A stretch of 64,000 nucleotides of DNA from Guptibacillus hwajinpoensis (lineage in GTDB: Bacteria; Bacillota; Bacilli; Bacillales; Guptibacillaceae): the NCBI RefSeq assembly GCF_001039475.1, contig NZ_LELK01000004.1, positions 93,827 to 157,826 on the forward strand. Reading direction: 5' to 3'. Of this stretch, positions 1 through 64,000 are shown one piece after another (positions within the stretch are counted from its first letter, which is position 1; every line of letters begins with the position of its first letter). The position numbers and the translations under genes are program-made. Under the pieces are notes generated by a model. It searched no databases, was not told the origin of the DNA, and worked only from the letters and a program-made list of their open reading frames with translations.

Positions 1-88
1 AGCAACAATGTAAAAGAGCCTTTCTAAAAGATTGTTGTTTTTTGAGCGGAAATAAACTCGATATAGCAAAAATGTCTATGAACAGCTT
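1..88. repeat. Core-less relic of GC-rich repeat family 1 (copy J)
   Basis: Bases 1-20 match the right terminal arm of the family (AGCAACAATG...AAGAGCC). Bases 15-37 match the left arm (TTTCTAAAAGATTGTTG). The block GAGCGGAAATAAAC...ATATAGCAAAAATG at about 43-73 matches the inner right flank of the copies at 30953 and 38818. The GC-rich core is absent, so this looks like a deletion derivative. The window edge cuts it, so its true left end is unknown. Confidence 0.55.
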
Positions 89-160
89 TATTCAAAGACT
101 TTGTTAGCTCATATTGTTCATTACAATAACCAATTCAATAACACTCATGGAGGCTTCTAT

Positions 161-1492
161 ATGTATGATATAGCCATTATTGGCGCTGGAGTAAGTGGGA
201 TTTTCCTCGCTTACAAACTAACGCTTCAGCATCCGGAATACAAAATTATTATGATAGATAAAGGAAAAAAGCTTTCGGAAAGAACGTGTGGAGCTGAGTC
301 CAAAAGTAGCTGCACGTGTGAGGTTTGTGATCAATACATAGGCTTTGGCGGACTTGGTAAATCGGAAGGTAAATTTAATTACACGAATGATTTTGGTGGA
401 AGTCTTGGAAGGAAGATAGGCAATCAGAAAGCTGAGAACCTCATGTCTCAGGTGGATGATGTGATTTGCTCGTTTGGGGGTAGTACTGCAGAGCTTTACC
501 ATACTCATAGCCCGATCTTACAACAACGAACAAAAGGGCACGGATTAGATGTCTTATCAACTTCTGTAAGACATCTTGGGACAGCACTCGCTACAACCGT
601 TTTACAGAACGTATATGACTATCTTTTAAACCGAATTGAAATGTGGTTTGAAACGGATGTTTCCTCTATTAGTAAGAACGAATCCTTTATTCTCGATACA
701 AACCACGGAACGGTTAAAACGAAAAAAGTTGTGATTTCTACTGGTAATAGCGGCGGCGAATGGTTGCATAGTCAGTGTAATCAATTAGGACTCAAACCAG
801 GTCCTTCGCGCGTTGATTTGGGTTTACGAGTTGAAATGCGTGGAAATCAGCTTGATCAGATTCTGCAAGAAGCATTTGAGACAAAGCTCCATATCGAAGG
901 GGAAGGTTATGAAGGAACGACCTACTGCATGAATCCAAATGGAAGGATTATTCGAAAGTATCAGCGTGGTTTAGTTATGGCGGATGGCCAGAATAAACGT
1001 GAAGAAGACTCACCAGGGAGTAATTTGAATTTCACATTATTTGTTCCTTCGTTCTTTGCTACGAAGAAAGAAGCCGATCAATTTGCTGAGAAAGTGATTG
1101 GTGACATTAATCAGCAAAGGGGACGGATCGTAGTTCAGCGCCTTCAGGACTTAAGAAATGGAAGACACACGAACGATTCCAGCATTGCCGAAAATCCAAT
1201 CCAATCCTCTTTAGAAGCTGAAGGCGGGAATTTAGTAGATGAAGTACCTGAGAAATTTGTGAAAGCTCTTCTTGAATTTCTAGATGCGCTTCAAAATGTG
1301 CTGGGGGAGTCGATCGATGACGATACGTTAGTATATGGAATGGATGGGAAATTCTACGAACCTAAAATCAAAACGAGTGAGCAATTCGAAACGGAAGTGC
1401 CAGGATTATATTTAATTGGGGATTGTTCTGGAGAAACTCATTCGTTATCTCAAGCTGCTGCGAGCGGGCTATACGTGGGAGAGAGCATATGA
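161..1492 (+). CDS. FAD-dependent oxidoreductase (COG2509-like), 443 aa
   Basis: Predicted cytoplasmic flavoprotein. The N-terminus has a Rossmann FAD-binding motif, DIAIIGAGVSG, at residues 3-13. A Cys-rich stretch follows (CGAESKSSCTCEVCDQ) and then the glycine-rich FGGLGKSEGKF. The C-terminus has a second flavin-contact motif, LYLIGDCSGETHSLSQAA. This arrangement fits the uncharacterised FAD-dependent dehydrogenases of COG2509; the substrate is unknown. The start at 161 is chosen over an upstream in-frame start at 101 because GGAGG lies at 149-153, 7 nt before the ATG, and the Rossmann strand begins right after it. The stop codon lies inside a direct repeat that flanks repeat copy A. Confidence 0.8.
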   Translation: MYDIAIIGAGVSGIFLAYKLTLQHPEYKIIMIDKGKKLSERTCGAESKSSCTCEVCDQYIGFGGLGKSEGKFNYTNDFGGSLGRKIGNQKAENLMSQVDDVICSFGGSTAELYHTHSPILQQRTKGHGLDVLSTSVRHLGTALATTVLQNVYDYLLNRIEMWFETDVSSISKNESFILDTNHGTVKTKKVVISTGNSGGEWLHSQCNQLGLKPGPSRVDLGLRVEMRGNQLDQILQEAFETKLHIEGEGYEGTTYCMNPNGRIIRKYQRGLVMADGQNKREEDSPGSNLNFTLFVPSFFATKKEADQFAEKVIGDINQQRGRIVVQRLQDLRNGRHTNDSSIAENPIQSSLEAEGGNLVDEVPEKFVKALLEFLDALQNVLGESIDDDTLVYGMDGKFYEPKIKTSEQFETEVPGLYLIGDCSGETHSLSQAAASGLYVGESI

Positions 1493-1495
1493 AAA

Positions 1496-1720
1496 GACTC
1501 TTTTCGTATACATTGTTGCTAGTTGAGTGGGTGAATTTCCGCTCCAGGATGCTCGCTTTCCGCGGGGCGGGCGGTGAGCCTCCTCGGCACGCTTGGGCGT
1601 ACCTGCGGGGTCTCACCTGTCCCGCTAATCCCGCAGGAGTCGAGCACCCTTCCGCTCCAATCAATAAGTGTGGTTTTTTCAACATCTGTATCAACAGCAA
1701 CAATCTTTTAGAAAAGAGTC
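1496..1720. repeat. GC-rich repeat family 1, full-length copy A
   Basis: About 225 bp bounded by inverted arms: GACTCTTTTCGTATACATTG on the left and the complement of GACTCTTTTCTAAAAGATTG on the right. The core holds CCGCTCCAGGATGCTCGC, CCGCGGGGCGGGCGGTGAG, TCACCTGTCCCGCTAATCC and CGAGCACCCTTCCGCTCC, so most of the element can fold into one long imperfect hairpin. AGAGCATATGAAAA lies directly at the left edge (1482-1495) and again 8 nt past the right arm (1729-1742). Open frames inside it are judged spurious. Confidence 0.8.
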
Positions 1721-1742
1721 TTTAGAAAAGAGCATATGAAAA

Positions 1743-1770
1743 AAAGATCGGCTCATGGCCGATCTTTCGT
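1743..1770. terminator. Convergent intrinsic terminator
   Basis: AAAGATCGGC and GCCGATCTTT form a 10-bp stem (1743-1752 / 1758-1767). The T-run is strong on the minus strand, so it mainly ends the efflux gene. It may also serve the upstream FAD gene, from which copy A separates it. Confidence 0.8.
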
Positions 1771-1779
1771 TTGAAACCC

Positions 1780-3183
1780 TTATGAAACAGGGGACTCAGA
1801 TAATGACTTTTCCCTTTTGGAAAGAAACTTTAGTGTGAAAATGACCAACGCAATAATCGCTATGAGAGATAATCCGAGATAGAGGTTACTATATATAAGA
1901 TTATCGTTTGTTCTCGACAAAGGGTTCATAACAAAGGAAACGTTTTTCATATCAAGAAGACGTCCAAAAATAGCTGAGCTAAATGCGCCTGCCATGAAGT
2001 TCAGTAAGTTAAAAATCCCCATTCCAACTCCGTTCTGATTATCTGGCAGGATCGTTGAAAGCAAGTCTGCCGTTGAACTTTGGATAAGTGGGAAGCCGAG
2101 ATAAGCTATTAATAGACAGGGTGCGATGACCCATGCGTTGTAGCCTGAGAAAGTTGAAATAAAGAATGTTCCACTCGCAATAAGAATAAGAGCGAGTTTA
2201 ACGACAACAGTAGCACCTTTTTGCTCGATAATCTTCCCGCCAAACTGACCAATTAAGCCAGCTGCCATTGCTCCGGGGAAGAGCACAAGTCCAATGTTTA
2301 ATGTAGATAATTCATTCAGATCTCGAAGCATAATTGGGATAACAAAGATTAGTCCAAACAATGCGGATGTTCCGAGAAAACTAGTCAGAACGGTAATTGT
2401 GTATTTGGTGTTCTTTAGGATAACTGGATCAATAAACGGCTGCTTAATGGTAAATGTTCTCCATAGGAAGAGAATAAAGAAGACGATAAAGCTTACAAGT
2501 AAATACCAACTCAACAGTGTAATATAAAACAGCAGTGAGGCAACGGAAATGGCCATGAGAGCCGCTCCGGGTAAATCGATAGAACCTTCACGTTTTTCTT
2601 CATCTGGAAGCCATTTTCGGAACAGTGGAATCGCGAGCGCTGTTGCTACTGAGAATAGAAAGAGGAAGCGCCAGTTCAATGTTCCGCCGACTACGCCACC
2701 AATAATTGGCCCTACACCAGATGCAAAGGCAACGGTTGAAGAAATCAATCCAAAAACCCGGCCTTTTTCTTTAGGAAGGAAACGAATTGGGACGATGAAA
2801 GCAAGTGCTGGAATGGTAGCTCCTCCAACTGCTTGGAGAATGCGGGCTGCTAGCAGCGTTGGATAGTTGGGTGATAGGAACCCAATAAAAGCACCAAGCG
2901 AGAAAATACTAATTCCAATAGTGAATAGCGTCTTAATCGGATAGATATCAGCAAGCTTTCCGTACATTAACGAGCCGATGGCAAAGACTAAGATATATGA
3001 AGTTAACACCCAGCTTACTTCTGAAGGACTTAGGTTAAACGAGGCTGCGATATCGGGAATAGCTACATTAAACATTGTCCCATTCATAACTGCGAAGGCT
3101 AGAATTGTACAAACAAGGATAATAAGCCTCTTTTTGTCAGACGCGTCTAATGTTGCGTGTTCATGTTTATTTGGTGGAGTCAT
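1780..3183 (-). CDS. MFS efflux transporter, DHA2 (14-TMS) type, 467 aa
   Basis: Integral membrane proton-coupled drug exporter by family. The MFS motif A region reads LMYGKLADIYPIKTLFTIG. The antiporter motif C region reads SGVGPIIGGVVGG in TMS5, as in Tet(L)/Tet(K)/QacA-type 14-TMS pumps. Length and the central loop (LPDEEKREG) also fit DHA2. Resemblance to Tet(L) in the first 200 residues is clear by eye, but substrate cannot be assigned. The start is supported by GAAGGG before the ATG on the minus strand. A 7-bp inverted repeat with an 8-bp spacer lies in its leader (3201-3222), suggesting local repression; no TetR or MarR gene is adjacent. Confidence 0.85.
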   Translation of the reverse strand: MTPPNKHEHATLDASDKKRLIILVCTILAFAVMNGTMFNVAIPDIAASFNLSPSEVSWVLTSYILVFAIGSLMYGKLADIYPIKTLFTIGISIFSLGAFIGFLSPNYPTLLAARILQAVGGATIPALAFIVPIRFLPKEKGRVFGLISSTVAFASGVGPIIGGVVGGTLNWRFLFLFSVATALAIPLFRKWLPDEEKREGSIDLPGAALMAISVASLLFYITLLSWYLLVSFIVFFILFLWRTFTIKQPFIDPVILKNTKYTITVLTSFLGTSALFGLIFVIPIMLRDLNELSTLNIGLVLFPGAMAAGLIGQFGGKIIEQKGATVVVKLALILIASGTFFISTFSGYNAWVIAPCLLIAYLGFPLIQSSTADLLSTILPDNQNGVGMGIFNLLNFMAGAFSSAIFGRLLDMKNVSFVMNPLSRTNDNLIYSNLYLGLSLIAIIALVIFTLKFLSKREKSLSESPVS

Positions 3184-3200
3184 TGTTACCCTTCTTTCAA

Positions 3201-3222
3201 TTTATACTGCCGCCTGTATAAA
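3201..3222. promoter_or_regulatory. Palindrome in efflux leader, possible repressor operator
   Basis: TTTATAC-N8-GTATAAA is a perfect inverted repeat about 20 bp upstream of the efflux start codon. The spacing resembles TetR-family operators. An inner CCGCC/GGCGG pair could also form an RNA hairpin near the RBS. The regulator is not identified. Confidence 0.45.
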
Positions 3223-3421
3223 GGCGGAAGAGGTTATTTTTCTCTAGCGTCTCTTTATTTAGTAACACGAAATAATGCATAGACCTATTTATCATAGAGG
3301 CTAACAAAAGTAATGTAAAATAAGTTGCTTTGAAAGGATGCCTCTTATTTCCAGTTATAGACAACCGTGTGCTTTTCGATTATGATGAGGTGGGAGAAAC
3401 TGCTTAAGTGGAGGAACGGCT

Positions 3422-4411
3422 ATGCCAACTATTAAAGATGTTGCGAAGCGCGCAGGCGTTTCACGAACAACAGTATCACGAGTACTTAATGACAACGGTT
3501 ATGTTAGTCATGAGGCGAGAACGCGTGTCGTCGAAGCGGTTAAAGAGATGGGGTATATTCCTAGTGCTCATGCCAAAACGATGCGAACGAAGCGATCGGG
3601 CGTTATCGGTGTTATTCTACCAAGAATTAGCACTGAAACAGCTAGTAGAGTTGTAAATGGAATTGAAGAGGAATTGGCAGCTAACGGCTATCAAATTCTT
3701 CTAACAAATACTCAATTGAAACCTGAGAAGGAAATTCAAAATATTAAACTATTGAAAAGTCGTCAGGTAGACGGCATTATTTTACTTGCTACAAATCGAA
3801 ACCAGGATTTGCTTGAAACAATTGCTGATCTATCAATCCCTTTTGTAGCACTTGGCCAAGAACTTACGGGTGTCACATCTGTTGTTTATGATGATTATCA
3901 TTCAGCGTTTGACGTAACGGAGTCTTTCATTTCGGAGGGACATCAACAGATAGGGTTTATCGGGGTACCTGAAACCGATCATGCCGTTGGATTCCTTCGT
4001 AAGCAAGGATATCTAGATGCAATGGCAAAGCACAATCTTCCTGTTAAAGAAGAGTGGATTCAGGATGGGAATTTCAGTTTTGAATCAGGGTATCAAGCAG
4101 CGAAGCAGTTAATGGAACAAGCACAGGTCAAGCCGACAGCTGTTTTTGCTGTAACTGATCGAATGGCTATTGGTGCATTAGGTTATCTAAAAGAAAACCA
4201 AATTAACGTTCCTAGTGAGGTAGCCTTGTTTGGTATAGGAGCATCTGATTTGTCAAAGCATGTAACACCACCGCTATCCACCGTTGACTATTTCAATGAA
4301 GATGCAGGCCAAAAAACAGCTCAACTTATTTTGGAACAGTTAACAGGAAAAATAATAGAAAAAGAAAAAATCAAACTTAACTATAGACTTATAAAAAGAG
4401 ATAGTGTATAG
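3422..4411 (+). CDS. LacI-family repressor of the sucrose operon (ScrR-like), 329 aa
   Basis: Cytoplasmic DNA-binding repressor. Residues 2-24 form the LacI helix-turn-helix and the hinge follows (IKDVAKRAGVSRTTVSRVLN). Residues 60-320 are the periplasmic-binding-protein-like effector domain (GVIGVILPRISTETASRVV; VFAVTDRMAIGALGYL). It lies just upstream of sucrose PTS and hydrolase genes on the same strand, so regulation of sucrose uptake is inferred. The RBS GTGGAGG sits at 3408-3414. Two operator-like palindromes with a central CG, typical of LacI-family sites, lie between it and the PTS gene. Confidence 0.88.
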   Translation: MPTIKDVAKRAGVSRTTVSRVLNDNGYVSHEARTRVVEAVKEMGYIPSAHAKTMRTKRSGVIGVILPRISTETASRVVNGIEEELAANGYQILLTNTQLKPEKEIQNIKLLKSRQVDGIILLATNRNQDLLETIADLSIPFVALGQELTGVTSVVYDDYHSAFDVTESFISEGHQQIGFIGVPETDHAVGFLRKQGYLDAMAKHNLPVKEEWIQDGNFSFESGYQAAKQLMEQAQVKPTAVFAVTDRMAIGALGYLKENQINVPSEVALFGIGASDLSKHVTPPLSTVDYFNEDAGQKTAQLILEQLTGKIIEKEKIKLNYRLIKRDSV

Positions 4412-4448
4412 TAGCTTCTGAAAGCGATATCACTTCTTTTTTACACGA

Positions 4449-4466
4449 TGTGGAATCGTTCACACA
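4449..4466. promoter_or_regulatory. LacI-type operator-like site 1
   Basis: TGTGGAATCGTTCACACA is an imperfect palindrome sharing TGTGGAATCG with the site at 4546-4563. It lies between the repressor gene and the PTS gene. A further TAAACGTTTTA at 4473-4483 has the AAACGTTT core seen in many LacI-family operators. Confidence 0.5.
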
Positions 4467-4513
4467 AAATAGTAAACGTTTTAATCGTCAAAACAGGGAA
4501 TAGATTTCAGGAA

Positions 4514-4528
4514 ATGTAAACGCTCGCA
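4514..4528 (+). promoter_or_regulatory. Catabolite-responsive element (cre), CcpA site
   Basis: ATGTAAACGCTCGCA matches every position of the published consensus WTGNAANCGNWNNCW. It lies 66 bp before the sucrose PTS start, so carbon catabolite repression of the operon by CcpA is a reasonable inference. Confidence 0.75.
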
Positions 4529-4545
4529 TTCATTCTTTTAAGTAA

Positions 4546-4563
4546 TGTGGAATCGATACCACA
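4546..4563. promoter_or_regulatory. LacI-type operator-like site 2
   Basis: TGTGGAATCGATACCACA is a nearly perfect palindrome centred on CG with one A/A mismatch. It ends 30 bp before the PTS start codon. Together with the copy at 4449 it could allow looping by the adjacent repressor. Confidence 0.6.
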
Positions 4564-4593
4564 CGAAGAAACATATCGGAGGGAGAAATCAAA

Positions 4594-5988
4594 ATGGCGA
4601 CAAATCGTGAAATTGCACAAGAAGTCATTGAAGCAATTGGTGGACAAGAGAATATTCAATCAGTTGCACACTGTGCAACAAGGCTTCGCATTATGGTTCA
4701 TGATAAAGAGAAGATCGATCAAGAAAGAGTAGAAGGAGTTGAGAAAGTAAAAGGTGCTTTCTATAACTCTGGTCAGTATCAAGTGATCTTTGGAACAGGG
4801 ACGGTTAACCGCATTTATGATGAGGTAACAGCACTAGGTGCAACAGGTTCAACGAAAGCAGATCAAAAAGAAGAGTCCGCTAAACAAGGCAATGCCTTCC
4901 AACGTGCGGTCCGTTCGTTTGGTGACGTATTTGTTCCAATTATACCGGCCTTAGTTGCAACTGGACTATTTATGGGGCTACGTGGTCTTGTTCTTCAAGA
5001 GCAGATCCTAGCGTTCTTCGGACTAACACCAGGAGATATCTCAGATAACTTCATTCTGTTTACACAAGTATTAACAGATACAGCGTTTATCTTTCTACCA
5101 GCACTTGTAGCGTGGTCAACATTCCGAGTATTCGGAGGAAATCCAACCATAGGGTTAGTGCTCGGTTTAATGCTTGTTACCCCAGCACTTCCAAACGCAT
5201 GGGAAGTAGCTGCAGGAAATGCAGAGCCGCTTAAATTTCTAGGATTTATACCGGTTGTTGGGTATCAGGGCTCCGTTATTCCAGCCTTCGTCGCAGGTTT
5301 CTTAGGTGCCAAGCTTGAGAAGCGGATTCGTAAAATGGTTCCAGAGTCGCTCGATCTGATTCTTACTCCATTTCTAGTACTGCTTATTATGATTACACTG
5401 TCTCTATTTGCAATCGGACCAATTTTCCATACGGTTGAAGAGTATATTATGGCAGGAACAATCTACATTCTTGATCTTCCATTCGGCTTAAGTGGATTGA
5501 TTATCGGATTCTTCCACCAGATTATCGTTATTACTGGTGTACACCATATCTTCAATTTCCTTGAGATTCAGTTATTTGAAAACCTAGGTTTCAACCCGTT
5601 TAACCCGATCATCTCTGCTGCAATCGCTGCACAGGGTGGAGCTGCACTTGCTGTAGGTCTCAAAACGAAGTCGAAAAAGCTAAAGGCACTTGCGCTTCCG
5701 TCATCACTTTCTGCATTCCTTGGAATTACAGAGCCAGCGATCTTTGGTGTTAACCTTCGCTACATGAAGCCATTTGTTATGGGACTTATCGGTGGCGCGG
5801 TTGGTGGATTCCTTGCCTCTTTATTCAAATTGAAAGCAACGGGTCTTGCTGTAACGGTTATACCAGGAACACTTCTATTCTTAAATAGCCAGATTTTCTT
5901 GTACCTTCTCGTAAATATCATCTCAATTGGTATCGCGTTTGGTTTAACATGGGCGTTCGGTTACAAAGACGGCATGCTTGATAAATAG
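4594..5988 (+). CDS. sacP: Sucrose-specific PTS permease, EIIBC (SacP/ScrA-like), 464 aa
   Basis: Membrane permease that imports and phosphorylates sucrose to sucrose-6-phosphate. The N-terminal EIIB domain (about 1-85) carries the phosphorylated Cys27 in VAHCATRLR. Residues 105-460 are the EIIC transmembrane domain, with FLGITEPAIFGVNLRY, a Glc/sucrose-family EIIC motif. There is no EIIA domain, as in B. subtilis SacP, which borrows one. RBS GGAGGG is followed by a good spacer. It sits between the LacI-type regulator and the sucrose-6-P hydrolase. A GC-rich hairpin at 5997-6026 separates it from the hydrolase and may attenuate or stabilise the message. Confidence 0.9.
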   Translation: MATNREIAQEVIEAIGGQENIQSVAHCATRLRIMVHDKEKIDQERVEGVEKVKGAFYNSGQYQVIFGTGTVNRIYDEVTALGATGSTKADQKEESAKQGNAFQRAVRSFGDVFVPIIPALVATGLFMGLRGLVLQEQILAFFGLTPGDISDNFILFTQVLTDTAFIFLPALVAWSTFRVFGGNPTIGLVLGLMLVTPALPNAWEVAAGNAEPLKFLGFIPVVGYQGSVIPAFVAGFLGAKLEKRIRKMVPESLDLILTPFLVLLIMITLSLFAIGPIFHTVEEYIMAGTIYILDLPFGLSGLIIGFFHQIIVITGVHHIFNFLEIQLFENLGFNPFNPIISAAIAAQGGAALAVGLKTKSKKLKALALPSSLSAFLGITEPAIFGVNLRYMKPFVMGLIGGAVGGFLASLFKLKATGLAVTVIPGTLLFLNSQIFLYLLVNIISIGIAFGLTWAFGYKDGMLDK

Positions 5989-5996
5989 AAATAAAC

Positions 5997-6026
5997 AAAG
6001 GGGGCCTCATCGAGCGGGCCCCTTTT
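5997..6026 (+). terminator. Intra-operon hairpin with T-tract
   Basis: GGGGCC (6001-6006) pairs with GGCCCC (6017-6022), followed by TTTT. It lies between the PTS and hydrolase genes, 25 bp before the next start. It could be a partial terminator or an mRNA stability element. Confidence 0.5.
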
Positions 6027-6051
6027 CAAAATAGAGAGGAAAAGGGTGAGA

Positions 6052-7494
6052 ATGATGCTTGAGCGAAATGAGGAATTAAAAGAATTAGCGATAAAAGAAA
6101 TGGAAGCACACCGTGAGACCGTGGAGGGTGATCATTACCGTTCTCGTTATCACCTTATGCCACCTGTAGGTCTATTAAATGATCCAAATGGATTCATTCA
6201 GTGGAAAGGTGTCTATCATGTATTCTTCCAGTGGATGCCATTCAGTACTGAACACGGCGCCAAATTCTGGGGTCACTATACGTCAACTGACTTAGTTCAT
6301 TGGGAGCTCGCTCCTACCGCATTAACTCCAGGAGATTGGTACGATAAGAACGGCTGTTATTCTGGTAGTGCGATTAGCCATGAAGATAAAATGCTCCTTT
6401 TCTACACAGGTAATGTGAAAGATGAGGCGGGCAATCGTGAAACGTATCAGTGTCTTGCGGAGTCAACGGATGGCATTCATTTCGACAAGAAAGGCGTTAT
6501 ACTTGATCTACCTGAAGGATATACGGCACATTTTCGAGATCCGAAAGTATGGCAGCATTTAGATAAATGGTATATGGTAATCGGAACGCAGAATCTTGCT
6601 GAAGAAGGTAGAGTTGTCCTTCTTGAATCGAGTGATCTAAAGAACTGGGAACTAAAAGGGGATGTAACTGCCTCAGGTCATCAAGAAGTAGGATCGTTCG
6701 GTTATATGTGGGAGTGCCCTGATTTATTTGAATTAGATGGGACAGACGTTCTACTCTTTTCTCCGCAAGGACTTGAGCCTGAGGGTGACTTGTATCAGAA
6801 TGTTTACCAAACCGGCTACCTAACGGGTCAGCTTGATTATAAAGAAGGCAAGTTATCTCACGGTTCGTTTAGGGAACTTGATCGTGGATTTGAATTCTAT
6901 GCTCCTCAAACGACGCTTGATGAAAATGGACGACGCTTGTTAATCGGCTGGATGGGCGTGCCTGAGCAGGGAGAAGACCATCATCCAACAAGAGAGCACA
7001 AGTGGATTCATATGTTAACCATTCCACGTGAGTTGCACTATGTGAATGACAAGCTAATTCAACGCCCTGTGCCAGAATTACAAGCATTGCGTCATGAAAG
7101 AGTAGAGAAAACGGCGAGTCTTTCAAATGAAAAAATAGAATGGACAGAAATGAACGGTACTGTTTATGAATTACTTTTACACCTTAAAAAAATAGATGGA
7201 TCTTTCTCTATTCATTTCCGAAATCATGCCTCGATGATTTTTGATTCAGAAGAACAGAAACTCACATTTAAGCGAGTGAGCTTTATTGATGGCAAAGAGG
7301 AATCTCGTAGTTGTTCAATTGCAGAAGTAAGGGAGCTTCGATTCTATGTAGATGCATCCTCAATCGAAGTGTTTGTAAATGGTGGAGAAGAAGTCTTCAC
7401 GTCAAGAATTTTCCCAAGTGAAAATGAGGAGAGTCTTGTTTTCAAGGCAGTTGGTGAAGTTCAATTCGAAGCAATCAAATGGAACCTCCATTAA
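6052..7494 (+). CDS. sacA: Sucrose-6-phosphate hydrolase, GH32, 480 aa
   Basis: Cytoplasmic beta-fructofuranosidase that cleaves sucrose-6-P into glucose-6-P and fructose. GH32 landmarks are all present: nucleophile motif LLNDPNGF (Asp44), transition-state motif FRDPKVW (162-164) and acid/base motif WECPDLF (Glu221). The five-bladed propeller is followed by a C-terminal beta-sandwich with SSIEVFVNGGEEVFTSR. Several starts are possible (GTG 6046, ATG 6052, ATG 6055). AAAAGG upstream gives the best spacing to 6052. It is the last gene of the sucrose cluster and ends at a bidirectional terminator. Confidence 0.93.
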   Translation: MMLERNEELKELAIKEMEAHRETVEGDHYRSRYHLMPPVGLLNDPNGFIQWKGVYHVFFQWMPFSTEHGAKFWGHYTSTDLVHWELAPTALTPGDWYDKNGCYSGSAISHEDKMLLFYTGNVKDEAGNRETYQCLAESTDGIHFDKKGVILDLPEGYTAHFRDPKVWQHLDKWYMVIGTQNLAEEGRVVLLESSDLKNWELKGDVTASGHQEVGSFGYMWECPDLFELDGTDVLLFSPQGLEPEGDLYQNVYQTGYLTGQLDYKEGKLSHGSFRELDRGFEFYAPQTTLDENGRRLLIGWMGVPEQGEDHHPTREHKWIHMLTIPRELHYVNDKLIQRPVPELQALRHERVEKTASLSNEKIEWTEMNGTVYELLLHLKKIDGSFSIHFRNHASMIFDSEEQKLTFKRVSFIDGKEESRSCSIAEVRELRFYVDASSIEVFVNGGEEVFTSRIFPSENEESLVFKAVGEVQFEAIKWNLH

Positions 7495-7507
7495 AATGTT
7501 ATATAGT

Positions 7508-7540
7508 AAATCCCCGGCATCCATTGCCGGGGATTTCATA
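7508..7540. terminator. Bidirectional terminator
   Basis: AAATCCCCGGCA and TGCCGGGGATTT form a 12-bp perfect stem with a 5-nt loop between the convergent sucrose hydrolase and SDR genes. Confidence 0.85.
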
Positions 7541-7541
7541 G

Positions 7542-8333
7542 TTAAATAGAGCGAATAATTCCGCCTTCTACACGCTGTGCAGAACCATTAATGGCTGATG
7601 ATAGTGGTGATGCAAGGAAAGTGACTGTGCTAGCAACTTCCTCAACTGTCGCAAAGCGTTGAATAAGAGAAGTAGGTTCGTTGTCTTTAAAGTAATCTTC
7701 CGTGAACTTCTCTAGATCTTTACCTTCTTCAGCTGCAGCACCTTTCATAAATGCTGCTACACCGTCAGTCCATGTAGGTCCTGGTAGAACAGAGTTTACT
7801 GTCACATTCGTTCCTTTTGTCATTTCAGCCAGTCCGCGTGACAAACTGATGAGCGAGCTTTTTGTTACTGAGTACGGAATCATCTGAGCAAGTGGTTTAA
7901 CTCCAGCTTCACTCGCGATGTTTAAGACGCGTCCTGTGTCACGAGCTAGCATTTCTGGTAGGAATTGACGTGAAAGGCGAACTGCACTAACAACATTTGT
8001 TTGGAAATACGTCATCCATTCCTCGTCCGTTACTTCTTCAAATGCTTTTACTTCAAACATGCCCATATTGTTAATGAGAATATCTAAATTTCCTAGGTTC
8101 TTAACTTCGTCGACAAGTTTCTCACTTTCATCAGCTTTCGAAAGGTCAGCAACAATACCATGAACTTTACCGAGAGAAGAAAGCTCTTCGACTAGATTGT
8201 TAACTCGTTCCTCAGTGCGTCCATTAACGATAACTTCTGCACCTTCTTTTAGTAGTGTTTCAGCAATTCCTTTACCAATTCCAGAAGTGGAACCAGTAAC
8301 AAGGGCTAATTTATTTGACAATTGTAAGTCCAT
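7542..8333 (-). CDS. Short-chain dehydrogenase/reductase, 263 aa
   Basis: NAD(P)-dependent oxidoreductase of the classical SDR family. The cofactor motif TGSTSGIG is at residues 13-20. The NNMG variant of the NNAG motif is near 88-91. The catalytic Ser141, Tyr154 and Lys158 are visible in NIASEAG and YSVTK. The insert after the active site (FMKGAAAEEGKDLEKFTEDYF) is longer than in FabG proteins, so it is probably not a core fatty-acid enzyme. The start at 8333 is preferred over 8378 because AAGGAG lies 9-10 nt upstream. Substrate is unknown. Confidence 0.85.
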   Translation of the reverse strand: MDLQLSNKLALVTGSTSGIGKGIAETLLKEGAEVIVNGRTEERVNNLVEELSSLGKVHGIVADLSKADESEKLVDEVKNLGNLDILINNMGMFEVKAFEEVTDEEWMTYFQTNVVSAVRLSRQFLPEMLARDTGRVLNIASEAGVKPLAQMIPYSVTKSSLISLSRGLAEMTKGTNVTVNSVLPGPTWTDGVAAFMKGAAAEEGKDLEKFTEDYFKDNEPTSLIQRFATVEEVASTVTFLASPLSSAINGSAQRVEGGIIRSI

Positions 8334-8538
8334 CAAAATCACTCCTTCGACATTTTTAGCACATTCAAACTGTAGCAAATAAAAGATTAGTATTACAATA
8401 AACCTGCCTTAATAATAGAAACGACTTAGAAGCAAACGCTTTTTTATCCATTAAGGTTAAAAGATTCCACAAATATGAACAATTTATGTATGAATTGTGT
8501 CGAAAAAGTGATAAAAACATGAGCAACTTTTGACACTT

Positions 8539-8554
8539 TGTGACATATGTCACA
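8539..8554. promoter_or_regulatory. Perfect CRP/FNR/Rex-type palindrome upstream of qox
   Basis: TGTGACATATGTCACA is a 16-bp perfect palindrome. It matches TGTGA-N6-TCACA, the consensus for CRP and Bacillus Fnr. Extended by one base (TTGTGA...TCACAT) it also resembles a Rex box. Its centre is about 39 bp upstream of the start point expected from the TACAAT box at 8573-8578, and it overlaps the -35 region. Which regulator binds is not decided by sequence. Confidence 0.6.
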
Positions 8555-8578
8555 TTCTATGTAAGAACCTGCTACAAT
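8550..8578 (+). promoter_or_regulatory. Probable SigA promoter of qoxABCD
   Basis: A -10 box TACAAT lies at 8573-8578. The -35 position 17 bp upstream reads TCACAT, a poor match that overlaps the palindrome, as expected for a promoter that depends on an activator. The leader to the GTG start is about 78 nt. Confidence 0.45.
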
Positions 8579-8662
8579 AACCAGTGTTAACAGGTGTTTA
8601 CTGTCATTTTTTGTTTAAATCTAGTTATCTAATATAGAGAAAGAAAGGAAGGTGGCCTGGCG

Positions 8663-9604
8663 GTGAAGCGAATGAAGTCGATGCTTGCACTTAGTATGTT
8701 TTTTGCGGTTATGGTGCTGAGTGGCTGTAGTAACTTAACAGTGCTTGATCCAAAAGGACCTGTAGCGGAACAACAAGCAAATCTAATTCTATTCTCGATT
8801 GGGTTTATGCTTTTTATTGTTGTTGTCGTATTTGTTCTATTTACTCTAATTCTAGTAAAATATCGCGAGCGTAAAAGCGGTCCTGAATACGAGCCTCCAC
8901 ATATTGAGGGTAATGTATTCCTTGAAATCGTATGGACTGTTATTCCGATCATAATTCTAGTTGTTCTAGCAATTCCAACTGTTCAAACGATCTTTGCTTT
9001 AGAGGAAGCTCCAGAAGCAACTTCACACAAAGATCCGATCGTCATTCATGCGACATCAGTCGATTGGAAATGGGTATTTAGTTATCCAGAAGAAAATATT
9101 GAGACGGTTAACTATCTTCATATTCCAGAAGATCACCCTATTCTATTTAAATTGGCTTCTGCAGACTCAATGGGTTCATTCTGGATCCCATCACTTGGCG
9201 GGCAGGAATATACAATGTCCGGTATGATGAATGAGCTCTTCTTACAAGCAGATGTTCCTGGTGAATATCGAGGACGTAATGCCAACTTTACGGGTGAAGG
9301 ATTTACAGAGCAGACGTTCACGGTAACGGCTGAATCAGAAGAAGATTACGAAGAGTGGGTAGAAGAAGCACAAGATGCGCCTGAACTTACTCAAGAAAAA
9401 TACAATGAACTCATGATGAAAGGTCATGTGGAAGAGATGACATTCTCAGAAACGCACCTTCAATGGGTTGACCATGGAATGGATGCCGAATACGCAACAA
9501 AAGTACGTAACGGCGAACCAACTGATGATGAGTCTTCAGAAATGGATCACTCAGAAATGAACCATGATGACGATGACAAAGAATCTGAGGAACATTCGCA
9601 TTAA
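8663..9604 (+). CDS. qoxA: Menaquinol oxidase aa3-600 subunit II, 313 aa
   Basis: Membrane-anchored lipoprotein subunit of the terminal quinol oxidase. The signal peptide ends in the lipobox LSGC (Cys about 22). Two TM helices (about 43-65 and 88-110) precede a cupredoxin-like extracytoplasmic domain. The CuA ligands of cytochrome c oxidases (CxxxC) are absent, which marks a quinol oxidase. The last 28 residues are acidic and His-rich ([19 protein letters not shown]), an unusual tail that might bind metal. The GTG start is supported by GGAAGGTGG. It is first in a four-gene operon. Confidence 0.92.
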
Positions 9605-9621
9605 GAAAGGAGGAAGACACC

Positions 9622-11559
9622 ATGAGATTGGATGAATTTTTTGTTACCGGTGATCCACTTATATACGGCGCTGACGTTTCGATTGCGCTAACACTGATCG
9701 GTGCAATCTTCGCCTTAACCTATTTCAAGAAGTGGAAATGGTTGTGGTCTGAATGGTTAACAACAGTTGACCACAAGAAACTCGGTATTATGTATATCAT
9801 CGCAGCAGTTCTTATGCTATTCCGCGGTGGTGTAGACGCCATGCTCATGAGAGCGCAGTTAACGGTTCCAGATGCAGGCTTCTTGGATGCGAAACACTAC
9901 AACGAAATCTTTACAACACACGGAACAATCATGATTATTTTCATGGCCATGCCGTTTTTAATTGGTTTAATAAACGTTGTTGTACCACTACAAATTGGTG
10001 CGCGAGACGTTGCATATCCGTTCTTAAACGCAGTAAGTTTTTGGACATTCTTCATGGGGGCTATGCTCTTTAACATTTCATTTGTTATTGGTGGATCTCC
10101 TTCAGCAGGGTGGACAAGCTATGTTCCTCTAGCTGGACTCGAATTGAGCCCTGGAGTAGGGCAGAACTACTACCTCCTTGGCTTGCAAATTGCCGGTATC
10201 GGTACATTGCTAACGGGTATTAACTTCCTCGTTACAATCTTGAAAATGAGAGTACCATCAATGAAGCTCATGCAAATGCCGATCTTCACATGGTCTTCAT
10301 TAATTACAATGGTTATTATCATTTTTGCATTCCCGGTTCTTACCGTGGCACTTGCACTTATGACATTTGACCGTTTGTTCGGAAGTCACTTCTTCACAAT
10401 GATGGATGGCGGTATGCCGATGCTATGGGCAAACCTATTCTGGATTTGGGGACACCCTGAAGTATACATTGTTATTCTTCCGGCATTTGGTATGTTCTCA
10501 GAAATTATTAGTACTTTTGCACGTAAAACAATTTTCGGTTATAAAGCAATGGTATACTCTATGGTTATTATTGCTGGATTAAGCTTCCTTGTATGGGTTC
10601 ACCACTTCTTTACAATGGGTGCAGGTGGAGCAGTTAACTCATTCTTCTCCATCACAACGATGCTGATAGCCGTACCGACCGGTGTGAAAATCTTCAACTG
10701 GCTTTTCACACTCTACAAAGGGCGAATACGGTTTACGACAGCGATGCTATGGGCACTTGCGTTTATCCCGAACTTCGTTATCGGTGGGGTAACCGGTGTA
10801 ATGCTAGCAATGGCTGCAGCTGACTATCAATATCACAATACGTACTTCCTTGTCGCTCACTTCCACTACGTGTTGATCTCAGGTACGGTATATGCTTGTT
10901 TCGCAGGTCTATACTTCTGGTACCCTAAGATGTTCAATCACCGTTTGAACGAGCGTCTAGGAAAATGGAGTTTCTGGATCTTCGTAGCTGGATTCAACTT
11001 ATGTTTCTTCCCGATGTATTTCCTAGGTCTTGCAGGAATGCCTCGTCGTGTTTACACGTACGGTGTCGCAGATGGCTGGATGAGCATGAACGTACTTGCT
11101 ACATTCGGTGGTTTGTTAATGGGAATCGGATTCTTGATTCTTGTTTACAACATCTACTACAGCTTCCGTTACTCTCCACGCGAAACAACGGGAGACCCGT
11201 GGGATGCTAGAACACTTGAATGGTCAACTCCAGCTCCAGTACCGCATTACAACTTTGCTCATCTTCCTGAAGCAAAGGGTCATGATGCATTCTGGATTAT
11301 GAAAGAAGAGATTAAACAAGGTAAGAAGCCAGAAAAGAAACCATATAAACCGATCCATATGCCAAGCTATTCAGGCGTGCCGGTTGTGATGAGTGTGTTC
11401 TTCTTCATCGCAGGGTTCGGAATGGTCTTCTCATGGAATTGGATGTCAATTCTCGGATTAATTGGTGTTCTTGCAACAATGGTTATTCGCTCATTTGATT
11501 ACGATAAAGGATTCTACGTTAGCGTAGAAGAGATAGAAGAACATGAAAAGACTACCTAA
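9622..11559 (+). CDS. qoxB: Quinol oxidase subunit I (heme-copper), 645 aa
   Basis: Catalytic subunit that reduces oxygen and pumps protons. Heme-copper landmarks are present: TTHGTIMI for the low-spin heme ligand, WGHPEVYI with the CuB His and cross-linked Tyr, HHFFTMG for the other CuB ligands, and FHYVLISG for the heme a3 and second low-spin ligands. About 14-15 TM helices are predicted. RBS AAAGGAGGAAGACACC precedes the ATG. It lies 17 bp after qoxA and 17 bp before qoxC. Confidence 0.96.
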
Positions 11560-11576
11560 TAAAGGAGGCGTGAAGC

Positions 11577-12185
11577 ATGGAAGCAGTCGAACATTCTCCT
11601 AACACGCCTTTAGAATATCAGACGGAAACAGGCCGTCTGAATATTCTAGGGTTCTGGATTTTCCTCGGTGCAGAGATCGCGCTCTTTTCAACACTGTTTG
11701 CGACCTACCTAGTATTAGTAGGACGTACTGCAGACGGTCCTGGCCCAGCAGAGCTTTTTGAAATCTCAGGTGTGTTAATTGAAACATTCTTGCTACTAAC
11801 AAGTAGTTTTACTTGTGGACTAGCGATTCATTATATGAGAAACCACTCGCTTAAAGGCGTGTTTGTCTGGATTGGGATTACACTAGCACTTGGTCTAGGA
11901 TTCCTAGGCTTTGAAATATATGAGTTCGTGCATTATATCCATGAAGGTGCTGCACTGACAACAAGCGCGTACTGGTCAGCATTCTTTGTTCTTGTTGGAA
12001 CTCACGGTGCCCACGTGACATTGGGAATTGGATGGATTATCTTGATTCTCATTCAATTAAAACAGCGTGGATTAACACCAGATACATCAAGAAAGGTCTT
12101 TATTTCAAGTCTTTATTGGCACTTTCTTGACGTTGTGTGGATCTTCATCTTCACGGCAGTCTACTTGTATGGGATGGTGATGTAA
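11577..12185 (+). CDS. qoxC: Quinol oxidase subunit III, 202 aa
   Basis: Five-TM subunit of the aa3-600 oxidase. The family motif GTHGAHVTLGIGW and terminal YWHFLDVVWIFIFTAVYL are clear. AAAGGAGGCGTGAAGC is its RBS. It ends one base before qoxD. Confidence 0.95.
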   Translation: MEAVEHSPNTPLEYQTETGRLNILGFWIFLGAEIALFSTLFATYLVLVGRTADGPGPAELFEISGVLIETFLLLTSSFTCGLAIHYMRNHSLKGVFVWIGITLALGLGFLGFEIYEFVHYIHEGAALTTSAYWSAFFVLVGTHGAHVTLGIGWIILILIQLKQRGLTPDTSRKVFISSLYWHFLDVVWIFIFTAVYLYGMVM

Positions 12186-12186
12186 G

Positions 12187-12507
12187 ATGGCCTCTAACAA
12201 CGAGCAGACAAACAGTCATAGTCACTTTCCATGGAGCCACGTCGTAGGATTCGGTCTATCGATCGTATTAACGTTATTAGCTCTCTGGATTGGTTTCTAC
12301 TCAGGTTTTAGTCTCACAACAATCATGGTGATTGTCGTAGGACTTGCACTAGTGCAAGCAACCATTCAACTCTTAATGTTTATGCACATTACTGAGAGTG
12401 AAGATAGTACTGTTCAAGTTGGTACGATTCTATACGCCGTTTTTATCGCTGTTGCGGTTGTGGCAGGAACGATCTGGGTTATGTCATTCGGCATGCATTA
12501 TATGTAA
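12187..12507 (+). CDS. qoxD: Quinol oxidase subunit IV, 106 aa
   Basis: Small three-TM accessory subunit of the quinol oxidase (cytochrome o ubiquinol oxidase subunit IV family). A characteristic segment is QLLMFMHITESED. The His-containing N-terminus is cytoplasmic. Start ATG at 12187 follows the qoxC stop almost directly, suggesting translational coupling. The stop codon starts an AT-rich sequence repeated on the far side of repeat copy B. Confidence 0.93.
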   Translation: MASNNEQTNSHSHFPWSHVVGFGLSIVLTLLALWIGFYSGFSLTTIMVIVVGLALVQATIQLLMFMHITESEDSTVQVGTILYAVFIAVAVVAGTIWVMSFGMHYM

Positions 12508-12515
12508 ATAAAAAA

Positions 12516-12739
12516 GCTTTATTCAAAAGATATGCTGTTTTAAAAGTGGTAGCTGATTTTCGCTCCAGGATCCTCGCTTTCCGCGGGGCGGGCGGTGAGC
12601 CTCCTCGGCGCGTAAGGCGCGCCTGTGGGGTCTAACCTGTCCCGCTAATCCTGCAGGAGTCGAGCATCCTTTCGCTCCAATCAGCTAAGTGTTTCTTTTA
12701 ATACATCTATTAAAAACAACAAACTTTTAGAAAAAAGCC
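12516..12739. repeat. GC-rich repeat family 1, full-length copy B
   Basis: About 224 bp. The core TTTCCGCGGGGCGGGCGG and ACCTGTCCCGCTAATCC match copies A and C. A variable inner hairpin here is GGCGCG/CGCGCC. The right arm is AACTTTTAGAAAAAAGCC. AAATAAAAAAGCT at 12506-12518 and AAATAAATAAAGCT at 12740-12753 flank it as near direct repeats. It sits between the qoxD stop and the terminator. Confidence 0.8.
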
Positions 12740-12747
12740 AAATAAAT

Positions 12748-12784
12748 AAAGCTGTTCACCTGGAAATGGTGGACAGCTTTTTTG
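12748..12784. terminator. Terminator after qoxD (bidirectional)
   Basis: AAAGCTGTTCACC (12748-12760) pairs with GGTGGACAGCTTT (12768-12780) and is followed by T6 on the plus strand. It also lies just after the end of the minus-strand gene at 12787. Confidence 0.85.
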
Positions 12785-12786
12785 TA

Positions 12787-13071
12787 TTATTCTTTAGTTG
12801 GTGACATCTTCTTCGCAAGTGAACGTTCCTTAAGGAAAGGACGTGCAAAGATGAGATATGCAGCAAGGTGAGCGAACAGAACATTAATGACAAATAGTGA
12901 GATAAAGAGTGTATGTGCTGCTGGAGTCATACCGCCACCGATATAGAAGATTAGCAGAGCCCAAATCGTTACAATGAATGGAATGTGAGCAAGTGCAAGC
13001 TTTCTATAATCCTGCCACAGAAACAACGGTGTAGCTGTAATGACGAAAAGATAAACCATATAGACATCCAT
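12787..13071 (-). CDS. Small membrane protein, 94 aa, unknown function
   Basis: Three hydrophobic segments are visible (about 1-18, 26-46 and 54-76), followed by a basic tail (RPFLKERSLAKKMSPTKE). No family is recognised. RBS AAAGGAG lies 10 nt before the ATG. A perfect cre site lies 21-35 bp upstream of the start codon, so catabolite control is inferred. It faces qoxD across repeat copy B and may be respiration- or carbon-related, but this is only positional. Confidence 0.65.
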   Translation of the reverse strand: MDVYMVYLFVITATPLFLWQDYRKLALAHIPFIVTIWALLIFYIGGGMTPAAHTLFISLFVINVLFAHLAAYLIFARPFLKERSLAKKMSPTKE

Positions 13072-13091
13072 AAGTGAACAACTCCTTTAAT

Positions 13092-13106
13092 TGATACCGC
13101 TTACAA
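13092..13106 (-). promoter_or_regulatory. cre site upstream of the 94-aa membrane protein gene
   Basis: On the minus strand TTGTAAGCGGTATCA fits every position of WTGNAANCGNWNNCW. It lies within or just downstream of the presumed promoter of the minus-strand gene, a position typical of CcpA repression. Confidence 0.6.
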
Positions 13107-13253
13107 ATTATTTATGTGTCGAAACTAAGAATAATTTGTGAATGTTTTGTTACAATTAGTATACCACAATTGTTTGAAAATTGTACACATATTTGAGATT
13201 TATTCGTCCTAACTTTATGCTGTAAGTAGATGTAATAGAAAGTGGGACGAACA

Positions 13254-13859
13254 ATGAAAAGGATCATATTACTTATTATATGGGTTGGATTTATTTTCTA
13301 TTCAGCATTTATAGCACCAGATGGGAGTGGTAGCTATTTATCTGACTTACTAACGATGAATGAACCAGATCCAGGCTTGCTTGCTATGTTTTCATTGCTT
13401 GGGGTTTGGCCAGCTGTATTTTGTATTCTGCTTCTTCGGTCTGATCAAGGCTCTGTACCAGCATGGCCTTTCGTTCTTGGTTCATTTGCTCTAGGAGCTT
13501 TTAGCTTACTGCCTTATTTTATTCTAAACAGGAAAGTAGAACGAGCAAATCGAATACCTGAGAAGGTACAGCGACTTCTTTCATCCAAAGTGCTTGCCGT
13601 AATTCTTATGCTACTAACGATCGTACTAATGGTGTATGGCCTTGTAGCAAGAGAGCCCGGTGTTTATGAAAAAGCATTTCTTGAATCGAACTTTGTTCAT
13701 GTTATGACAATTGATTTCGCAGTGTTAACAGTACTTTCGATCATCGCGTTACGCGATCGAGATCAAGTATCAGGACTTGCAGGCATCCTTCCAATTATAG
13801 GACCACTCATTGTTACTATGAAAAAACAACAAACGATACAGGAGGACTACCATGCGTAA
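13254..13859 (+). CDS. Multi-pass membrane protein of unknown function, 201 aa
   Basis: Five or six TM segments are predicted, with a basic loop between the third and fourth (NRKVERANRIPEKVQRLL). No family is recognised with confidence. The ATG at 13254 is preferred to the GTG at 13242 because GTGGGA gives proper spacing. It overlaps the next gene by 8 bp, indicating an operon with the Eis-like acetyltransferase. Confidence 0.7.
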   Translation: MKRIILLIIWVGFIFYSAFIAPDGSGSYLSDLLTMNEPDPGLLAMFSLLGVWPAVFCILLLRSDQGSVPAWPFVLGSFALGAFSLLPYFILNRKVERANRIPEKVQRLLSSKVLAVILMLLTIVLMVYGLVAREPGVYEKAFLESNFVHVMTIDFAVLTVLSIIALRDRDQVSGLAGILPIIGPLIVTMKKQQTIQEDYHA

Positions 13860-15027
13860 ACTTGAAAAACATGAAGTAATGGATGCCATTCGACTTTCCG
13901 AATATGCATTTCAATATCATGTCCCTGAAAAGGATTTAGAAAAACGGAAAGCAGCTTACCTAAAACATGAGATGTGGGGAGACTTCGATGGCGATGATCT
14001 TGCAGCCAAACTTCACCTTATTAACTTTAAGACGTGGATCGCCGGAAAACAGTTTGCAATGGGCGGAATTGCCTCAGTTGCTACATATCCCGAATATAGA
14101 AGGGGAGGACGAGTTGCGAAGCTTCTTCGTCATGCTTTATCTAAGATGAAAAACAAAGGACAAAGCATTTCTTACCTACACCCATTTGATATTTCGTTTT
14201 ACCGCAAATTTGGTTTTGAAGTTCTGAGTAGTTGGAAAAAGCTCAAATTGAAAAAAGAAGACTTTAAGCCATTACCTTGCGTAAGTGGAAAAGTGCGCCG
14301 AATTCCGCTAGAGCAAGTGTATGAGACGCTTAACCCAGTATACGAAACGTTCGCCAATCGCTTTAACGGAATGCTCGCTCGAACGGAGGACTGGTGGAAA
14401 GAACGCGTCTATTCTGAAGGTTTCTTATTTGCAAGCTATACAAATAGAAGTGGAGAGATAACTGGCTACGCATATTATCAAATAAAAGACCATTCGCTTG
14501 AAATAGAGGAATTCGTCTGTCTAGACGGCGAAGCTAGACGTGGTCTCTGGAATTACTTTTGTCAGCATGACTCCATGATTGATAACGGTACGCTCCTTAC
14601 GCATGAAGGTGATCCTTTCCCTTTTCTCCTTGCCAATCCAAAAGTGAAAACAAAGGTAGAAGCCTATTTCATGGCTCGAATCGTAGATGTAGAATCTTTC
14701 CTAACTGACTATCCCTTTACACTTGATCAAAATGAATCACTCTTCTTACATATTAATGATGACCATGCAGAGTGGAACAACGGAAGCTTTCATATTAAGA
14801 GTGATGGAGTGGATATTTACCGTGGCGATAAAGTTAACGCGTCATGTGAACATCCACCAAAACGTGGACTCCGCTGTTCAATCAATACACTTACAGCTAT
14901 TTTAACTGGGTATCAGAAAGCTGAGTTTCTATATGAAGCAGGGTTGTTGGAAGGTTCTGAGAAAGACTTGGAGCTTTTGAAGAAGATTGTGCCTGAGAGG
15001 GAAACGAATTTTATGGACTTTTTCTAG
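13852..15027 (+). CDS. Eis-like GNAT acetyltransferase, 391 aa
   Basis: Cytoplasmic acetyl-CoA-dependent acetyltransferase of the Eis family. The N-terminal GNAT fold has the CoA-binding motif YRRGGRVAKLL near residues 82-92. A second degenerate GNAT domain and a C-terminal SCP2-like domain follow. The protein ends in NFMDFF. In Eis proteins the C-terminal carboxylate takes part in catalysis, and a terminal Phe is typical. RBS CAGGAGGACTACC. Family members acetylate amines such as aminoglycosides or protein lysines; the substrate here is unknown. Confidence 0.85.
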   Translation: MRKLEKHEVMDAIRLSEYAFQYHVPEKDLEKRKAAYLKHEMWGDFDGDDLAAKLHLINFKTWIAGKQFAMGGIASVATYPEYRRGGRVAKLLRHALSKMKNKGQSISYLHPFDISFYRKFGFEVLSSWKKLKLKKEDFKPLPCVSGKVRRIPLEQVYETLNPVYETFANRFNGMLARTEDWWKERVYSEGFLFASYTNRSGEITGYAYYQIKDHSLEIEEFVCLDGEARRGLWNYFCQHDSMIDNGTLLTHEGDPFPFLLANPKVKTKVEAYFMARIVDVESFLTDYPFTLDQNESLFLHINDDHAEWNNGSFHIKSDGVDIYRGDKVNASCEHPPKRGLRCSINTLTAILTGYQKAEFLYEAGLLEGSEKDLELLKKIVPERETNFMDFF

Positions 15028-15039
15028 AGTGAGAGAGAA

Positions 15040-15076
15040 CCTCTATTCCTAAACGTTTAAGGAATAGGGGTTTTTT
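15040..15076 (+). terminator. Terminator after the Eis-like gene
   Basis: CCTCTATTCCT pairs with AGGAATAGGGG and is followed by T6. The 280 bp from here to the sulfur operon promoter are AT-rich and hold no gene that I can see. Confidence 0.85.
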
Positions 15077-15350
15077 GTTTAGGTTGCATTTGTTTTGAGA
15101 GATATGAAATGGTGAGTATACTTGGAGAGCTTCGTTACCGGGTTTTAGCGGTTCTGAGTTATCAATAAATTAAAAATTTATTTGGTGGACATAAAGGCAG
15201 CAAATCAACGCTGAATTAATAAAAATTAATAAAATATATTAATTTTCTTATGAATAGTATGTTTAACTTTTCATGTTAACTGGTAATAGTACTTATGAAA
15301 AGGATTGAAAAAATGATTGTTTATGAATGGTTCATCCTTTTACGCTTTAT

Positions 15351-15379
15351 TTGACAAGATACCCCCATGGGTATAAAAT
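15351..15379 (+). promoter_or_regulatory. SigA promoter of the sulfur operon with embedded CstR/CsoR-like operator
   Basis: TTGACA (15351-15356) and TAAAAT (15374-15379) are separated by exactly 17 bp. The spacer and the first base of the -10 box form the inverted repeat ATACCC-N4-GGGTAT (15359-15374). This resembles the sites of the CsoR-family persulfide sensor CstR, which would block RNA polymerase from here. Confidence 0.8.
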
Positions 15380-15419
15380 GACGATGTGGTTAACAAAGAA
15401 ATATTATATTTTTTTATTT

Positions 15420-15451
15420 CATCTCATACCCACATGGGTAATGATGAGATG
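15420..15451. promoter_or_regulatory. Second CstR/CsoR-like operator in the leader
   Basis: ATACCC-N4-GGGTAA (15426-15441) repeats the operator found in the promoter. It sits within a wider inverted repeat, CATCTCAT...ATGAGATG. Two tandem operators ahead of a sulfur operon match the arrangement known for CstR in Staphylococcus. Confidence 0.7.
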
Positions 15452-15493
15452 GATTGATTTGGGGAATAAGTAATACTCAAGGAGGTAATGAAC

Positions 15494-15793
15494 ATGAAGG
15501 AAATTAAACCAGAAGATGTAGCAAAAAAAGTAAAAAATAATGAAAATCTAAGCATTATTGATGTGCGTGAGGACGAAGAGGTAGCACAAGGTAAGATTTC
15601 AGGTGCAACTCATATTCCTTTAGGTGAATTGCCAGACAGATTAGATGAAATTGATCAATCCAAAGAACATATCATGGTATGCCGTTCAGGCGGACGAAGC
15701 GGTAAGGCTTATCAATTGTTAGATGAGAAAGGCTACAACGTACGAAATATGACAGGCGGCATGCTTGAATGGAAAGACGATGTAGAGAAATAA
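15494..15793 (+). CDS. Single-domain rhodanese, 99 aa
   Basis: Cytoplasmic sulfurtransferase. The catalytic loop is CRSGGRS, with the persulfide-forming Cys at about residue 64, and the CH2-like motif is DVRED near the N-terminus. The start at 15494 is chosen because GGAGG at 15481-15485 is 8 nt upstream; the ATG at 15488 would be too close. It is the first gene of a six-gene operon for handling persulfides or thiosulfate. Confidence 0.88.
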   Translation: MKEIKPEDVAKKVKNNENLSIIDVREDEEVAQGKISGATHIPLGELPDRLDEIDQSKEHIMVCRSGGRSGKAYQLLDEKGYNVRNMTGGMLEWKDDVEK

Positions 15794-15803
15794 AGGAGGA
15801 TTC

Positions 15804-16379
15804 ATGATGAGCTTAGTAGCAAATGAAACCTTGGACGCAAAAGGATTAGCGTGTCCGATGCCGATCGTTAAAACCAAGAAAGCAATAAAGAATCTGGATC
15901 CAGGTCACGTCATCGAAGTACAAGCAACAGATAAAGGATCAACTGCTGATATTAAAGCTTGGTCAGAATCTACAGGACATCAGTATTTAGGCACTGTAGA
16001 AGACGGAGAAGTTCTGAAGCACTATATAAGAAAAGCAAGTGAAGAAGAAACATCTGAGGAAAAGAAGCATGAAAATGTTCTTGATCTAGACGGTCTTCGT
16101 AGCAAATTAGATGGTGAAGAAAATATATCGATCTTGGATGTACGTGAACCTGCTGAATATGCGTTCGGACACATTCCAGGCGCGGTGAACATACCCCTGG
16201 GGGAACTAGAAGAACGTTTCAACGAACTTAACCAGGATGGGGATATTCACGTCATATGCCGTACTGGTAACCGTAGTGATTTAGCTGCTCAAAAACTAAG
16301 TGAAAAAGGTTACAAAAATGTGAAGAACGTTGTACCGGGCATGTCCGACTGGCAGGGCCCAACAGAGAAAAGTAATTAA
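15804..16379 (+). CDS. yrkF: TusA-rhodanese fusion (YrkF-like), 191 aa
   Basis: Residues 8-76 form a TusA domain with the CPMP motif (Cys17), which carries a persulfide. An acidic linker follows, then a rhodanese domain at about 90-187 with the active loop CRTGNRS (Cys152). The fusion could pass sulfane sulfur intramolecularly. The order and gene context match B. subtilis YrkF. GGAGG is 4 nt before ATG 15804 and 7 nt before ATG 15807, so the true start may be one codon later. Confidence 0.88.
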   Translation: MMSLVANETLDAKGLACPMPIVKTKKAIKNLDPGHVIEVQATDKGSTADIKAWSESTGHQYLGTVEDGEVLKHYIRKASEEETSEEKKHENVLDLDGLRSKLDGEENISILDVREPAEYAFGHIPGAVNIPLGELEERFNELNQDGDIHVICRTGNRSDLAAQKLSEKGYKNVKNVVPGMSDWQGPTEKSN

Positions 16380-16409
16380 TTACACTTTATTTAAATGGAG
16401 GAATTTAAG

Positions 16410-16808
16410 ATGGCTAATACAAAAGTAGCAATTATCGCAGCGAATGGAAGTCTTTTTGACGCATATAAAGTATTGAATGTGGCAACAGCCGCTGCAGCGT
16501 CTGATGCAGAGGTAGGTATCTTCTTTACTTTTGAAGGTCTTAATTTGATCCATAAAGAAGGTCACAAGAATTTAGCAATTCCTGAAGGAAAAGAGCATTT
16601 CCAAGAAGGCTTTGAGAGAACGAATGTACCATCAATCGAAGAGCTTATTGGTATCGCGCAAGAATTAGATATTAAATTAATTGCTTGCCAAATGACAATG
16701 GACGTTATGAATCTTGAAAAAGAAGACTTCGTTGATGGAATTGAAGTTGGTGGCGCAGCATCGTATATCGATTATGCGAAGGATGCTAATATCTCATTAA
16801 CATTCTAA
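16410..16808 (+). CDS. yrkE: DsrE/DsrF-like sulfur-carrier protein (YrkE-like), 132 aa
   Basis: Small cytoplasmic protein of the DsrE2 type. A glycine-containing N-terminal strand ([16 protein letters not shown]) is followed by a single conserved Cys at residue 93 ([11 protein letters not shown]), the likely persulfide carrier. The start at 16410 is supported by GGAGG at 16397-16401 with 8-nt spacing; an upstream in-frame ATG at 16395 overlaps that RBS. It lies between two sulfurtransferase genes, so a role in relaying sulfur to the dioxygenase is inferred. Confidence 0.85.
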
Positions 16809-16827
16809 GTATAAGGAGGATTCTATC

Positions 16828-17961
16828 TTGTCTGTAAAGACGATTACAACTAACGAAATAGCAAATAAAATTGTGAATAACAAAGAGACCACAATCCTTG
16901 ATGTTCGAAACACCGATGAATTTGATGATTGGAAAATTGAAGGCGGAAATGTGCACGTCATTAACGAACCATACTTTAACTTACTAGATGGTATTGAAGA
17001 TGTAGAAGATAAACTTGGTAAGGATCAGGAAATCATCGTAATTTGTGCTAAAGGCGGTTCATCGCAAATGGTGGCGGAAATGTTTGATGAAGCTGGCTTT
17101 ACAGATGTTTATTCTCTTGAGGGCGGAATGAAAGCTTGGAGTGAACACTTAGAGCCAACGAAGATTGCAGATCTAAATGGTGATGGAAGCCTTTATCAAT
17201 TCGTCCGTCTAGGAAAAGGGTGTCTATCATACTTTATTGAGTCTGATGGCGAAGCCGCGATTGTTGATACAAATAGAATGATTGATATTTATGAAAAATT
17301 TGCAGAAGAAAAGGGTGTGCAGATTAAGCACTTAATCGATACCCACCTACATGCTGATCATATTTCTGGTGGGCGTAGTCTTGCAGAAAAAGTTGATGGA
17401 ACGTACAACCTTCCTCCAAAAGATGCAACAGAGGTTACGTTCGACTACACACCGCTTGAAGAAGGAAACGATATTGTCGTTGGCAATACAACTGTGAAAG
17501 TACAGCCGATCTATTCACCAGGTCACACAATTGGGAGCACGTCACTCATTATCGATGATCAGTATCTTCTAACTGGCGATATTCTATTTGTAGAATCAAT
17601 TGGACGTCCTGACCTTGCTGGTAAGGCTGAAGACTGGGTTGGAGATTTGCGCAATACGTTATACAATTGTTACAAAGAGCTTTCAAATGACTTAATCGTA
17701 TTACCTGCTCACTTCTCATTTTCTAGTGAGTTAGGTGAAGGTGGACAAGTATCTGCGCGATTAGGAGATCTTTATGAGAAAAATTCAGGTCTTCAAGTAG
17801 ATGATGAAGAGGAATTTAGAAGCATGGTAACAGACAATCTTCCGCCACAGCCAAATGCTTATGAAGAAATTAGAAAAACGAACATGGGGAAAGTTACCCC
17901 TGATAATGAAGAACAACGTGAGATGGAAATTGGACCAAACCGCTGTGCGGTTCACGGATAA
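16828..17961 (+). CDS. yrkH: Rhodanese-MBL persulfide dioxygenase-like protein, 377 aa
   Basis: Residues 5-108 are a rhodanese domain with active loop CAKGGSS (Cys73). Residues 120-377 are a metallo-beta-lactamase fold of the ETHE1/CstB class, with THLHADH (His173, His175, Asp177, His178), SPGHTIGS and [16 protein letters not shown]. The predicted reaction is Fe(II)-dependent oxidation of persulfide to sulfite. In staphylococcal CstB the MBL domain comes first and rhodanese last; here the rhodanese is N-terminal, as in YrkH-like proteins. The TTG start follows AAGGAGG with 8-nt spacing. Confidence 0.88.
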
Positions 17962-17975
17962 TAAGGAGGATAATC

Positions 17976-18203
17976 ATGGAATCAACTAAAGTATTAGACG
18001 CAAAAGGTCTGGCATGCCCGATGCCAATCGTGAAAACAAAGAAATCAATTCAGGAATTAAACTCAGGAGAAGTACTTGAGGTGCATGCAACAGATAAAGG
18101 TGCAAAAAGTGACATCGCAGCTTGGGTGAAATCTGGTGGTCATGAACTTCTTCAAGATACAGAAGAAGATGGCGTACTAAAATTCTGGATTAAAAAAGCA
18201 TAA
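17976..18203 (+). CDS. yrkI: TusA-family sulfur carrier (YrkI-like), 75 aa
   Basis: Stand-alone TusA with the persulfide Cys14 in the ACPMPIVKTKK motif. It is nearly identical in this region to the TusA half of the fusion two genes upstream, suggesting duplication. RBS TAAGGAGGATAATC. It probably exchanges sulfane sulfur with the rhodaneses. Confidence 0.9.
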   Translation: MESTKVLDAKGLACPMPIVKTKKSIQELNSGEVLEVHATDKGAKSDIAAWVKSGGHELLQDTEEDGVLKFWIKKA

Positions 18204-18212
18204 ATAAATAAA

Positions 18213-18239
18213 AAATAAGGGCCCACAGGGTCCTTATTT
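18213..18239 (+). other. Intra-operon hairpin between tusA and the exporter gene
   Basis: AAATAAGGGCCC pairs with GGGTCCTTATTT across a 3-nt loop (one G-T wobble). There is no long T-tract after it, so it is more likely a processing or attenuation hairpin than a full terminator. Confidence 0.5.
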
Positions 18240-18258
18240 AAATGATAAGAAGGTGAAA

Positions 18259-19053
18259 ATGATGGAAATGGACTATAGTATTTATTTCTTAACCGTCATC
18301 TTTCTAATCGGTTTCGTCGGTTCATTCGTCTCAGGAATGGTGGGAATTGGCGGATCGATCATCAAATATCCAATGCTCCTCTATATTCCAGCTTTCCTAG
18401 GATTATCAGCGTTCACTGCCCATGAAGTTGCAGGTATTAGTGCGGTGCAAGTCCTATTCGCTACAATCGGTGGTGTATGGGCATATCGAAAAGGCGGTTA
18501 TTTAAACAAAACATTAATACTCTATATGGGTGTTAGTATTCTGATCGGTAGCTTTATCGGTGGATTTGGCTCCAAATTCATGACAGATGGCGGAGTAAAT
18601 CTCGTATATGGGATATTGGCTACAATTGCTGCTATTATGATGTTCATTCCGAAAAAAGATATCGATGATATACCGATGGATCAAGTGACTTTTAACAAAT
18701 GGTTAGCTGCTACCTTTGCATTTCTAGTTGGTATTGGAGCTGGAATCGTCGGTGCAGCCGGTGCGTTTATTCTTGTACCGATCATGTTGTTGGTTTTAAA
18801 GATCCCAACTCGAATGACAATTGCATCATCTCTTGCGATTACATTTATTTCTTCCATAGGTTCGACGGCAGGTAAGGTTTTTACAGGACAGGTCCTGTTT
18901 ATCCCGGCAGTCGTGATGATCGTCGCAAGTTTAATCGCATCACCACTAGGAGCGAACTTCGGGAAGAAAGTAAATACGAAGGTTCTCCAAATTATATTAG
19001 CCCTATTGATATTAGGTACTGCTATTAAAATTTGGGTAGAGCTTTTAGGATAA
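18259..19053 (+). CDS. yrkJ: TSUP (TauE/SafE) family sulfite/sulfur-anion exporter (YrkJ-like), 264 aa
   Basis: Eight-TM membrane protein with the internal repeat typical of [21 protein letters not shown] in the first half and [18 protein letters not shown] in the second. It closes the sulfur operon, so export of the sulfite made by the dioxygenase is a reasonable inference. Alternative starts exist at 18253 (GTG), 18259 and 18262; AAGGTG upstream favours the two ATGs. Confidence 0.85.
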
Positions 19054-19072
19054 TAACTGGTGAAATACTCAT

Positions 19073-19110
19073 ACCGCTACCCTTTCTTTTTAGAAAAAGG
19101 TAGCGGTTTT
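19073..19110 (+). terminator. Terminator of the sulfur operon
   Basis: ACCGCTACC pairs with GGTAGCGGT, extended by CCTTT/AAAGG, followed by T4. It ends the six-gene operon. Confidence 0.85.
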
Positions 19111-19223
19111 TAGTACCGATTTGTGTTTGGAATAAATTGTTCTTATATGTTCTTAAGGAAATGCATGAAATCTGCATAAAGTACGGGGACAGTGTTAATA
19201 ACATGTTGCAGAGGTGAGTTGAT

Positions 19224-20525
19224 ATGAGTGATTACAAAGAAAATAGTCTTTCCTTAATTGGAGCAATTGGTTTAGGTACTGGCGTGATGATTAGTGCCGG
19301 TATATTTGCATTGCTTGGTCAAGTTGCTGAACTTGCTGGTATGTGGTTCCCTTTAATCTTTATCGCAGGAGGAATTGTGACGGGATTCAGCGCTTACTCT
19401 TACGTCAAGATGAGTAATGAGTACCCTTCAGCAGGTGGAATAGGAATGTTTCTCGTTAAAGCCTACGGAAAAGGAACGTTAACTGCATCGGCTGCTATGC
19501 TGATGGCTGTTTCTATGGTTATTAATCAGAGCCTTGTTGCACGAACATTTGGTACGTATACGCTACAAATTTTTAACGTTGATCAATCAAGTTATCTCGT
19601 ACCATTGCTAGGTGTCGGATTATTGCTTTCCGCTTTCCTTGTGAACATTTTAGGGAATAGCTTTATTCAAACATTTACATCGATCGTTTCTCTACTTAAG
19701 ATCATTGGTTTAGTTATTTTTGCGATGGGTGGATTATGGGTCGCGGGGTTTTCAATCACTCCAGCAGAGGGCGGAACCAGTACTCCCGATTCAACGATTG
19801 CAAGCTTAATCGCTGCCGTGGCCTTAACAATTCTTTCTTTTAAAGGCTTTACTACTATTACCAATAGTGGGTCTGAAATCGTAAAGCCTAAGAAAAACGT
19901 GGGACGAGCAATCATCGCTTCAATCCTGATCAGTTTACTAGTTTATCTGATCATTGCATGGGCTGTATCGAGCAACCTTCCGTTGAGTGACATTATTAAA
20001 GCGAAAGACTACTCCTTAGCAGAAGCAGCGAGACCAGCTTTTGGGGAATATGGTGTTTGGTTTACAGTTGCAATCGCCATTATTGCAACGATTTCTGGTA
20101 TTATCGCAAGCGTTTTTGCAGTCTCTCGAATGCTGGCGATGTTAACAGACATGAAGCTTATTCCACATAAGCATTTCGGAATGCCAGGACGTATTCAAAA
20201 GCACACTCTGGTCTATACAGTCGTACTCGCAATGGTGTTAGCAGTCGTATTTGACCTAAGTAGAATTGCTTCAGTCGGGGCTATTCTATATCTCGTGATG
20301 GATATGATTGTTCACTGGGGAGTCTTAAAACATCTTCGTGAAAAGGTAAATGCGAAAGCTGGTATTGTCTGGACTGCTTTGATCCTCGATGCCATTGTAT
20401 TGCTCGCTTTCATGTGGATGAAAGCTACTACTGACTGGTTGATTGTAGTCGTATCAATTATTTTTATCGTATTTATTTTTGTTGGAGAACATTTTTTCTT
20501 GAAATACAGACAAGAAGAGGAGTAG
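19224..20525 (+). CDS. APC-superfamily amino-acid/polyamine permease, 433 aa
   Basis: Twelve-TM permease. The TM1 motif IGLGTGVMISAGIFALLGQ and the TM6 region VALTILSFKGFTTITNSGSEIVKPKKNVGRAI are standard for APC proteins. Substrate is not assignable. RBS GAGGTGAG. It is separated from the sulfur operon by a terminator and is followed by the remains of a small SHOCT-domain gene. Confidence 0.85.
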   Translation: MSDYKENSLSLIGAIGLGTGVMISAGIFALLGQVAELAGMWFPLIFIAGGIVTGFSAYSYVKMSNEYPSAGGIGMFLVKAYGKGTLTASAAMLMAVSMVINQSLVARTFGTYTLQIFNVDQSSYLVPLLGVGLLLSAFLVNILGNSFIQTFTSIVSLLKIIGLVIFAMGGLWVAGFSITPAEGGTSTPDSTIASLIAAVALTILSFKGFTTITNSGSEIVKPKKNVGRAIIASILISLLVYLIIAWAVSSNLPLSDIIKAKDYSLAEAARPAFGEYGVWFTVAIAIIATISGIIASVFAVSRMLAMLTDMKLIPHKHFGMPGRIQKHTLVYTVVLAMVLAVVFDLSRIASVGAILYLVMDMIVHWGVLKHLREKVNAKAGIVWTALILDAIVLLAFMWMKATTDWLIVVVSIIFIVFIFVGEHFFLKYRQEEE

Positions 20526-20556
20526 AGCGTTAAGAACTTTAAGAAAGTTAATTAAA

Positions 20557-20758
20557 ATGATGAACGGTGGGGCGTTTTCTTGGTTTCAGCATCCTCTTTA
20601 TTCTTATTATTATAGCAATTGTTGTTGCCTTCTAGATGCGAACACCAGAGAGTAATAAATCAACAAAAGATTCAACAGTAACGCTAAAACAACAATTTGC
20701 TACAGGTGAAATAACATAAGAAGAGTACAATCAATTAAAAAGGAAACTGAATAACTAA
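20557..20758 (+). pseudogene. Decayed SHOCT-domain small membrane protein gene
   Basis: Start ATG 20557 gives MMNGGAFSWF, then one frameshift leads to a TM segment (SILFILIIIAIVVAF). Two in-frame stops (after AF and after GEIT) interrupt a tail ending in EEYNQLKRKLNN. FATGEIT-EEYNQLKRKL is the SHOCT signature (short C-terminal domain) with a stop in the middle. One frameshift and two stops make function unlikely. Confidence 0.7.
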
Positions 20759-20899
20759 TTTTTAACGTGTAAGTTAGAAGGGGCTCATTCAATAAAGAGT
20801 GAGCTCTATCTTTTGCATCTGTGTATCTTAAAAGTCTGGTGCTTCTTGTACTGCAGCTCTCCAAATGGTTGAAATTCATGGAAAATCCATATTCTACCT

Positions 20900-21609
20900 T
20901 TATTTATTATATATAACCGGAGTTTTACATTTCCACTCGTTCCATGTTGAGTCATTTGTCGCTAGTTCAGCCATAAAATGAGCAACGTTAATTCTACTAG
21001 TTTTACCAGCATTAAATAGTGGACTTCTTACCGGAGATTCATAAACGTCATATGCACTTTCTTTTTCATCATTGACTAATGTATCCGGTCGAACTGCAAC
21101 CCATGCGATATTCTTGTCTTCTTTATCAAACATGGTAATTAGATAATCTGCAGCTTTGATATTATCACGATGTGGAGGAAGCAAAAGTTTCAGTGATGAA
21201 AGGATTATTTTTTCTCCTAAAGCATTTTTCTCTCTGCTCAAAGAGTTCGTATAACCTGTTGTACTCATAAGTATGAGTTTAACCTTTTTGCTATCAATCT
21301 CTTTAATCAACTCACTAATTCTTTTTATCGCATCAAATACTAAATGATGTGGTTTACCAAACATGCCTCTGAAGGTAACATTGTGCCCCAGACAAGAAAT
21401 CACGACAGTACAATCACAGATAAGATCAGTTATCTCCTTAATTCGTTGATGTTCCCCTTCATGATTTCCACGAGAAGGTTTTCTTTTATATCTTCAGAAA
21501 GAACGGCACTTTCTCTAATTAGAATACGAGTATTTACTTGTCTTTTGATTAATTGCCTGACGACATGTGTTCCAGTAGCGCCGCTTGCCCCTAAAACTAG
21601 TACCCTCAT
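20900..21609 (-). pseudogene. Frameshifted NAD(P)-binding (NmrA/SDR-like) reductase
   Basis: The N-terminal part starts at 21609 (MRVLVLGASGATGTHVVRQL, a Rossmann motif GASGATG) with RBS GGAGAT 7 nt upstream. The frame breaks near 21437-21450. After a one-base shift the reading continues as KEITDLICDCTVVISCLG and runs to 20900 with LMSTTGYTN and WVAVRPDTL, both typical of NAD(P)H-binding atypical SDRs. It is either a recent pseudogene or a single-base sequencing error. Confidence 0.75.
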
Positions 21610-21707
21610 ATTTGATCTCCATTTCATATTGGATTTAATTTATATTGTATTCAGTTCTAACACAATAAGAAATACAACCAATATTTTCTTAAGGAATTCT
21701 TACACCC

Positions 21708-22274
21708 TCAACTCTTCGTAAGTTTCACATAAGTTCCCGCTATAAAATCATGAATCCCTCTATGATCTTTTCTTAAACCAACCATGAACACGTTGACAAG
21801 ATTCAGAATGAGAGTGGCTATTCCTCCTACGACAACGTAAGAAATCAATTCAGGTGCCTTTGAGTCTAAGAGTTCTATCTCACTTTCACTAAGAGCATTT
21901 GAACCTATTAGAGAAGTATAAGGAATATCATCAACCATTATCACCATTAGCAGAGCCGCAATAATAAAAGGTGAAGCGAGGACAATGCCTGCGAGTAAAT
22001 GACGTCTTATCATTGTCCAAAGGTTGACTCTCTTTCCGTTAATGCGATTAATTTGTACACCTACTAATTTCTTTCCTACTGTGTAACCTACCCAAATCAC
22101 AGGCAAGAGAATATAATAGGAGATTTCAATGAAATCAAAAATAAGCAATTGCTCTCCATTTACGATTGAATCAAATATGACACTAACAATAACTAATAGA
22201 ATACCGTCTAATACATTTCCAAACCCGCGTCTTATAGCACCGGCTGGTCTGTCGATCACTATTTCCTTTTCCAT
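21708..22274 (-). CDS. RDD-family membrane protein, 188 aa
   Basis: Integral membrane protein with the RDD features: RRGFGNVLDGILL near the N-terminus, WVGYTVGKKLVGVQI after TM2 and RKDHRGIHDFIAGTYV at the C-terminus. Four TM helices are predicted. Some RDD proteins are ion antiporters or accessory factors, but the function here is unknown. RBS GGAGAT precedes the ATG. Confidence 0.8.
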   Translation of the reverse strand: MEKEIVIDRPAGAIRRGFGNVLDGILLVIVSVIFDSIVNGEQLLIFDFIEISYYILLPVIWVGYTVGKKLVGVQINRINGKRVNLWTMIRRHLLAGIVLASPFIIAALLMVIMVDDIPYTSLIGSNALSESEIELLDSKAPELISYVVVGGIATLILNLVNVFMVGLRKDHRGIHDFIAGTYVKLTKS

Positions 22275-22573
22275 ATCTCCACGTCCAATCTATTTCTTTT
22301 TAGGTTCTATTTCTATATTGATATACTTATTATAAGATTACTACCATTTTTCAGAAAATGTTTAGTCAATAGAGGGGATATGGTGAATCTATTTTCTGAA
22401 AAAGCTAAGACAATCTCTTAAATGGAATAACAAGATAACAACAATTCGATACACAAATTCCAATTTTAGCAGAGTTTGATACATGTTATACACACCGCAT
22501 TCTCTCGCAATCGGTAAGAAAGTGAATCTGGATACAAGGCGTAAGAAAGTATATTTTAGAATAGAGCCAAATA

Positions 22574-22610
22574 AAACCAAGGGAACTTCACATAGAAGTT
22601 CCCTTGGTTT
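22574..22610. terminator. Orphan perfect 16-bp inverted repeat (terminator-like)
   Basis: AAACCAAGGGAACTTC and GAAGTTCCCTTGGTTT pair perfectly around a 5-nt loop. No intact gene ends at it on either strand. The 22275-22570 stretch holds only an unconvincing minus-strand open frame, so this may be the terminator of a lost gene. Confidence 0.55.
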
Positions 22611-22639
22611 ATTCATCAGTAATTAAAACCAACTTTCCT

Positions 22640-22712
22640 TAAAAAACACACTTAGCTGATTGGAGCGGAAGGAGGGTCACCACCAGTTCCGTGGGAAATC
22701 AACCACAATTCA
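22640..22712. repeat. Degenerate short copy of GC-rich repeat family 1 (copy H)
   Basis: CACACTTAGCTGATTGGAGC, then GGAAGGAGGGTCACC, then GGGAAATCAACCAC follow the order seen in copies D-F, but the GC core is reduced to about 15 bp and no terminal arms are visible. It lies between the orphan hairpin and an SDR gene. Confidence 0.5.
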
Positions 22713-22741
22713 TATCTCCACAAGCTCTTTAATAAATGAAA

Positions 22742-23464
22742 TTAAAACGGGTTCGTTGCCCACTGCAAGGATTGTTTAATGAATATACGCGGGTGCAATT
22801 TCAGCTGTCCAACCATGTATTCAGCAAGATCTTCAGGCTGCATGTATTTCTCTTTATCTTGCTCAGAGAGCTTGTCTCCGAAGGCGAGTTCTGTTGCAAC
22901 AAGGCTTGGGTTAAGGGTGAAGACACGAATGTTATTTCTTCGTACCTCTTGCATGAGGGCTTCTGTCATTCCTTGGATTGCGAATTTCGAAGCACTGTAT
23001 GCAGTTGAACCAGAAGTTCCTTTAAGACCGCTGCTTGAAGAGATGTTGATAATATCTCCACCATCTTTCTCGATCATTTGTGGCAGAACTGCGCGAGTGA
23101 CGTGATAGGTGCCATACACATTAACTTCAAATGTGTGCTTAAAGTCTTTTGGGTCAAGTTCTAAGAAAGGTCCATATAATCCAATGCCAGCATTATTAAT
23201 TAGGATGTCAGCTGAACCAAGATTCTTTTTTAATTCAGCAACAGCTTGATTCACTTCCTCAATTTCAGCAATGTCGGCAGTGGCAACGCTAGCCTGAACC
23301 CCAAGCGCTTCTGCTTCACTCGCAACTTCTTTCAGCTTGCTTTCTGTTCGTGCGATTAAGCCTACGTTTACACCTTCTCTTGCAAGTTCTAGAGCCGTAG
23401 CGCGTCCGATACCGCTACTTGCGCCTGTGATGTAAGCGATTTTTCCTTTAATTGCTTGTGCCAT
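22742..23464 (-). CDS. yoxD: SDR-family 3-ketoacyl reductase-like protein (YoxD-like), 240 aa
   Basis: Classical SDR. The cofactor motif TGASSGIG is at residues 13-20, NNAG at 90-93, and the catalytic set is Ser143 region, Tyr156 and Lys160 (TAYSASK). GLKGTSGSTAYSASKFAIQG resembles YoxD and FabG-like enzymes. The truncated C-terminus (240 aa) lacks the usual RVDGG end of true FabG, so a role outside fatty-acid synthesis is likely. The RBS on the minus strand is AAAGGATG. Confidence 0.82.
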   Translation of the reverse strand: MAQAIKGKIAYITGASSGIGRATALELAREGVNVGLIARTESKLKEVASEAEALGVQASVATADIAEIEEVNQAVAELKKNLGSADILINNAGIGLYGPFLELDPKDFKHTFEVNVYGTYHVTRAVLPQMIEKDGGDIINISSSSGLKGTSGSTAYSASKFAIQGMTEALMQEVRRNNIRVFTLNPSLVATELAFGDKLSEQDKEKYMQPEDLAEYMVGQLKLHPRIFIKQSLQWATNPF

Positions 23465-23672
23465 TTCGAATCATCCTTTCTAGTATCTTATCCCTTTTAG
23501 TGTACGGTTTGGAGAATCAAGTTTCAAAGATAAGGGATGGTTAGTCCACCTTTTTCGAATACTCAGATGTTTAGTCGTACCAAAAATCGGTAACAGTCAT
23601 TAGGAAAGCAAATACAAGAAAATGGTAATGATCAGGCAATAAATCTGGAACACAAAAGGAGTTTTTTACATC

Positions 23673-25097
23673 ATGCGTAATCACTTAAAACAGTTCATTA
23701 ATGGTGAATGGGTTGAATCAACTGGTTCAGAAACACATGAAGTAATCAACCCAGCGACAGAAGAAGTAATTGGTAAAATTAGTTTAGGTACAAAAGAAGA
23801 TTTAGATAAAGCGGTAGCGGCTGCTCGTGCGGCATTCCCTTCTTTCTCTAAGACAACAAGAGAAGAACGTGTTGAAATGCTTGAGAATATTGCAGCAGAG
23901 TATGCTAATCGTAAAGAAGAGATCATTGACGTTATTACGGAAGAACTAGGTTCGCCTCGTTCTATTTCAGAGAAAGTTCACTACAATATGGGCTATAACC
24001 ACTTTTCTGAGGCAGCAAAAGCATTGAAAAATTTCTCTTTCTCAGAAGATCGTGGCGATCATACGGTTGTGAAAGAATCAATCGGTGTTAGTGGACTGAT
24101 CACACCTTGGAACTTCCCAACTAACCAAGCATCTACGAAGATTGCTAGTGCATTTGCGGCAGGTAGTCCAGTCGTACTGAAACCTGCAGAGATCACGCCA
24201 TTTGCAGCAATTATTCTAACAGAGATTTTTGAAAAAGTAGGAGTTCCAAAAGGCGCATTTAACTTGGTAAACGGTACGGGTGAAACGATAGGTGATGGCA
24301 TTAGCTCACACCCTGATATCGACTTTGTATCCTTTACAGGTTCAGCAGGTGTTGGTGAAAAAGTTATGAAAAATGCAGCAGAAACAATCAAAAACGTAGC
24401 GCTTGAACTCGGAGGCAAATCTCCATTCGTTATGTTAGAGGATGCTGATGTAGAAAAGGCAGCCAAAGCAGCTGTCAGTCATATCGCAACAAATACTGGT
24501 CAAGTTTGCTCAGCAGGTACAAGAATGATTATCCCTTCTTCTAAGAAAGAGGCATTTGAAGAAGCTGTGAAAAAAGTTCTTCCAGAATTCCCAGTTGGTG
24601 ATCCACAAGATAAGAACTATGTAGGACCACTCGTGTCGCAAAAACAGTGGGATACTGTTCAATCTTATATTCAAAAAGGAATCGATGAAGGTGCGACGCT
24701 TATCGCTGGCGGAACTGGTAAGCCAGAGGGAATTGAAAAAGGTTATTTCGTTAAACCAACCATCTTTACTAACGTGAAAAATGACATGGTTATCGCACAA
24801 GAAGAAATCTTTGGACCAGTTATGTCGATTATTACGTACGAAACAATTGATGAAGCAATTGAAATTTCAAATGATACAGTGTATGGCTTAGCGGGTTATG
24901 TCTTCGGTGAAGATAAAGAATCGCTACGTAAAGTAGCAACAAGCATCCGCGCCGGTCGTATTAAAGTGAACAATGCTGAGCTCGATTTCGCTGCTCCATT
25001 TGGTGGCTATAAGCAATCAGGTATCGGCAGAGAATGGGGAGACTTCGGAATCGAAGAGTACCTTGAGAAGAAAGCGATTCTTGGGTATCCAGCATAA
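23673..25097 (+). CDS. Aldehyde dehydrogenase (NAD(P)+), 474 aa
   Basis: Soluble ALDH-superfamily enzyme that oxidises an aldehyde to a carboxylate. Active-site motifs are LELGGKSP (general base Glu245) and [11 protein letters not shown] (nucleophile Cys279). The cofactor-site motif [11 protein letters not shown] and the Asn of PWNFP (Asn147) are also present. RBS AAAGGAG. Substrate range is unknown; similarity to DhaS/YcbD-type Bacillus enzymes is by eye. It is divergent from the SDR at 22742, and the two share a 208-bp intergenic region. Confidence 0.92.
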
Positions 25098-25124
25098 GAT
25101 GATGATATAGGAAAACATGATTAA

Positions 25125-25158
25125 GAGCAGCTGTCGAATGGCAGCTGCTCTTTTTTTT
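25125..25158 (+). terminator. Terminator of the aldehyde dehydrogenase gene
   Basis: GAGCAGCTGTC pairs with GGCAGCTGCTC and is followed by T8. Repeat copy C starts directly at the end of the T-run. Confidence 0.9.
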
Positions 25159-25390
25159 GGCTCTTTTCGTAGCCATTGTTGCTATAAAAGTAGTGGTAGA
25201 TTTCCGCTTCAGGATGCTCGCTTTCCGCGGGGCGGGCGCTGAGCCCCCTCGGCGCATAAAAACATTGCGCCTGTGGGTCTCGCCTGTCCCGCTCATCCCG
25301 CAGTAGTCGAGCATCCTTCCGCTCCAATCAGCTAAGTGTTTCCTTTTTACAAAAAACCTTTTAAAAGCAACAATCTCTTAGGAAAGAGCC
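25159..25390. repeat. GC-rich repeat family 1, full-length copy C
   Basis: About 232 bp. Left arm GGCTCTTTTCGTAGCCATTG, right arm CAACAATCTCTTAGGAAAGA followed by GCC. The core matches A and B. The variable inner hairpin is GGCGCA/TGCGCC, a different sequence that still pairs. GGATGCTCG and CGAGCATCC pair at the base of the core. Inserted immediately after a terminator. Confidence 0.8.
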
Positions 25391-25479
25391 TTTTATTATT
25401 TCAATTGATCATAAAGAGTTAACCTCAACAATTACAAGAAAATGGTAAAGTAATGGTAGCCTAAGTAAGGAGGTGCGAC

Positions 25480-25650
25480 ATGTTTCTCTTTTTCCTTATT
25501 ATCGTCAGCGGTGTTGTAGGATTTTTATTAATAAGCTTACAAGAGGTTGGACTGATAATTGGATTTGCAATCATAGTAGGTTGTTTGATTCGAGGGCTCT
25601 ATTTGCTTCATGAAATCAATCGCAAGCTAGATCGAGAAAAGGTGGAGTAG
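25480..25650 (+). CDS. Small membrane peptide, 56 aa
   Basis: An ATG with a near-ideal RBS (AAGGAGGTGCGAC) opens a 56-codon frame. It encodes two hydrophobic segments (MFLFFLIIVSGVVGFLLISL and LIIGFAIIVGCLIRGLYLL) and a charged tail (HEINRKLDREKVE). The signal-like TM hairpin, strong RBS and clean stop support a real gene. No family is recognised. Confidence 0.65.
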   Translation: MFLFFLIIVSGVVGFLLISLQEVGLIIGFAIIVGCLIRGLYLLHEINRKLDREKVE

Positions 25651-25721
25651 TTTGTAGGTTATCCCGATATAAAATTGAAGTATATCCTAAGGTAAATAAT
25701 CAATGAGTTAGAGGTGTTCAA

Positions 25722-26279
25722 TTGAAAGAGTTCAATCTTCAAAAAGAGACAGCTAGATTAATAATAAGACCATTAAGAGTAGAAGACTATCACAATTGGT
25801 TACACGAATTTAATGCGAGGTATGAAGCTCAACATGAGTTTGATCCTGGGAAGTTGGATATGAGTGAATGTACGGAAGAATGGTTTATAGCATTAGTACA
25901 GAAGCATCAAGAACTTGCGATGAGGGACGAGGCTCATGTGTTTGGGATTTTTCATAAAGAAGATGGCACACATATTGGAATGGTTGATTTCTCAACGCTA
26001 GCTAGAATGAGCTTTCAGTGGGCAAGAATCGGTTATACGATACATAATCAGTACTGGAGAAATGGTTTTGGAAAAGAAGCTGTCTCTGCAGCGCTTGAGG
26101 TAGCTTTTCGTGATTTGAAGTTTCATAGAATCGAAGCACATATTAATTTGGAGAATAGACCTTCAACTAAGCTTGCTGAAAGTGTTGGGATGGATTTTGA
26201 ATGTGTGAGGAAAGGATTTATTTTTGAGGGAGAGAGTTGGACGGATCAATTAGTGTATGTAAGCAATAGTGAAATTTAA
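25722..26279 (+). CDS. GNAT acetyltransferase, RimJ/RimL-like, 185 aa
   Basis: Acetyl-CoA-dependent N-acetyltransferase. The order of features fits RimJ/RimL: ARLIIRPLRVEDY near the start, IGYTIHNQYWRNGFGKEAV (CoA pyrophosphate loop RNGFG) at about 107-125, and HRIEAHINLENRPSTKLAES. Substrate could be a ribosomal protein N-terminus or a small amine. The TTG start is preceded by AGAGGTG. It ends at a strong convergent terminator. Confidence 0.82.
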   Translation: MKEFNLQKETARLIIRPLRVEDYHNWLHEFNARYEAQHEFDPGKLDMSECTEEWFIALVQKHQELAMRDEAHVFGIFHKEDGTHIGMVDFSTLARMSFQWARIGYTIHNQYWRNGFGKEAVSAALEVAFRDLKFHRIEAHINLENRPSTKLAESVGMDFECVRKGFIFEGESWTDQLVYVSNSEI

Positions 26280-26280
26280 A

Positions 26281-26318
26281 AGTGGCCATCCTTTTAACCA
26301 GGATGGCCACTTTTTTTT
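26281..26318. terminator. Convergent bidirectional terminator
   Basis: AGTGGCCATCC and GGATGGCCACT form an 11-bp stem, flanked by T8 on the plus strand, between the GNAT and PTS genes. Confidence 0.9.
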
Positions 26319-27696
26319 ACATTGCTTCTTGCTTTCCTTCTTGATCATTTTGTCCTGAAGAACGCTTGATCATTGAAGCTACTACGAAAATAGCAGCTAA
26401 TACGATCGCAACGATAACAAGGAACAAAATATTAGAAGATAGAACTTCCATCAAGCCACCTAGAATGAGTCCAACTACGGCGAAATCTGAATCTCCAAAA
26501 GTTGTCCCTTGGAATCCTAATGAGCCAAGGACTGGAAGAAGAAGAGCTGGCAAGAAGCTGATCATTAAGCCGTTTGCCATTGAGCCAAACACGGCTCCTT
26601 TTCGACCACCAGTAGCATTTCCGAATACGCCTGCTGCTGCACCTGTAAAGAAGTGAGGAACGAGGCCTGGGACAATCACTTTAAGTCCCATAAGTGGTAG
26701 AAGGAACATGCTAATAAGTCCTGCTACGAAACTGAAGAAGAATCCAATAATGACGGCATTGTTCGCAAATGGGAAAACGGCTGGGCAATCAAGCGCCGGG
26801 GTTGCGTTAGGTACGATCTTATCTGCGATTCCTTTAAAAGCAGGGACGATTTCAGAAAGAAGCATTCTAACACCAGCAAGAATGATGTATACACCCGCTG
26901 CGAAAGTAAGTGCCTGCATAAATGAGAAGACTAGAAAATTCGTTCCACCGCTTAGCTCTGATTCAATGAACGAAGGTCCTGTGAAGAGAGCGACGACGAA
27001 GAAAAGAAGAGCCATTGTAAGTGAAACTGACACAGATGTGTCACGTAGGAAATTGAGTGATTTTGGAACTTTAATTTCCTCTGTAGATTTTGAGTTTTTA
27101 CCTACAGCTTTACCTACAACTGCTGCGATTAAATAGCCGAATGTGCCAAAATGGCCGATGGCGAAATCATCACTACCAGTGATTTTTCTTGTATACGGTT
27201 GCAAAAGAGCAGGTAAGAGAACCATAAGAGCTCCGAGAATAATAGAACCAGTTATGATCATAGTAGCTCCAGTAAAGCCACCGGTTGAAAGAATAACAGC
27301 AATGAGGCATGCCATGAACATCGTGTGATGACCTGTTAAGAAGATGTATCTAAAAGGAGTAATACGTGCAAGGATAATGTTCACAACCATACCGAATAGC
27401 ATAATCATGGCTGTTTCTGCACCAAATGCATCCTGTGCTAAGGCAACGATTGCTTCATTATTCGGGATAATCCCTTGAATTTCAAAGGCGTGATCAAACA
27501 TGCTACTGAAGTTATTAAGGGAGGCGACAAGCACGCCAGCGCCTGCCCCCAGAATAACAAATCCCATAATGGTTTTTAATGTACCTGAAATGACATTTGC
27601 TATATCTTTCTTTTGAAGGAGAAGGCCGATAAGGGCAAATAACCCTACAAGAATCGCCGGTGTCCCCAGGATATCTCTCATAATAAGATCGACCAT
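26317..27696 (-). CDS. ulaA: PTS ascorbate-type EIIC permease (UlaA/SgaT), 459 aa
   Basis: Polytopic membrane component of an ascorbate-family PTS. The LTGHHTMFMACLIAVIL and DCPAVFPFANNAVIIGF segments and the overall 10-11 TM pattern identify the UlaA/SgaT family. It lies 3 bp after the EIIB gene. No lactonase, epimerase or decarboxylase genes of ascorbate catabolism follow, so the sugar could be ascorbate or a related acid. RBS GGAGGC. Confidence 0.88.
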   Translation of the reverse strand: MVDLIMRDILGTPAILVGLFALIGLLLQKKDIANVISGTLKTIMGFVILGAGAGVLVASLNNFSSMFDHAFEIQGIIPNNEAIVALAQDAFGAETAMIMLFGMVVNIILARITPFRYIFLTGHHTMFMACLIAVILSTGGFTGATMIITGSIILGALMVLLPALLQPYTRKITGSDDFAIGHFGTFGYLIAAVVGKAVGKNSKSTEEIKVPKSLNFLRDTSVSVSLTMALLFFVVALFTGPSFIESELSGGTNFLVFSFMQALTFAAGVYIILAGVRMLLSEIVPAFKGIADKIVPNATPALDCPAVFPFANNAVIIGFFFSFVAGLISMFLLPLMGLKVIVPGLVPHFFTGAAAGVFGNATGGRKGAVFGSMANGLMISFLPALLLPVLGSLGFQGTTFGDSDFAVVGLILGGLMEVLSSNILFLVIVAIVLAAIFVVASMIKRSSGQNDQEGKQEAM

Positions 27697-27699
27697 GGT

Positions 27700-27975
27700 T
27701 TATGCCTCCTTCAAATTTGCTTCAATCGCCGTCCTTAGCTCTTTTTTGTCCATCAGATTGTTAAGCTTAATAACATTTCGATTGCCATCTTCTAAGTTTT
27801 CAACGATTTCTGTCGATCCTAAGAAGAAATCTGCCGTTTCTGATTTACTCGTTGTGAGATCCGTATGATCAACCTCAGCTTCAATACCAAGATCGTTTAA
27901 GATTGTTTTTACGTTCATTTCTACGATAAAGCTGCTTCCTAGTCCATTTCCGCATACAACAAGAATTTTTTTCAT
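27700..27975 (-). CDS. ulaB: PTS EIIB component, lactose/ascorbate type, 91 aa
   Basis: Small cytoplasmic phosphocarrier. The phosphorylated Cys8 lies in the P-loop-like VVCGNGLGSSF, typical of UlaB/GatB EIIB proteins. It receives phosphate from an EIIA domain, here probably the one fused to the regulator upstream, and passes it to sugar bound to EIIC. ATG 27975 is preferred over 27981 for spacing from AAAGGAG. Confidence 0.88.
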   Translation of the reverse strand: MKKILVVCGNGLGSSFIVEMNVKTILNDLGIEAEVDHTDLTTSKSETADFFLGSTEIVENLEDGNRNVIKLNNLMDKKELRTAIEANLKEA

Positions 27976-27990
27976 TTTCATTCTCTCCTT

Positions 27991-30096
27991 TTAGTTCGAG
28001 TATTTTGATACGAGTTTAATAATGTCTTTTTTTTCTTTAGCGCCATAAATCAAGTCTAGATTTTCTTCTTCAGATAATAAATCTGATAATTGGGCAAGAG
28101 CTTTAAGGTGTGTTTCGTTATCAACTGCAGCGAGTACAATTAACAATTTCACCTGATGCTTATCTTTAGATGAAAAGGATACTGATTCATCTAATCGAAG
28201 CAAGCTCATTCCTACCGTATTGACACCCTCTTCAGGTCGAGCGTGAGGTATGGCAATACCAGGTGCAATAACAACATAAGGTCCCAGGTCTTCAACATTT
28301 TTGATCATCGCATCAATATAAGTTGAACTGATTTGCTCTTTCGTTAGCAGCGGTAAAGCTGCTGTTTTAATCGCTTCTCTCCAATTTTCGGTATGTGATG
28401 CAAATTGAATCGTTTCTTCGTGAAGTAAGTCATTTAACATAGGTTTTTCAAACCTTTCTATTGAGGAGGTGGCTGTTGTTGGTGCGAACAATTGATTTAA
28501 TTCGTTCTTTAATTCTTTCTCGTTCGTAATGGTGCCGTATTTTTTCATGATTTCCATTATAACGTCTGGAGTAGGTGCAGTTTGGTCGTTAGGTGTAGAT
28601 TGCACTTCTTCAATCCAGTGAAGAATCTTCTCTTTTCCCTGCTGTGTCAGAATCGGACTGACAGTAAGTACTGGTAACGATTCATGTTGAAGTGGTGAAG
28701 TAGAGAAGATGTAATCAACTTCATAGTGGTTGTTTAAGAATTGTCTTCTTGAAACCGTTCCGATTACTTCAACGTTTGTCAGAAGCTTTTCTAGTTGACC
28801 TCTTAGAATGTTAGAAGTTCCAATTCCCTTTTCACAAACAATAATCGCTTTACCAAATGTTACGCCAGAAATCTCTTCCTTCTGCATCCACGCACCAAAA
28901 TGCATTGCTAGATAGGCTAATTCGTCATTTGGTAGTTTCTGAGATAGCATTAATTCAATTGGCCAGACAGCACGCTTTGTAATAGAGAAAACCTCTGGGT
29001 ATTCCTCTCGAACAGATGCTGTCAGTTCGTTTGTTGTAGGAACGTTATACTTTAAGCGGTAATAGGTTGGTTTAAGGTGAAGAAAGAGCGCTTCTTCTAG
29101 TTCCTCTCGTTGTTCAAAAAGTATACAAGCATAGACCTGGAATTCGTGAATGATTTCACTAACTACTTTTCTGAGCTTCTCAATCTCAAGGTTTCCTACC
29201 GTACTTACTTCTGAATAGTTCACCCTTGATCCAAGTAGTTGCATCGTGATGAAACAAATCTCGTCTACCGATAGAGAGAGTTTGAATTGATGTTCTAATT
29301 CTGCAGCAATTCGCTTCGCTGCTTCGAATTCTATCGTTAAGGAGACGGCTTGTTTTTCATCTGGATCAAGCTGAATACGGTGCTCACCTTTTAAACGTTG
29401 AAGAAGTACAACGAGCTGAATAGCTAGAACTTGAATCGTCTCATCTGTTAACTCGACCTTTAAGACCGGCTCTATATTCATAATGATTTGCTTCATTGGA
29501 AATAGATTCGAATACGTACTACCTTCATCATTCTGTATCATCGGATACAGAATGTTCGTCATTTCAGTTAACTGCTCGTTTGTTAGAACCTCAGTAATGA
29601 ACCGACTTAAAATTCTGCGCTTATTCTCTTCTTTTCCTTCAACAATGTAACCTTCAGATCGTTCAAATTGTAAGGCTAGATCCTCTTCTTTTAATAGTTT
29701 CTTAACTAGTTTTAAATCTTTTGAGACTGTACCTCGACTAACCTGTGTGCGTTGAATGAAGTCCTGCATAAACACAGGTTGATTTTTCGTAAGAAGTTCT
29801 ACACCAATTAACGTTACTCGTTCCATTTGAGAGTAATGGTATTGCCATTCATTTAACTCCTTCATCAAATCCGGAACGGCTTGTTTGGTTTCTTCTGGAA
29901 GATAATAGCCTAATCCTTGCTTGGTTTGGGTAATAGGAAGATTATTCTCTTCTAACCAATCATTAATCTTCTGCAAGTCATAATGTACTGTTCGTTTTGA
30001 TATACCTAGCTGCTCCATGATCTGGTCGACGGTGACTAAATCAGTTGCGTGAATAAGTTTCGTTAATAGAAATGTACTTCTTTCATCAAGTGGCAT
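27991..30096 (-). CDS. PRD-type transcriptional activator with EIIB and EIIA domains, 701 aa
   Basis: BglG/MtlR-type regulator controlled by PTS phosphorylation. From N to C: a DNA-binding HTH (LVTVDQIMEQLGISKRTVHY), a second HTH region, two PRDs (about 175-385), an EIIB-like domain with the Cys in AIIVCEKGIGTSN, and a complete EIIA-2 domain with the active His in GIAIPHARPEEG. No separate EIIA gene is present, so this EIIA domain may also energise the transporter. It starts the operon ahead of ulaB and ulaA. The start at 30096 fits GGAG with 6-nt spacing. Confidence 0.88.
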   Translation of the reverse strand: MPLDERSTFLLTKLIHATDLVTVDQIMEQLGISKRTVHYDLQKINDWLEENNLPITQTKQGLGYYLPEETKQAVPDLMKELNEWQYHYSQMERVTLIGVELLTKNQPVFMQDFIQRTQVSRGTVSKDLKLVKKLLKEEDLALQFERSEGYIVEGKEENKRRILSRFITEVLTNEQLTEMTNILYPMIQNDEGSTYSNLFPMKQIIMNIEPVLKVELTDETIQVLAIQLVVLLQRLKGEHRIQLDPDEKQAVSLTIEFEAAKRIAAELEHQFKLSLSVDEICFITMQLLGSRVNYSEVSTVGNLEIEKLRKVVSEIIHEFQVYACILFEQREELEEALFLHLKPTYYRLKYNVPTTNELTASVREEYPEVFSITKRAVWPIELMLSQKLPNDELAYLAMHFGAWMQKEEISGVTFGKAIIVCEKGIGTSNILRGQLEKLLTNVEVIGTVSRRQFLNNHYEVDYIFSTSPLQHESLPVLTVSPILTQQGKEKILHWIEEVQSTPNDQTAPTPDVIMEIMKKYGTITNEKELKNELNQLFAPTTATSSIERFEKPMLNDLLHEETIQFASHTENWREAIKTAALPLLTKEQISSTYIDAMIKNVEDLGPYVVIAPGIAIPHARPEEGVNTVGMSLLRLDESVSFSSKDKHQVKLLIVLAAVDNETHLKALAQLSDLLSEEENLDLIYGAKEKKDIIKLVSKYSN

Positions 30097-30365
30097 GGAG
30101 ATCTCCAACTCCCTTACAGTTGCAAAATGATACGGATGAAACAAATCATGATTTGATAGTGCTTAGTATATCGCTTACATTACAAAGATGAAAGGGTTTG
30201 CAATGTTCAGTTTTTGTGATTAGGACATTTGCAAAACTGAACACATGTGTAATTTGAATAGGAGAAAGTTTATTTAAGGAAAATATGGCTAAGGATAAAG
30301 GAATGAAATGGTTATTACTATTTTAGTAGAATTTGTTGTATGTGGTTTAAAAAGGGGTTTGTAGC

Positions 30366-30529
30366 CACATTTCTAAGTTGATTGTAGCGGAAGATGCTCG
30401 ACTCCTGCGGGACTAGCGGGACAGGTGAGACCCCACAGGAGCGTTAGCGACGAGGAGGCTCACCGCCCGCCCCGCGGAAAGCGAGCATCTGCAGCGGAAA
30501 TCAACCACTACTCTTTTAGCAAAAGCAAC
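30366..30529. repeat. GC-rich repeat family 1, near-full copy D (reverse orientation)
   Basis: GAAGATGCTCGACTCCTGCG, GGACTAGCGGGACAGGTGAG, GGAGGCTCACCGCCCGCC and GCGGAAAGCGAGCATC appear in reverse order relative to copies A-C. The terminal arms are eroded. The variable inner loop here reads GGAGCGTTAGCGACGAGG. It ends next to the terminator of the minus-strand gene at 30564. Confidence 0.75.
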
Positions 30530-30537
30530 AAAAATAA

Positions 30538-30562
30538 AAAGTCCTGCTCCCTGGCAGGACTT
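30538..30562 (-). terminator. Terminator of the 95-aa hypothetical gene
   Basis: GTCCTGC and GCAGGAC form a stem with a 6-nt loop. The minus strand continues into T5, then ATTTTTG. It lies directly after the stop of the gene at 30564. Confidence 0.8.
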
Positions 30563-30563
30563 G

Positions 30564-30851
30564 CTAACTGTACGATAAGGTTGACGAAGAGTGCAGGCGA
30601 GGCGTAATTTCCTTTACTAGCTCATCACCTTTGTCTTCTGCATATAAATCGAGCAAATTCTCAGCGATCTTTTGTTCAACTTCATAGGTAAGGCCAGTAT
30701 GATAGTCGATGAGGAAATACATCTTACCGTCTTCATAGACACCTGACAGCAGCTCATACTTATCATGCTCGAAGTGTACTTCTGTGCCATACTGAGTCAT
30801 TTCAAGATAGGTCTCAAAAGGGGTAATGGGAAAAGCTTTTACTTTGTTCAT
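30564..30851 (-). CDS. Hypothetical soluble protein, 95 aa
   Basis: Not recognised. It starts MNKVKAFPITPFETYLEM and contains GVYEDGKMYFLIDYHTGLTY and an acidic helix AENLLDLYAEDKG. The length and mixed charge suggest a small cytoplasmic protein. ATG 30851 has AGGAGG 6 nt upstream; earlier in-frame starts overlap that RBS. It has its own terminator. It lies alone between repeat copies D and E. Confidence 0.65.
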   Translation of the reverse strand: MNKVKAFPITPFETYLEMTQYGTEVHFEHDKYELLSGVYEDGKMYFLIDYHTGLTYEVEQKIAENLLDLYAEDKGDELVKEITPRLHSSSTLSYS

Positions 30852-30952
30852 ATTCATCCTCCTGATCAAATAGTCGTTTTCTATAGGAAGTCTAACCAAA
30901 TAGTAATCTATTTATACATATCAATAGATTGAAAGAGTATAAGTTCTTACTT

Positions 30953-31116
30953 GGCTCTTTTCTAAAAGGTTGTTGCTTTTGAAAGAATTTCTTATATAAA
31001 AAGCCACACTTCGCTAATTGTAGTGGAAGGAGGCTCACCGCCCGCCCCGCGGAAAGCGAGCATCCTGGAACGGAAATTAACCCACGCTTATAGCAACAAT
31101 GTATACGAAAAGAGCC
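30953..31116. repeat. GC-rich repeat family 1, half-core copy E (reverse)
   Basis: About 164 bp with both terminal arms: GGCTCTTTTCTAAAAGGTTG on the left and CAATGTATACGAAAAGAGCC on the right. It keeps only the GGAGGCTCACCGCCCGCCCC / GCGGAAAGCGAGCATCC half of the core. TTACTT lies on both sides of the element (within TTCTTACTT and TTTTACTT), a possible short target duplication. Confidence 0.8.
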
Positions 31117-31248
31117 TTTTACTTACATTATTTTTCTGTGAGATACTTTCTGAAGCTATTACTTTGACATCTTTTAATTTCTGCTGTACCTTAATTCCTA
31201 GTTATTATATATGAATTATCTAGATTTGATGTATGAGGAGGTTAACCA

Positions 31249-32466
31249 TTGAAGAAAGTCTGGTCGAGTTATATAAACGCTTCATTAATTCTGAAGATAA
31301 CCGTTGCACTTATATTGGGAACTGCGGTTGGGTTAGTTTTTGGTGAGGATGCAGCTGTATTAGCGCCACTTGGTGATCTATTAATCAAGTTGCTATCATT
31401 TCTTATTATTCCCTTAGTTCTCTTTACGTTAATTGTGGGAGTTAATCAAACGAAACTATCGAACTTAGGCAGCATGGGTGGTAAGGTATTCCTTTATTAT
31501 TCGTTAACATCTGCATTTGCCATTATTGTTGGGTTAACTGTTGCAAGTTTGTTTGATCCGGGAACAGGATTATCACTTGATCCTGACCAATCGTTTGAAG
31601 TTCCTGAGAATCCAGGTATTATCAGTGTTCTATTAAACATTGTCCCGTCGAATATTGTGACAGCTTTTAATGAAATGAATTTACTTGGAATCATCTTTAC
31701 TGCATTTGCTTTTGGAATTGCGATTTCTTCATTAAGAACATCAGAAAATCATGCTGAGTTAGGGGAACATGTCTACAAAGTTATAGAAGGATTGAATGAA
31801 GCTACTTTTAAAATCATGAACGTAGTTCTTCAGTACGTTCCAATCGGTATCTTTGCGATTATTGCCAAGACGATCGGCAACCAGGGGATAGATACGATTC
31901 TCTCTTTAGGAAACATGATTGCTGTTCTATATATTGCGTTAGTCGTACAAGTTGCCATCTATGTGGTCTTCCTAGTCTTTTTCAAAGTTAGTCCAAAAGA
32001 GTTCTTTTCTAAAGCCCGTACGCCATTGATTACGGCTTTTGCTACGCAGAGTAGTTCCGGTACATTGCCATTAACGTTGAATGCAGCAAATGGTCTAGGG
32101 CTACCAAAAAGCTTGTACGGGTTTAGCTTGCCGCTGGGCGCAACAATTAATATGGATGGCGCTGCTATACGAATTGCGATTTCAGCAGTGTTTGCAGCAA
32201 ACGTTGTTGGAGCACCGCTAAGCTTTACTGATATGCTCATGATTGTAATCGTCGGCACACTAGCCACAATCGGTACAGCAGGTGTTCCTGGCGCTGGAAT
32301 TGTGATGATTGCAACTGTTTTTGCACAGGTTGGTTTACCTATGGAAACCGTCGCGTTATTAACAGCTGTTGATGCATTAGTTGGAATGGGCGCTACAGCG
32401 TTGAACGTAACAGGAGATCTTGTTGGGGCAACGATTATTGGTCGGAAAGAAAAAAATAAGCAGTAG
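31249..32466 (+). CDS. Dicarboxylate/amino acid:cation symporter (DAACS), 405 aa
   Basis: Sodium- or proton-coupled importer of the GltP/GltT/DctP family. The family core is visible: TAFATQSSSGTLPLTLNAA (serine-rich HP1 region), PLGATINMDGAAIRIAI (TM7 NMDG motif) and GTAGVPGAGIVM in HP2. The NMDG and GVPGAG elements are conserved in glutamate/aspartate and C4-dicarboxylate carriers, so the substrate is not certain. The TTG start follows GAGGAGGTTAACCA. A terminator follows at once. Confidence 0.9.
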   Translation: MKKVWSSYINASLILKITVALILGTAVGLVFGEDAAVLAPLGDLLIKLLSFLIIPLVLFTLIVGVNQTKLSNLGSMGGKVFLYYSLTSAFAIIVGLTVASLFDPGTGLSLDPDQSFEVPENPGIISVLLNIVPSNIVTAFNEMNLLGIIFTAFAFGIAISSLRTSENHAELGEHVYKVIEGLNEATFKIMNVVLQYVPIGIFAIIAKTIGNQGIDTILSLGNMIAVLYIALVVQVAIYVVFLVFFKVSPKEFFSKARTPLITAFATQSSSGTLPLTLNAANGLGLPKSLYGFSLPLGATINMDGAAIRIAISAVFAANVVGAPLSFTDMLMIVIVGTLATIGTAGVPGAGIVMIATVFAQVGLPMETVALLTAVDALVGMGATALNVTGDLVGATIIGRKEKNKQ

Positions 32467-32477
32467 ATCGTAGGAGA

Positions 32478-32506
32478 GACCAGGCAATTCGCCTGGTCTT
32501 TTTTTG
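32478..32506 (+). terminator. Terminator of the symporter gene
   Basis: GACCAGGC and GCCTGGTC form a stem with a 5-nt loop and T7 tail. Confidence 0.9.
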
Positions 32507-32582
32507 CATTTCGTGCAATTTATCAGTTTTAATTTAAGGCTCTTTTCTAAATGATTGTTCCTTTTGAAAAAAATTAATCTAA

Positions 32583-32742
32583 GACTATGTTAGCTCTTCT
32601 TGTTGATTTCTCGGTTTTTGGCTCATTCGAGTGAAAGCTCAGTTTCACTCGCCTTTCATCTGAGCAAATGAATTTGCTCGAAGTGATTGGTCACCGCAGG
32701 GCGTAAATGAGCCAAAAATCAACACTGTTCATTAACATAGCC
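32583..32742. repeat. Second folded repeat element (family 2), with internal hairpins
   Basis: An outer inverted repeat, TTTTTGGCTCATT (32615-32627) with AATGAGCCAAAAA (32706-32718), encloses two perfect hairpins: CGAGTGAAA/TTTCACTCG (32628-32651) and GAGCAAAT/ATTTGCTC (32662-32679). Further out GTTGAT/ATCAAC and GACTATGTTAG/TTAACATAGCC pair. A family-1 left arm (GGCTCTTTTCTAAATGATTG) lies just upstream at 32538. It is non-coding and looks like a multi-branched RNA or a MITE-like element. Confidence 0.65.
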
Positions 32743-32866
32743 AATATAAAAGCTGGAATCCTAGCACTTATTTCTGTAAATTACCTTATTACACTTTAAA
32801 TAATCGAAATTTTGTAATAATATTAACTTTAAAGCTTTTATGTACAAAAGGAAATGGGGGATTTGG

Positions 32867-33679
32867 GTGGCGGATCAAATAAAGGGGATATGGAAAGATT
32901 GGCGTTTGCATGTGCTTGTTTTTGCTATTGTTGCGTTAACAGAATGGATTGGGGTGTTTTCGTTTACTGTAGGGCCTGGTGTAGTTCTTCTGTTGCCGAT
33001 GTTGTATGCGATGTTAATTGGACTCGGTTTATTTTTTACACCAGCTGTAAAGAAAATGCAGGCACTCAATGCTGAGCCGTTAATTGTTCTTGGTGTAACG
33101 CTATTAATTGCGAAGATCGGGGTGATTATAGGACCATCTTTACCAAAGCTAATTGAAGCGGGTCCTGCCTTACTGCTTCAGGAGTTTGGCAATCTAGGAA
33201 CGATTTTTATTGCGCTGCCAATCGCGGTTATGCTCGGTTTAAAAAGAGAGAGTATCGGGATGACGCACTCTGTTGCAAGGGAGCCGAACGTTGGATTAAT
33301 TGTTGATAAATACGGATTCAATTCACCTGAAGGAAGAGGCGTTATGGCGATTTATATTTTTGGAACAGTGTTTGGGGCTGTTTTCATGGGAGTTATTTCA
33401 GGGTTCCTTGCGACCATAACCCCAATTCATCCACTGTCTTTCGCAATGGCATCAGGCATTGGGAGTGGAAGCATGATGGCTGCTGCTAGTGGCTCACTCG
33501 TTGCTGCTTTTCCAGCGTTTTCTGATGACATTATTGCTTTCGCAGGAGCGAGTAATTTGCTATCGCTCTCAACGGGTCTTTATATGAGCATTCTTATTGG
33601 TCTACCGCTTACGGAGAAAATGTATGCAGTACTTACTAGAAAAAAACAGAGTAATGCAGAGATTGGGAAGGGGGCGTAA
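32867..33679 (+). CDS. DUF3100 membrane protein, putative transporter subunit, 270 aa
   Basis: Polytopic membrane protein (8-9 TM) that I assign to the DUF3100 family. Features include VGPGVVLLLPMLYAMLIG, HSVAREPNVGLIVDKYG and MASGIGSGSMMAAASGSL, a small-residue-rich motif like those of transporters with internal repeats. The GTG at 32867 has GGGGG 6 nt upstream and is a better start than the ATG at 32840, which has no RBS. It ends 2 bp before the next membrane gene, so the two probably form one complex. Substrate unknown. Confidence 0.75.
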   Translation: MADQIKGIWKDWRLHVLVFAIVALTEWIGVFSFTVGPGVVLLLPMLYAMLIGLGLFFTPAVKKMQALNAEPLIVLGVTLLIAKIGVIIGPSLPKLIEAGPALLLQEFGNLGTIFIALPIAVMLGLKRESIGMTHSVAREPNVGLIVDKYGFNSPEGRGVMAIYIFGTVFGAVFMGVISGFLATITPIHPLSFAMASGIGSGSMMAAASGSLVAAFPAFSDDIIAFAGASNLLSLSTGLYMSILIGLPLTEKMYAVLTRKKQSNAEIGKGA

Positions 33680-33681
33680 GG

Positions 33682-34137
33682 ATGTTATTAAAAAACATAC
33701 AAGAGTGGTCGCTGTTGTTGCTCATTTTCGGAGTCATAGCCTCGTTTGGAAATTGGATCGGATACAGTATTGTTCCACTTTCCGCAATACCAGGAATGAT
33801 TGTATTAATCCTTATTTGCCTTGCTGGACTCATTTTGCAGCACGTTCTACCTGTTAATATACCTAGCGTTGCTTACATAGGAATCATTGGTATTCTCGTA
33901 TCGATGCCTGTTATGCCGGGTTCAGAGTTTGTAGTGAAATGGACGCAGGATATTAACATCCTTGCTCTTGCGACACCAATCCTCGCATATGCTGGAATTG
34001 CGATTGGACGATCATGGACGGATTTTGTAAAGCTAGGTTGGCGAAGCATTGTTGTCGCGATGTTTGTGATGGTTGGTACGTTTCTTGGATCCGCGCTCAT
34101 CGCTGAATTGGTGTTACGTATGCAAGGATTGATTTAA
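33682..34137 (+). CDS. Partner membrane protein of the DUF3100 gene, 151 aa
   Basis: Four or five TM helices. The segment SAIPGMIVLILICLAGLILQ and the terminal helix are typical of a small transporter subunit. It is separated from the upstream gene by 2 bp and has RBS AAGGGGGCGTAAGG inside that gene. An organic-anion or amino-acid exporter resembling the DUF340/LysO group is a guess from size and layout only. Confidence 0.65.
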   Translation: MLLKNIQEWSLLLLIFGVIASFGNWIGYSIVPLSAIPGMIVLILICLAGLILQHVLPVNIPSVAYIGIIGILVSMPVMPGSEFVVKWTQDINILALATPILAYAGIAIGRSWTDFVKLGWRSIVVAMFVMVGTFLGSALIAELVLRMQGLI

Positions 34138-34138
34138 C

Positions 34139-34165
34139 AGACTCCCATTTGGGGGTCTTTTTACT
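34139..34165. terminator. Convergent terminator
   Basis: AGACTCCC pairs with GGGGGTCT and runs into T5 between the membrane pair and the DUF2515 gene. Confidence 0.8.
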
Positions 34166-35270
34166 TTATTGTTGGCAATTTCTCAAGAAGATTGAGCGTC
34201 GAACAGTGTATTTTCTTTACGTCTCCAGACAGGTCGGCAGCTGGGAGTTTGAATAGGTTGAGAGGCTTTAGAGTTGTGAACCAGTCTCCTCTGTGTGGAG
34301 CTGGATGCGTGACATCTTTCCATACTGTGAGGGGCGGGCTATAGATTCTTGGCCCTTTCATGATGGTGCAATTTTTAAGTTCACGCCTTGCGTTAGGTTC
34401 GCCTTCTTTCACAGTGTGGAACAAATGCGGCCAGTAATCTTTTCTCGACCCTGTGTGTGGATGAGATTCTGCCCATTTAAGCACACCATAAACGATAGCA
34501 TCACTAGAAAAAAGCTGTGCATATAGTCTTTTACCAAGGTTGATTCTTTCCTTTACATATAGAAAGTGATGCGCCGTTTCACCGATTAAATTCACAGCTT
34601 TATCATCTTGTTTAGGAAACAGAAGGGTGTTTGTGTTTAATAAGTTCTGTAGTTGAAAGGCAAGTGTATGAAAAACGGTTTGCTGGTAATCTTTCATTTG
34701 AATGAGTCGGGATTCAATGTAATGCTGCTCATTAATAATAAGTCCAATGGTTAACAGATCTACCTTGCCTTTTCTTAGGTAGTTCTCCCAGCACACGTTC
34801 ATAAAGGAAGAGACGTGGAATGCGGGTAAAAGGTGAAAAAGAGACGTAGCTTTTTTCTTGCTTTCACGATAAAGCAGAAGCTGCGGATAAGCATCCTGAA
34901 AAATAAGCCAGTTTCCTCTTTCTAAGAATGAGAAAAAAGCTTCTTGTTGCTTAGGTGAAAGAATACGAGGTAGATACTCTCCTTTTAAATCTGTCATTGT
35001 CCAACCTGCGTTTCGTGAAACAAGGTGGGCAAGGAATGCCCAGTGAATCTCAGGGTGTTGCTGGAAGAAGTCAAGATAAGCTTTTGTTCGTGTAACGTTA
35101 TTTTGGTTGTATGTAGCTGTTTTCTGCTGAATGGTTTCGATAAGCTTTAATTCGTTTGGAGTAAAAGAAGAGGGGATTGGCTGCTTATTTGCATGTTTTA
35201 GCTCTTTTATTAACAAGGATGAAGGGGAGGTATTGAGGGACGAGTGAAACAACGATTTGAGAAATGCCAT
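34161..35270 (-). CDS. DUF2515 protein (YppC-like), 369 aa
   Basis: Soluble Bacillus-specific family of unknown function. Recognisable pieces are NVTRTKAYLDFFQQHPEIHWAFLAHLVSRNAGWTM split over two helices, the LFSSDAIVYGVLKWAE segment and HTGSRKDYWPHLF. The size is close to B. subtilis YppC. It follows the cyclase gene by 74 bp on the same strand and may be its last operon member or independent. Confidence 0.75.
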   Translation of the reverse strand: MAFLKSLFHSSLNTSPSSLLIKELKHANKQPIPSSFTPNELKLIETIQQKTATYNQNNVTRTKAYLDFFQQHPEIHWAFLAHLVSRNAGWTMTDLKGEYLPRILSPKQQEAFFSFLERGNWLIFQDAYPQLLLYRESKKKATSLFHLLPAFHVSSFMNVCWENYLRKGKVDLLTIGLIINEQHYIESRLIQMKDYQQTVFHTLAFQLQNLLNTNTLLFPKQDDKAVNLIGETAHHFLYVKERINLGKRLYAQLFSSDAIVYGVLKWAESHPHTGSRKDYWPHLFHTVKEGEPNARRELKNCTIMKGPRIYSPPLTVWKDVTHPAPHRGDWFTTLKPLNLFKLPAADLSGDVKKIHCSTLNLLEKLPTIK

Positions 35271-35344
35271 GAGTAAACACCCCCACTCTTCTTTCTATAT
35301 ATCTATGATACTCATAGTTAGAAAGAAGAGCGGAGTTCATGGTT

Positions 35345-37138
35345 TCAAGCATAGCTCGTTATTTTTAGCGGTTCTACGCGAACGAGTGGAATGACTGCTT
35401 GTATGCCGTTTAGTTTCGCTTCATAGGTGGTGATTGGATAAGGTTCGATCAGCTGTGCAAGCTGTGGTCTTGCTAGCATTTCAGCGGGAAGGATAACATC
35501 GCTCCCTTTGCTTTCCTGCTCAATCCGAGCTGCTAAATTAACAGTATGACCGAAGTAATCGAGCTGGTTATTAGCTGTTACGGCGATCGCGGGGCCATTA
35601 TACATTCCCAGTTTAATGATCAAGTTCGTTTGGTTTGATTGATTAAATGACTCAACGGATTGTTGAATAGAGAGAGCAGCTTTCAATGCATCTTCAGGTG
35701 CATAGAAACAAGCCATCACTGAGTCGCCGATTGTTTTAATAATGCTTCCATTATGACGCGTAATCCATTTTGAAAGAAATTCAAAGTGATCATTTACCTG
35801 GCGATAGGCGTTGGCGTCTCCGGCTACTTCATAGAGGGAAGTTGAGCCGCGCAGGTCACTAAACAAAATCGTAACGTTCTCTATGCCAATTTCCTGCCCT
35901 TTTGCTAGTACTTCAGAGGAGAATAGGCGACGAAACGGTTCCATCGTTGTAACTTTAGCAGCTGTAACGGCATAATGATCGCGCTTCACTTCTTCGATAA
36001 CAAGAACAATGTCATTCTCACTTTCATTATGAAAAGTCGCATTGTGAAGAGAGAAAGTTTCACCCATTAATCCATTCTCGCCGTATGTAATCTCATGACT
36101 TGCACGTTGATTGATCTTTGCTGAATGGTTGCTTGATAGTATCCGTAGCTGAAGCTGTTCATTCATAGGTAAAGAAGGTATGTGCATGGTAGATCCTGCG
36201 GCTATTCTTTTCTGGATAAGGATGTGTGGTGTAAGGATTGGTCCACCGATGCAGTAGGTTTGGTCTACCGCCTTTCGAATAGAAGGGTGTACTGTAAAGC
36301 GAAGCTCAATTGATTGGTCGAACGTCATTTGGTATGAGATACCACATAAATCACAGTGGATCTCGTTCTTAACTTGAGAAAGTGATGACTCTTTCTCTTT
36401 TGCGACACGACAGTTCGGGCACATGAGAGACCATGTAAGATTTAGCACCCCAGCTTTCGTTGCTTCAAGAAAAAGGTGAAGAACGTCTTCACGATCCTCC
36501 TGCCATTGATCTGCGAGCTTATAAGGTTGCATGCTCAAAACCGTGTGATCTGCTCCTTGAATTAAGTGTTCTTTTAAACAATCCCTAAGCGTTGACGTTG
36601 GAAGCTTATCTAGTAGGTTATCTAGTGTTTGCTTGTTTGCAGTAGAGCGCATGGCTGGTTGTGGTAGCGTCACAATTCGAGAAGGGTGTAGATTGATGAA
36701 CTTTTCAATGTAAGAAAGTGTTTTCTTCATTGCAGGTAGCGCAATGACTGGAAGTGCAAGCTTTCCAAGCGCGTTCGCAGGGCGAAAAACAGAGAATACA
36801 TGAACTTCCGTTGCTGGATTTCCTGGAGAAGATACATCCTTTAATTCAATTCCTCCATTAAATTCAGCTAGTGGTCCAGAAGTGTAAACTCTTTGCACAA
36901 CATAACGTTCTTCTTTCACCCATTCAAAAGGGTATTCTTTCCATGATAAAGGAACTACGCCCGCTGCTTTTGCTTTCGCATGACGATAGAAGAGTCGATC
37001 ATCAAACAAGGCTTTGGTGAATTCGACAGGAAAGAGACCAATCATTCGATTCAAGTGATCGTTGTTGGCGAGCAAGCTCCAAATTGTTTCTTTTGGCAAA
37101 GGGAAGGTTTTGATAAGGGAGAAATGCTTTTCTTTCAT
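35345..37138 (-). CDS. Class III adenylate/guanylate cyclase with START-like and zinc-ribbon regions, 597 aa
   Basis: Predicted to make cAMP or cGMP. Residues 1-155 look like a START/SRPBCC ligand-binding fold. Residues 160-400 contain a DUF5939-like region with a zinc ribbon (Cys240, Cys243, Cys262, Cys265). Residues 420-590 are a class III cyclase domain. The metal Asp residues are Asp428 (LFSDLRGST) and Asp472 (KTIGDSVMA). Lys468 and Asp527 (LDYFG) are the pair expected for adenine recognition. Asn534 and Arg538 (VNLAARIE) are the transition-state residues. All catalytic positions appear intact. No TM helix is seen. It forms an operon with the DUF3307 gene 3 bp upstream. Confidence 0.87.
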   Translation of the reverse strand: MKEKHFSLIKTFPLPKETIWSLLANNDHLNRMIGLFPVEFTKALFDDRLFYRHAKAKAAGVVPLSWKEYPFEWVKEERYVVQRVYTSGPLAEFNGGIELKDVSSPGNPATEVHVFSVFRPANALGKLALPVIALPAMKKTLSYIEKFINLHPSRIVTLPQPAMRSTANKQTLDNLLDKLPTSTLRDCLKEHLIQGADHTVLSMQPYKLADQWQEDREDVLHLFLEATKAGVLNLTWSLMCPNCRVAKEKESSLSQVKNEIHCDLCGISYQMTFDQSIELRFTVHPSIRKAVDQTYCIGGPILTPHILIQKRIAAGSTMHIPSLPMNEQLQLRILSSNHSAKINQRASHEITYGENGLMGETFSLHNATFHNESENDIVLVIEEVKRDHYAVTAAKVTTMEPFRRLFSSEVLAKGQEIGIENVTILFSDLRGSTSLYEVAGDANAYRQVNDHFEFLSKWITRHNGSIIKTIGDSVMACFYAPEDALKAALSIQQSVESFNQSNQTNLIIKLGMYNGPAIAVTANNQLDYFGHTVNLAARIEQESKGSDVILPAEMLARPQLAQLIEPYPITTYEAKLNGIQAVIPLVRVEPLKITSYA

Positions 37139-37141
37139 ACG

Positions 37142-37507
37142 TCAACCTCCGATAAATGAAAATGAGAAAGATAGAATAATAGCGATGACAAGTAAGTGAA
37201 AGATTTGATCGACGATGATGGTCAGCCAGCGTGAACTAGGATCGGAATTTTGCATGATCACAGTAGTCCACCAAACAACAAATGTGCGTCGATCAAGGAA
37301 TAGATGTGTGATGAACACGAAGCCAAGCTGTAGGATTGAAAGTCCTCCAAACGCAAGCCAGGCAGTGAGACCAATTACGAAAGTGTAGATGCTCACATGG
37401 ACGAATAGCGGTAGCCATTGATTATGCTTATGTAAGGCCATCCATTTTGTCTGGAAAAGGTAATCACCTACAAGGTGTGCAATAAATAAGTATTCAAATG
37501 GTGTCAT
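37142..37507 (-). CDS. DUF3307 membrane protein, 121 aa
   Basis: Small membrane protein with three or four TM helices. FIAHLVGDYLFQTKWMALHK and the HLFLDRRTF segment fit DUF3307. His/Asp pairs in TM helices (HLVGD, HLFLD) suggest a buried metal or catalytic site. It is the first gene of the operon with the cyclase. It may couple membrane state or a ligand to the cyclase, but this is inference only. RBS on the minus strand is AAGGAAGG. Confidence 0.75.
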   Translation of the reverse strand: MTPFEYLFIAHLVGDYLFQTKWMALHKHNQWLPLFVHVSIYTFVIGLTAWLAFGGLSILQLGFVFITHLFLDRRTFVVWWTTVIMQNSDPSSRWLTIIVDQIFHLLVIAIILSFSFSFIGG

Positions 37508-37655
37508 TTTTTGCCTTCCTTTACCTATGAGAGAGGATCATAAGCGTGTATGATAGAAGTATTCATAAGCTTTTTTAATTAGTTTATCACTACATCATTT
37601 TGTATGCTTCGTTATTTTGGGAAGGAAGTACTTTGAGGGGAGGCCTAACAGACTA

Positions 37656-38780
37656 ATGTCTAACGGCCGTTATAAAAAGAAGCTTGAATCGGATGAGCTT
37701 TTGGAAATCATTTTTGACTATGCCGCCAAAATTACAATAGAACATAATCTGGATAACCTATTATTGCTAATGGCTGATATGGGGCGTGAGATGACGGTCG
37801 CTGATCGGTGCACACTGTGGCTCTATGATGAGCGAGCGGATGAACTATGGGCAAAAGTCGCTCATGGTATGGACGAAGTACGTGTCCCTTCAAATGCAGG
37901 GCTTGCGGGCTATGTGTTTCAAACGACAAAATCTCTTGTGATTGAGGATGCCTATCAAGACGAACGATTCCATTCAGATGTTGATGTGCAAACAGGTTAT
38001 CGAACGAAGTCAGTTATGGTTATTCCCTTAATCAATAAGCAGAACGTAACTCTTGGTGTTTATCAGGTAATTAATAAGTTAACGGAAGAAGAAGTGTTTA
38101 CAACCAAGGATGTAAAGTATTTAAGCCTTGCTGCATCTTATACAGCACAAGCTCTTGAAGCTGTTCTCATGAACATTGAGGTGGAAGAAGCTCAGAAAGA
38201 AATTATTTTTAAGATGGGCGAAATTGGCGAAGTGCGCTCGAAGGAGACGGGCCATCATGTGAAACGTGTAGCGGAATATGCCAAGTTTCTAGCGATTAAA
38301 GCCGGATTAAGTGAGGAAGAAGCAGAACTCATTAAAGTAGCTTCGCCAATGCATGACATTGGAAAAGTGGCGATTCCTGACTCCATCTTAAATAAGCCAG
38401 GCAGGTTATCGAAAGAAGAGTATACCGCTATACAAGCTCATTCGACGATCGGTTATGATTTACTGAAGAACTCGAATCGGAGCATTTTGCATGCGGCAGC
38501 TGTCATTGCGAAACAGCATCATGAGCGATGGGATGGACGCGGGTATCCAGATGGACTGAGTGGTGAAAACATTCACCTATACGGACGAATTGTCTCTGTT
38601 GCAGACGTATTTGATGCTCTAGCATCAGATCGTCCCTACAAAAAAGCATGGAGCATTGGAAGAATTGTCACTCACTTTACGAAGGAAAAAGGAAAGCAGT
38701 TCGATCCAGATTTAATCGATCTCTTTCTTAACCATCTTGACGATTTCCTCTCCATTAAAGAACAATACGATGAAATCTAA
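37656..38780 (+). CDS. GAF-HD-GYP protein, predicted c-di-GMP phosphodiesterase, 374 aa
   Basis: Cytoplasmic. Residues 20-170 are a GAF domain. It carries an NK-X6-F-X3-D signature (Asn140, Lys141, Phe148, Asp152), close to the NKFDE motif of cyclic-nucleotide GAFs, with Val in place of the Glu. Residues 185-370 are an HD-GYP domain: HDIGK (His233-Asp234), KQHHERWDGRGYPDG with the GYP triad at 296-298, and ADVFDALASDRPY. The predicted reaction is hydrolysis of c-di-GMP. It is divergent from the cyclase operon across about 150 bp. ATG 37656 is chosen; GGGGAGG is 12 nt upstream. A TTG at 37617 has no RBS. Confidence 0.88.
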   Translation: MSNGRYKKKLESDELLEIIFDYAAKITIEHNLDNLLLLMADMGREMTVADRCTLWLYDERADELWAKVAHGMDEVRVPSNAGLAGYVFQTTKSLVIEDAYQDERFHSDVDVQTGYRTKSVMVIPLINKQNVTLGVYQVINKLTEEEVFTTKDVKYLSLAASYTAQALEAVLMNIEVEEAQKEIIFKMGEIGEVRSKETGHHVKRVAEYAKFLAIKAGLSEEEAELIKVASPMHDIGKVAIPDSILNKPGRLSKEEYTAIQAHSTIGYDLLKNSNRSILHAAAVIAKQHHERWDGRGYPDGLSGENIHLYGRIVSVADVFDALASDRPYKKAWSIGRIVTHFTKEKGKQFDPDLIDLFLNHLDDFLSIKEQYDEI

Positions 38781-38783
38781 CAC

Positions 38784-38812
38784 AAAAAAGAGCGCACATA
38801 GCGCTCTTTTTC
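38784..38812 (+). terminator. Terminator of the HD-GYP gene
   Basis: AAAAGAGCGC and GCGCTCTTTT form a 10-bp stem with loop ACATA, followed by TT. Repeat copy F starts 6 bp later. Confidence 0.85.
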
Positions 38813-38817
38813 TAGAT

Positions 38818-38977
38818 GGCTCTATTCTAAAAGATTGTTGTTTTTGAAACAATTATTTAAAAAAACCACACTTAGTGATTGGAGCGGAAGGAGGCTCACC
38901 GCCCGCCTCGCGGAAAGCGAGCATCCTGGAGCGGAAATTAACCCACTCATATAGCAACAATGTATACGAAAAGAGCC
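38818..38977. repeat. GC-rich repeat family 1, half-core copy F (reverse)
   Basis: About 160 bp. Arms are GGCTCTATTCTAAAAGATTG and CAATGTATACGAAAAGAGCC. It has the same core deletion as copy E. TAGAT lies on both sides (38813-38817 left, 38981-38985 right), and the right copy overlaps the stop codon of the ATP-grasp gene. Confidence 0.8.
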
Positions 38978-38979
38978 TT

Positions 38980-39921
38980 TTAGATAAACGAATGAAGCTC
39001 GGAAAGTTCTCGCTCAAGTGTCTCCGCGATAGCTTTCATACCAGAAATGCCTCCTTTCTGTTCTGCATCAGCATTGTAATTCGTATTTGTGTTCACATCA
39101 TATGTGAAGAGCTCTCCACGTTCATTCTGAATGCACTCGATGCCTGCAAACGCAATGCCGTTCGCTTTTAAGAAAGCTTCATAATTTGCGAGCACAGGGT
39201 GATCAAAGTCTTCAATGATTTCGAATTTCGGTCTAGGTTGTTCCGTCGTCGGACAGAATGAATCGCCCACCTGACAAGCATCCGCTGGACACAACTCAAA
39301 ACCGTCAGACGTATCAACACGGACTGCATAGAGAAATTTACCGCCAACGAATTCACAGCGCGTAATAGATGAGTCGGGTGATTGAATGTATTGCTGAAGC
39401 AGCGTGATGCCATCGATTGACTCATCGAACGCTTCGCTTGCAACATATGATTTAAGAGATTCAGGCTGTTGGAAAAGCTGAACACCGAGTCCTTTTCCTG
39501 CGCGGTTGTGTTTTGTAATAAACGGCTCACTAAACGAATCTGCTGCTTTCGAAAGATGATCTTTACCTACTGCTGCAATCGTTTTCGGCGTGACAATACC
39601 ATGCTGTCTAAGCGCATTATATTGAGCTACTTTGCTTACTTCGAGCGCTAGCGCACGGCTATCGTTCAGTACTCTACGTCCATGACTTTCAAGCCATGAA
39701 AGGACGGCAGCTGTGTATTCTGGGGCATAGCGATGTCCTCTCGTATGAGAAGAAGCGCTCATGCGATTATAGTAGATTCCTTCTGGTGGAACGTCTGATA
39801 AATCGATGCTACCTTCGCTTAAAAACCAATCCTCGTATGGAACATTAAGTGTTTCTAGCTCATGCTTAAGTGGCTTTGTCCACTCATCATTTTCGTGGAT
39901 AATGTATACTTTTGCACTCAT
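38980..39921 (-). CDS. ATP-grasp ligase, RimK/glutathione-synthase-like, 313 aa
   Basis: ATP-dependent carboxylate-amine ligase. ATP-grasp features are PFITKHNRAGKGLGVQLF (ATP-binding loop), LLQQYIQSPDSSITRCEFVGG and TYDVNTNTNYN (Mg-binding Glu/Asp-Asn region). The N-terminal part YIIHENDEWTKPL is a preATP-grasp domain. A small Cys pair lies in LCPADACQVGDSFC. The substrate is unknown; peptide or amino-acid ligation is likely. The start at 39921 is fixed by AAGGAGG 8 nt upstream. Its stop codon touches repeat copy F. Confidence 0.83.
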   Translation of the reverse strand: MSAKVYIIHENDEWTKPLKHELETLNVPYEDWFLSEGSIDLSDVPPEGIYYNRMSASSHTRGHRYAPEYTAAVLSWLESHGRRVLNDSRALALEVSKVAQYNALRQHGIVTPKTIAAVGKDHLSKAADSFSEPFITKHNRAGKGLGVQLFQQPESLKSYVASEAFDESIDGITLLQQYIQSPDSSITRCEFVGGKFLYAVRVDTSDGFELCPADACQVGDSFCPTTEQPRPKFEIIEDFDHPVLANYEAFLKANGIAFAGIECIQNERGELFTYDVNTNTNYNADAEQKGGISGMKAIAETLERELSELHSFI

Positions 39922-40021
39922 GTAATGTCCTCCTTCACTAAATCCGTTAAAACCTATCATTTTACTCAAGTATATAACAAGCGAACCGATATTCAAAGTG
40001 AAAGCGTTTAGATCAAATAAA

Positions 40022-40046
40022 AAGCAGAGCCATATAGGCTCTGCTT
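40022..40046 (-). terminator. Terminator of ampS
   Basis: AAGCAGAGCC and GGCTCTGCTT form a 10-bp stem. The minus strand continues TTTTTATTT. Confidence 0.88.
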
Positions 40047-40052
40047 AATGCA

Positions 40053-41285
40053 CTAGATCGACCAGTTACCATCTCGGAAAATCGGTTCACTAGATCCATC
40101 TTCTTTAATGCCATCAATATCCATCTGCTCAGAACCAATCATAAAGTCGACATGCGTCACACTTTCGTTAGCTCCTGCTGCCTCAAGCTCTTCTTTAGAC
40201 ATATTCTTTCCACCTTCGAGGCAGAATGAATAGGCATTTCCAATCGCAAGGTGATTGGAAGCGTTTTCGTCAAATAGCGTGTTAAAGAAAATAATTTCGG
40301 CATTTGAGATAGGGGAGTCGTGAGGGACAAGGGCTACTTCGCCAAGATAATGGGAACCTTCATCTGTTTCAATAAGGTGTTGAAGTGTTTCATTTCCGTG
40401 TTTCGCTTCTGCATTAACGATTCGGCCACCCTCAAATGTTAAAGAGAAGTCCTCAATGACCGTTCCGCCATAGCTTAGTGGTTTTGTTGAAGCAACAACA
40501 CCATTAATTCCATTTTTATGAGGGATTGTGAAAACTTCCTCCGTTGGCATATTCGCAACGAAATGGTCGCCTTTCACATTCTCGCTCACGCCGCCTACCC
40601 ATAGATGTGCGTCAGGTAGTTCGATTGTTAAATCAGTGCCAGGTGCTTTGTAATGAAGCTTCTTGTAGTGCTTTTTATTTAAGTATTCTACTTTCTGTTC
40701 AAGGTTTGCACTATGCTCTTTCCATGATTGAACAGGGTCACCTGTTGAGACGCGAGTTGCTTGGAAAATGGCATCCCATAGTTTCGATTCCTGTTCTTCT
40801 TCAGGTGCGTCAGGAAAAACTTTCGCTGCCCATGCTTTTGAAGGGACGGCTACAACTGACCAGCTATTATGATCAGACATGATGTAATTACGGTACCCTT
40901 CCATTGCTTTTCCAGCTGTCTTACTCGCATTGGAAATTCGTTCTGGGTCGACGCCTTTTAGAAGATCTGGGTTTGAAGACGTAATCGAAAGGAATGCTGC
41001 ACCGTTTTCTGCAAGTTCTTCGAATCCTTTTGCTTTCCAAGTTGGAAATTCTTTGAATGCTTCGTCTGGAGCTTTGTCGAACTTAATGCGAGTTAAATTT
41101 TCATCGTTCCATTCAACGTGAACATTCTTTGCTCCAGCTTCGTATGCGCTTTCCGCAATGTTACGAACAAACTCAGCTGAAGTTAGTGGAGCATTCAGCA
41201 CAAGGGTTTGTCCCTTCTGAATATTAACACCAACTTTAACCGCTAAATCTGCGTATTTCTGTAAATTTTCATGAAAGGTAGCCAT
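40053..41285 (-). CDS. ampS: M29 family aminopeptidase (AmpS/PepS), 410 aa
   Basis: Cytoplasmic metallo-aminopeptidase that releases N-terminal residues. M29 landmarks are NMPTEEVFT (Glu ligand), DEGSHYLGEVALV (Glu ligand), SNHLAIG (His ligand), VTHVDFMIG (His and Asp) and Tyr residues of the catalytic motif. The size is standard for the family. A good RBS (AAGGAGATC) precedes the ATG. Likely monocistronic. Confidence 0.93.
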   Translation of the reverse strand: MATFHENLQKYADLAVKVGVNIQKGQTLVLNAPLTSAEFVRNIAESAYEAGAKNVHVEWNDENLTRIKFDKAPDEAFKEFPTWKAKGFEELAENGAAFLSITSSNPDLLKGVDPERISNASKTAGKAMEGYRNYIMSDHNSWSVVAVPSKAWAAKVFPDAPEEEQESKLWDAIFQATRVSTGDPVQSWKEHSANLEQKVEYLNKKHYKKLHYKAPGTDLTIELPDAHLWVGGVSENVKGDHFVANMPTEEVFTIPHKNGINGVVASTKPLSYGGTVIEDFSLTFEGGRIVNAEAKHGNETLQHLIETDEGSHYLGEVALVPHDSPISNAEIIFFNTLFDENASNHLAIGNAYSFCLEGGKNMSKEELEAAGANESVTHVDFMIGSEQMDIDGIKEDGSSEPIFRDGNWSI

Positions 41286-41451
41286 AGGTAAGGATCTCCT
41301 TTATCTTAATAGTCATACAAATCAAGTGTACCAGATTTCATACATTATAGTAATTTATTCCTTTATTACAGTTCGCAAAGCAAGTTTCTGGCAATAAACG
41401 GTCCATTCGGGATATGTTATAAGTAAATCTTCTATATTGGAGTGGTAAAGA

Positions 41452-42408
41452 ATGAGTGCGAATTTAGAGCTAGCAACATTTGCCGGAGGCTGTTTCTGGT
41501 GTATGGTAGAACCCTTTGAAGAAATGCCCGGCATCCAAAGCATTGTATCTGGATATACAGGCGGAGAAAAGCCTTATCCAACATACGAAGAAGTGATTTC
41601 AAAAAATACTGGCCACGTTGAGGCCGTTCAAATTACATTTGATTCATCTGTTTTTCCATATAGTAAACTTCTGGACCTGTTCTGGCGTCAAATTGACCCA
41701 ACAGATGCAGGAGGGCAGTTCTTTGATCGAGGAGATACGTATATTACCGCGATCTATTACCATAACGAAGAGCAGGAAAAGCTTGCAGAAGAGTCACGTA
41801 AGGAATTAGAAGCGAGCGGTCGATTCTCAAAACCAATCGTGACCAAGGTTCTTCCTGCAAAACCGTTCTATCCTGCTGAAGATTATCATCAGGATTATCA
41901 TAAGAAGAACCCAGCGCACTACAACCGTTATAAAAAAGGTTCTGGTCGAGCTGATTTCATTGATAAGAATTGGGCGTTCAAGAAGGATGACGCTGAACTT
42001 CGTGAGCGTTTAACAGATATTCAATATCAAGTAACGCAAAAGAACGGGACAGAACGTCCATTCCAAAACGAATATTACGATAATGAAAAAGTAGGGATTT
42101 ACGTTGATATCGTTTCCGGTGAACCGCTCTTTAGCTCAACGGATCAGTACGATGCAGGATGCGGTTGGCCAAGTTTTACGCAACCGATTCATAATCATTA
42201 CGTGAAAGAAAAGAAAGACCTTAGTCACTTTATGATTCGAACAGAAGTACGCAGTAAGGAAGCGGATTCTCATCTTGGTCATGTTTTTAATGATGGACCA
42301 CTAGAAAACGGTCTTCGCTATTGCATTAATTCGGCTGCGATGAAATTTATTCCGAAAGAAAGTCTTGAGGAAGAAGGTTACGGCGAATATCGAGTGCTTT
42401 TTGAATGA
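41452..42408 (+). CDS. msrAB: Peptide methionine sulfoxide reductase MsrA-MsrB fusion, 318 aa
   Basis: Repairs both epimers of methionine sulfoxide. Residues 1-155 form MsrA with the catalytic GGCFWC (Cys14, Cys17). Residues 175-310 form MsrB with CGWPSF and the catalytic Cys in [14 protein letters not shown]. The zinc-binding CxxC pairs of some MsrB proteins are missing, so this is the zinc-free type. RBS TTGGAGTGG. Its last 4 bp overlap the start of the next gene (ATGA), so the two are translationally coupled. Confidence 0.94.
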
Positions 42409-43382
42409 GAGAAGTTGACGTAGCCATTGTTGGTGGGGGCATTGCTGGTATAGTTGCAGCCACCAAGTTGATTGAAAGCGGAAGAGACGTACTTGTTCTT
42501 GATAAAAGTAAAAGCGTCGGTGGTCGTCTTGCGACAAGACGAATCAACGGTGGTCGCGCAGATCACGGTGCTCAATTTTTTACAGTAAGAACAGATCAAT
42601 TTCAGCAGTTAGTAGATCAATGGGAACAGAATGGTTGGGTGTCTAAATGGTATGGTGAAAATCATGCAAGATACAAATCAATGAATGGGATGAATCAATT
42701 GGTAAAGCACATAGCGAGCGAGGTGCCAGTCCATTTGTCATATAAACTGGATCGCATAGAGCGTGATGGCGATTTCTACACGCTTGTTTCGGATGAAGGA
42801 AACGTTGTTAAAGCACGTACGGTTCTTCTAACACCGCCTGCTCCACAGTCACTAGAGCTTCTCCAATCAAGCGATATTCAGCTATCAGAATATGCTATTC
42901 AATCATTGAGTCGTATTGTGTTCCAACCGGCACTTGTGGGTTTGATCACCTTGAATGAAGAAGTTGCTACAACTCTTCCGAACTCCGGCCATCAAGACGC
43001 AGATTTACCCGACGGGATTGAGCGAATGGTTGATAGCTATTCTAAGGGAATTTCAAAAGAGCGTGTGATCAGCATTTATGCGACATCGGAGCTCTCGAAA
43101 TCACTTTACAAAGAAGAGGATGAAGTCATCTTAGGAGAACTGCTTTCAAGAGTATCCTCCTTTATTAATTCGGAGCACACTGCGTCTTCACAGCTTAAGA
43201 GATGGCGTTATGCGCAGGCTGAAGAGGTTCATTCCGCCCCGACACTTTGGGTGTCGGAGCGTGAATCTATTGTTGTCGCTGGTGATGCATTTTTACGAAA
43301 CGATGACCAATCCGGTCGAACGAGAATCGAAAGTGCAGTTCTGTCAGGATTAGCTGCTGCAAAGGAATTAAATGATCGATAG
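42405..43382 (+). CDS. Renalase-like NAD(P)/FAD oxidoreductase, 325 aa
   Basis: Flavoprotein with an N-terminal FAD motif [18 protein letters not shown] and the second motif [14 protein letters not shown] typical of the renalase/amine-oxidase group. The C-terminus has [11 protein letters not shown] for flavin binding. ATGA overlap with msrAB implies a shared role in oxidative repair, but its substrate is unknown. Confidence 0.85.
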
Positions 43383-43385
43383 GAA

Positions 43386-43418
43386 GGAAAGGCTTCGTTG
43401 TGAAGCCTTTCCTTTTTC
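43386..43418 (+). terminator. Terminator of the msrAB operon
   Basis: GGAAAGGCTTC and GAAGCCTTTCC pair around GTTGT and are followed by T5. Confidence 0.88.
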
Positions 43419-43547
43419 TATATTATTTCCTTTCGAAAGTTTTGAAAATGGAACCATGTTTCTTGATTATTCAGTTATAATAGAGTTGTGGTAAATTTTG
43501 CAAAGTTGAATAAACAGCATTTTATCAACTACTTAGGGTGAATGCCA

Positions 43548-44597
43548 ATGAATCTATTAACAAAGAACGATCATATTATTGAGATAATCTTATCGCTGTT
43601 TCGATGGGTTTTCTTACTCATTGCTGGAAGTTATTATTATCTGTATCTGGATGGGAATAGCTTCGGATTTCTGATTCTTTTTATTTTTGGATTGGTTTAC
43701 ATGGGCATTTCAGAACTTGCTCTTCGAAAGACAGGAATCAATTCTAAAGCATATTTGATTATGACAAAAGTGAGTGTCGTTTTTGATTATGCAGCGTTTC
43801 TATGGCTCGTTTCATTGACTGGTGGATCTGGAAGTCCTTTCTTTCCCATTGCGTACTTACTCATTCTACATGTTGCAGTTTATTGGAAATTCAGTGGGGG
43901 AATAATCGCCTCTTTTCTTCTTGGAGCAGGGTATACTGTAATTCTTAATTTGAAAGGCTACTCGTTTGAAGACGAGCAGTTAATCGCCTATTTGTTTGAT
44001 TGTATGTTTCTATTCTTTATGGGTGTATTAGGTGGGATAATAGTATCAAGAGAACGCACGATGAGATCTAAGAATACGAAGTTGGAGGATATTGCCCGCC
44101 AGGATTTTCTAACCGATCTTTATAATCATCGTGCCTTCCAAGAAGATCTCCATATCTGTTCAGAGGATAATCACTCACTTATGCTCGTACTTTCGGATAT
44201 CGATTACTTCAAATCTGTTAATGATAGATTTGGACACTTGGTAGGAGACGATGTTCTTAAGCAGATTGGAACGGTAGTGAAAGAAGAACTTAAAGATGAC
44301 GGAAGGGCCTATCGCTACGGTGGTGAAGAAATTGCGTTTATCATGGATGCAACAAATAGTGAAGAGGCGAAGGCATGTTTGTTGCGTATTCAATCGGTAA
44401 TAAGAAAGCTTCGTTTCACAGCACATGCAGAGCATTTCTCTGTTACGATGAGCTATGGAACGGCAATCTTTCCGCCGGAAGGTAGTATTGATGAGTGCCT
44501 TCGCATTGCGGACGAGCGTTTGTATGAGGCAAAAAGATTAGGAAGAAATCGAATATGTTGGTTTGACGAACAAGTGGAGGAGGGTCACGCGCGTTAG
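43548..44597 (+). CDS. Membrane GGDEF diguanylate cyclase, 349 aa
   Basis: Six TM helices (about 10-170) form a sensor region, followed by a short linker and a GGDEF domain (about 190-340). The active-site motif is GGEEI in YRYGGEEIAFIM, and the metal-binding SDIDYFKSVNDRFGH is intact, so c-di-GMP synthesis is predicted. The RxxD inhibitory site expected 5 residues before GGEEI is replaced by KDDG, so product feedback may be lost. The start is at 43542 or 43548; AGGG spacing favours 43548. Its end overlaps the convergent MBL gene by 4 bp. Confidence 0.88.
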   Translation: MNLLTKNDHIIEIILSLFRWVFLLIAGSYYYLYLDGNSFGFLILFIFGLVYMGISELALRKTGINSKAYLIMTKVSVVFDYAAFLWLVSLTGGSGSPFFPIAYLLILHVAVYWKFSGGIIASFLLGAGYTVILNLKGYSFEDEQLIAYLFDCMFLFFMGVLGGIIVSRERTMRSKNTKLEDIARQDFLTDLYNHRAFQEDLHICSEDNHSLMLVLSDIDYFKSVNDRFGHLVGDDVLKQIGTVVKEELKDDGRAYRYGGEEIAFIMDATNSEEAKACLLRIQSVIRKLRFTAHAEHFSVTMSYGTAIFPPEGSIDECLRIADERLYEAKRLGRNRICWFDEQVEEGHAR

Positions 44598-45391
44598 CGG
44601 GATCCTCCTTTGTTTATGATTGAGGTAACAATGTGCTTTGAAGAATTCTCAAAAAGAGAGAAGTAGTTAAGAATGTGTTTCGAAGGAAAAAGTTCTTTCT
44701 GTATGAGAGACGCTGGTTTTCCATCATTGTATTTTTTTAGAACCTGGTCCTGAACGGAACGGAGATAATGAAGCTTTTCTTCTAATCGTCTTCGACCGTT
44801 AGGAAGAATACCTGCATGAGAGCAAAAGACCGTATCGAAATCGTACGTTAACACTTTTTCAAGAGACTTGATAACGTCAGGGATCGATTCGAATGCAAAG
44901 ATGCTTTTGGGATGACTCATGACGTATAGGTCACCTGTAAACAACCATCCCTTCTCTTTCTCAAGTAGTGCAAGATGATCGGGAGCGTGTCCAGGTGTAT
45001 GAATCAGTTCAAATGTATGGTGCTTCGTTTGTAACTGACGCTCGATTGGTGCGGGTGTGAATGGTTTTCTTGAGCCCCAGAAGACGCGACGATAAAAAGG
45101 CAAATGAGGCTTTTGCTCGCACAACTGAATGCCAATGGGGTGAATATAGGTTGGAACATTTGTATTAAGAACCGAAGCATTACCTGTATGGTCTTCATGA
45201 TGGTGAGTGAAAAAGATTTGATTATAGGTTTCTTGTGAGAGGTAATTCAGGATTTCCTTCTGCAGCCGTTTCGGACCGCTATCAATTAATAGCTCATCAA
45301 CAAGGTAAAGATAGACGTTCATTCTAACGCCGCCGAGTTTAAATGTACCTTTAATTGCTTTAATGCTCTCAAATTCCGTAACAGTGAGCAA
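44594..45391 (-). CDS. Metallo-beta-lactamase-fold hydrolase, 265 aa
   Basis: Soluble metallo-hydrolase. The metal-binding FFTHHHEDHTGNA, the second ligand region IHTPGHAPDHLAL and the Asp of LFTGDLYV are present. The C-terminal helices LEEKLHYLRSVQDQVLKK are of the type found in MBL proteins with a winged C-terminal region. Substrate unknown. TTG start with AAGGTG upstream. A five-copy 20-bp array lies about 90-180 bp upstream. Confidence 0.82.
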   Translation of the reverse strand: MLTVTEFESIKAIKGTFKLGGVRMNVYLYLVDELLIDSGPKRLQKEILNYLSQETYNQIFFTHHHEDHTGNASVLNTNVPTYIHPIGIQLCEQKPHLPFYRRVFWGSRKPFTPAPIERQLQTKHHTFELIHTPGHAPDHLALLEKEKGWLFTGDLYVMSHPKSIFAFESIPDVIKSLEKVLTYDFDTVFCSHAGILPNGRRRLEEKLHYLRSVQDQVLKKYNDGKPASLIQKELFPSKHILNYFSLFENSSKHIVTSIINKGGSR

Positions 45392-45478
45392 AATGGATCA
45401 CACCTTCCGCTAGTCTAATTTTAGTATAGCTAGTTTTTAGTAGAAAAAAAGGATGATTATGTTCCTTGAGTGGTATTT

Positions 45479-45570
45479 ATTGTCCAAAATTGAATGATAT
45501 TAGCTAAAATCGAGTTTTATTAGCCAAATTTAGAATATATTAGCCAAAATCCAATTATATTGGCCAAACA
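45479..45570. repeat. Five-copy 20-bp-periodic array 1 (ATTAGCCAAAAT cores)
   Basis: Cores start at 45479, 45499, 45519, 45539 and 45559, an exact 20-bp step. They read ATTGTCCAAAAT, ATTAGCTAAAAT, ATTAGCCAAATT, ATTAGCCAAAAT and ATTGGCCAAACA. The 8-bp spacers differ (TGAATGAT, CGAGTTTT, TAGAATAT, CCAATTAT). Five bases beyond it stands the ohr terminator. Confidence 0.8.
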
Positions 45571-45575
45571 AAAGA

Positions 45576-45600
45576 GGGAGCTGCCAATCCGGCAGCTCCC
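45576..45600 (-). terminator. Terminator of ohr
   Basis: GGGAGCTGCC and GGCAGCTCCC form a 10-bp stem. On the minus strand CTCTTTTGTT follows. Confidence 0.85.
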
Positions 45601-45614
45601 TCTCATTTCTTCAC

Positions 45615-46037
45615 TTACTTCGCAATTGCTTCTAACTCAACCTCCATGTTGCCGCGAGTAGCTCTAGAGTAAGGGCATGTCTGATGAGCAGCTTCCACTA
45701 ATTCTTCTGCTGTTGCTTGATCGACGCCAGGAATCGTTACCTGAAGCTTTGCGCTAAGTCCAAACGCGCCGTCTTCTTCTTTGCCAATCGATACATGAGC
45801 TTCGACTGAAGTGTCTTTGATCTTAATACGCTTCATACGTGCAACCATATTTAGTGCGCTATCGAAGCATGCTGCATAGCCTGCTGCGAATAGTTGTTCA
45901 GGGTTAGTTGCTTCTCCACCTTGACCACCAAGTTCTTTCGGCATACGAAGATCCATGTTGATGACACCGTCTGATGATTCCACTTTACCTTGACGCCCAC
46001 CGTTAGCTACTGCTTTTGCTGTGTATAAAGCTTCCAT
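45615..46037 (-). CDS. ohrA: Organic hydroperoxide resistance protein (Ohr), 140 aa
   Basis: Thiol peroxidase that reduces organic hydroperoxides. The two reactive cysteines are Cys57 (YAACFDSAL) and Cys121 (HQTCPYSRATRG), with the OsmC/Ohr fold and the Ohr-specific TNPEQLFAAGYAACF. It is divergent from the OhrR gene, with palindromic operators between. RBS AGGAGG precedes the ATG on the minus strand. Confidence 0.95.
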   Translation of the reverse strand: MEALYTAKAVANGGRQGKVESSDGVINMDLRMPKELGGQGGEATNPEQLFAAGYAACFDSALNMVARMKRIKIKDTSVEAHVSIGKEEDGAFGLSAKLQVTIPGVDQATAEELVEAAHQTCPYSRATRGNMEVELEAIAK

Positions 46038-46060
46038 TATAAATTCCTCCTAATATTTAA

Positions 46061-46072
46061 ATTGTGCACAAT
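46061..46072. promoter_or_regulatory. OhrR operator-like palindrome near ohr
   Basis: ATTGTGCACAAT is a perfect palindrome 24 bp from the ohr start. The TTGTGCACAA core is repeated exactly at 46164. OhrR is the obvious candidate to bind. Confidence 0.65.
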
Positions 46073-46163
46073 TTAATTTTACAAAATTAAATATACAATG
46101 CCTCTTTCATTTTGTCAACGAAACAACTCGAGTTGACATCGTCATCTAATCGGGATAAATTGA

Positions 46164-46173
46164 TTGTGCACAA
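46164..46173. promoter_or_regulatory. OhrR operator-like palindrome near ohrR
   Basis: TTGTGCACAA, identical to the core at 46062-46071, lies 26 bp before the ohrR start. The pair would let OhrR repress both divergent genes. Confidence 0.65.
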
Positions 46174-46199
46174 CTTACTACAAAAGAAGGTGTACTAAA

Positions 46200-46649
46200 A
46201 TGGAACTCAATGAGCAGTTGAAACTAGAAAATCAGCTTTGTTTTTCGGTGTATGCATGTTCGAGAGAGATTACGAAAATGTATCGCCCTTATTTAGATAA
46301 ACTAGGTATTACGTATCCTCAATACCTTGTCCTGCTTGTTCTTTGGGAACAACATGAAACAACAGTTAAAGCACTCGGAGCGGAATTGTATTTAGATTCA
46401 GGAACACTCACACCGCTCCTCAAGCGAATGGAGGAGTCCGGGCTTGTTAGAAGGGAACGCTCCAAAGAAGATGAACGAAAAGTGATGGTTCGTTTAACGA
46501 CAAAAGGGGAAGAGTTAAGGGACGAGGCTTCGATTATCCCAGATGCTATGGCGACGAACAGTGGTCTGTCGAAAGAGGAATTCACGAAAGCGTTAAGTGG
46601 TTTCCAACAGTTGCTGGATCATATTCATTCTGTAAATGATAAAAAATAA
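46200..46649 (+). CDS. ohrR: Organic peroxide sensor OhrR (MarR family), 149 aa
   Basis: Winged-helix repressor. The peroxide-sensing Cys is Cys14 in ENQLCFSVYACSREITKMY; a second Cys at position 20 is noted. The DNA-binding wing follows LYLDSGTLTPLLKRMEESG, with RERSKEDERKVMV in the wing. ATG 46200 has GAAGGTG upstream; starts before it lie inside the operator. It is divergent from ohrA. Confidence 0.93.
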   Translation: MELNEQLKLENQLCFSVYACSREITKMYRPYLDKLGITYPQYLVLLVLWEQHETTVKALGAELYLDSGTLTPLLKRMEESGLVRRERSKEDERKVMVRLTTKGEELRDEASIIPDAMATNSGLSKEEFTKALSGFQQLLDHIHSVNDKK

Positions 46650-46653
46650 AGCA

Positions 46654-46683
46654 TTGACAAAGTGATCTCGGAATAAGTATAAT
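46654..46683 (+). promoter_or_regulatory. SigA promoter of the second MarR gene
   Basis: TTGACA (46654-46659) and TATAAT (46678-46683) are separated by 18 bp. Both boxes match the consensus. An MhqR-like operator begins right after the -10 box. Confidence 0.8.
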
Positions 46684-46701
46684 TATCTCGAATTCAAGAT
46701 A
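46684..46701. promoter_or_regulatory. MhqR-type operator 1
   Basis: TATCTCGAATTCAAGATA is a near-perfect palindrome resembling the B. subtilis MhqR box (TATCTCGAATTCGAGATA). Its position at +1 suits autorepression. Confidence 0.75.
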
Positions 46702-46723
46702 TTAGAGACTAAGGGTGAAGACC

Positions 46724-47164
46724 ATGAATGAAATCGATCGTGAACTGTCATTAAAACTGTTTATTGTACTTGCAAGGGCAAGTCGATCAGTCACAGATGA
46801 AATTAAAACAGATATCCAGAGTTATGGGTTAAATCCTACAGAATTCGCTGTACTTGAATTGCTTTATCACAAAGGAAGTCAGCCGTTGCAGCAAATTGGA
46901 GAGAAAATCCTACTCGCAAGTGGAAGCATCACGTATGTTGTCGACAAGCTTGAAGGCAAAGGCTATTTAACTCGTAATCCTTGCCCGAATGATCGCAGGA
47001 TTACACATGCGGTGATATCAGATGAAGGAAAAAGCTTGATGGATCGTATTTTCCCTGATCATATGAAGCAGGTTCAATCCATCTTTGCTGGATTGGACAT
47101 TAGTGAAAAAGAAACAGCGATCGGCTTGTTGAAGAAACTTGGTCACTACGCAGAGAAGCTTTAA
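46724..47164 (+). CDS. mhqR: MarR-family quinone-responsive repressor (MhqR-like), 146 aa
   Basis: Winged-helix regulator. The HTH is near GEKILLASGSITYVVDKLEG and the wing at NPCPNDRRITHAV. Similarity to MhqR/YkvE and the MhqR boxes around it support control of quinone detoxification. The ATG at 46724 follows AGGGTGA with proper spacing; the in-frame GTG at 46715 does not. Confidence 0.85.
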   Translation: MNEIDRELSLKLFIVLARASRSVTDEIKTDIQSYGLNPTEFAVLELLYHKGSQPLQQIGEKILLASGSITYVVDKLEGKGYLTRNPCPNDRRITHAVISDEGKSLMDRIFPDHMKQVQSIFAGLDISEKETAIGLLKKLGHYAEKL

Positions 47165-47183
47165 GAGCTTCTTTTCGGCCTGA

Positions 47184-47201
47184 TATCTCGAATTCAAGAC
47201 A
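47184..47201. promoter_or_regulatory. MhqR-type operator 2
   Basis: TATCTCGAATTCAAGACA, 17 of 18 identical to operator 1, lies between the regulator and the quinone reductase gene. Confidence 0.7.
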
Positions 47202-47222
47202 ATTGAAATGAAGACAGTTTAC

Positions 47223-47247
47223 GTTTAAGCATCTTTCAAAAGGGTAT
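47223..47247 (+). promoter_or_regulatory. SigB general-stress promoter
   Basis: GTTTAA (47223-47228), 13-bp spacer, GGGTAT (47242-47247) matches the SigB consensus at all twelve positions. It would drive the quinone reductase gene 90 bp downstream. Confidence 0.72.
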
Positions 47248-47248
47248 A

Positions 47249-47266
47249 TATCTCGAAGTAGAGATA
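47249..47266. promoter_or_regulatory. MhqR-type operator 3
   Basis: TATCTCGAAGTAGAGATA is a third MhqR-like palindrome, beginning one base after the SigB -10 box, so it could repress transcription from that promoter. Confidence 0.7.
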
Positions 47267-47337
47267 GTTATGAGCGAGTAAGCTAGATCAGCCGGCAGTG
47301 GCTTTTCTATAAATTACAATTCAAAAGGAGTGGCATA

Positions 47338-47964
47338 ATGAGTACAAAGATTTTAATACCGTATTACAGTGCATATGGTCACATTTATCAAATGGTGCAA
47401 GCCGTAGCTGAAGGCGCAAAAGGCGCTGGCGACGTTGAAGTGAAGGTTGTAAAGGTTCCAGAATTTGATGCTGTGAAACAGGCAATGTCTCAACAACCGC
47501 CTTACGTAGAAGCGCAAGAAGCACAAGATGACATTCCAGAAGCAACGCTTGATGATCTTCGCTGGGCTGATGGTATTGTCTGGGGCGTTCCAACTCGATA
47601 TGGCTCTATGCCAGCACAAATGAAGCAGTACCTCGATTCAGCTGGTTCACTCTGGATGAATGGTGAGCTTGAAGGGAAAGCCACTGCCGTCGTTACAAGC
47701 ACGGGTTCTGTTCATGGTGGTCAAGAATCAACAGCTATTACAACATTCGTTCCACTCATGCACTTTGGCATGATTTATGTGGGCTTACCATATGGTGAGA
47801 ACCCAGAGCAGCTTACAACTGAAGGGATCGGCGGTTCACCATACAGTGCATCGACGATTGCTGGTACGGACGGTTCACGCTCACCTGTTGAAGCGGAACT
47901 AACAATGGCATCTCGCCTTGGTGCACGAGTAGCGAAAGTTGCCGGTGCATTGAAAACGATCTAA
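47338..47964 (+). CDS. wrbA: NAD(P)H:quinone oxidoreductase, WrbA type, 208 aa
   Basis: FMN-dependent two-electron quinone reductase. The flavodoxin-like phosphate loop is YYSAYGHIYQM. GVPTRYGSMPAQMKQYLD and TSTGSVHGGQESTAI are WrbA hallmarks. RBS AAAGGAGTGGCATA. The promoter region combines a SigB promoter with MhqR boxes, consistent with a role in quinone and general stress. Confidence 0.93.
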   Translation: MSTKILIPYYSAYGHIYQMVQAVAEGAKGAGDVEVKVVKVPEFDAVKQAMSQQPPYVEAQEAQDDIPEATLDDLRWADGIVWGVPTRYGSMPAQMKQYLDSAGSLWMNGELEGKATAVVTSTGSVHGGQESTAITTFVPLMHFGMIYVGLPYGENPEQLTTEGIGGSPYSASTIAGTDGSRSPVEAELTMASRLGARVAKVAGALKTI

Positions 47965-47971
47965 TTAAAAT

Positions 47972-48007
47972 AAATCCAGCTTCTCACATCGAGAGGCTGG
48001 ATTTTTG
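47972..48007. terminator. Convergent terminator
   Basis: AAATCCAGC and GCTGGATTT form the base of a stem between wrbA and the YndJ-like gene. T5 follows on the plus strand. Confidence 0.75.
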
Positions 48008-48943
48008 TATACTCGTCTTTGTCTCATGAAATGCTGTCACACCGAGTAATCCAAATAGAGAGAACCCAAATGTGTTCACAAAACCATGAAAAAAGACCAT
48101 TAAGGGTATACCAAGAATAACTGTTTCATTTATATGCGCAAATCCGTAAATCATTGCGGAGCTCATCGAAAAGAGAAGGGATACAAATGAAATGGATAGA
48201 AGCATTTTCACTGCGTAATCCAACTTCGGAATTAAGTAGACGAGACAAAGAATGGAGAAAACGACGAGCGGCGTAACGAATTCTACAACTGAAGCAAATT
48301 CGAGAACAGGCATGGTGTCTCCGAATGTAATTCCTGCTGCAATAAATGGCGGACCAATTAACACGAAGAAAGCAATTAGTTTGAACCAGGGCTTCAATAC
48401 AGGTGCTGTTCCAACAAGCATTCTCCCAATGAACGCCATTGAAATCGGTGTGATGAATGCGGCGTAATGGAAGTGAATAGATGTTAGCAGCACAATGACA
48501 TCGCTAAAGTTAAGAATCTGTATGCCTGATCGATGGAGAACCAGCCAGACACCACCGATGCTAATATACATCAACCCAATCTGTATTAAGATATCGAAAA
48601 TTCTACTTTTCTTCCATTCTTGTATGACTCGAGTGAAGCCGTAAAGAGCAATAAGAATGGTCGTGATTAGCCATGGAACTGCAAAAAGAACGGCAATAAG
48701 TCCCTGTTCAAAAAAGAAGGATATACCTGCACACACTGCAGCAAAAGGCTGAAGGCGCGTTCCATAACGATAAAATGCGTTCTTTTGTGGGACAAGGTTC
48801 AGTGTTAAAGGAACGAGAACCAAATAAGCGAATAGTAATAACATCATGACATATTGGAGAGTATCAATTGGCGTGGTAATTAATTTTGCCACCACAAATA
48901 GAACCCAAAGAAAGAGACCAGCAAAGCTACTTGTTTTCATCAT
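47984..48943 (-). CDS. YndJ-like multi-pass membrane protein, 319 aa
   Basis: About nine TM helices. SIHFHYAAFITPISMAF and FHGFVNTFGFSLFGLLG match my recollection of the YndJ family. B. subtilis YndJ has an extra C-terminal domain, so this would be the membrane part alone. Function unknown. Confidence in the family name is moderate. Confidence 0.65.
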   Translation of the reverse strand: MMKTSSFAGLFLWVLFVVAKLITTPIDTLQYVMMLLLFAYLVLVPLTLNLVPQKNAFYRYGTRLQPFAAVCAGISFFFEQGLIAVLFAVPWLITTILIALYGFTRVIQEWKKSRIFDILIQIGLMYISIGGVWLVLHRSGIQILNFSDVIVLLTSIHFHYAAFITPISMAFIGRMLVGTAPVLKPWFKLIAFFVLIGPPFIAAGITFGDTMPVLEFASVVEFVTPLVVFSILCLVYLIPKLDYAVKMLLSISFVSLLFSMSSAMIYGFAHINETVILGIPLMVFFHGFVNTFGFSLFGLLGVTAFHETKTSIQKSSLSM

Positions 48944-49017
48944 GATTTCACCTCTCTATTAGTGTACGATGAAGAGAAGTGAGAGAAAAGGTAAATTTTG
49001 AAAGAGAGGCGAATGAA

Positions 49018-49899
49018 ATGGAAATGTCTACAAAACCTGTACTAGGGTTTATCGGTATAGGAGTGATGGGAGAAAGCATGGTAAGAAATTTGACCAATGC
49101 AGGATACCGAACACTCATTTATACAAGAACGAAACAGAAAGCGGAGGCTCTTGTTACTGAGGGAGCAGAATGGCAGGAGTCAGTGAAAGATCTATCATCA
49201 AAAGCGGATGTGATCTTGACGATGGTTGGCTATCCAAAAGATGTAGAAGAAGTGTACATAGGCGAGGACGGAATACTTGAAAACGCGCGTCCGCAATCGA
49301 TTTTGATTGATATGACCACTTCAAGTCCAGCACTTGCGGAGGAGATCTATCAGCATGCGTTGTCGAAGCAGCTCTATGCGCTTGATGCTCCTGTTTCAGG
49401 AGGAGATGTAGGTGCTAGAGAAGGAAAGTTATCGATTATGGTAGGTGGCGAGTTAGAAATCTTCGAGCAAGTTAAGCCTGTGCTTGGCGTAATGGGACAA
49501 AACATTGTGCTGCAAGGTCCTGCTGGAGCAGGGCAGCATACAAAAATGTGCAATCAGATTGCAATTGCCAGCAACATGATCGGGGTTTGTGAAGCAATCG
49601 TCTACGCTGAAAAAGCTGGACTAAATCCTACTACTGTTCTAGAGAGCATTGGCTCAGGAGCGGCAGGAAGTTGGTCATTAAGTAACCTCGCACCACGAAT
49701 GATTTCAAATCGCTTAGAGCCAGGATTCTATGTGAAGCATTTCATTAAAGATATGACGATTGCCCTGGAGTCTGCAAAGAATATGGGTATGCTCACGCCA
49801 GGACTTGAGCTTTCCAAGCAATTATACGAAGATCTCGCTGAACGAGGGGAAGAGGATAGTGGTACACAGGCGCTAGTGAAACTGTTTCGTGAGAATTAA
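49018..49899 (+). CDS. ykwC: Beta-hydroxyacid dehydrogenase (YkwC-like), 293 aa
   Basis: NAD(P)-dependent dehydrogenase of the 3-hydroxyisobutyrate/tartronate-semialdehyde group. The Rossmann motif GFIGIGVMGESMVRNL opens the protein. The substrate motif DAPVSGGDVGAREG and the catalytic Lys in HTKMCNQIAIASNM are present. GAAGSWSLSNLAPRM and FYVKHFIKDM match YkwC. ATG 49018 has GAGAGG 8 nt upstream; frames before it lack an RBS. Confidence 0.9.
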   Translation: MEMSTKPVLGFIGIGVMGESMVRNLTNAGYRTLIYTRTKQKAEALVTEGAEWQESVKDLSSKADVILTMVGYPKDVEEVYIGEDGILENARPQSILIDMTTSSPALAEEIYQHALSKQLYALDAPVSGGDVGAREGKLSIMVGGELEIFEQVKPVLGVMGQNIVLQGPAGAGQHTKMCNQIAIASNMIGVCEAIVYAEKAGLNPTTVLESIGSGAAGSWSLSNLAPRMISNRLEPGFYVKHFIKDMTIALESAKNMGMLTPGLELSKQLYEDLAERGEEDSGTQALVKLFREN

Positions 49900-49908
49900 T
49901 TGAACAGA

Positions 49909-49943
49909 AAGAGACCCGGAGCGAGTGCTTCGGGTCTCTTTTC
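49909..49943 (+). terminator. Terminator of ykwC
   Basis: AGAGACCCG pairs with CGGGTCTCT and is followed by TTT. Repeat copy G lies 5 bp beyond. Confidence 0.85.
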
Positions 49944-49947
49944 TATA

Positions 49948-50122
49948 AGCTCTTTTGGTAAGCATTGTTGTTTTTACTATAGAGTAGTGGTCGATTTCCG
50001 CTCCAGGATGCTCACCTGTCCCGCTAGTCCCACAGGAGTCGAGCACCTTCCGCTCCAATTAGCTAAGTGTGGCTTTTTATACGAACACCCTCTCAAAAAC
50101 AACAATCTTTTAGAGAAGAGCC
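49948..50122. repeat. GC-rich repeat family 1, opposite half-core copy G
   Basis: About 175 bp. It keeps CCGCTCCAGGATGCTC, jumps directly to ACCTGTCCCGCTAGTCCC, and ends CACAGGAGTCGAGCACC. This is the half that copies E and F have lost. Arms: AGCTCTTTTGGTAAGCATTG and CAATCTTTTAGAGAAGAGCC. TTTCTAT occurs on both sides. Confidence 0.8.
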
Positions 50123-50178
50123 TTTCTATTAGCATAAAGGTAAGTTTCCTCTAGTTGCCGAATAAACTGGTAAAGTGA

Positions 50179-50487
50179 TTATTTCTCTTCTTTTTGACGC
50201 TTTTCGATTTCCTCAGAAACGACAAAAGCAAGATCGTCATTACCGAAGAGAGAAAGTACACCGATCACTGTTTGGTCTGGAATGTGCTCTGATTCTTCTT
50301 TAGGCACAACTAGCTCGATGCTTTGTTTTAGAGAAGGGTTGTTGATTTGATCAGGGTATGCTTTCGCATACAGTGTTTCCGGATTAAGATCATTGTTTAC
50401 GCACCACTGAGCAAACACTAGGATCATCATGTTCTCATCTCGTTTGTAGTTTTCAATAACTTGTTCTTGAATCTCTTTTTGGTCCAT
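50179..50487 (-). CDS. Conserved small Bacillus protein, 102 aa
   Basis: Soluble, acidic protein of unknown function. It reads MDQKEIQEQVIENYKRDEN with FAQWCVNNDLNPETLYAKAY and VLSLFGNDDLAFVV. It may be related to YxiS, but I am not sure. The start at 50487 follows GGAGGGCCTTT; longer frames upstream have no RBS. It is divergent from the YxiO-like gene. Confidence 0.72.
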   Translation of the reverse strand: MDQKEIQEQVIENYKRDENMMILVFAQWCVNNDLNPETLYAKAYPDQINNPSLKQSIELVVPKEESEHIPDQTVIGVLSLFGNDDLAFVVSEEIEKRQKEEK

Positions 50488-50649
50488 AAAGGCCCTCCGT
50501 TCTACTATTCTACCGTTAGTGTACTCGCCGGAAGAAAGTGTGGCAAGTCTGTTGGTTGTAAAATAAATATTAAGAAAGCCCATAATGAAAGAATTGGTTC
50601 ATACAACTGCTATGCTAAATACAATCGAATATTATTGGGGGGAAACGAG

Positions 50650-51936
50650 ATGAGAAAAAGAGAGATCCGGAGTTGGATGATGTACGATTTTGCAAACTCC
50701 GCGTTTGCGACGACAATGATGGCAGCTGTCTTACCTGTATTCTATTATGACGTAGCAGCAAAAAACATTGATCGTAGTCTTGCAACATCTTACTGGGGCT
50801 ATTCTCAGTCTCTTGCCGTTCTAATTGTTGCGCTTCTTTCTCCAGTTCTTGGGGCAATAGCAGATTACTCTAGTTCGAAGAAGAAGTTTCTGCGATTCTT
50901 TGCTTATATGGGGATGACCGCAAGTATCTTAATGGCATTTATTGGGGAGGGTGGTTACCTCATAGCTTCTATTCTATTAATATTCGGAACGATTGGTTTT
51001 TCAGGAAGTAACGTGTTCTATGACGCTTTTTTACCTGAAATTGCAAAAGGGGAAGAGATGGACCGTATTTCCTCAAGAGGCTATGCGTTTGGTTATATAG
51101 GTGGCGGACTTTTGCTTCTCATTAACCTGCTCATGATTATGAACCCATCCTGGTTCCTTCTCCCGAACGCACTTGTTGCAACGCAGCTCTCATTTGCAAG
51201 CGTTGGGGTATGGTGGTTTGTTTTCTCCATTCCAATGTTCAAACATGTTAAAGAGCAGCGGCATACCCAGCCCGAGTTAAGCGGATCATATATGTCGATT
51301 GGTTTTAAACGCTTAAGAATGACATTTAAAGAATTGAATCACTATAAGCAGCTTTTACTGTTTCTAGTAGCTTTCTGGCTATTTAATGATGGCATTTCTA
51401 CTATTATCAAAATGGCAACCATTTACGGCCGAGATATTGGCATTGGAGCGAACGATTTGATTGCCGCATTGCTCATTACGCAATTTGTTGGCATACCTTT
51501 TGCTTTTTTCTTCGGCTACCTTGCAAAGAAAATCAGTGCCAAACGAGCACTTATGATCGCCCTCTGGATTTATGTTGGAATCGTACTGTTAGGCTATTTT
51601 ATGACAACAGCTACCCATTTCTACCTTCTGGCGATGATGGTTGGATTTGTCCAGGGTGGAGCACAGGCTCTCAGTCGTTCCATCTTCGGAAGTATGGTCC
51701 CTGACCATCGTCACGCTGAGTTCTACGGTTTCTACGGCATATCAGCTAAGTTCTCAGCCATCTTTGGTCCGTTCCTCTTCGCTTTTGTTGGGCAGCTTAC
51801 AGGCTCAAGTCGCTATGGGATCGTGTCACTCGTCATTTTCTTCCTAGCGGGAATCTACTTACTTAGCAAAGTTAACATCGATAAAGGAAAAGAGCAGGCA
51901 CAGATTGTGATGGTGAATGAGGGTGTTGATGTGTGA
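50650..51936 (+). CDS. yxiO: MFS transporter, UMF1/Atg22-like (YxiO), 428 aa
   Basis: Twelve-TM major-facilitator protein of the UMF1 (vacuole effluxer Atg22-like) family. The N-terminal signature SWMMYDFANSAFATTMM is diagnostic, followed by SPVLGAIADYSSSKKKFL (motif A) and GFVQGGAQALSRSIFGSMVP. The length equals B. subtilis YxiO. The start is set by GGGGGG and a 7-nt spacer. Substrate is unknown. A five-copy 20-bp repeat array begins 10 bp after the stop, before the terminator. Confidence 0.88.
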   Translation: MRKREIRSWMMYDFANSAFATTMMAAVLPVFYYDVAAKNIDRSLATSYWGYSQSLAVLIVALLSPVLGAIADYSSSKKKFLRFFAYMGMTASILMAFIGEGGYLIASILLIFGTIGFSGSNVFYDAFLPEIAKGEEMDRISSRGYAFGYIGGGLLLLINLLMIMNPSWFLLPNALVATQLSFASVGVWWFVFSIPMFKHVKEQRHTQPELSGSYMSIGFKRLRMTFKELNHYKQLLLFLVAFWLFNDGISTIIKMATIYGRDIGIGANDLIAALLITQFVGIPFAFFFGYLAKKISAKRALMIALWIYVGIVLLGYFMTTATHFYLLAMMVGFVQGGAQALSRSIFGSMVPDHRHAEFYGFYGISAKFSAIFGPFLFAFVGQLTGSSRYGIVSLVIFFLAGIYLLSKVNIDKGKEQAQIVMVNEGVDV

Positions 51937-51945
51937 GGAGGGTTT

Positions 51946-52037
51946 TCGCGGATATAACCTCAAAATCGCGGATATATTTCGATTTTCGCGGAAATAACAG
52001 CACTTTTCGCGGATATATCGAAAAAATCGCGGATATA
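51946..52037. repeat. Five-copy 20-bp-periodic array 2 (TCGCGGATATA cores)
   Basis: Cores start at 51946, 51966, 51986, 52007 and 52027: steps of 20, 20, 21 and 20 bp. Four are TCGCGGATATA, the third is TCGCGGAAATA. The spacers of 9-10 bp differ. The array lies between the YxiO stop and its terminator, so it is probably transcribed. Confidence 0.8.
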
Positions 52038-52064
52038 TTGGAAATTAGACGTCACATGAGAAAT

Positions 52065-52092
52065 GCTCAGAGTTTCCTCTGAGCAATTTTTT
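52065..52092 (+). terminator. Terminator of the yxiO transcript
   Basis: GCTCAGAG and CTCTGAGC pair around TTTC and are followed by AATTTTTT. Confidence 0.82.
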
Positions 52093-52100
52093 GATACCGC

Positions 52101-53018
52101 TTACACAATTGGGTCGAAATGCTTTAATTCGAGCGAAAGACTACAGTCTTTCCCAGTATCGTACGAGCGATCACCAATTTGATTTACTAGTTCAGTGAGA
52201 CAATCTTCTTCGTTATGCCAGTAGTCGAGAATAAGAGGGAGTATACTTGTTGCTTCATCTTCAGCCTGTTCGAGTAGCTCTTCGAATGTAGCGGTAGATT
52301 CTTCTTGTTTAACAGCAGGATGAATCCATGTTGTGCCGTCTCGATTTAAGTAATCTTCGTCACCAATTTGTTTTCGGTAAGAAAAGGAAGAGACTTGCTT
52401 CTTAAGGATTTGGTTTTTCCAACCTAGTGGGTCAAATAGGATCTTAAGTGCAAGCACCATATCTCGATACGATTGATTAATGTAATCACCCGGCATGCGT
52501 TCAGCCGTTTCCGGATAATGTGTTTGAATGAGCTCATATAACATGATTTCAATAGGGTGATAAAGAGATTTACCAACGTGGATTTCTTGATAAACAGGAG
52601 TTTTCCACGTTTCGATATCTTTGTATTCCTTCATCAAAATGGTATCGATAATAATTTCTAGCTGCTGATGGCGGTTGCCTTCAAGTCCTGAGCGATAGTG
52701 GATGTAGGGGTGTGCATTACGGTCAAGAATGTGGTGGGTAACGAAACCTAGAATATAAGCTCGAAGCTTTGGATCATTGTGCTTTCCGTATTCAATCATA
52801 TCGATTAGAAATGGACCGCAATTCATTTGGTGGAGCACTGAACCTGTTTCTTGGACAGGTTTATTCTTTTTCCATGGCCAGAAATTATGGTAGAAAAAGG
52901 GGTCAGGCCCCTGTGCACCGAGGCGAAAGAAAGGAAGGTCCTCTTTGATCGTCGTCCATATGCCGGCCTCCATAGCAGCTTCTTCCCCGAATAAAATATG
53001 TGTCCAGACATTTGGCAT
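52101..53018 (-). CDS. Zinc-dependent phospholipase C-like protein, 305 aa
   Basis: Member of the Zn-dependent PLC fold family (PF00882-like). It shows RLGAQGPDPFFYHNFW (metal-binding Asp/His), GFVTHHILDRNAHPYIHYR (HH, D and H ligands) and HQQLEIIIDTILMKEY. No signal peptide is visible, so the protein is probably cytoplasmic and may not be a secreted toxin-like PLC. RBS is a G-rich run. Confidence 0.82.
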   Translation of the reverse strand: MPNVWTHILFGEEAAMEAGIWTTIKEDLPFFRLGAQGPDPFFYHNFWPWKKNKPVQETGSVLHQMNCGPFLIDMIEYGKHNDPKLRAYILGFVTHHILDRNAHPYIHYRSGLEGNRHQQLEIIIDTILMKEYKDIETWKTPVYQEIHVGKSLYHPIEIMLYELIQTHYPETAERMPGDYINQSYRDMVLALKILFDPLGWKNQILKKQVSSFSYRKQIGDEDYLNRDGTTWIHPAVKQEESTATFEELLEQAEDEATSILPLILDYWHNEEDCLTELVNQIGDRSYDTGKDCSLSLELKHFDPIV

Positions 53019-53130
53019 CGATATGTCCCCCCCTTATATAGATGAGTTACTCTATTATACCTGACATGAACCTGTCTTCTTGCCACATTTATTTATTCTT
53101 TCCCTTATTTTTTGAGATGCAAGCATGAAA

Positions 53131-53152
53131 AAAGCCCGGCGTATGCCGGACT
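53131..53152 (-). terminator. Terminator of the siderophore-binding protein gene
   Basis: AAGCCCGGC and GCCGGACTT pair around GTAT. The minus strand continues in T6. Confidence 0.82.
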
Positions 53153-53161
53153 TTGATTATA

Positions 53162-54121
53162 TTATTCACTTAGAAAGACGCCCTCAATGTCGTCTAGCAT
53201 CTTATTAGCAGAGATTACTCCACCAGAAGTGTTCCAAATTGCATCGCTTACTTTGTGAACATTGTCTTCTTTTACAACTTCAAGGTTGTTCCAGAGAGGA
53301 TCATTTGTCCATTCTTCAGCAGTAGAATTGGCATCTCCATCACCAGGATCATAAGTGAAGTAGAAGAGTACGTCTCCATCCATTTCAGGGATGCGCTCTT
53401 TTGTAACTTCTTCAGCGAAATTTTGTTTTTGCTGGGATTCTGGACGATTAAAGCCAAGTTGCTCGAGAATAACGCCTGAGAAAGAGTCTTTGTAATAAAT
53501 TCTTGTTTGTCCTGCAAGGAAACGAACCACAGATACTTCTTTATCCAGCTGTTCGCCAAGCTTTTCACTCATAGAATCGATGCGGTCATTATAAGAGCTC
53601 ATAACTTCATCGCCTTTATCTTCCATGTTCAACGCTTTTGCATAAAACGTAAAGTTCTCCTGCCAATCGCCTTTCAGCGTTTCTGAGTAAACAGTTGGTG
53701 CAATTGCACTTAGTTGATCGTAGATATCTTCTTGACGAAGTTTGTTTCCGATAATTAAGTCTGGTTTCAGCGCTGCAACAGCCTCAAGATTTACCTCGCT
53801 TTCAGTTCCGACAACTTCTACACCTTCCATTTGATCAGAAATGTGATCATACCAAGGATCACCAAGCCATGATTGAACAGCACCAACAGGTGTAACATCC
53901 ATTGCAAGAAGGGCTTCTGTACCTTCATTTGTTAAAATAACAACTTTTTCAGGATTTTCAGGAACTTCTGTTTCTCCCATTGCATGACTAACAGTACGAG
54001 CAGTTTGTTCTTCTTTTGGTTCTTCTGAATTACCCTCGCTTGCATTATTCTCGCTTGTTCCGCATGCAGCAAGAATCATAACCATGGCCAGAGTAAGGAT
54101 AAGCCAACCTTTTTTAAACAT
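53162..54121 (-). CDS. yfiY: Iron-siderophore substrate-binding lipoprotein (YfiY-like), 319 aa
   Basis: Extracellular lipid-anchored receptor for ferric siderophore. Signal peptide and lipobox MILAAC (Cys20) are present, followed by an acidic linker and a class III binding fold with EALLAMDVTPVGAVQSW, LEAVAALKPDLIIGNK and DGDVLFYFTYD. Similarity to YfiY suggests a hydroxamate or carboxylate siderophore. It is divergent from the permease genes, with two Fur boxes between. Confidence 0.88.
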   Translation of the reverse strand: MFKKGWLILTLAMVMILAACGTSENNASEGNSEEPKEEQTARTVSHAMGETEVPENPEKVVILTNEGTEALLAMDVTPVGAVQSWLGDPWYDHISDQMEGVEVVGTESEVNLEAVAALKPDLIIGNKLRQEDIYDQLSAIAPTVYSETLKGDWQENFTFYAKALNMEDKGDEVMSSYNDRIDSMSEKLGEQLDKEVSVVRFLAGQTRIYYKDSFSGVILEQLGFNRPESQQKQNFAEEVTKERIPEMDGDVLFYFTYDPGDGDANSTAEEWTNDPLWNNLEVVKEDNVHKVSDAIWNTSGGVISANKMLDDIEGVFLSE

Positions 54122-54143
54122 GCTTATAGCCCCCTATGTATAG

Positions 54144-54158
54144 TGAGAATCATTTTCA
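54144..54158. promoter_or_regulatory. Fur box 1
   Basis: TGAGAATCATTTTCA matches the 7-1-7 Fur consensus TGATAATNATTATCA at 12 of the 14 defined positions. It lies close upstream of the binding-protein gene. Confidence 0.75.
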
Positions 54159-54206
54159 TTTACAATGTAATGATACTCAATTGTCACAAAAGAGTCAACA
54201 TGCAAT

Positions 54207-54221
54207 TGAGATTGATTCTCA
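54207..54221. promoter_or_regulatory. Fur box 2
   Basis: TGAGATTGATTCTCA matches the 7-1-7 Fur consensus at 11 of the 14 defined positions. It lies upstream of the permease operon, so each divergent transcript has its own box. Confidence 0.65.
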
Positions 54222-54290
54222 AATTCATTGACACGCATTGGTTCTTTTTTTACACTTAATATGGATGATAAGGAAAGGAAAAAATCCTTT

Positions 54291-55301
54291 ATGGCTCATA
54301 AATTAAAAACAGTACGAAATAAATGGCTCGGGCTTGCGATTGGCGCCCTTATCGTAGTAGCGCTAATGGCATCTAGTGTTGTCTATGGTTTAACAAGTAT
54401 AACTTGGTCAACAGCTCTGAATGCATTTACTCAGTTTGACGGAAGCAATGAACATATCATTATTATTGATAATCGTGTACCTCGTGCTTTAATCGGTGCT
54501 GCAGTTGGAGCAAGCCTCGCTGTAGCAGGAGCATTGATGCAGGCGATCACACGTAACCCGCTCGCCTCACCATCCATACTTGGGGTTAATGCAGGTGCAA
54601 GCTTTGCGATTGTAGTTGCTGTGACGTTCTTCTCCGTCACATCGCTCGCAGCATTCAGCTGGCTCGCATTTCTTGGAGCAGCAGTAGCATCTTTGATTGT
54701 TTATGTACTTGGGACTCTGGGAAGAGAAGGGCTTACGCCGATGAAGTTAACGCTTGCAGGTGCTGCTATTGCAGCGATGTTCTCTTCGTTAACGCAAGGC
54801 ATGCTCGTGTTAAACGAGAAAGCTCTTGAGGATGTGCTGTTCTGGCTTGCAGGCTCGATTGAAGGCCGTAGCTTAGATATGCTTGGTGCTGTGATTCCAT
54901 ATATCGCAATTGGACTAGTTGGTGCTGTTTTCATTAGTAAGAAAATCAACACGCTAGTCATGGGTGAAGATGTTGCAAAAGGACTTGGCCAGCGTACGCT
55001 CTTTGTGAAGGCTGGTGCTGCGCTATTGATTGTTCTTCTTGCAGGAGGCTCCGTTGCGGTTGCCGGACCGATTGCATTGGTTGGAATTGTCGTTCCGCAT
55101 CTTGCGCGATTTTTTACTGGCTCTGATTATCGTTGGATCATTCCTTACAGTGCTATACTCGGCGCAATTCTATTACTATCGGCTGACATTGCAGCGCGCT
55201 ATGTGATCATGCCACTTGAAGCGCCTGTTGGCGTTCTAACGGCTGTCATCGGTACACCATTCTTTGTTTATATTGCTCGAAGGGAGTTTAACCAGCTATG
55301 A
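54291..55301 (+). CDS. yfiZ: Ferric-siderophore ABC permease subunit 1 (YfiZ-like), 336 aa
   Basis: FecCD/BtuC-type permease with about nine TM helices. Signature parts are NRVPRALIGAAVGASLAVAG, ITRNPLASPSILGVNAG and GPIALVGIVVPHLARFFTG. The start is uncertain; the ATG at 54291 gives 336 aa, close to YfiZ, while 54261 would add 10 residues. A purine-rich AAGGAAAGG lies 12 nt upstream of 54291. It overlaps the next permease by 4 bp (ATGA). Confidence 0.86.
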   Translation: MAHKLKTVRNKWLGLAIGALIVVALMASSVVYGLTSITWSTALNAFTQFDGSNEHIIIIDNRVPRALIGAAVGASLAVAGALMQAITRNPLASPSILGVNAGASFAIVVAVTFFSVTSLAAFSWLAFLGAAVASLIVYVLGTLGREGLTPMKLTLAGAAIAAMFSSLTQGMLVLNEKALEDVLFWLAGSIEGRSLDMLGAVIPYIAIGLVGAVFISKKINTLVMGEDVAKGLGQRTLFVKAGAALLIVLLAGGSVAVAGPIALVGIVVPHLARFFTGSDYRWIIPYSAILGAILLLSADIAARYVIMPLEAPVGVLTAVIGTPFFVYIARREFNQL

Positions 55302-56347
55302 CGAAATACACTTCCTTTCGAATGAAGACGCTCTCTTTTCTCCTTGATCGACGAGCGATTCTGATTATTGTATCTCTCATTGGTGCCGTAATTCTAACCG
55401 CTCTCATAAGCATTGGCATAGGAGAAATTTTTATAAAACCTGATGCAGTTGTAAAAGCGCTGTTTGGTTATGGAACAGATATGAATGAGCTTGTAGTGAA
55501 GCAGTTCCGTTTTCCTAGAATTGCGATGGCGATTCTTGCTGGTGGAGCATTAGCCGTCTCAGGTGCGATCCTACAGGGGATGATTCGTAACCCGCTCGCT
55601 TCGCCTGATATTCTAGGAATTACCTGGGGTGGGGCGCTTGCAACGATTGGATTTCTAACGGTGTTTAGTGATAAAGCAAATGCCTTAACCGTTAGTATTC
55701 AATGGCAGCCGCTTGCTTCGTTTATTGGAGCGGTTCTGGCGGGTTTTCTCGTATTTATTCTATCTTGGAAAAATGGCATTTCGCCAATCCGACTAGTGCT
55801 GATTGGGATTGGCCTTACAGCTGTATTACAAGCATTAACGACTCTACTCATGATTATAGGACCGATTTATAGAGCATCAGATGCGAACATCTGGATTACA
55901 GGTAGCGTCCATGGTACAAACGGTCAGGACGTGCTCACGCTGCTTCCATGGGTAGTCGTGCTTCTCATACTCCTTATGGTCTATTCGAGAAGGGTGAATC
56001 TTCAAGAGCTCGGTGATGATGTGGCCAAAGGTGCAGGTGCTATGCTCTTACGTGACCGAATCACCTTGCTCTTTATTAGCACAGGACTCGCAGGAGGGGC
56101 AGTTGCTTTCGCGGGTGGCGTTGGCTTCGTTGGCTTAATGGCTCCTCATATTGCGCGGAAGCTAGTAGGCTCTTCGTTCGGAGTGCTCGTACCTGTGTCA
56201 GCATTAGTTGGAAGCATGCTTGTTATGATTGCAGATTTAATTGGACGCACATTATTTTCTCCCCTAGAAGTTCCTGCTGGTGTTTTCACAGCAGCAATTG
56301 GTGCTCCATATTTCATTTATTTATTGTATCGATCAAGAAACAAATAA
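55298..56347 (+). CDS. yfhA: Ferric-siderophore ABC permease subunit 2 (YfhA-like), 349 aa
   Basis: Second FecCD permease. FRFPRIAMAILAGGALAVSG, MIRNPLASPDILGITWGG and AGGVGFVGLMAPHIARKLVG are standard family motifs. It pairs with the first permease to form the heterodimeric channel, driven by the ATPase downstream. Confidence 0.9.
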   Translation: MTKYTSFRMKTLSFLLDRRAILIIVSLIGAVILTALISIGIGEIFIKPDAVVKALFGYGTDMNELVVKQFRFPRIAMAILAGGALAVSGAILQGMIRNPLASPDILGITWGGALATIGFLTVFSDKANALTVSIQWQPLASFIGAVLAGFLVFILSWKNGISPIRLVLIGIGLTAVLQALTTLLMIIGPIYRASDANIWITGSVHGTNGQDVLTLLPWVVVLLILLMVYSRRVNLQELGDDVAKGAGAMLLRDRITLLFISTGLAGGAVAFAGGVGFVGLMAPHIARKLVGSSFGVLVPVSALVGSMLVMIADLIGRTLFSPLEVPAGVFTAAIGAPYFIYLLYRSRNK

Positions 56348-56363
56348 TGAGGAGGTGGGCGAA

Positions 56364-57179
56364 GTGTACGCTTTACAAACGGAAGATCTAACGCTTGGAT
56401 ACGGCGAGCATACTGTTATAGATGAGCTCAATTTACTTATTCCTAAAGGTGATATGAGTGTGCTAATTGGTGGGAATGGATGTGGCAAGTCAACGCTGTT
56501 ACGAAGCCTAGCGCGCCTCCAAAAGCCCCATTCTGGAGGGATTGTTCTTGATGGAGAGGCGATATCCAATAAACCGACGAAAGAAATTGCTCGTAAAATG
56601 GCTATTCTTCCACAGTCACCTGTCGCTCCCGAAGGACTTACTGTTCTGCAACTAGTTAAACAGGGGCGATATCCGTATCAAACGTGGTTAAGTCAGTGGT
56701 CAGAAGCGGATGAAAAAGCTGTCCAATATGCCTTACAAGCTACGCACATGGAAGAGTTTGCAGAGCGAAATGTGGATTCCCTTTCAGGTGGACAGCGTCA
56801 ACGAGCTTGGATTGCGTTAACACTTGCTCAAGACACCGACATTATTCTACTTGATGAACCTACAACGTATCTAGATTTGGCTCATCAAGTGGAAATACTT
56901 GATTTGCTTTTTGAATTGAATAAAGAAGGCAATCGTACAATTCTGATGGTACTGCATGATCTGAACCTTGCATGCCGGTACGCAGATCATATTATTGCAG
57001 TGAAGGACAAAGGGATTTATGATCAGGGGAAGCCAGAGGATATTGTGAATGAGGAACTTGTATATCAGGTGTTTGGACTTCAAAGCGACATCATCAAGGA
57101 TCCAATTTTCGGCACACCGCTTTGTGTTCCACACGGAAAGGGGAGGATGGTTCATGCCCGCGAACCTGCAGATGTTTAG
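56364..57179 (+). CDS. Ferric-siderophore ABC ATPase (YusV/FhuC-like), 271 aa
   Basis: Cytoplasmic ATPase of the importer. Walker A is GGNGCGKST, the signature is DSLSGGQRQRAWIAL, Walker B is IILLDEPTTYLD, and the switch His is in VLHDLNLACRYAD. The GTG start at 56364 has GGAGGTGGG upstream; the frame continues upstream into the permease gene without RBS. Its end overlaps the FhuF-like gene by 26 bp. In B. subtilis the YfiYZ/YfhA system uses the distant YusV ATPase; here an ATPase is in the operon. Confidence 0.9.
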   Translation: MYALQTEDLTLGYGEHTVIDELNLLIPKGDMSVLIGGNGCGKSTLLRSLARLQKPHSGGIVLDGEAISNKPTKEIARKMAILPQSPVAPEGLTVLQLVKQGRYPYQTWLSQWSEADEKAVQYALQATHMEEFAERNVDSLSGGQRQRAWIALTLAQDTDIILLDEPTTYLDLAHQVEILDLLFELNKEGNRTILMVLHDLNLACRYADHIIAVKDKGIYDQGKPEDIVNEELVYQVFGLQSDIIKDPIFGTPLCVPHGKGRMVHAREPADV

Positions 57180-57903
57180 TAAAGATGAGAAGGAAATACT
57201 CGAGCAGCTTAGCCTTCAGATTGGAAATGATGTAGCTAGCTATCCCAAAATAGAGCAAATTCTCGATGAAGAGAAAATAACGGAAATACTCCAAGACCTT
57301 GTAGACGAAGGGCATTTCCCTAATCTTTTTGTTGCTGGATCGCAGTTTATGAAGCGCTATGGCATAATGACGATCGCTCCAATTCTCTTTGCATTCACGA
57401 TGTGGAATAAGCGAATTGAAGCAGGTCCGGATCAACTCGGATACAGAATTGGATTCGAGCAGGACAGTTGGACGATGAAGCTTGCTGTACGTGATGAATG
57501 GATTGGTCCAGAAAACCGAACGAATGCAAGAGCGAAGCTAGCTAACGAATTGATTAATCAGAACCTTGCTCCATTTGTTGAAACGATGGTAAAAGCTACG
57601 AAACTATCTGCTACCATTCTATGGGAAAACGCGGCGATTTATTTATTCTGGATCTATGAAACCTTGATTCCTTCTAAAGCTAATGAAGAGCAAAAGCAAC
57701 GAGCGAAAGAGGACTTTCATTACATCGTTCATCAGTTCCAGTGCACAAGCTTTACTTGTGGCACGAACCCATTTCTACCGTATTACACAGAAAAGAAGGA
57801 ACGCGCAGAAGGCACGATGCGCACCCGAAAAACATGCTGCTTGCGAGACCAAATTTCTCCAGACACCATGTGCTGTAAAACTTGCCCAAAACTCCGCGGG
57901 TGA
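57154..57903 (+). CDS. FhuF-like ferric-siderophore reductase, 249 aa
   Basis: Predicted [2Fe-2S] cytoplasmic protein that would release iron from imported siderophore. The C-terminal motif is KTCCLRDQISPDTMCCKTCP: Cys228-Cys229, 11 residues, Cys241, 2 residues, Cys244. This is the CC-x(10-11)-C-x2-C arrangement of FhuF-type reductases. ATG 57154 follows GGGGAGG with 7-nt spacing. The 26-bp overlap with the ATPase gene implies coupling to it. Confidence 0.82.
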   Translation: MPANLQMFSKDEKEILEQLSLQIGNDVASYPKIEQILDEEKITEILQDLVDEGHFPNLFVAGSQFMKRYGIMTIAPILFAFTMWNKRIEAGPDQLGYRIGFEQDSWTMKLAVRDEWIGPENRTNARAKLANELINQNLAPFVETMVKATKLSATILWENAAIYLFWIYETLIPSKANEEQKQRAKEDFHYIVHQFQCTSFTCGTNPFLPYYTEKKERAEGTMRTRKTCCLRDQISPDTMCCKTCPKLRG

Positions 57904-57940
57904 CAGGCACCACCCGGTTTAGCTCGATTGATGTCGAATG

Positions 57941-57972
57941 AAAAAGCGTACCCTATAGGGCACGCTTTTTAT
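57941..57972. terminator. Convergent terminator
   Basis: AAAAAGCGT pairs with ACGCTTTTT between the siderophore operon and the DMT gene. Confidence 0.8.
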
Positions 57973-58861
57973 TTATGTTCGCTGGTTTGCGTTTGTAGCT
58001 TCGGATGAATAAGTAGAGTCCAGCTAAAATGATGCCTCCTCCAATCCACTGCATTGTATGCAGCGTTTCCCCGAGAATGAAATAAGCAAGAACACTCGCC
58101 CCAATTGGTTCAAAAAGGATGCTCATTGAAATGACGTTCACGCTAACCCACTTCACTGCCCAGTTTAAGAGTGAATGACCAAGAAGAGTAGGGAAGAGAG
58201 CAAGCAGGATGAAATAGACCCAGTCAGAAGCGGGGTATGATACAAAAGGATAGCGCATGATCAGATTATAGAGAACGAGCGTCACAGCCGCTATTCCATA
58301 AACGATGAACGTGTATGGAATAAGGTCTAGCCTCTTTCGGATATTCTGACCGAATAAAAGGTAGCCGGTGACCATGGCACATGCTGTAAGAGCAAGAAGA
58401 TCGCCTAACAGGGCAATTCCATTTAGTTGAAAGTCCCCCCAACTAATGACGATTGCTCCAGCAACTGCCGTCACCCCTCCTGCAATAGCTGGAAGGGTGA
58501 GTTTTTCTTTAAAGAAGAGATACGTTCCGACAAATGCGAAGAGTGGCTGTAGGGTAACGAGCACAACAGAACTCGCAACAGAAGTGTAATTCAGTGACTC
58601 GAACCAGAGAATGAAGTGAAAAGCGAGACTCACGCCTGCTAGACTTCCATAGCCCCAGTCCTTTCCTTTAATTGCTTTAAATGATTTTCTATACTTTATG
58701 AACACAATCGGCAACATAATTACAATCGCGATCAAAAGACGATGCATTGCAATGATAGAAGCAGGCGCAGAAGATAGCTTCACGAAAACGGCTGATGTTG
58801 ATACGAAAAGAACCGCGATGATAATTGCTACGTACGGTTTCGTGTTTTGTTCAGTAGACAA
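57953..58861 (-). CDS. EamA/DMT-superfamily transporter, 302 aa
   Basis: Ten-TM drug/metabolite exporter with two EamA repeats (about 8-140 and 150-290). Typical parts are VASSVVLVTLQPLFAFVGTYLFFKE (split motif) and SILFEPIGASVLAYFILGE. Substrate unknown. The TTG start is about 11-12 nt from GGAGG, which is long, so the start is not certain. Confidence 0.82.
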   Translation of the reverse strand: MSTEQNTKPYVAIIIAVLFVSTSAVFVKLSSAPASIIAMHRLLIAIVIMLPIVFIKYRKSFKAIKGKDWGYGSLAGVSLAFHFILWFESLNYTSVASSVVLVTLQPLFAFVGTYLFFKEKLTLPAIAGGVTAVAGAIVISWGDFQLNGIALLGDLLALTACAMVTGYLLFGQNIRKRLDLIPYTFIVYGIAAVTLVLYNLIMRYPFVSYPASDWVYFILLALFPTLLGHSLLNWAVKWVSVNVISMSILFEPIGASVLAYFILGETLHTMQWIGGGIILAGLYLFIRSYKRKPANINKKRAL

Positions 58862-58892
58862 TTCTTATTCATTCCTCCATTGTGACAAGACT

Positions 58893-60344
58893 CTATACTA
58901 ATTCAGCTTCAGCTTGTTCTACGGCTTCGTCGTGTGCTGTACAGCGGTTATAACCGCCAACGCGCTTCTCAAGTTGCTCACCAAACTGAAAGAGCGCTTC
59001 TTCATTCCCAACGCGACTAACAAGCTGCACACCAATCGGTAGCCCATCTCTACTCATACCAACAGGAACGACAAGGGAGGGAAGTCCCCATACATTGGCG
59101 TAAGCGACGTTTGGCATGTAATTGAGAAACGTTTTACGTATCGAAAATAGCTCTTGATAGAGTTGACCGTGAACGGGAGCTGGCGAATGGTAGACAGGCA
59201 TAATTAAGATGCGATCGTCTAAATAGTCTTCTAGAATATCATCACCACGTTTTAGCGCAACGTGAATCTGGTTAATTTGCTTTTGCGTTGGTTTAAAAAG
59301 TCTTGCCCCAATTAATGCCCACGAAAGGTAAGGATGGACATCAGAGTTGCGGAAGAACTTCTCTTTCATAAACTCTCCAAATGGACTTGCCCTGTCATGA
59401 TCAACCATAAGCTTTGCCATATCGGCTCCACCATCAATTGACATCATTTGCTGCCACATTAAGGCGGCTTCATTAAAGAACGGCGGATTTGCTTGTTCTT
59501 CGGCAAGTTCTCCATCGAACGTATCTCTTATACTCGTTATCAACTGATACGTCTCACGGTTAATCGGAAAACGATGGTGTGGAAGGGGATAGACTATTTT
59601 AAAATCGGAAAGGCTGCGATTCGGCGGTTGTTCATTCGCGATAATCTGGTTGATCAATCTAGCATCCTGAACAGATTTACTCATCGCTCCGATGCCAAGC
59701 ATACGCTCCTGCTCTGGTTTATCGACATAAGGGAAATTGCCTTCTTGTGATACCTGACGATTTCCTGATTTAAATCCGACAACTCCGTTAAAATGGGCTG
59801 GAAAGCGTATCGAGCCACCGATATCTGCTCCAATGCCAACAGCGGCACCGCCTGCTGCAATTAGCGAACCTTCTCCGCCGCTTGATCCACCGGCAGTTCT
59901 TGTAATATCCCACGGATTATTCGTTCTCCCATAATGCTTATTATCCGTTTCCTGACAGAAGCAGAGGGCAGGGGTGTTCGTTTTACCGAGTATGATTGCT
60001 CCTTCTGCTCGAAGACGTCTAATCACTTCTGCATCCTTTTGCTCACGCGAGCCAGCTCGGTAGCTAAGACCGCCGGTAGTGGTCATATTCTCAACATGAA
60101 AACACTCTTTTACACTGATTGGAACCCCGAATAAACGTCCCCTAGGTTCTTCAGTTGTTAGTGTGTAATCAGCTTTCCTTGCTTCTTCTATGGCAGCTTC
60201 AAAACGGTTCTCAACAAGACAGTTTAAGACAGGGTTAATGGTCTTTAGGTGATCGATATACGTTTTAACGGCATTGTACGATGAAATTTCTCGATTGGAA
60301 ATTTCCTTCGACAGGGACAAGGCATCCATTTCTACTAGTTTCAT
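58893..60344 (-). CDS. Amidase-signature enzyme, 483 aa
   Basis: Hydrolase with the Ser-cisSer-Lys triad: Lys79 (ISVKECFH), cis-Ser154 (AGGSSGGEGS) and nucleophile Ser178 (DIGGSIRFPA). The length fits the family. No signal peptide is seen. Substrate is unknown, and nothing nearby indicates a GatCAB operon. RBS GGAGGGATAGC. Confidence 0.88.
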   Translation of the reverse strand: MKLVEMDALSLSKEISNREISSYNAVKTYIDHLKTINPVLNCLVENRFEAAIEEARKADYTLTTEEPRGRLFGVPISVKECFHVENMTTTGGLSYRAGSREQKDAEVIRRLRAEGAIILGKTNTPALCFCQETDNKHYGRTNNPWDITRTAGGSSGGEGSLIAAGGAAVGIGADIGGSIRFPAHFNGVVGFKSGNRQVSQEGNFPYVDKPEQERMLGIGAMSKSVQDARLINQIIANEQPPNRSLSDFKIVYPLPHHRFPINRETYQLITSIRDTFDGELAEEQANPPFFNEAALMWQQMMSIDGGADMAKLMVDHDRASPFGEFMKEKFFRNSDVHPYLSWALIGARLFKPTQKQINQIHVALKRGDDILEDYLDDRILIMPVYHSPAPVHGQLYQELFSIRKTFLNYMPNVAYANVWGLPSLVVPVGMSRDGLPIGVQLVSRVGNEEALFQFGEQLEKRVGGYNRCTAHDEAVEQAEAELV

Positions 60345-60444
60345 GCTATCCCTCCAGATAGTGTCGGCCTATCCTCCGACATCGGTTAATTTATCTATTC
60401 GGCTTTAACCATCAGAATCCTTTATTAGGAGAAAGAGAAAAGAC

Positions 60445-60476
60445 ACTTCGTTCAATGGACGAAATGCCTCTTATCT
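60445..60476 (-). terminator. Terminator of the radical-SAM gene
   Basis: AGACACTTCGT and ACGAAATGCCTCT form an imperfect stem. On the minus strand CTTTTCTCTTT follows. Confidence 0.6.
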
Positions 60477-62219
60477 TTACAGGACAACCGAAGATTCTGA
60501 AGGAAGCGGGCCGTAGAATACTTCACGCTCATCTGTTTTCGGATCGTAGTAAACAAGTAAAATATTTTGTTGATCAGGATTTGGAGCAGTTCCTGGAAGA
60601 ACATCAATGATCGTATGTTTATGAAGATCGCGTTCTGTTAGATTTAGCGCTTGATAAGCTTCTCCTAGAAGGAGCGGGTTCTCGCTAATTCGTTTTAATA
60701 GAGCTAGTTCTTCTTCTTTCGGAAGACGATCGCTCCACCAAACAGTACGCGGCTTCTTTTTTGATTTGGAAAGATAATCGATTTTCAATAGCGTTGTAAC
60801 GTGCTCTAAGTGTTTTGGTGCATGGATGCTAATGAAAGCTGCGAGTCGACGAAATAGATCTTCAAGTTGATGACCAATTCGTGACCATCCTTTTCCTTCC
60901 CAGTAGCTACCGAACTCCTGGAAGAAGTCAAATGGAGATGGAAAAACAGTTGTTACTAAATATTCAATCGTTGTATCCATTCGATGATCATTCCAGTATT
61001 TCTCGAGTACATCTTCTACCTGTTTAATACGAATCACGTCATCAAAGGATAGAACGTTATTTCCGAGAATTTCATATGGAGCATTATCCATATAAAGATA
61101 GCCATGTTTCTCCGCACTTAGGCGGACACCTGTACCACGAAGCATTTTAAGAAAGCCAAGCTGTAGCTCTTCTGGTCGGAATGAAAAAACATCGTTAAAC
61201 GTTTTACGGAACGAATTGTAATCTTCTTTTGGAAGGCCTGCGATTAGATCAAGATGCTGGTCAATTTTCCCGCCATCTTTCACCATTGTGACCGTTCGTG
61301 CGAGCTTCTCGAAGTTCTGTTTTCGCATAACAAGTTCGTTCGTCTCATCATTCGTAGATTGAATGCCTATCTCAAATCGGAAAAGACCTTTTGGCGATTC
61401 ACGATTTAGAAATTCCAGCACTTCTGGACGCATAATGTCAGCAGTAATTTCAAATTGAAAAACGCAGCCTGGTCGATGCTCATCAATTAAGAATTGAAAC
61501 ATATCAATTGCATAGTTTCTTCGAATGTTGAACGTTCGATCGACGAATTTAATTGTTTTGGCACCATTGTCCATTAAGTACCGAAGCTCTTCCTTTATGC
61601 GTTCGGCAGGGAAATACCTGACACCAACTTCGATTGAAGAGAGGCAGAATTGACACGAATACGGACAGCCGCGACTTGTTTCAACATACGTTACACGGCG
61701 ACCAAGGTCAGCGAGATCTTCTTCAAATCGAAATGGAGAAGGAATGTCACTCAAGCTAAGTTTTGGTGCAGGTGGGTTAATGTGATTCGTCCCGTCTTTC
61801 CGATAGGCAATGCCTTTAACGTGTTCGGCATCTCCTGATTCAATTGACTGAAGAAGATGTTTGAACGTTTCTTCCCCTTCACCCATCACAATATAGTCGG
61901 CCTGTGGAATGCGGTCGAGCCACTCATACACATCATATGAAACTTCAGGACCACCGAGTACAATCGTTAGCGATGGATTTACTTTTTTCAGCATTTCAAT
62001 AACCGGAATCGTCTCTTCAATGTTCCAGATATAACAGCTAAACCCAATCACATCCGCCTTCATGCTATGAAGGTCACTTACAATATTCATAAGAGGATCT
62101 TTAATCGTATATTCTGCCATCTTTACGTCATACTCTGGGGCGGCGGAGGCTTTTAAGTAACGCAACGCGAGACACGTATGGATAAACTTCGCATTTAGCG
62201 TACTAACGACAATCTTCAT
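60477..62219 (-). CDS. B12-binding radical SAM protein (DUF4080 C-terminus), 580 aa
   Basis: Residues 1-130 form a cobalamin-binding fold (DVIGFSCYIWNIEET and LTIVLGGPEVSYD). The radical SAM cluster motif CxxxCxxC is Cys185, Cys189 and Cys192 (SRGCPYSCQFC). The C-terminal 200 residues resemble DUF4080. Related proteins methylate or rearrange unactivated carbons, but the substrate is not known. RBS AGGAGTTGG. It is divergent from a SAM methyltransferase gene. Confidence 0.88.
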   Translation of the reverse strand: MKIVVSTLNAKFIHTCLALRYLKASAAPEYDVKMAEYTIKDPLMNIVSDLHSMKADVIGFSCYIWNIEETIPVIEMLKKVNPSLTIVLGGPEVSYDVYEWLDRIPQADYIVMGEGEETFKHLLQSIESGDAEHVKGIAYRKDGTNHINPPAPKLSLSDIPSPFRFEEDLADLGRRVTYVETSRGCPYSCQFCLSSIEVGVRYFPAERIKEELRYLMDNGAKTIKFVDRTFNIRRNYAIDMFQFLIDEHRPGCVFQFEITADIMRPEVLEFLNRESPKGLFRFEIGIQSTNDETNELVMRKQNFEKLARTVTMVKDGGKIDQHLDLIAGLPKEDYNSFRKTFNDVFSFRPEELQLGFLKMLRGTGVRLSAEKHGYLYMDNAPYEILGNNVLSFDDVIRIKQVEDVLEKYWNDHRMDTTIEYLVTTVFPSPFDFFQEFGSYWEGKGWSRIGHQLEDLFRRLAAFISIHAPKHLEHVTTLLKIDYLSKSKKKPRTVWWSDRLPKEEELALLKRISENPLLLGEAYQALNLTERDLHKHTIIDVLPGTAPNPDQQNILLVYYDPKTDEREVFYGPLPSESSVVL

Positions 62220-62380
62220 TCTTTTCCAACTCCTGCATCTTTAATTTCTTCATTATATCACCTTAAGGAAAAATTAATCAGTTACAGAATAAGGAACTTA
62301 CAGTCTGACTATTCGGAAAATATTTGAAAAGAAAGCGCTTACGTGAGAGAATAGATGAAAAAAAGCAGGGAGTGACTCTA

Positions 62381-63427
62381 GTGGAACTTGCTTCAATAAC
62401 GCCTGAACATCCTTTTTCAGAACAGGACTTCGAGTACACAACGCTTTTGCCGAGTTATCGCGTCGATCTACGGAATGCAAGAAACGAGCAGTTGAATCGA
62501 TTTTTGAATGCTAATGTTGTTAGTGACTGGTCACAGCTGTCATGGAAAGAGATTGGTAGGCCATTTGAAGTAAAGAAGCTTGCAAAGGAACGGAGAGATT
62601 GGGAGAAGGAGCACGAGCAGGACATGCCTGTGAAAAAATCCTGGGAGTACTTCAATCGCTCGTTCCATAATCTGTTTATGCAAGACGTGCCTGCCGAACA
62701 GGAGCGTCTTAAATCATCGTTAAAAGATAGTTTCAAAGGCTTCCACCTTCATGATATCAAGCAAGGTCTAGGAGAGATGGCGCGGCTATCTCTGTGGAAT
62801 TACGTCCACCGTATTGAAGATGGCATCTGGGATCCGCGTGGGAAACGAGCTCTATTTGAAGGGTTAGACGTAGAAAACCCTCGCATCCTCTTTCTCGGTG
62901 CCGCTGAAGGATATGAGGCGATGCAGCTTCACGCGATGTATCCTGGTGGAGAGGTTGTCATGGTCGATTATGATGCATTTTGTAAGACGGATCGGTTTGC
63001 GCACTTTCCTAACACCTATCCATTCCTTGGTACAAATCCACAAACAGGAGCTCCAAAGGTCTGGTACAAAGATCAAATGAACATAACCTATCTTGTAAAA
63101 GATATTCGAGATCTTGATTTTCATAAAGAGTTTGATATTGTGCTGAGCGTTGGTTTGCTTGAGCATGTACCAGATGAACACAAGCCAGCTATACTAGAGT
63201 GGCACCGGAAATTCGTGAAAGATGATGGTTATGTCATCATGACAACACCTCGGAATCAGATGAAATCGAGAATCTATTATCACGTGATGGCCGATATGAT
63301 GAACCATACGTATCGCGAATTAATGGATATCCGGCAGATGGGTTTGTACGCGTATGAGAACGGTTTGGATATTGTGAGGCACGGGTTTATTAAAGTTCAC
63401 AATGGCATTATCGCAAGGGCACGTTAG
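62381..63427 (+). CDS. Class I SAM-dependent methyltransferase, 348 aa
   Basis: The SAM-binding motif I is ILFLGAAEGYEAMQL, the acidic motif II is VVMVDYDAF, and DIVLSVGLLEHVPDEHKP is motif IV/post-motif. The N-terminal 150 residues are helical and not recognised. The GTG at 62381 has GGGAG 8 nt upstream; an earlier in-frame TTG at 62324 has no RBS. Substrate unknown. Confidence 0.8.
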   Translation: MELASITPEHPFSEQDFEYTTLLPSYRVDLRNARNEQLNRFLNANVVSDWSQLSWKEIGRPFEVKKLAKERRDWEKEHEQDMPVKKSWEYFNRSFHNLFMQDVPAEQERLKSSLKDSFKGFHLHDIKQGLGEMARLSLWNYVHRIEDGIWDPRGKRALFEGLDVENPRILFLGAAEGYEAMQLHAMYPGGEVVMVDYDAFCKTDRFAHFPNTYPFLGTNPQTGAPKVWYKDQMNITYLVKDIRDLDFHKEFDIVLSVGLLEHVPDEHKPAILEWHRKFVKDDGYVIMTTPRNQMKSRIYYHVMADMMNHTYRELMDIRQMGLYAYENGLDIVRHGFIKVHNGIIARAR

Positions 63428-63485
63428 TAGCACTTTAACCCTAACTATGGTAAAAGTGAGGTGAAATGATTTGAGGAGGGATTAG

Positions 63486-63959
63486 ATGAGTGTTCATTCG
63501 TTTACGGCAGAAACGCTTCAAGGAAAAGAGCTTCCGCTATCTGAATACAGCGGTAAAGTGCTTCTGATTGTGAATACGGCAAGTAAATGTGGGTTAACAC
63601 CACAGTATGTAGGGTTACAGGAATTGTATACGTCTTTTGAGGATAAACCGTTTGAAATTCTTGGTTTTCCTTGTAATCAGTTTGGTGCACAAGAACCAGG
63701 ATCAGAGGAAGAAATTGAAGAGTTTTGTTCGATCAATTACGGTGTAAGCTTCCCAATGTTTGCAAAAGTGGACGTGAACGGGGAAGAGGCGCATCCACTG
63801 TACAAGTATTTAACAAACGAAGCACCTCATGTCCCACATGAAGATATTCCATGGAACTTTACGAAGTTTTTAATTGATCAAGACGGTCGAGTAGTCAAGC
63901 GCTTTGAGCCAACAACAGAGCCATCTTCTCTTAAAAAAGAGATAGAGGAAATGCTCTAA
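63486..63959 (+). CDS. bsaA: Glutathione/thioredoxin peroxidase (BsaA-like), 157 aa
   Basis: Thiol peroxidase of the GPx family. The catalytic Cys35 is in NTASKCGLTPQY, Gln and Cys in FPCNQFGAQEPG and Trp in PWNFTKFLID. Bacilli usually use thioredoxin or bacillithiol as reductant, and the resolving Cys63 fits that. RBS GAGGAGGGATTAG. The rest of the window (63960-64000) holds no gene. Confidence 0.93.
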   Translation: MSVHSFTAETLQGKELPLSEYSGKVLLIVNTASKCGLTPQYVGLQELYTSFEDKPFEILGFPCNQFGAQEPGSEEEIEEFCSINYGVSFPMFAKVDVNGEEAHPLYKYLTNEAPHVPHEDIPWNFTKFLIDQDGRVVKRFEPTTEPSSLKKEIEEML

Positions 63960-64000
63960 AAAGGTTCGAATATTGTCGGAATGGGGTATATCATTTCTGA

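Follow-up and report, generated by a model that had tools for sequence, protein, structure and literature searches.

A class III nucleotide cyclase of Guptibacillus hwajinpoensis and the GAF-HD-GYP protein encoded beside it probably form a dedicated two-messenger link, in which the cyclase product, probably cAMP, would bind the GAF domain and tune the hydrolysis of c-di-GMP. This coupling had been proposed in an earlier note on the same stretch of 64,000 nucleotides (the window). It is well supported by genomics, since the genes are adjacent in related genomes, both partners appear to be swapped, the families co-occur across genomes and a pocket residue of the GAF domain is changed in most own-genus species that lack the cyclase, but the argument from the NKFDE motif, which the note had also used, proved weak.

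According to the proposed mechanism, the START-like and zinc-ribbon region of the cyclase would sense some signal, and the enzyme would then make a cyclic mononucleotide, most likely cAMP. This product would bind the PDE/CyaB2-type GAF domain of the neighbouring HD-GYP protein, and the occupied domain would change, probably raise, the hydrolysis of c-di-GMP, the predicted HD-GYP substrate, with the short DUF3307 membrane protein acting in the same pathway. A wider generalization is more tentative and may well not hold: part of the Bacillales would possess a CRP-independent cAMP pathway with a c-di-GMP phosphodiesterase as its main receptor, built as a module of a class III cyclase with an interchangeable sensor, a GAF-HD-GYP protein and a short DUF3307 as dedicated membrane component for cyclic-nucleotide signalling.

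Bacillus and its relatives are not usually regarded as cAMP users. If the coupling is true, the module gives cAMP a job in Bacillus relatives, some of them with genomes that have no CRP-type domain match, and cAMP-to-c-di-GMP coupling becomes testable as a self-contained unit of two or three genes. The module would also hint at a function for DUF3307 and DUF5939.

Organization of the locus

The list of open reading frames placed the cyclase and DUF3307 genes where the earlier note had put them (Table 1), with the DUF3307 frame ending 3 bp from the cyclase start. The divergent spacing, given there as about 150 bp, is 148 bp when counted from ATG 37656 of the GAF-HD-GYP gene. This gene was listed from TTG 37617 (387 aa); the ATG is preceded by gaggggagg, and the longest frames of ten sister orthologues encode 372-380 aa, so that the ATG is probably the better start. 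Residue numbers of the GAF-HD-GYP protein count from TTG 37617.

Table 1. Features of the locus, in window coordinates.
Feature	Position	Strand	Evidence
Class III nucleotide cyclase, 597 aa	35345..37138	-	ORF, Pfam, AlphaFold model, Foldseek
Cyclase catalytic domain, residues 419-553	35480..35884	-	Pfam, alignment, Foldseek
Zinc ribbon, C240-x2-C243 ... C262-x2-C265	36344..36421	-	Invariant cysteines
START/SRPBCC-like N-terminal domain, residues 1-150	36689..37138	-	Element order, AF2 model
DUF3307 membrane protein, 121 aa	37142..37507	-	Pfam, alignment
GAF-HD-GYP protein, 374 aa	37656..38780	+	ORF, Pfam; start ATG 37656
GAF domain, residues 45-180	37749..38156	+	Pfam, PDB matches, alignment
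HD-GYP domain, residues 209-366, E-T-G subgroup	38241..38714	+	Alignment to PmGH
DUF3307-cyclase cassette missing from sister species G003	35341..37503		Flank comparison
Inverted repeat, cyclase end to start of next gene (DUF2515)	35286..35330		By eye

The DUF2515 gene downstream of the cyclase is co-directional with it, and the inverted repeat between them, also kept in G003, might at a guess be a terminator.

The cyclase and the DUF3307 protein

The cyclase matches PF00211 (E 5e-20; 72.2 bits against a cut-off of 21.9) and PF19363, DUF5939 (E 3e-19), and has the sequence marks of a class III adenylyl cyclase, namely PF00211, two metal Asp, a Lys/Asp pair and Asn-x3-Arg. The catalytic residues that the earlier note had found intact (D428, K468, D472, D527, N534 and R538) are invariant across 42 aligned cyclases, as are the four zinc-ribbon cysteines (42/42). 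We take D428 and D472 to bind metal, K468 and D527 to select the substrate, and N534 and R538 to serve the transition state; the Lys/Asp pair presumably points to cAMP as the product. The catalytic domain and its residues are in common with the class III adenylyl cyclases Ma1120, CyaB and CyaC, and its best Foldseek match was 5d0e_B (E 7e-13).

In the AlphaFold model (mean pLDDT 91.9), a START/SRPBCC-like domain (about 1-150) is followed by the helical part of DUF5939 with the zinc ribbon (170-290), a beta domain to about 385 and the catalytic domain. The N-terminal domain is modelled as a strand, then two helices, then six to seven strands, closing with a long helix. This order suggests a helix-grip (START/SRPBCC) fold, named START-like from the order of elements; support at sequence level is weak, with Polyketide_cyc2 matched in 1 of 14 members (E 0.0019). 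Unlike the catalytic domain, the START-like and DUF5939/zinc-ribbon part had no clear counterpart among PDB sequences; the search returned two rubredoxins weakly for the zinc ribbon (E 0.08-0.1). The earlier note had suggested that the START-like region and zinc ribbon might sense a lipid, ligand or redox state; their conservation indicates constraint only. No paper on DUF5939 was found in the literature search.

The cyclase is the sole PF00211 match of its genome. Class III cyclases, which the earlier note had called uncommon in Bacillaceae, are also uncommon in a sample of the order, with PF00211 in 33 of its 397 genomes.

The DUF3307 protein (PF11750, E 1e-11) has eight residues invariant in the alignment (H11, D15, Q19, H37, H68, D72, D100 and H104). 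Its structure model (pLDDT 92.2) had no PDB match at E 0.001, and the literature search on this family gave one phage genome paper and nothing useful on function. DUF3307 was present at 46 of the 52 Bacillales cyclase loci described below (six-frame count) and is a third recurring component, not a mere extra. A partnership with the START-like domain only was rejected, since a short DUF3307 also accompanies CHASE2 cyclases.

The GAF-HD-GYP protein

Pfam matched both GAF (E 6e-15) and HD_5 (E 4e-33). The protein can be aligned over residues 26-383 with PmGH of Persephonella marina (4mcw, E 3e-112). Residues were mapped by hand as PmGH number + 25; all eight metal ligands are kept (E210, H214, H246, D247, H275, H301, H302 and D330), together with K250 and G309-Y310-P311, and with E-T-G they place both proteins in the trinuclear E/D-T-G subgroup. 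PmGH D183 is replaced by S208, a Ser in all 56 lineage I rows, and is Asp in 20/20 rows of lineage II, the second GAF-HD-GYP lineage. In the available sections of the PmGH report (PMC4159591), D183 is needed for activity and is not named as a mark of the subgroup, and no ligand is given for the PmGH GAF domain.

After PmGH, the next 19 of the 23 PDB matches of the GAF domain were CyaB2, PDE and Lcd1 GAFs. The three best matches of a lineage II GAF (L038) were CyaB2, Lcd1 and PDE10A, and the GAF of the cyclase-less L058 matched the same families as the window GAF. The NK-X6-F-X3-D pattern is present as the earlier note had described (N153, K154, F161 and D165), but V166 takes the place of the final E and leaves the motif incomplete; this E is mostly absent across the GAF rows. 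The motif was rejected as proof of cAMP binding, and alone it says little, because all ten of the ten cyclase-less orthologues retain N, K, F and D as well.

The pocket was aligned with the cAMP-contact sites of CyaB2 GAFb, to which R64, T66, V81, D123 and T126 correspond: R, T and D are kept, I308 is replaced by V and N359 by T. The N359 position is T or S in all rows, and R64 is Ala in lineage II. Site 66 aligns with CyaB2 T293, which, in the portion of the CyaB2 work available, hydrogen-bonds to N6/N7 of cAMP and on mutation to Ala lowers the affinity for cGMP and not that for cAMP. This site is T or S in 38/38 lineage I rows beside a START-DUF5939 cyclase (a truncated copy at L056), in 20/20 lineage II rows and in 8/8 rows of genomes with a CHASE2 cyclase; it is I or M in 8 of 10 own-genus rows from genomes without PF00211, and T66 is kept in the other two. 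Four of 42 conserved GAF sites are pocket sites, and of the three conserved sites that differ in half or more of the cyclase-less rows, two belong to the pocket, a possible enrichment that is suggestive only (hypergeometric P 0.02, related rows). On the tree, the T66 change was not decisive, since cyclase losses are few and yield only three independent pairs, with which no significance is possible.

Relation to known systems

Lcd1 of Leptospira, a GAF-GGDEF protein reported to be cAMP-activated, carries a GAF like that of the window protein (5W10; E 3e-14 for the window GAF and 1e-19 for the lineage II GAF). Lcd1 makes c-di-GMP, whereas the window HD-GYP is predicted to destroy it. We know of no cyclase linked to Lcd1. 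Tlr0485 joins GAF to HD-GYP in the same order as the window protein and is cAMP-activated according to the section available of a review (PMC8846402), which mentions no linked cyclase; it comes from another phylum and is likened here by description. In Bd1971 of Bdellovibrio, cAMP gates c-di-GMP hydrolysis within one protein, a coupling like that proposed here, with a CRP-type cNMP domain and EAL in place of GAF and HD-GYP (PMC6717892, from the part available). The principle of cAMP acting on c-di-GMP is therefore already known from these three proteins. Literature searches met neither a dedicated cyclase/GAF-HD-GYP module nor its DUF3307 part or its use in Bacillales, and a search combining Planococcus, adenylate cyclase and c-di-GMP found nothing.

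Conserved linkage and exchange of partners

The earlier note had named conserved linkage in related genomes as a test, and a GAF-HD-GYP gene lay at most two genes from the cyclase in 52/52 Bacillales loci outside Paenibacillaceae, defined as contig loci of the START-DUF5939 cyclase with a named Bacillales source. It was likewise linked to the cyclase in 20/20 genomes of the order sample with a full-length cyclase, a set overlapping the 52 loci. At 32 loci HD-GYP directly precedes the cyclase with a gap of -68 to +26 bp (longest ORFs), and therefore one operon is likely.

In the stretches examined at 28 other cyclase loci, several of them short, GAF-HD-GYP and DUF3307 were each found in 0/28, on a list drawn up after the neighbours had been seen. 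This list includes L097 and L145, for which the ORF step gave no intact cyclase, and three MAGs (L093, L115 and L135); if these are Bacillales, the linkage becomes 52/55. One locus (L106) has an HD-GYP without GAF, and 20 proteins scanned from 14 of the 28 loci (Paenibacillus and other phyla) included no GAF-HD-GYP. At L074, genes for a histidine kinase and a regulator of LuxR type come after the cyclase.

The START-DUF5939 cyclase is paired with two GAF-HD-GYP lineages, which separate with 100/100 support. Outside the genus, eight genomes have lineage I without this cyclase, and all eight carry another class III cyclase, of CHASE2 type by Pfam in 4/4 scanned and by alignment in the other four; in two (G061 and G321) it lies directly downstream of HD-GYP. 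On sequence evidence, both partners are swapped, the cyclase occurring with two HD-GYP lineages and one lineage also with a CHASE2 cyclase. Across the order sample, full-length lineage I was found in 24/33 genomes with PF00211 vs 11/364 without (Fisher 7e-23), and with the own genus left out in 22/31 vs 1/352 (1e-27, relatedness not corrected). The searches found neither lineage in 5 of the 33 (G045, G093, G217, G236 and G324); GGDEF was present in 33/33.

Species of the genus without the cyclase

The HD-GYP protein evidently has a use without the cyclase, since ten own-genus species keep it alone, in place and with no class III cyclase. In G003, both flanking sequences match the window immediately next to the missing cassette. 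No cyclase remnants were detected in the ten species by tblastn at E 1, the sole match being a 16-residue, chance-like one to DUF3307.

Faster GAF evolution after cyclase loss was not seen as an overall difference relative to HD-GYP: the GAF/HD distance ratios were 1.56 in own-genus cyclase-less rows, 1.54 in CHASE2 genomes, 1.61 in linked lineage I and 1.40 in lineage II. The ratio was higher in the cyclase-less genus rows in the small-distance bins (2.12 vs 1.74; 1.78 vs 1.20) and lower in the next bin (1.33 vs 1.60).

Alternative explanations

The cyclase and HD-GYP could share a regulon or stimulus and not a ligand, answering the same envelope signal in parallel while the cyclic nucleotide goes to a CRP-type or other receptor. 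We consider this unlikely, although PF00027 was matched in 16/20 cyclase genomes, with four matches in the window's own, HD-GYP persists in the ten cyclase-less species and DUF3307 could be the common sensor. The other four cyclase genomes, three of them at least 99% complete, gave no PF00027 match, so a CRP-type receptor is unlikely there. The cyclic-nucleotide type of the GAF domain, the changed pocket site in most cyclase-less genus rows and the pairing of one HD-GYP lineage with cyclases of two sensor types, START-DUF5939 and CHASE2, also argue against a shared stimulus alone. Less probable still is that the GAF domain has a different ligand, such as cGMP, GDP or some other nucleotide, or serves only to hold the dimer, and that the linkage comes from selection for inheriting signalling genes together. 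In favour of this, GAF ligands differ between proteins, GDP being listed for DcpA in the review cited for Tlr0485; Dcsbis is reported to bind neither cyclic nucleotide (cAMP or cGMP) despite a PDE-like GAF fold; and the cyclase-less rows retain four letters of the NKFDE motif. Against it, the Dcsbis motif was described as degenerate, while N, K, F and D are intact in the window protein, and the association with class III cyclases of any type far exceeds the base rate.

An anti-phage cyclic-nucleotide system of the Pycsar kind, with DUF3307 as its membrane effector, is very unlikely and was rejected. PycC models do match the catalytic domain (E 3e-11), the DUF3307 protein is small and membrane-bound, and the distribution is sporadic (22 of 397). 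The PycC match, however, extends over the shared catalytic domain only. In the PADLOC scan neither neighbour matched an effector: DUF3307 had no match, and HD-GYP matched generic HD models (at best Cas3, E 8e-6). Pfam recognizes nothing but DUF3307 in the membrane protein, and within the own genus the tree fits vertical inheritance with loss.

Genes and proteins of the locus

Catalytic residues of the cyclase, described as intact in the earlier note, proved to be so in a wider alignment, all six being invariant in 42 relatives together with the four zinc-ribbon cysteines. The AlphaFold model (mean pLDDT 91.9) predicts, from the N- to the C-terminus, a START/SRPBCC-like fold (named from the order of its elements in the model) that leads into a helical region and the ribbon, followed by a beta domain and, last, the class III catalytic domain. 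The top Foldseek match was the Ma1120 adenylyl cyclase. For the GAF-HD-GYP gene, the ATG start is more likely than the TTG one, from which residues are numbered here, since a good ribosome site is found at the ATG.

Features of the window and their positions
Feature	Position	Strand	Basis
Class III cyclase, 597 aa	35345-37138	minus	ORF; Pfam Guanylate_cyc + DUF5939
DUF3307 protein, 121 aa	3 bp upstream of cyclase	minus, same direction as cyclase	Pfam DUF3307
GAF-HD-GYP gene	start ATG 37656 or TTG 37617	plus, opposite strand to cyclase	Pfam GAF + HD_5
Dispersed repeat copies (core GCGGAAAGCGAGCATCCTGGAGCGGAA)	1537-1563, 12558-12584, 25202-25228, 31049-31075, 38910-38936		

The START-DUF5939 cyclase is present in 2/15 genomes of the family sample and in 22/397 of the order sample (2 of the 22 as fragments); PF00211, the class III catalytic domain, is found in any kind of protein in 33/397. 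It is matched by the module cyclase alone in the window's genome, and in 18 of 20 cyclase genomes.

Linkage of the three genes

Scanning of genome contigs gave 84 cyclase relatives, of which 80 loci were kept. We sorted these into 52 of named Bacillales other than Paenibacillaceae and 28 others (8 Paenibacillaceae, 17 other phyla and 3 MAGs with vague titles). These loci overlap in genomes with the order sample, and two of them, L124 and L127, belong to one MAG. The earlier note had proposed that the cyclase product binds the GAF of the adjacent GAF-HD-GYP protein and tunes c-di-GMP turnover, and had staked this in part on conserved linkage. At 52/52 Bacillales loci, the cyclase has a gene encoding both GAF and HD-GYP no more than two genes away, with DUF3307 nearby at 46/52, so refutation on the grounds of linkage fails. 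Within the stretches covered, at most 6 kb on either side, the other loci had neither a GAF-HD-GYP gene (0/28; L106 has an HD-GYP without GAF) nor DUF3307 (0/28). With H for GAF-HD-GYP, D for DUF3307 and C for the cyclase, greedy ORF calls gave the orders <D>H>C (22 loci), >H>D>C (18), >H>C (11, some of which do have a DUF3307 hidden by these calls) and <H>D>C (1), the last being also that of the window. The H>C gap was -68 to +26 bp (32 loci, longest ORFs). In five Paenibacillus loci (L074, L083, L085, L092 and L096), genes of about 270-300 aa and 223-224 aa come after the cyclase; in L074, the one scanned, they encode a HisKA_3 histidine kinase and a LuxR-type response regulator, which may be another output.

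The HD-GYP tree contains two lineages, each with 100/100 support and separated from the other by very long branches. The window's protein belongs to lineage I, which carries the E-T-G motif, a mark of the predicted trinuclear subgroup in an excerpt of PMC4159591. In lineage II (Planococcus kin and a few Bacillus), the Glu is lost in 20/20 rows, the four displayed showing Tyr instead, which fits the predicted binuclear subgroup. Both lineages pair with the START-DUF5939 cyclase. In addition, eight genomes outside the window's genus have lineage I without this cyclase, and all eight have another class III cyclase, of CHASE2 type by Pfam in the four scanned; the remaining four align with them. 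The CHASE2 cyclase is directly downstream of the HD-GYP in genomes G061 and G321 (gaps of 90 and 6 bp, respectively) and about 7 to 48 kb away in the other six. Counted by the family codes of the tool, this CHASE2 set alone covers six families. Through these swaps, a class III catalytic domain with a GAF-HD-GYP remains constant. At four loci of CHASE2 genomes (L207, L208, L209 and L210), HD-GYP and DUF3307 have an NHL-repeat protein between or next to them; it measures about 460-505 aa and, in 3/4, has a copper amine oxidase N-terminal domain.

Over the 397 genomes, full-length lineage I occurs in 24/33 genomes with PF00211 vs 11/364 without (Fisher 7e-23, kinship ignored), and with the window's genus removed in 22/31 vs 1/352 (kinship again ignored). 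The one genome among the 352 is G244, with a truncated cyclase. At its locus (L056), only about the first 200 residues of the broken module cyclase match, and HD-GYP and DUF3307 lie alongside. Lineage II adjoins the cyclase in four more PF00211 genomes (G017, G063, G100 and G131). The same searches found neither lineage in five of the 33 (G045, G093, G217, G236 and G324; G217 is 62% complete and G324 has cyclase fragments only), which slightly lowers our confidence in the pathway proposed below. At the G324 locus, L057, the fragments are those of the module cyclase.

DUF3307 was searched in 80 genomes: 28 of the 33 with a cyclase, 13 cyclase-less ones of the window's family, G244 and 38 cyclase-less order genomes picked in number order. 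DUF3307 in its short form (115-155 aa frames) was found in 26/28 genomes with a class III cyclase vs 2/52 without, namely G022 and G244 with its broken gene; four further cyclase-less genomes have only a long form of 288-309 aa. The whole family occurs in 68/398 Bacillota genomes, mainly as longer frames. In 6/8 CHASE2 genomes, at most one gene separates DUF3307 from the HD-GYP; in the other two, both are on the same contig within about 10 kb. Its invariant residues are H11/D15, H37, H68/D72 and D100/H104, and the structure model, although confident, resembles no solved structure; our guess is a membrane-embedded metal enzyme or transporter.

Probable loss of the cassette in the window's genus, and the GAF pocket

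In ten sister species, the HD-GYP is flanked as in the window except that DUF3307 and the cyclase are missing, and PF00211 and DUF3307 have no match anywhere in their genomes. In sister genome G003 the flanks of the cassette (window 35341-37503) directly abut, with about four bases common at the joint. The nearest relative of the window cyclase is that of G013 (63%), which is basal in the genus in the HD-GYP tree (89/76, a branch that is not firm), the window being nested inside. This pattern fits vertical inheritance and at least two losses; gain of the cassette is also conceivable. At the G013 locus (L004), the whole module has another genomic context than in the window, no other gene displayed there being in a shared cluster.

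Searched against the PDB, the window GAF matched first PmGH, the solved GAF-HD-GYP of Persephonella marina, and the next 19 entries were all CyaB2, phosphodiesterase (PDE2, 5, 6, 10) or Lcd1 GAFs; the last three matches, 3ci6, 4zmu and 2xss, were weak, 2xss being again a cGMP phosphodiesterase. For the lineage II GAF of L038 the best matches were CyaB2, Lcd1 and PDE10A, the last reportedly with cAMP as ligand, from the title of a cited paper. Since the GAF of the cyclase-less L058 matches the same families, membership alone does not discriminate. Excerpts of PMC8846402 and PMC4411481 give cAMP as the ligand of the CyaB2 and Lcd1 GAFs, and the latter source lists the CyaB2 contacts R291, T293, I308, D356 and N359, which align with R64, T66, V81, D123 and T126 of the window. 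R64 and D123 are unchanged across 56 lineage I rows. Site 66 is T/S in 38/38 cyclase-linked rows (including L056, beside the truncated cyclase) and 8/8 CHASE2 rows, and I or M in 8/10 rows of the window's genus without cyclase; site 126 differs from T/S in 5 of these 10 rows. These changes, of the kind expected upon release from ligand binding, come from losses in one genus with three independent pairs (pocket-enrichment P 0.02); an overall acceleration of GAF evolution was looked for and not seen. In CyaB2, T293A lowers the affinity for cGMP and not for cAMP (PMC4411481, excerpt).

Proposed pathway

In the proposed chain, a stimulus would act on the cyclase, whose product would be cAMP; cAMP would bind the GAF of the HD-GYP protein, and hydrolysis of c-di-GMP would thereby be altered, probably raised. 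With genes and residues observed and a chemistry that we infer, the full chain is considered fairly probable. GGDEF genes were found in 33/33 genomes tested, and therefore c-di-GMP is probably made. The CRP-type cyclic-nucleotide domain, PF00027, had no match in 4 of 20 cyclase genomes: G222, G172 and G091 (at least 99% complete) and G131 (83%). Since a CRP-type receptor thus seems unlikely there as far as Pfam shows, the adjacent GAF is the leading receptor candidate. Caution on the activity of the lineage I HD-GYP is advised because the position of PmGH D183, whose change abolishes activity (PMC4159591, excerpt), is Ser in all 56 lineage I proteins, whereas it is Asp in lineage II; cGAMP is a candidate alternative substrate.

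The working principle, cAMP control of c-di-GMP enzymes, is not new, since excerpts describe Tlr0485, a GAF-HD-GYP responding to cAMP (PMC8846402), Lcd1, a GAF-GGDEF activated by cAMP (PMC8846402), and Bd1971, a cAMP-gated EAL (PMC6717892). Searches of open-access papers found no text on DUF5939 and nothing useful on DUF3307, and none of the titles or abstract openings listed tied a Bacillales cyclase of this kind to a GAF-HD-GYP.

Other features of the window

The dispersed repeat (core with 0-2 mismatches) has 5 copies in 64 kb vs 0 expected in shuffles. The copies at 31049 and 38910 are intergenic and give rise to doubtful ORFs, e.g. 31023-31214 and 38875-39171. At 32840-34137, a DUF3100 protein (279 aa) adjoins a 151-aa protein without Pfam match, and the two genes, which we guess to form a two-gene transporter, stay together in the ten cyclase-less sisters.
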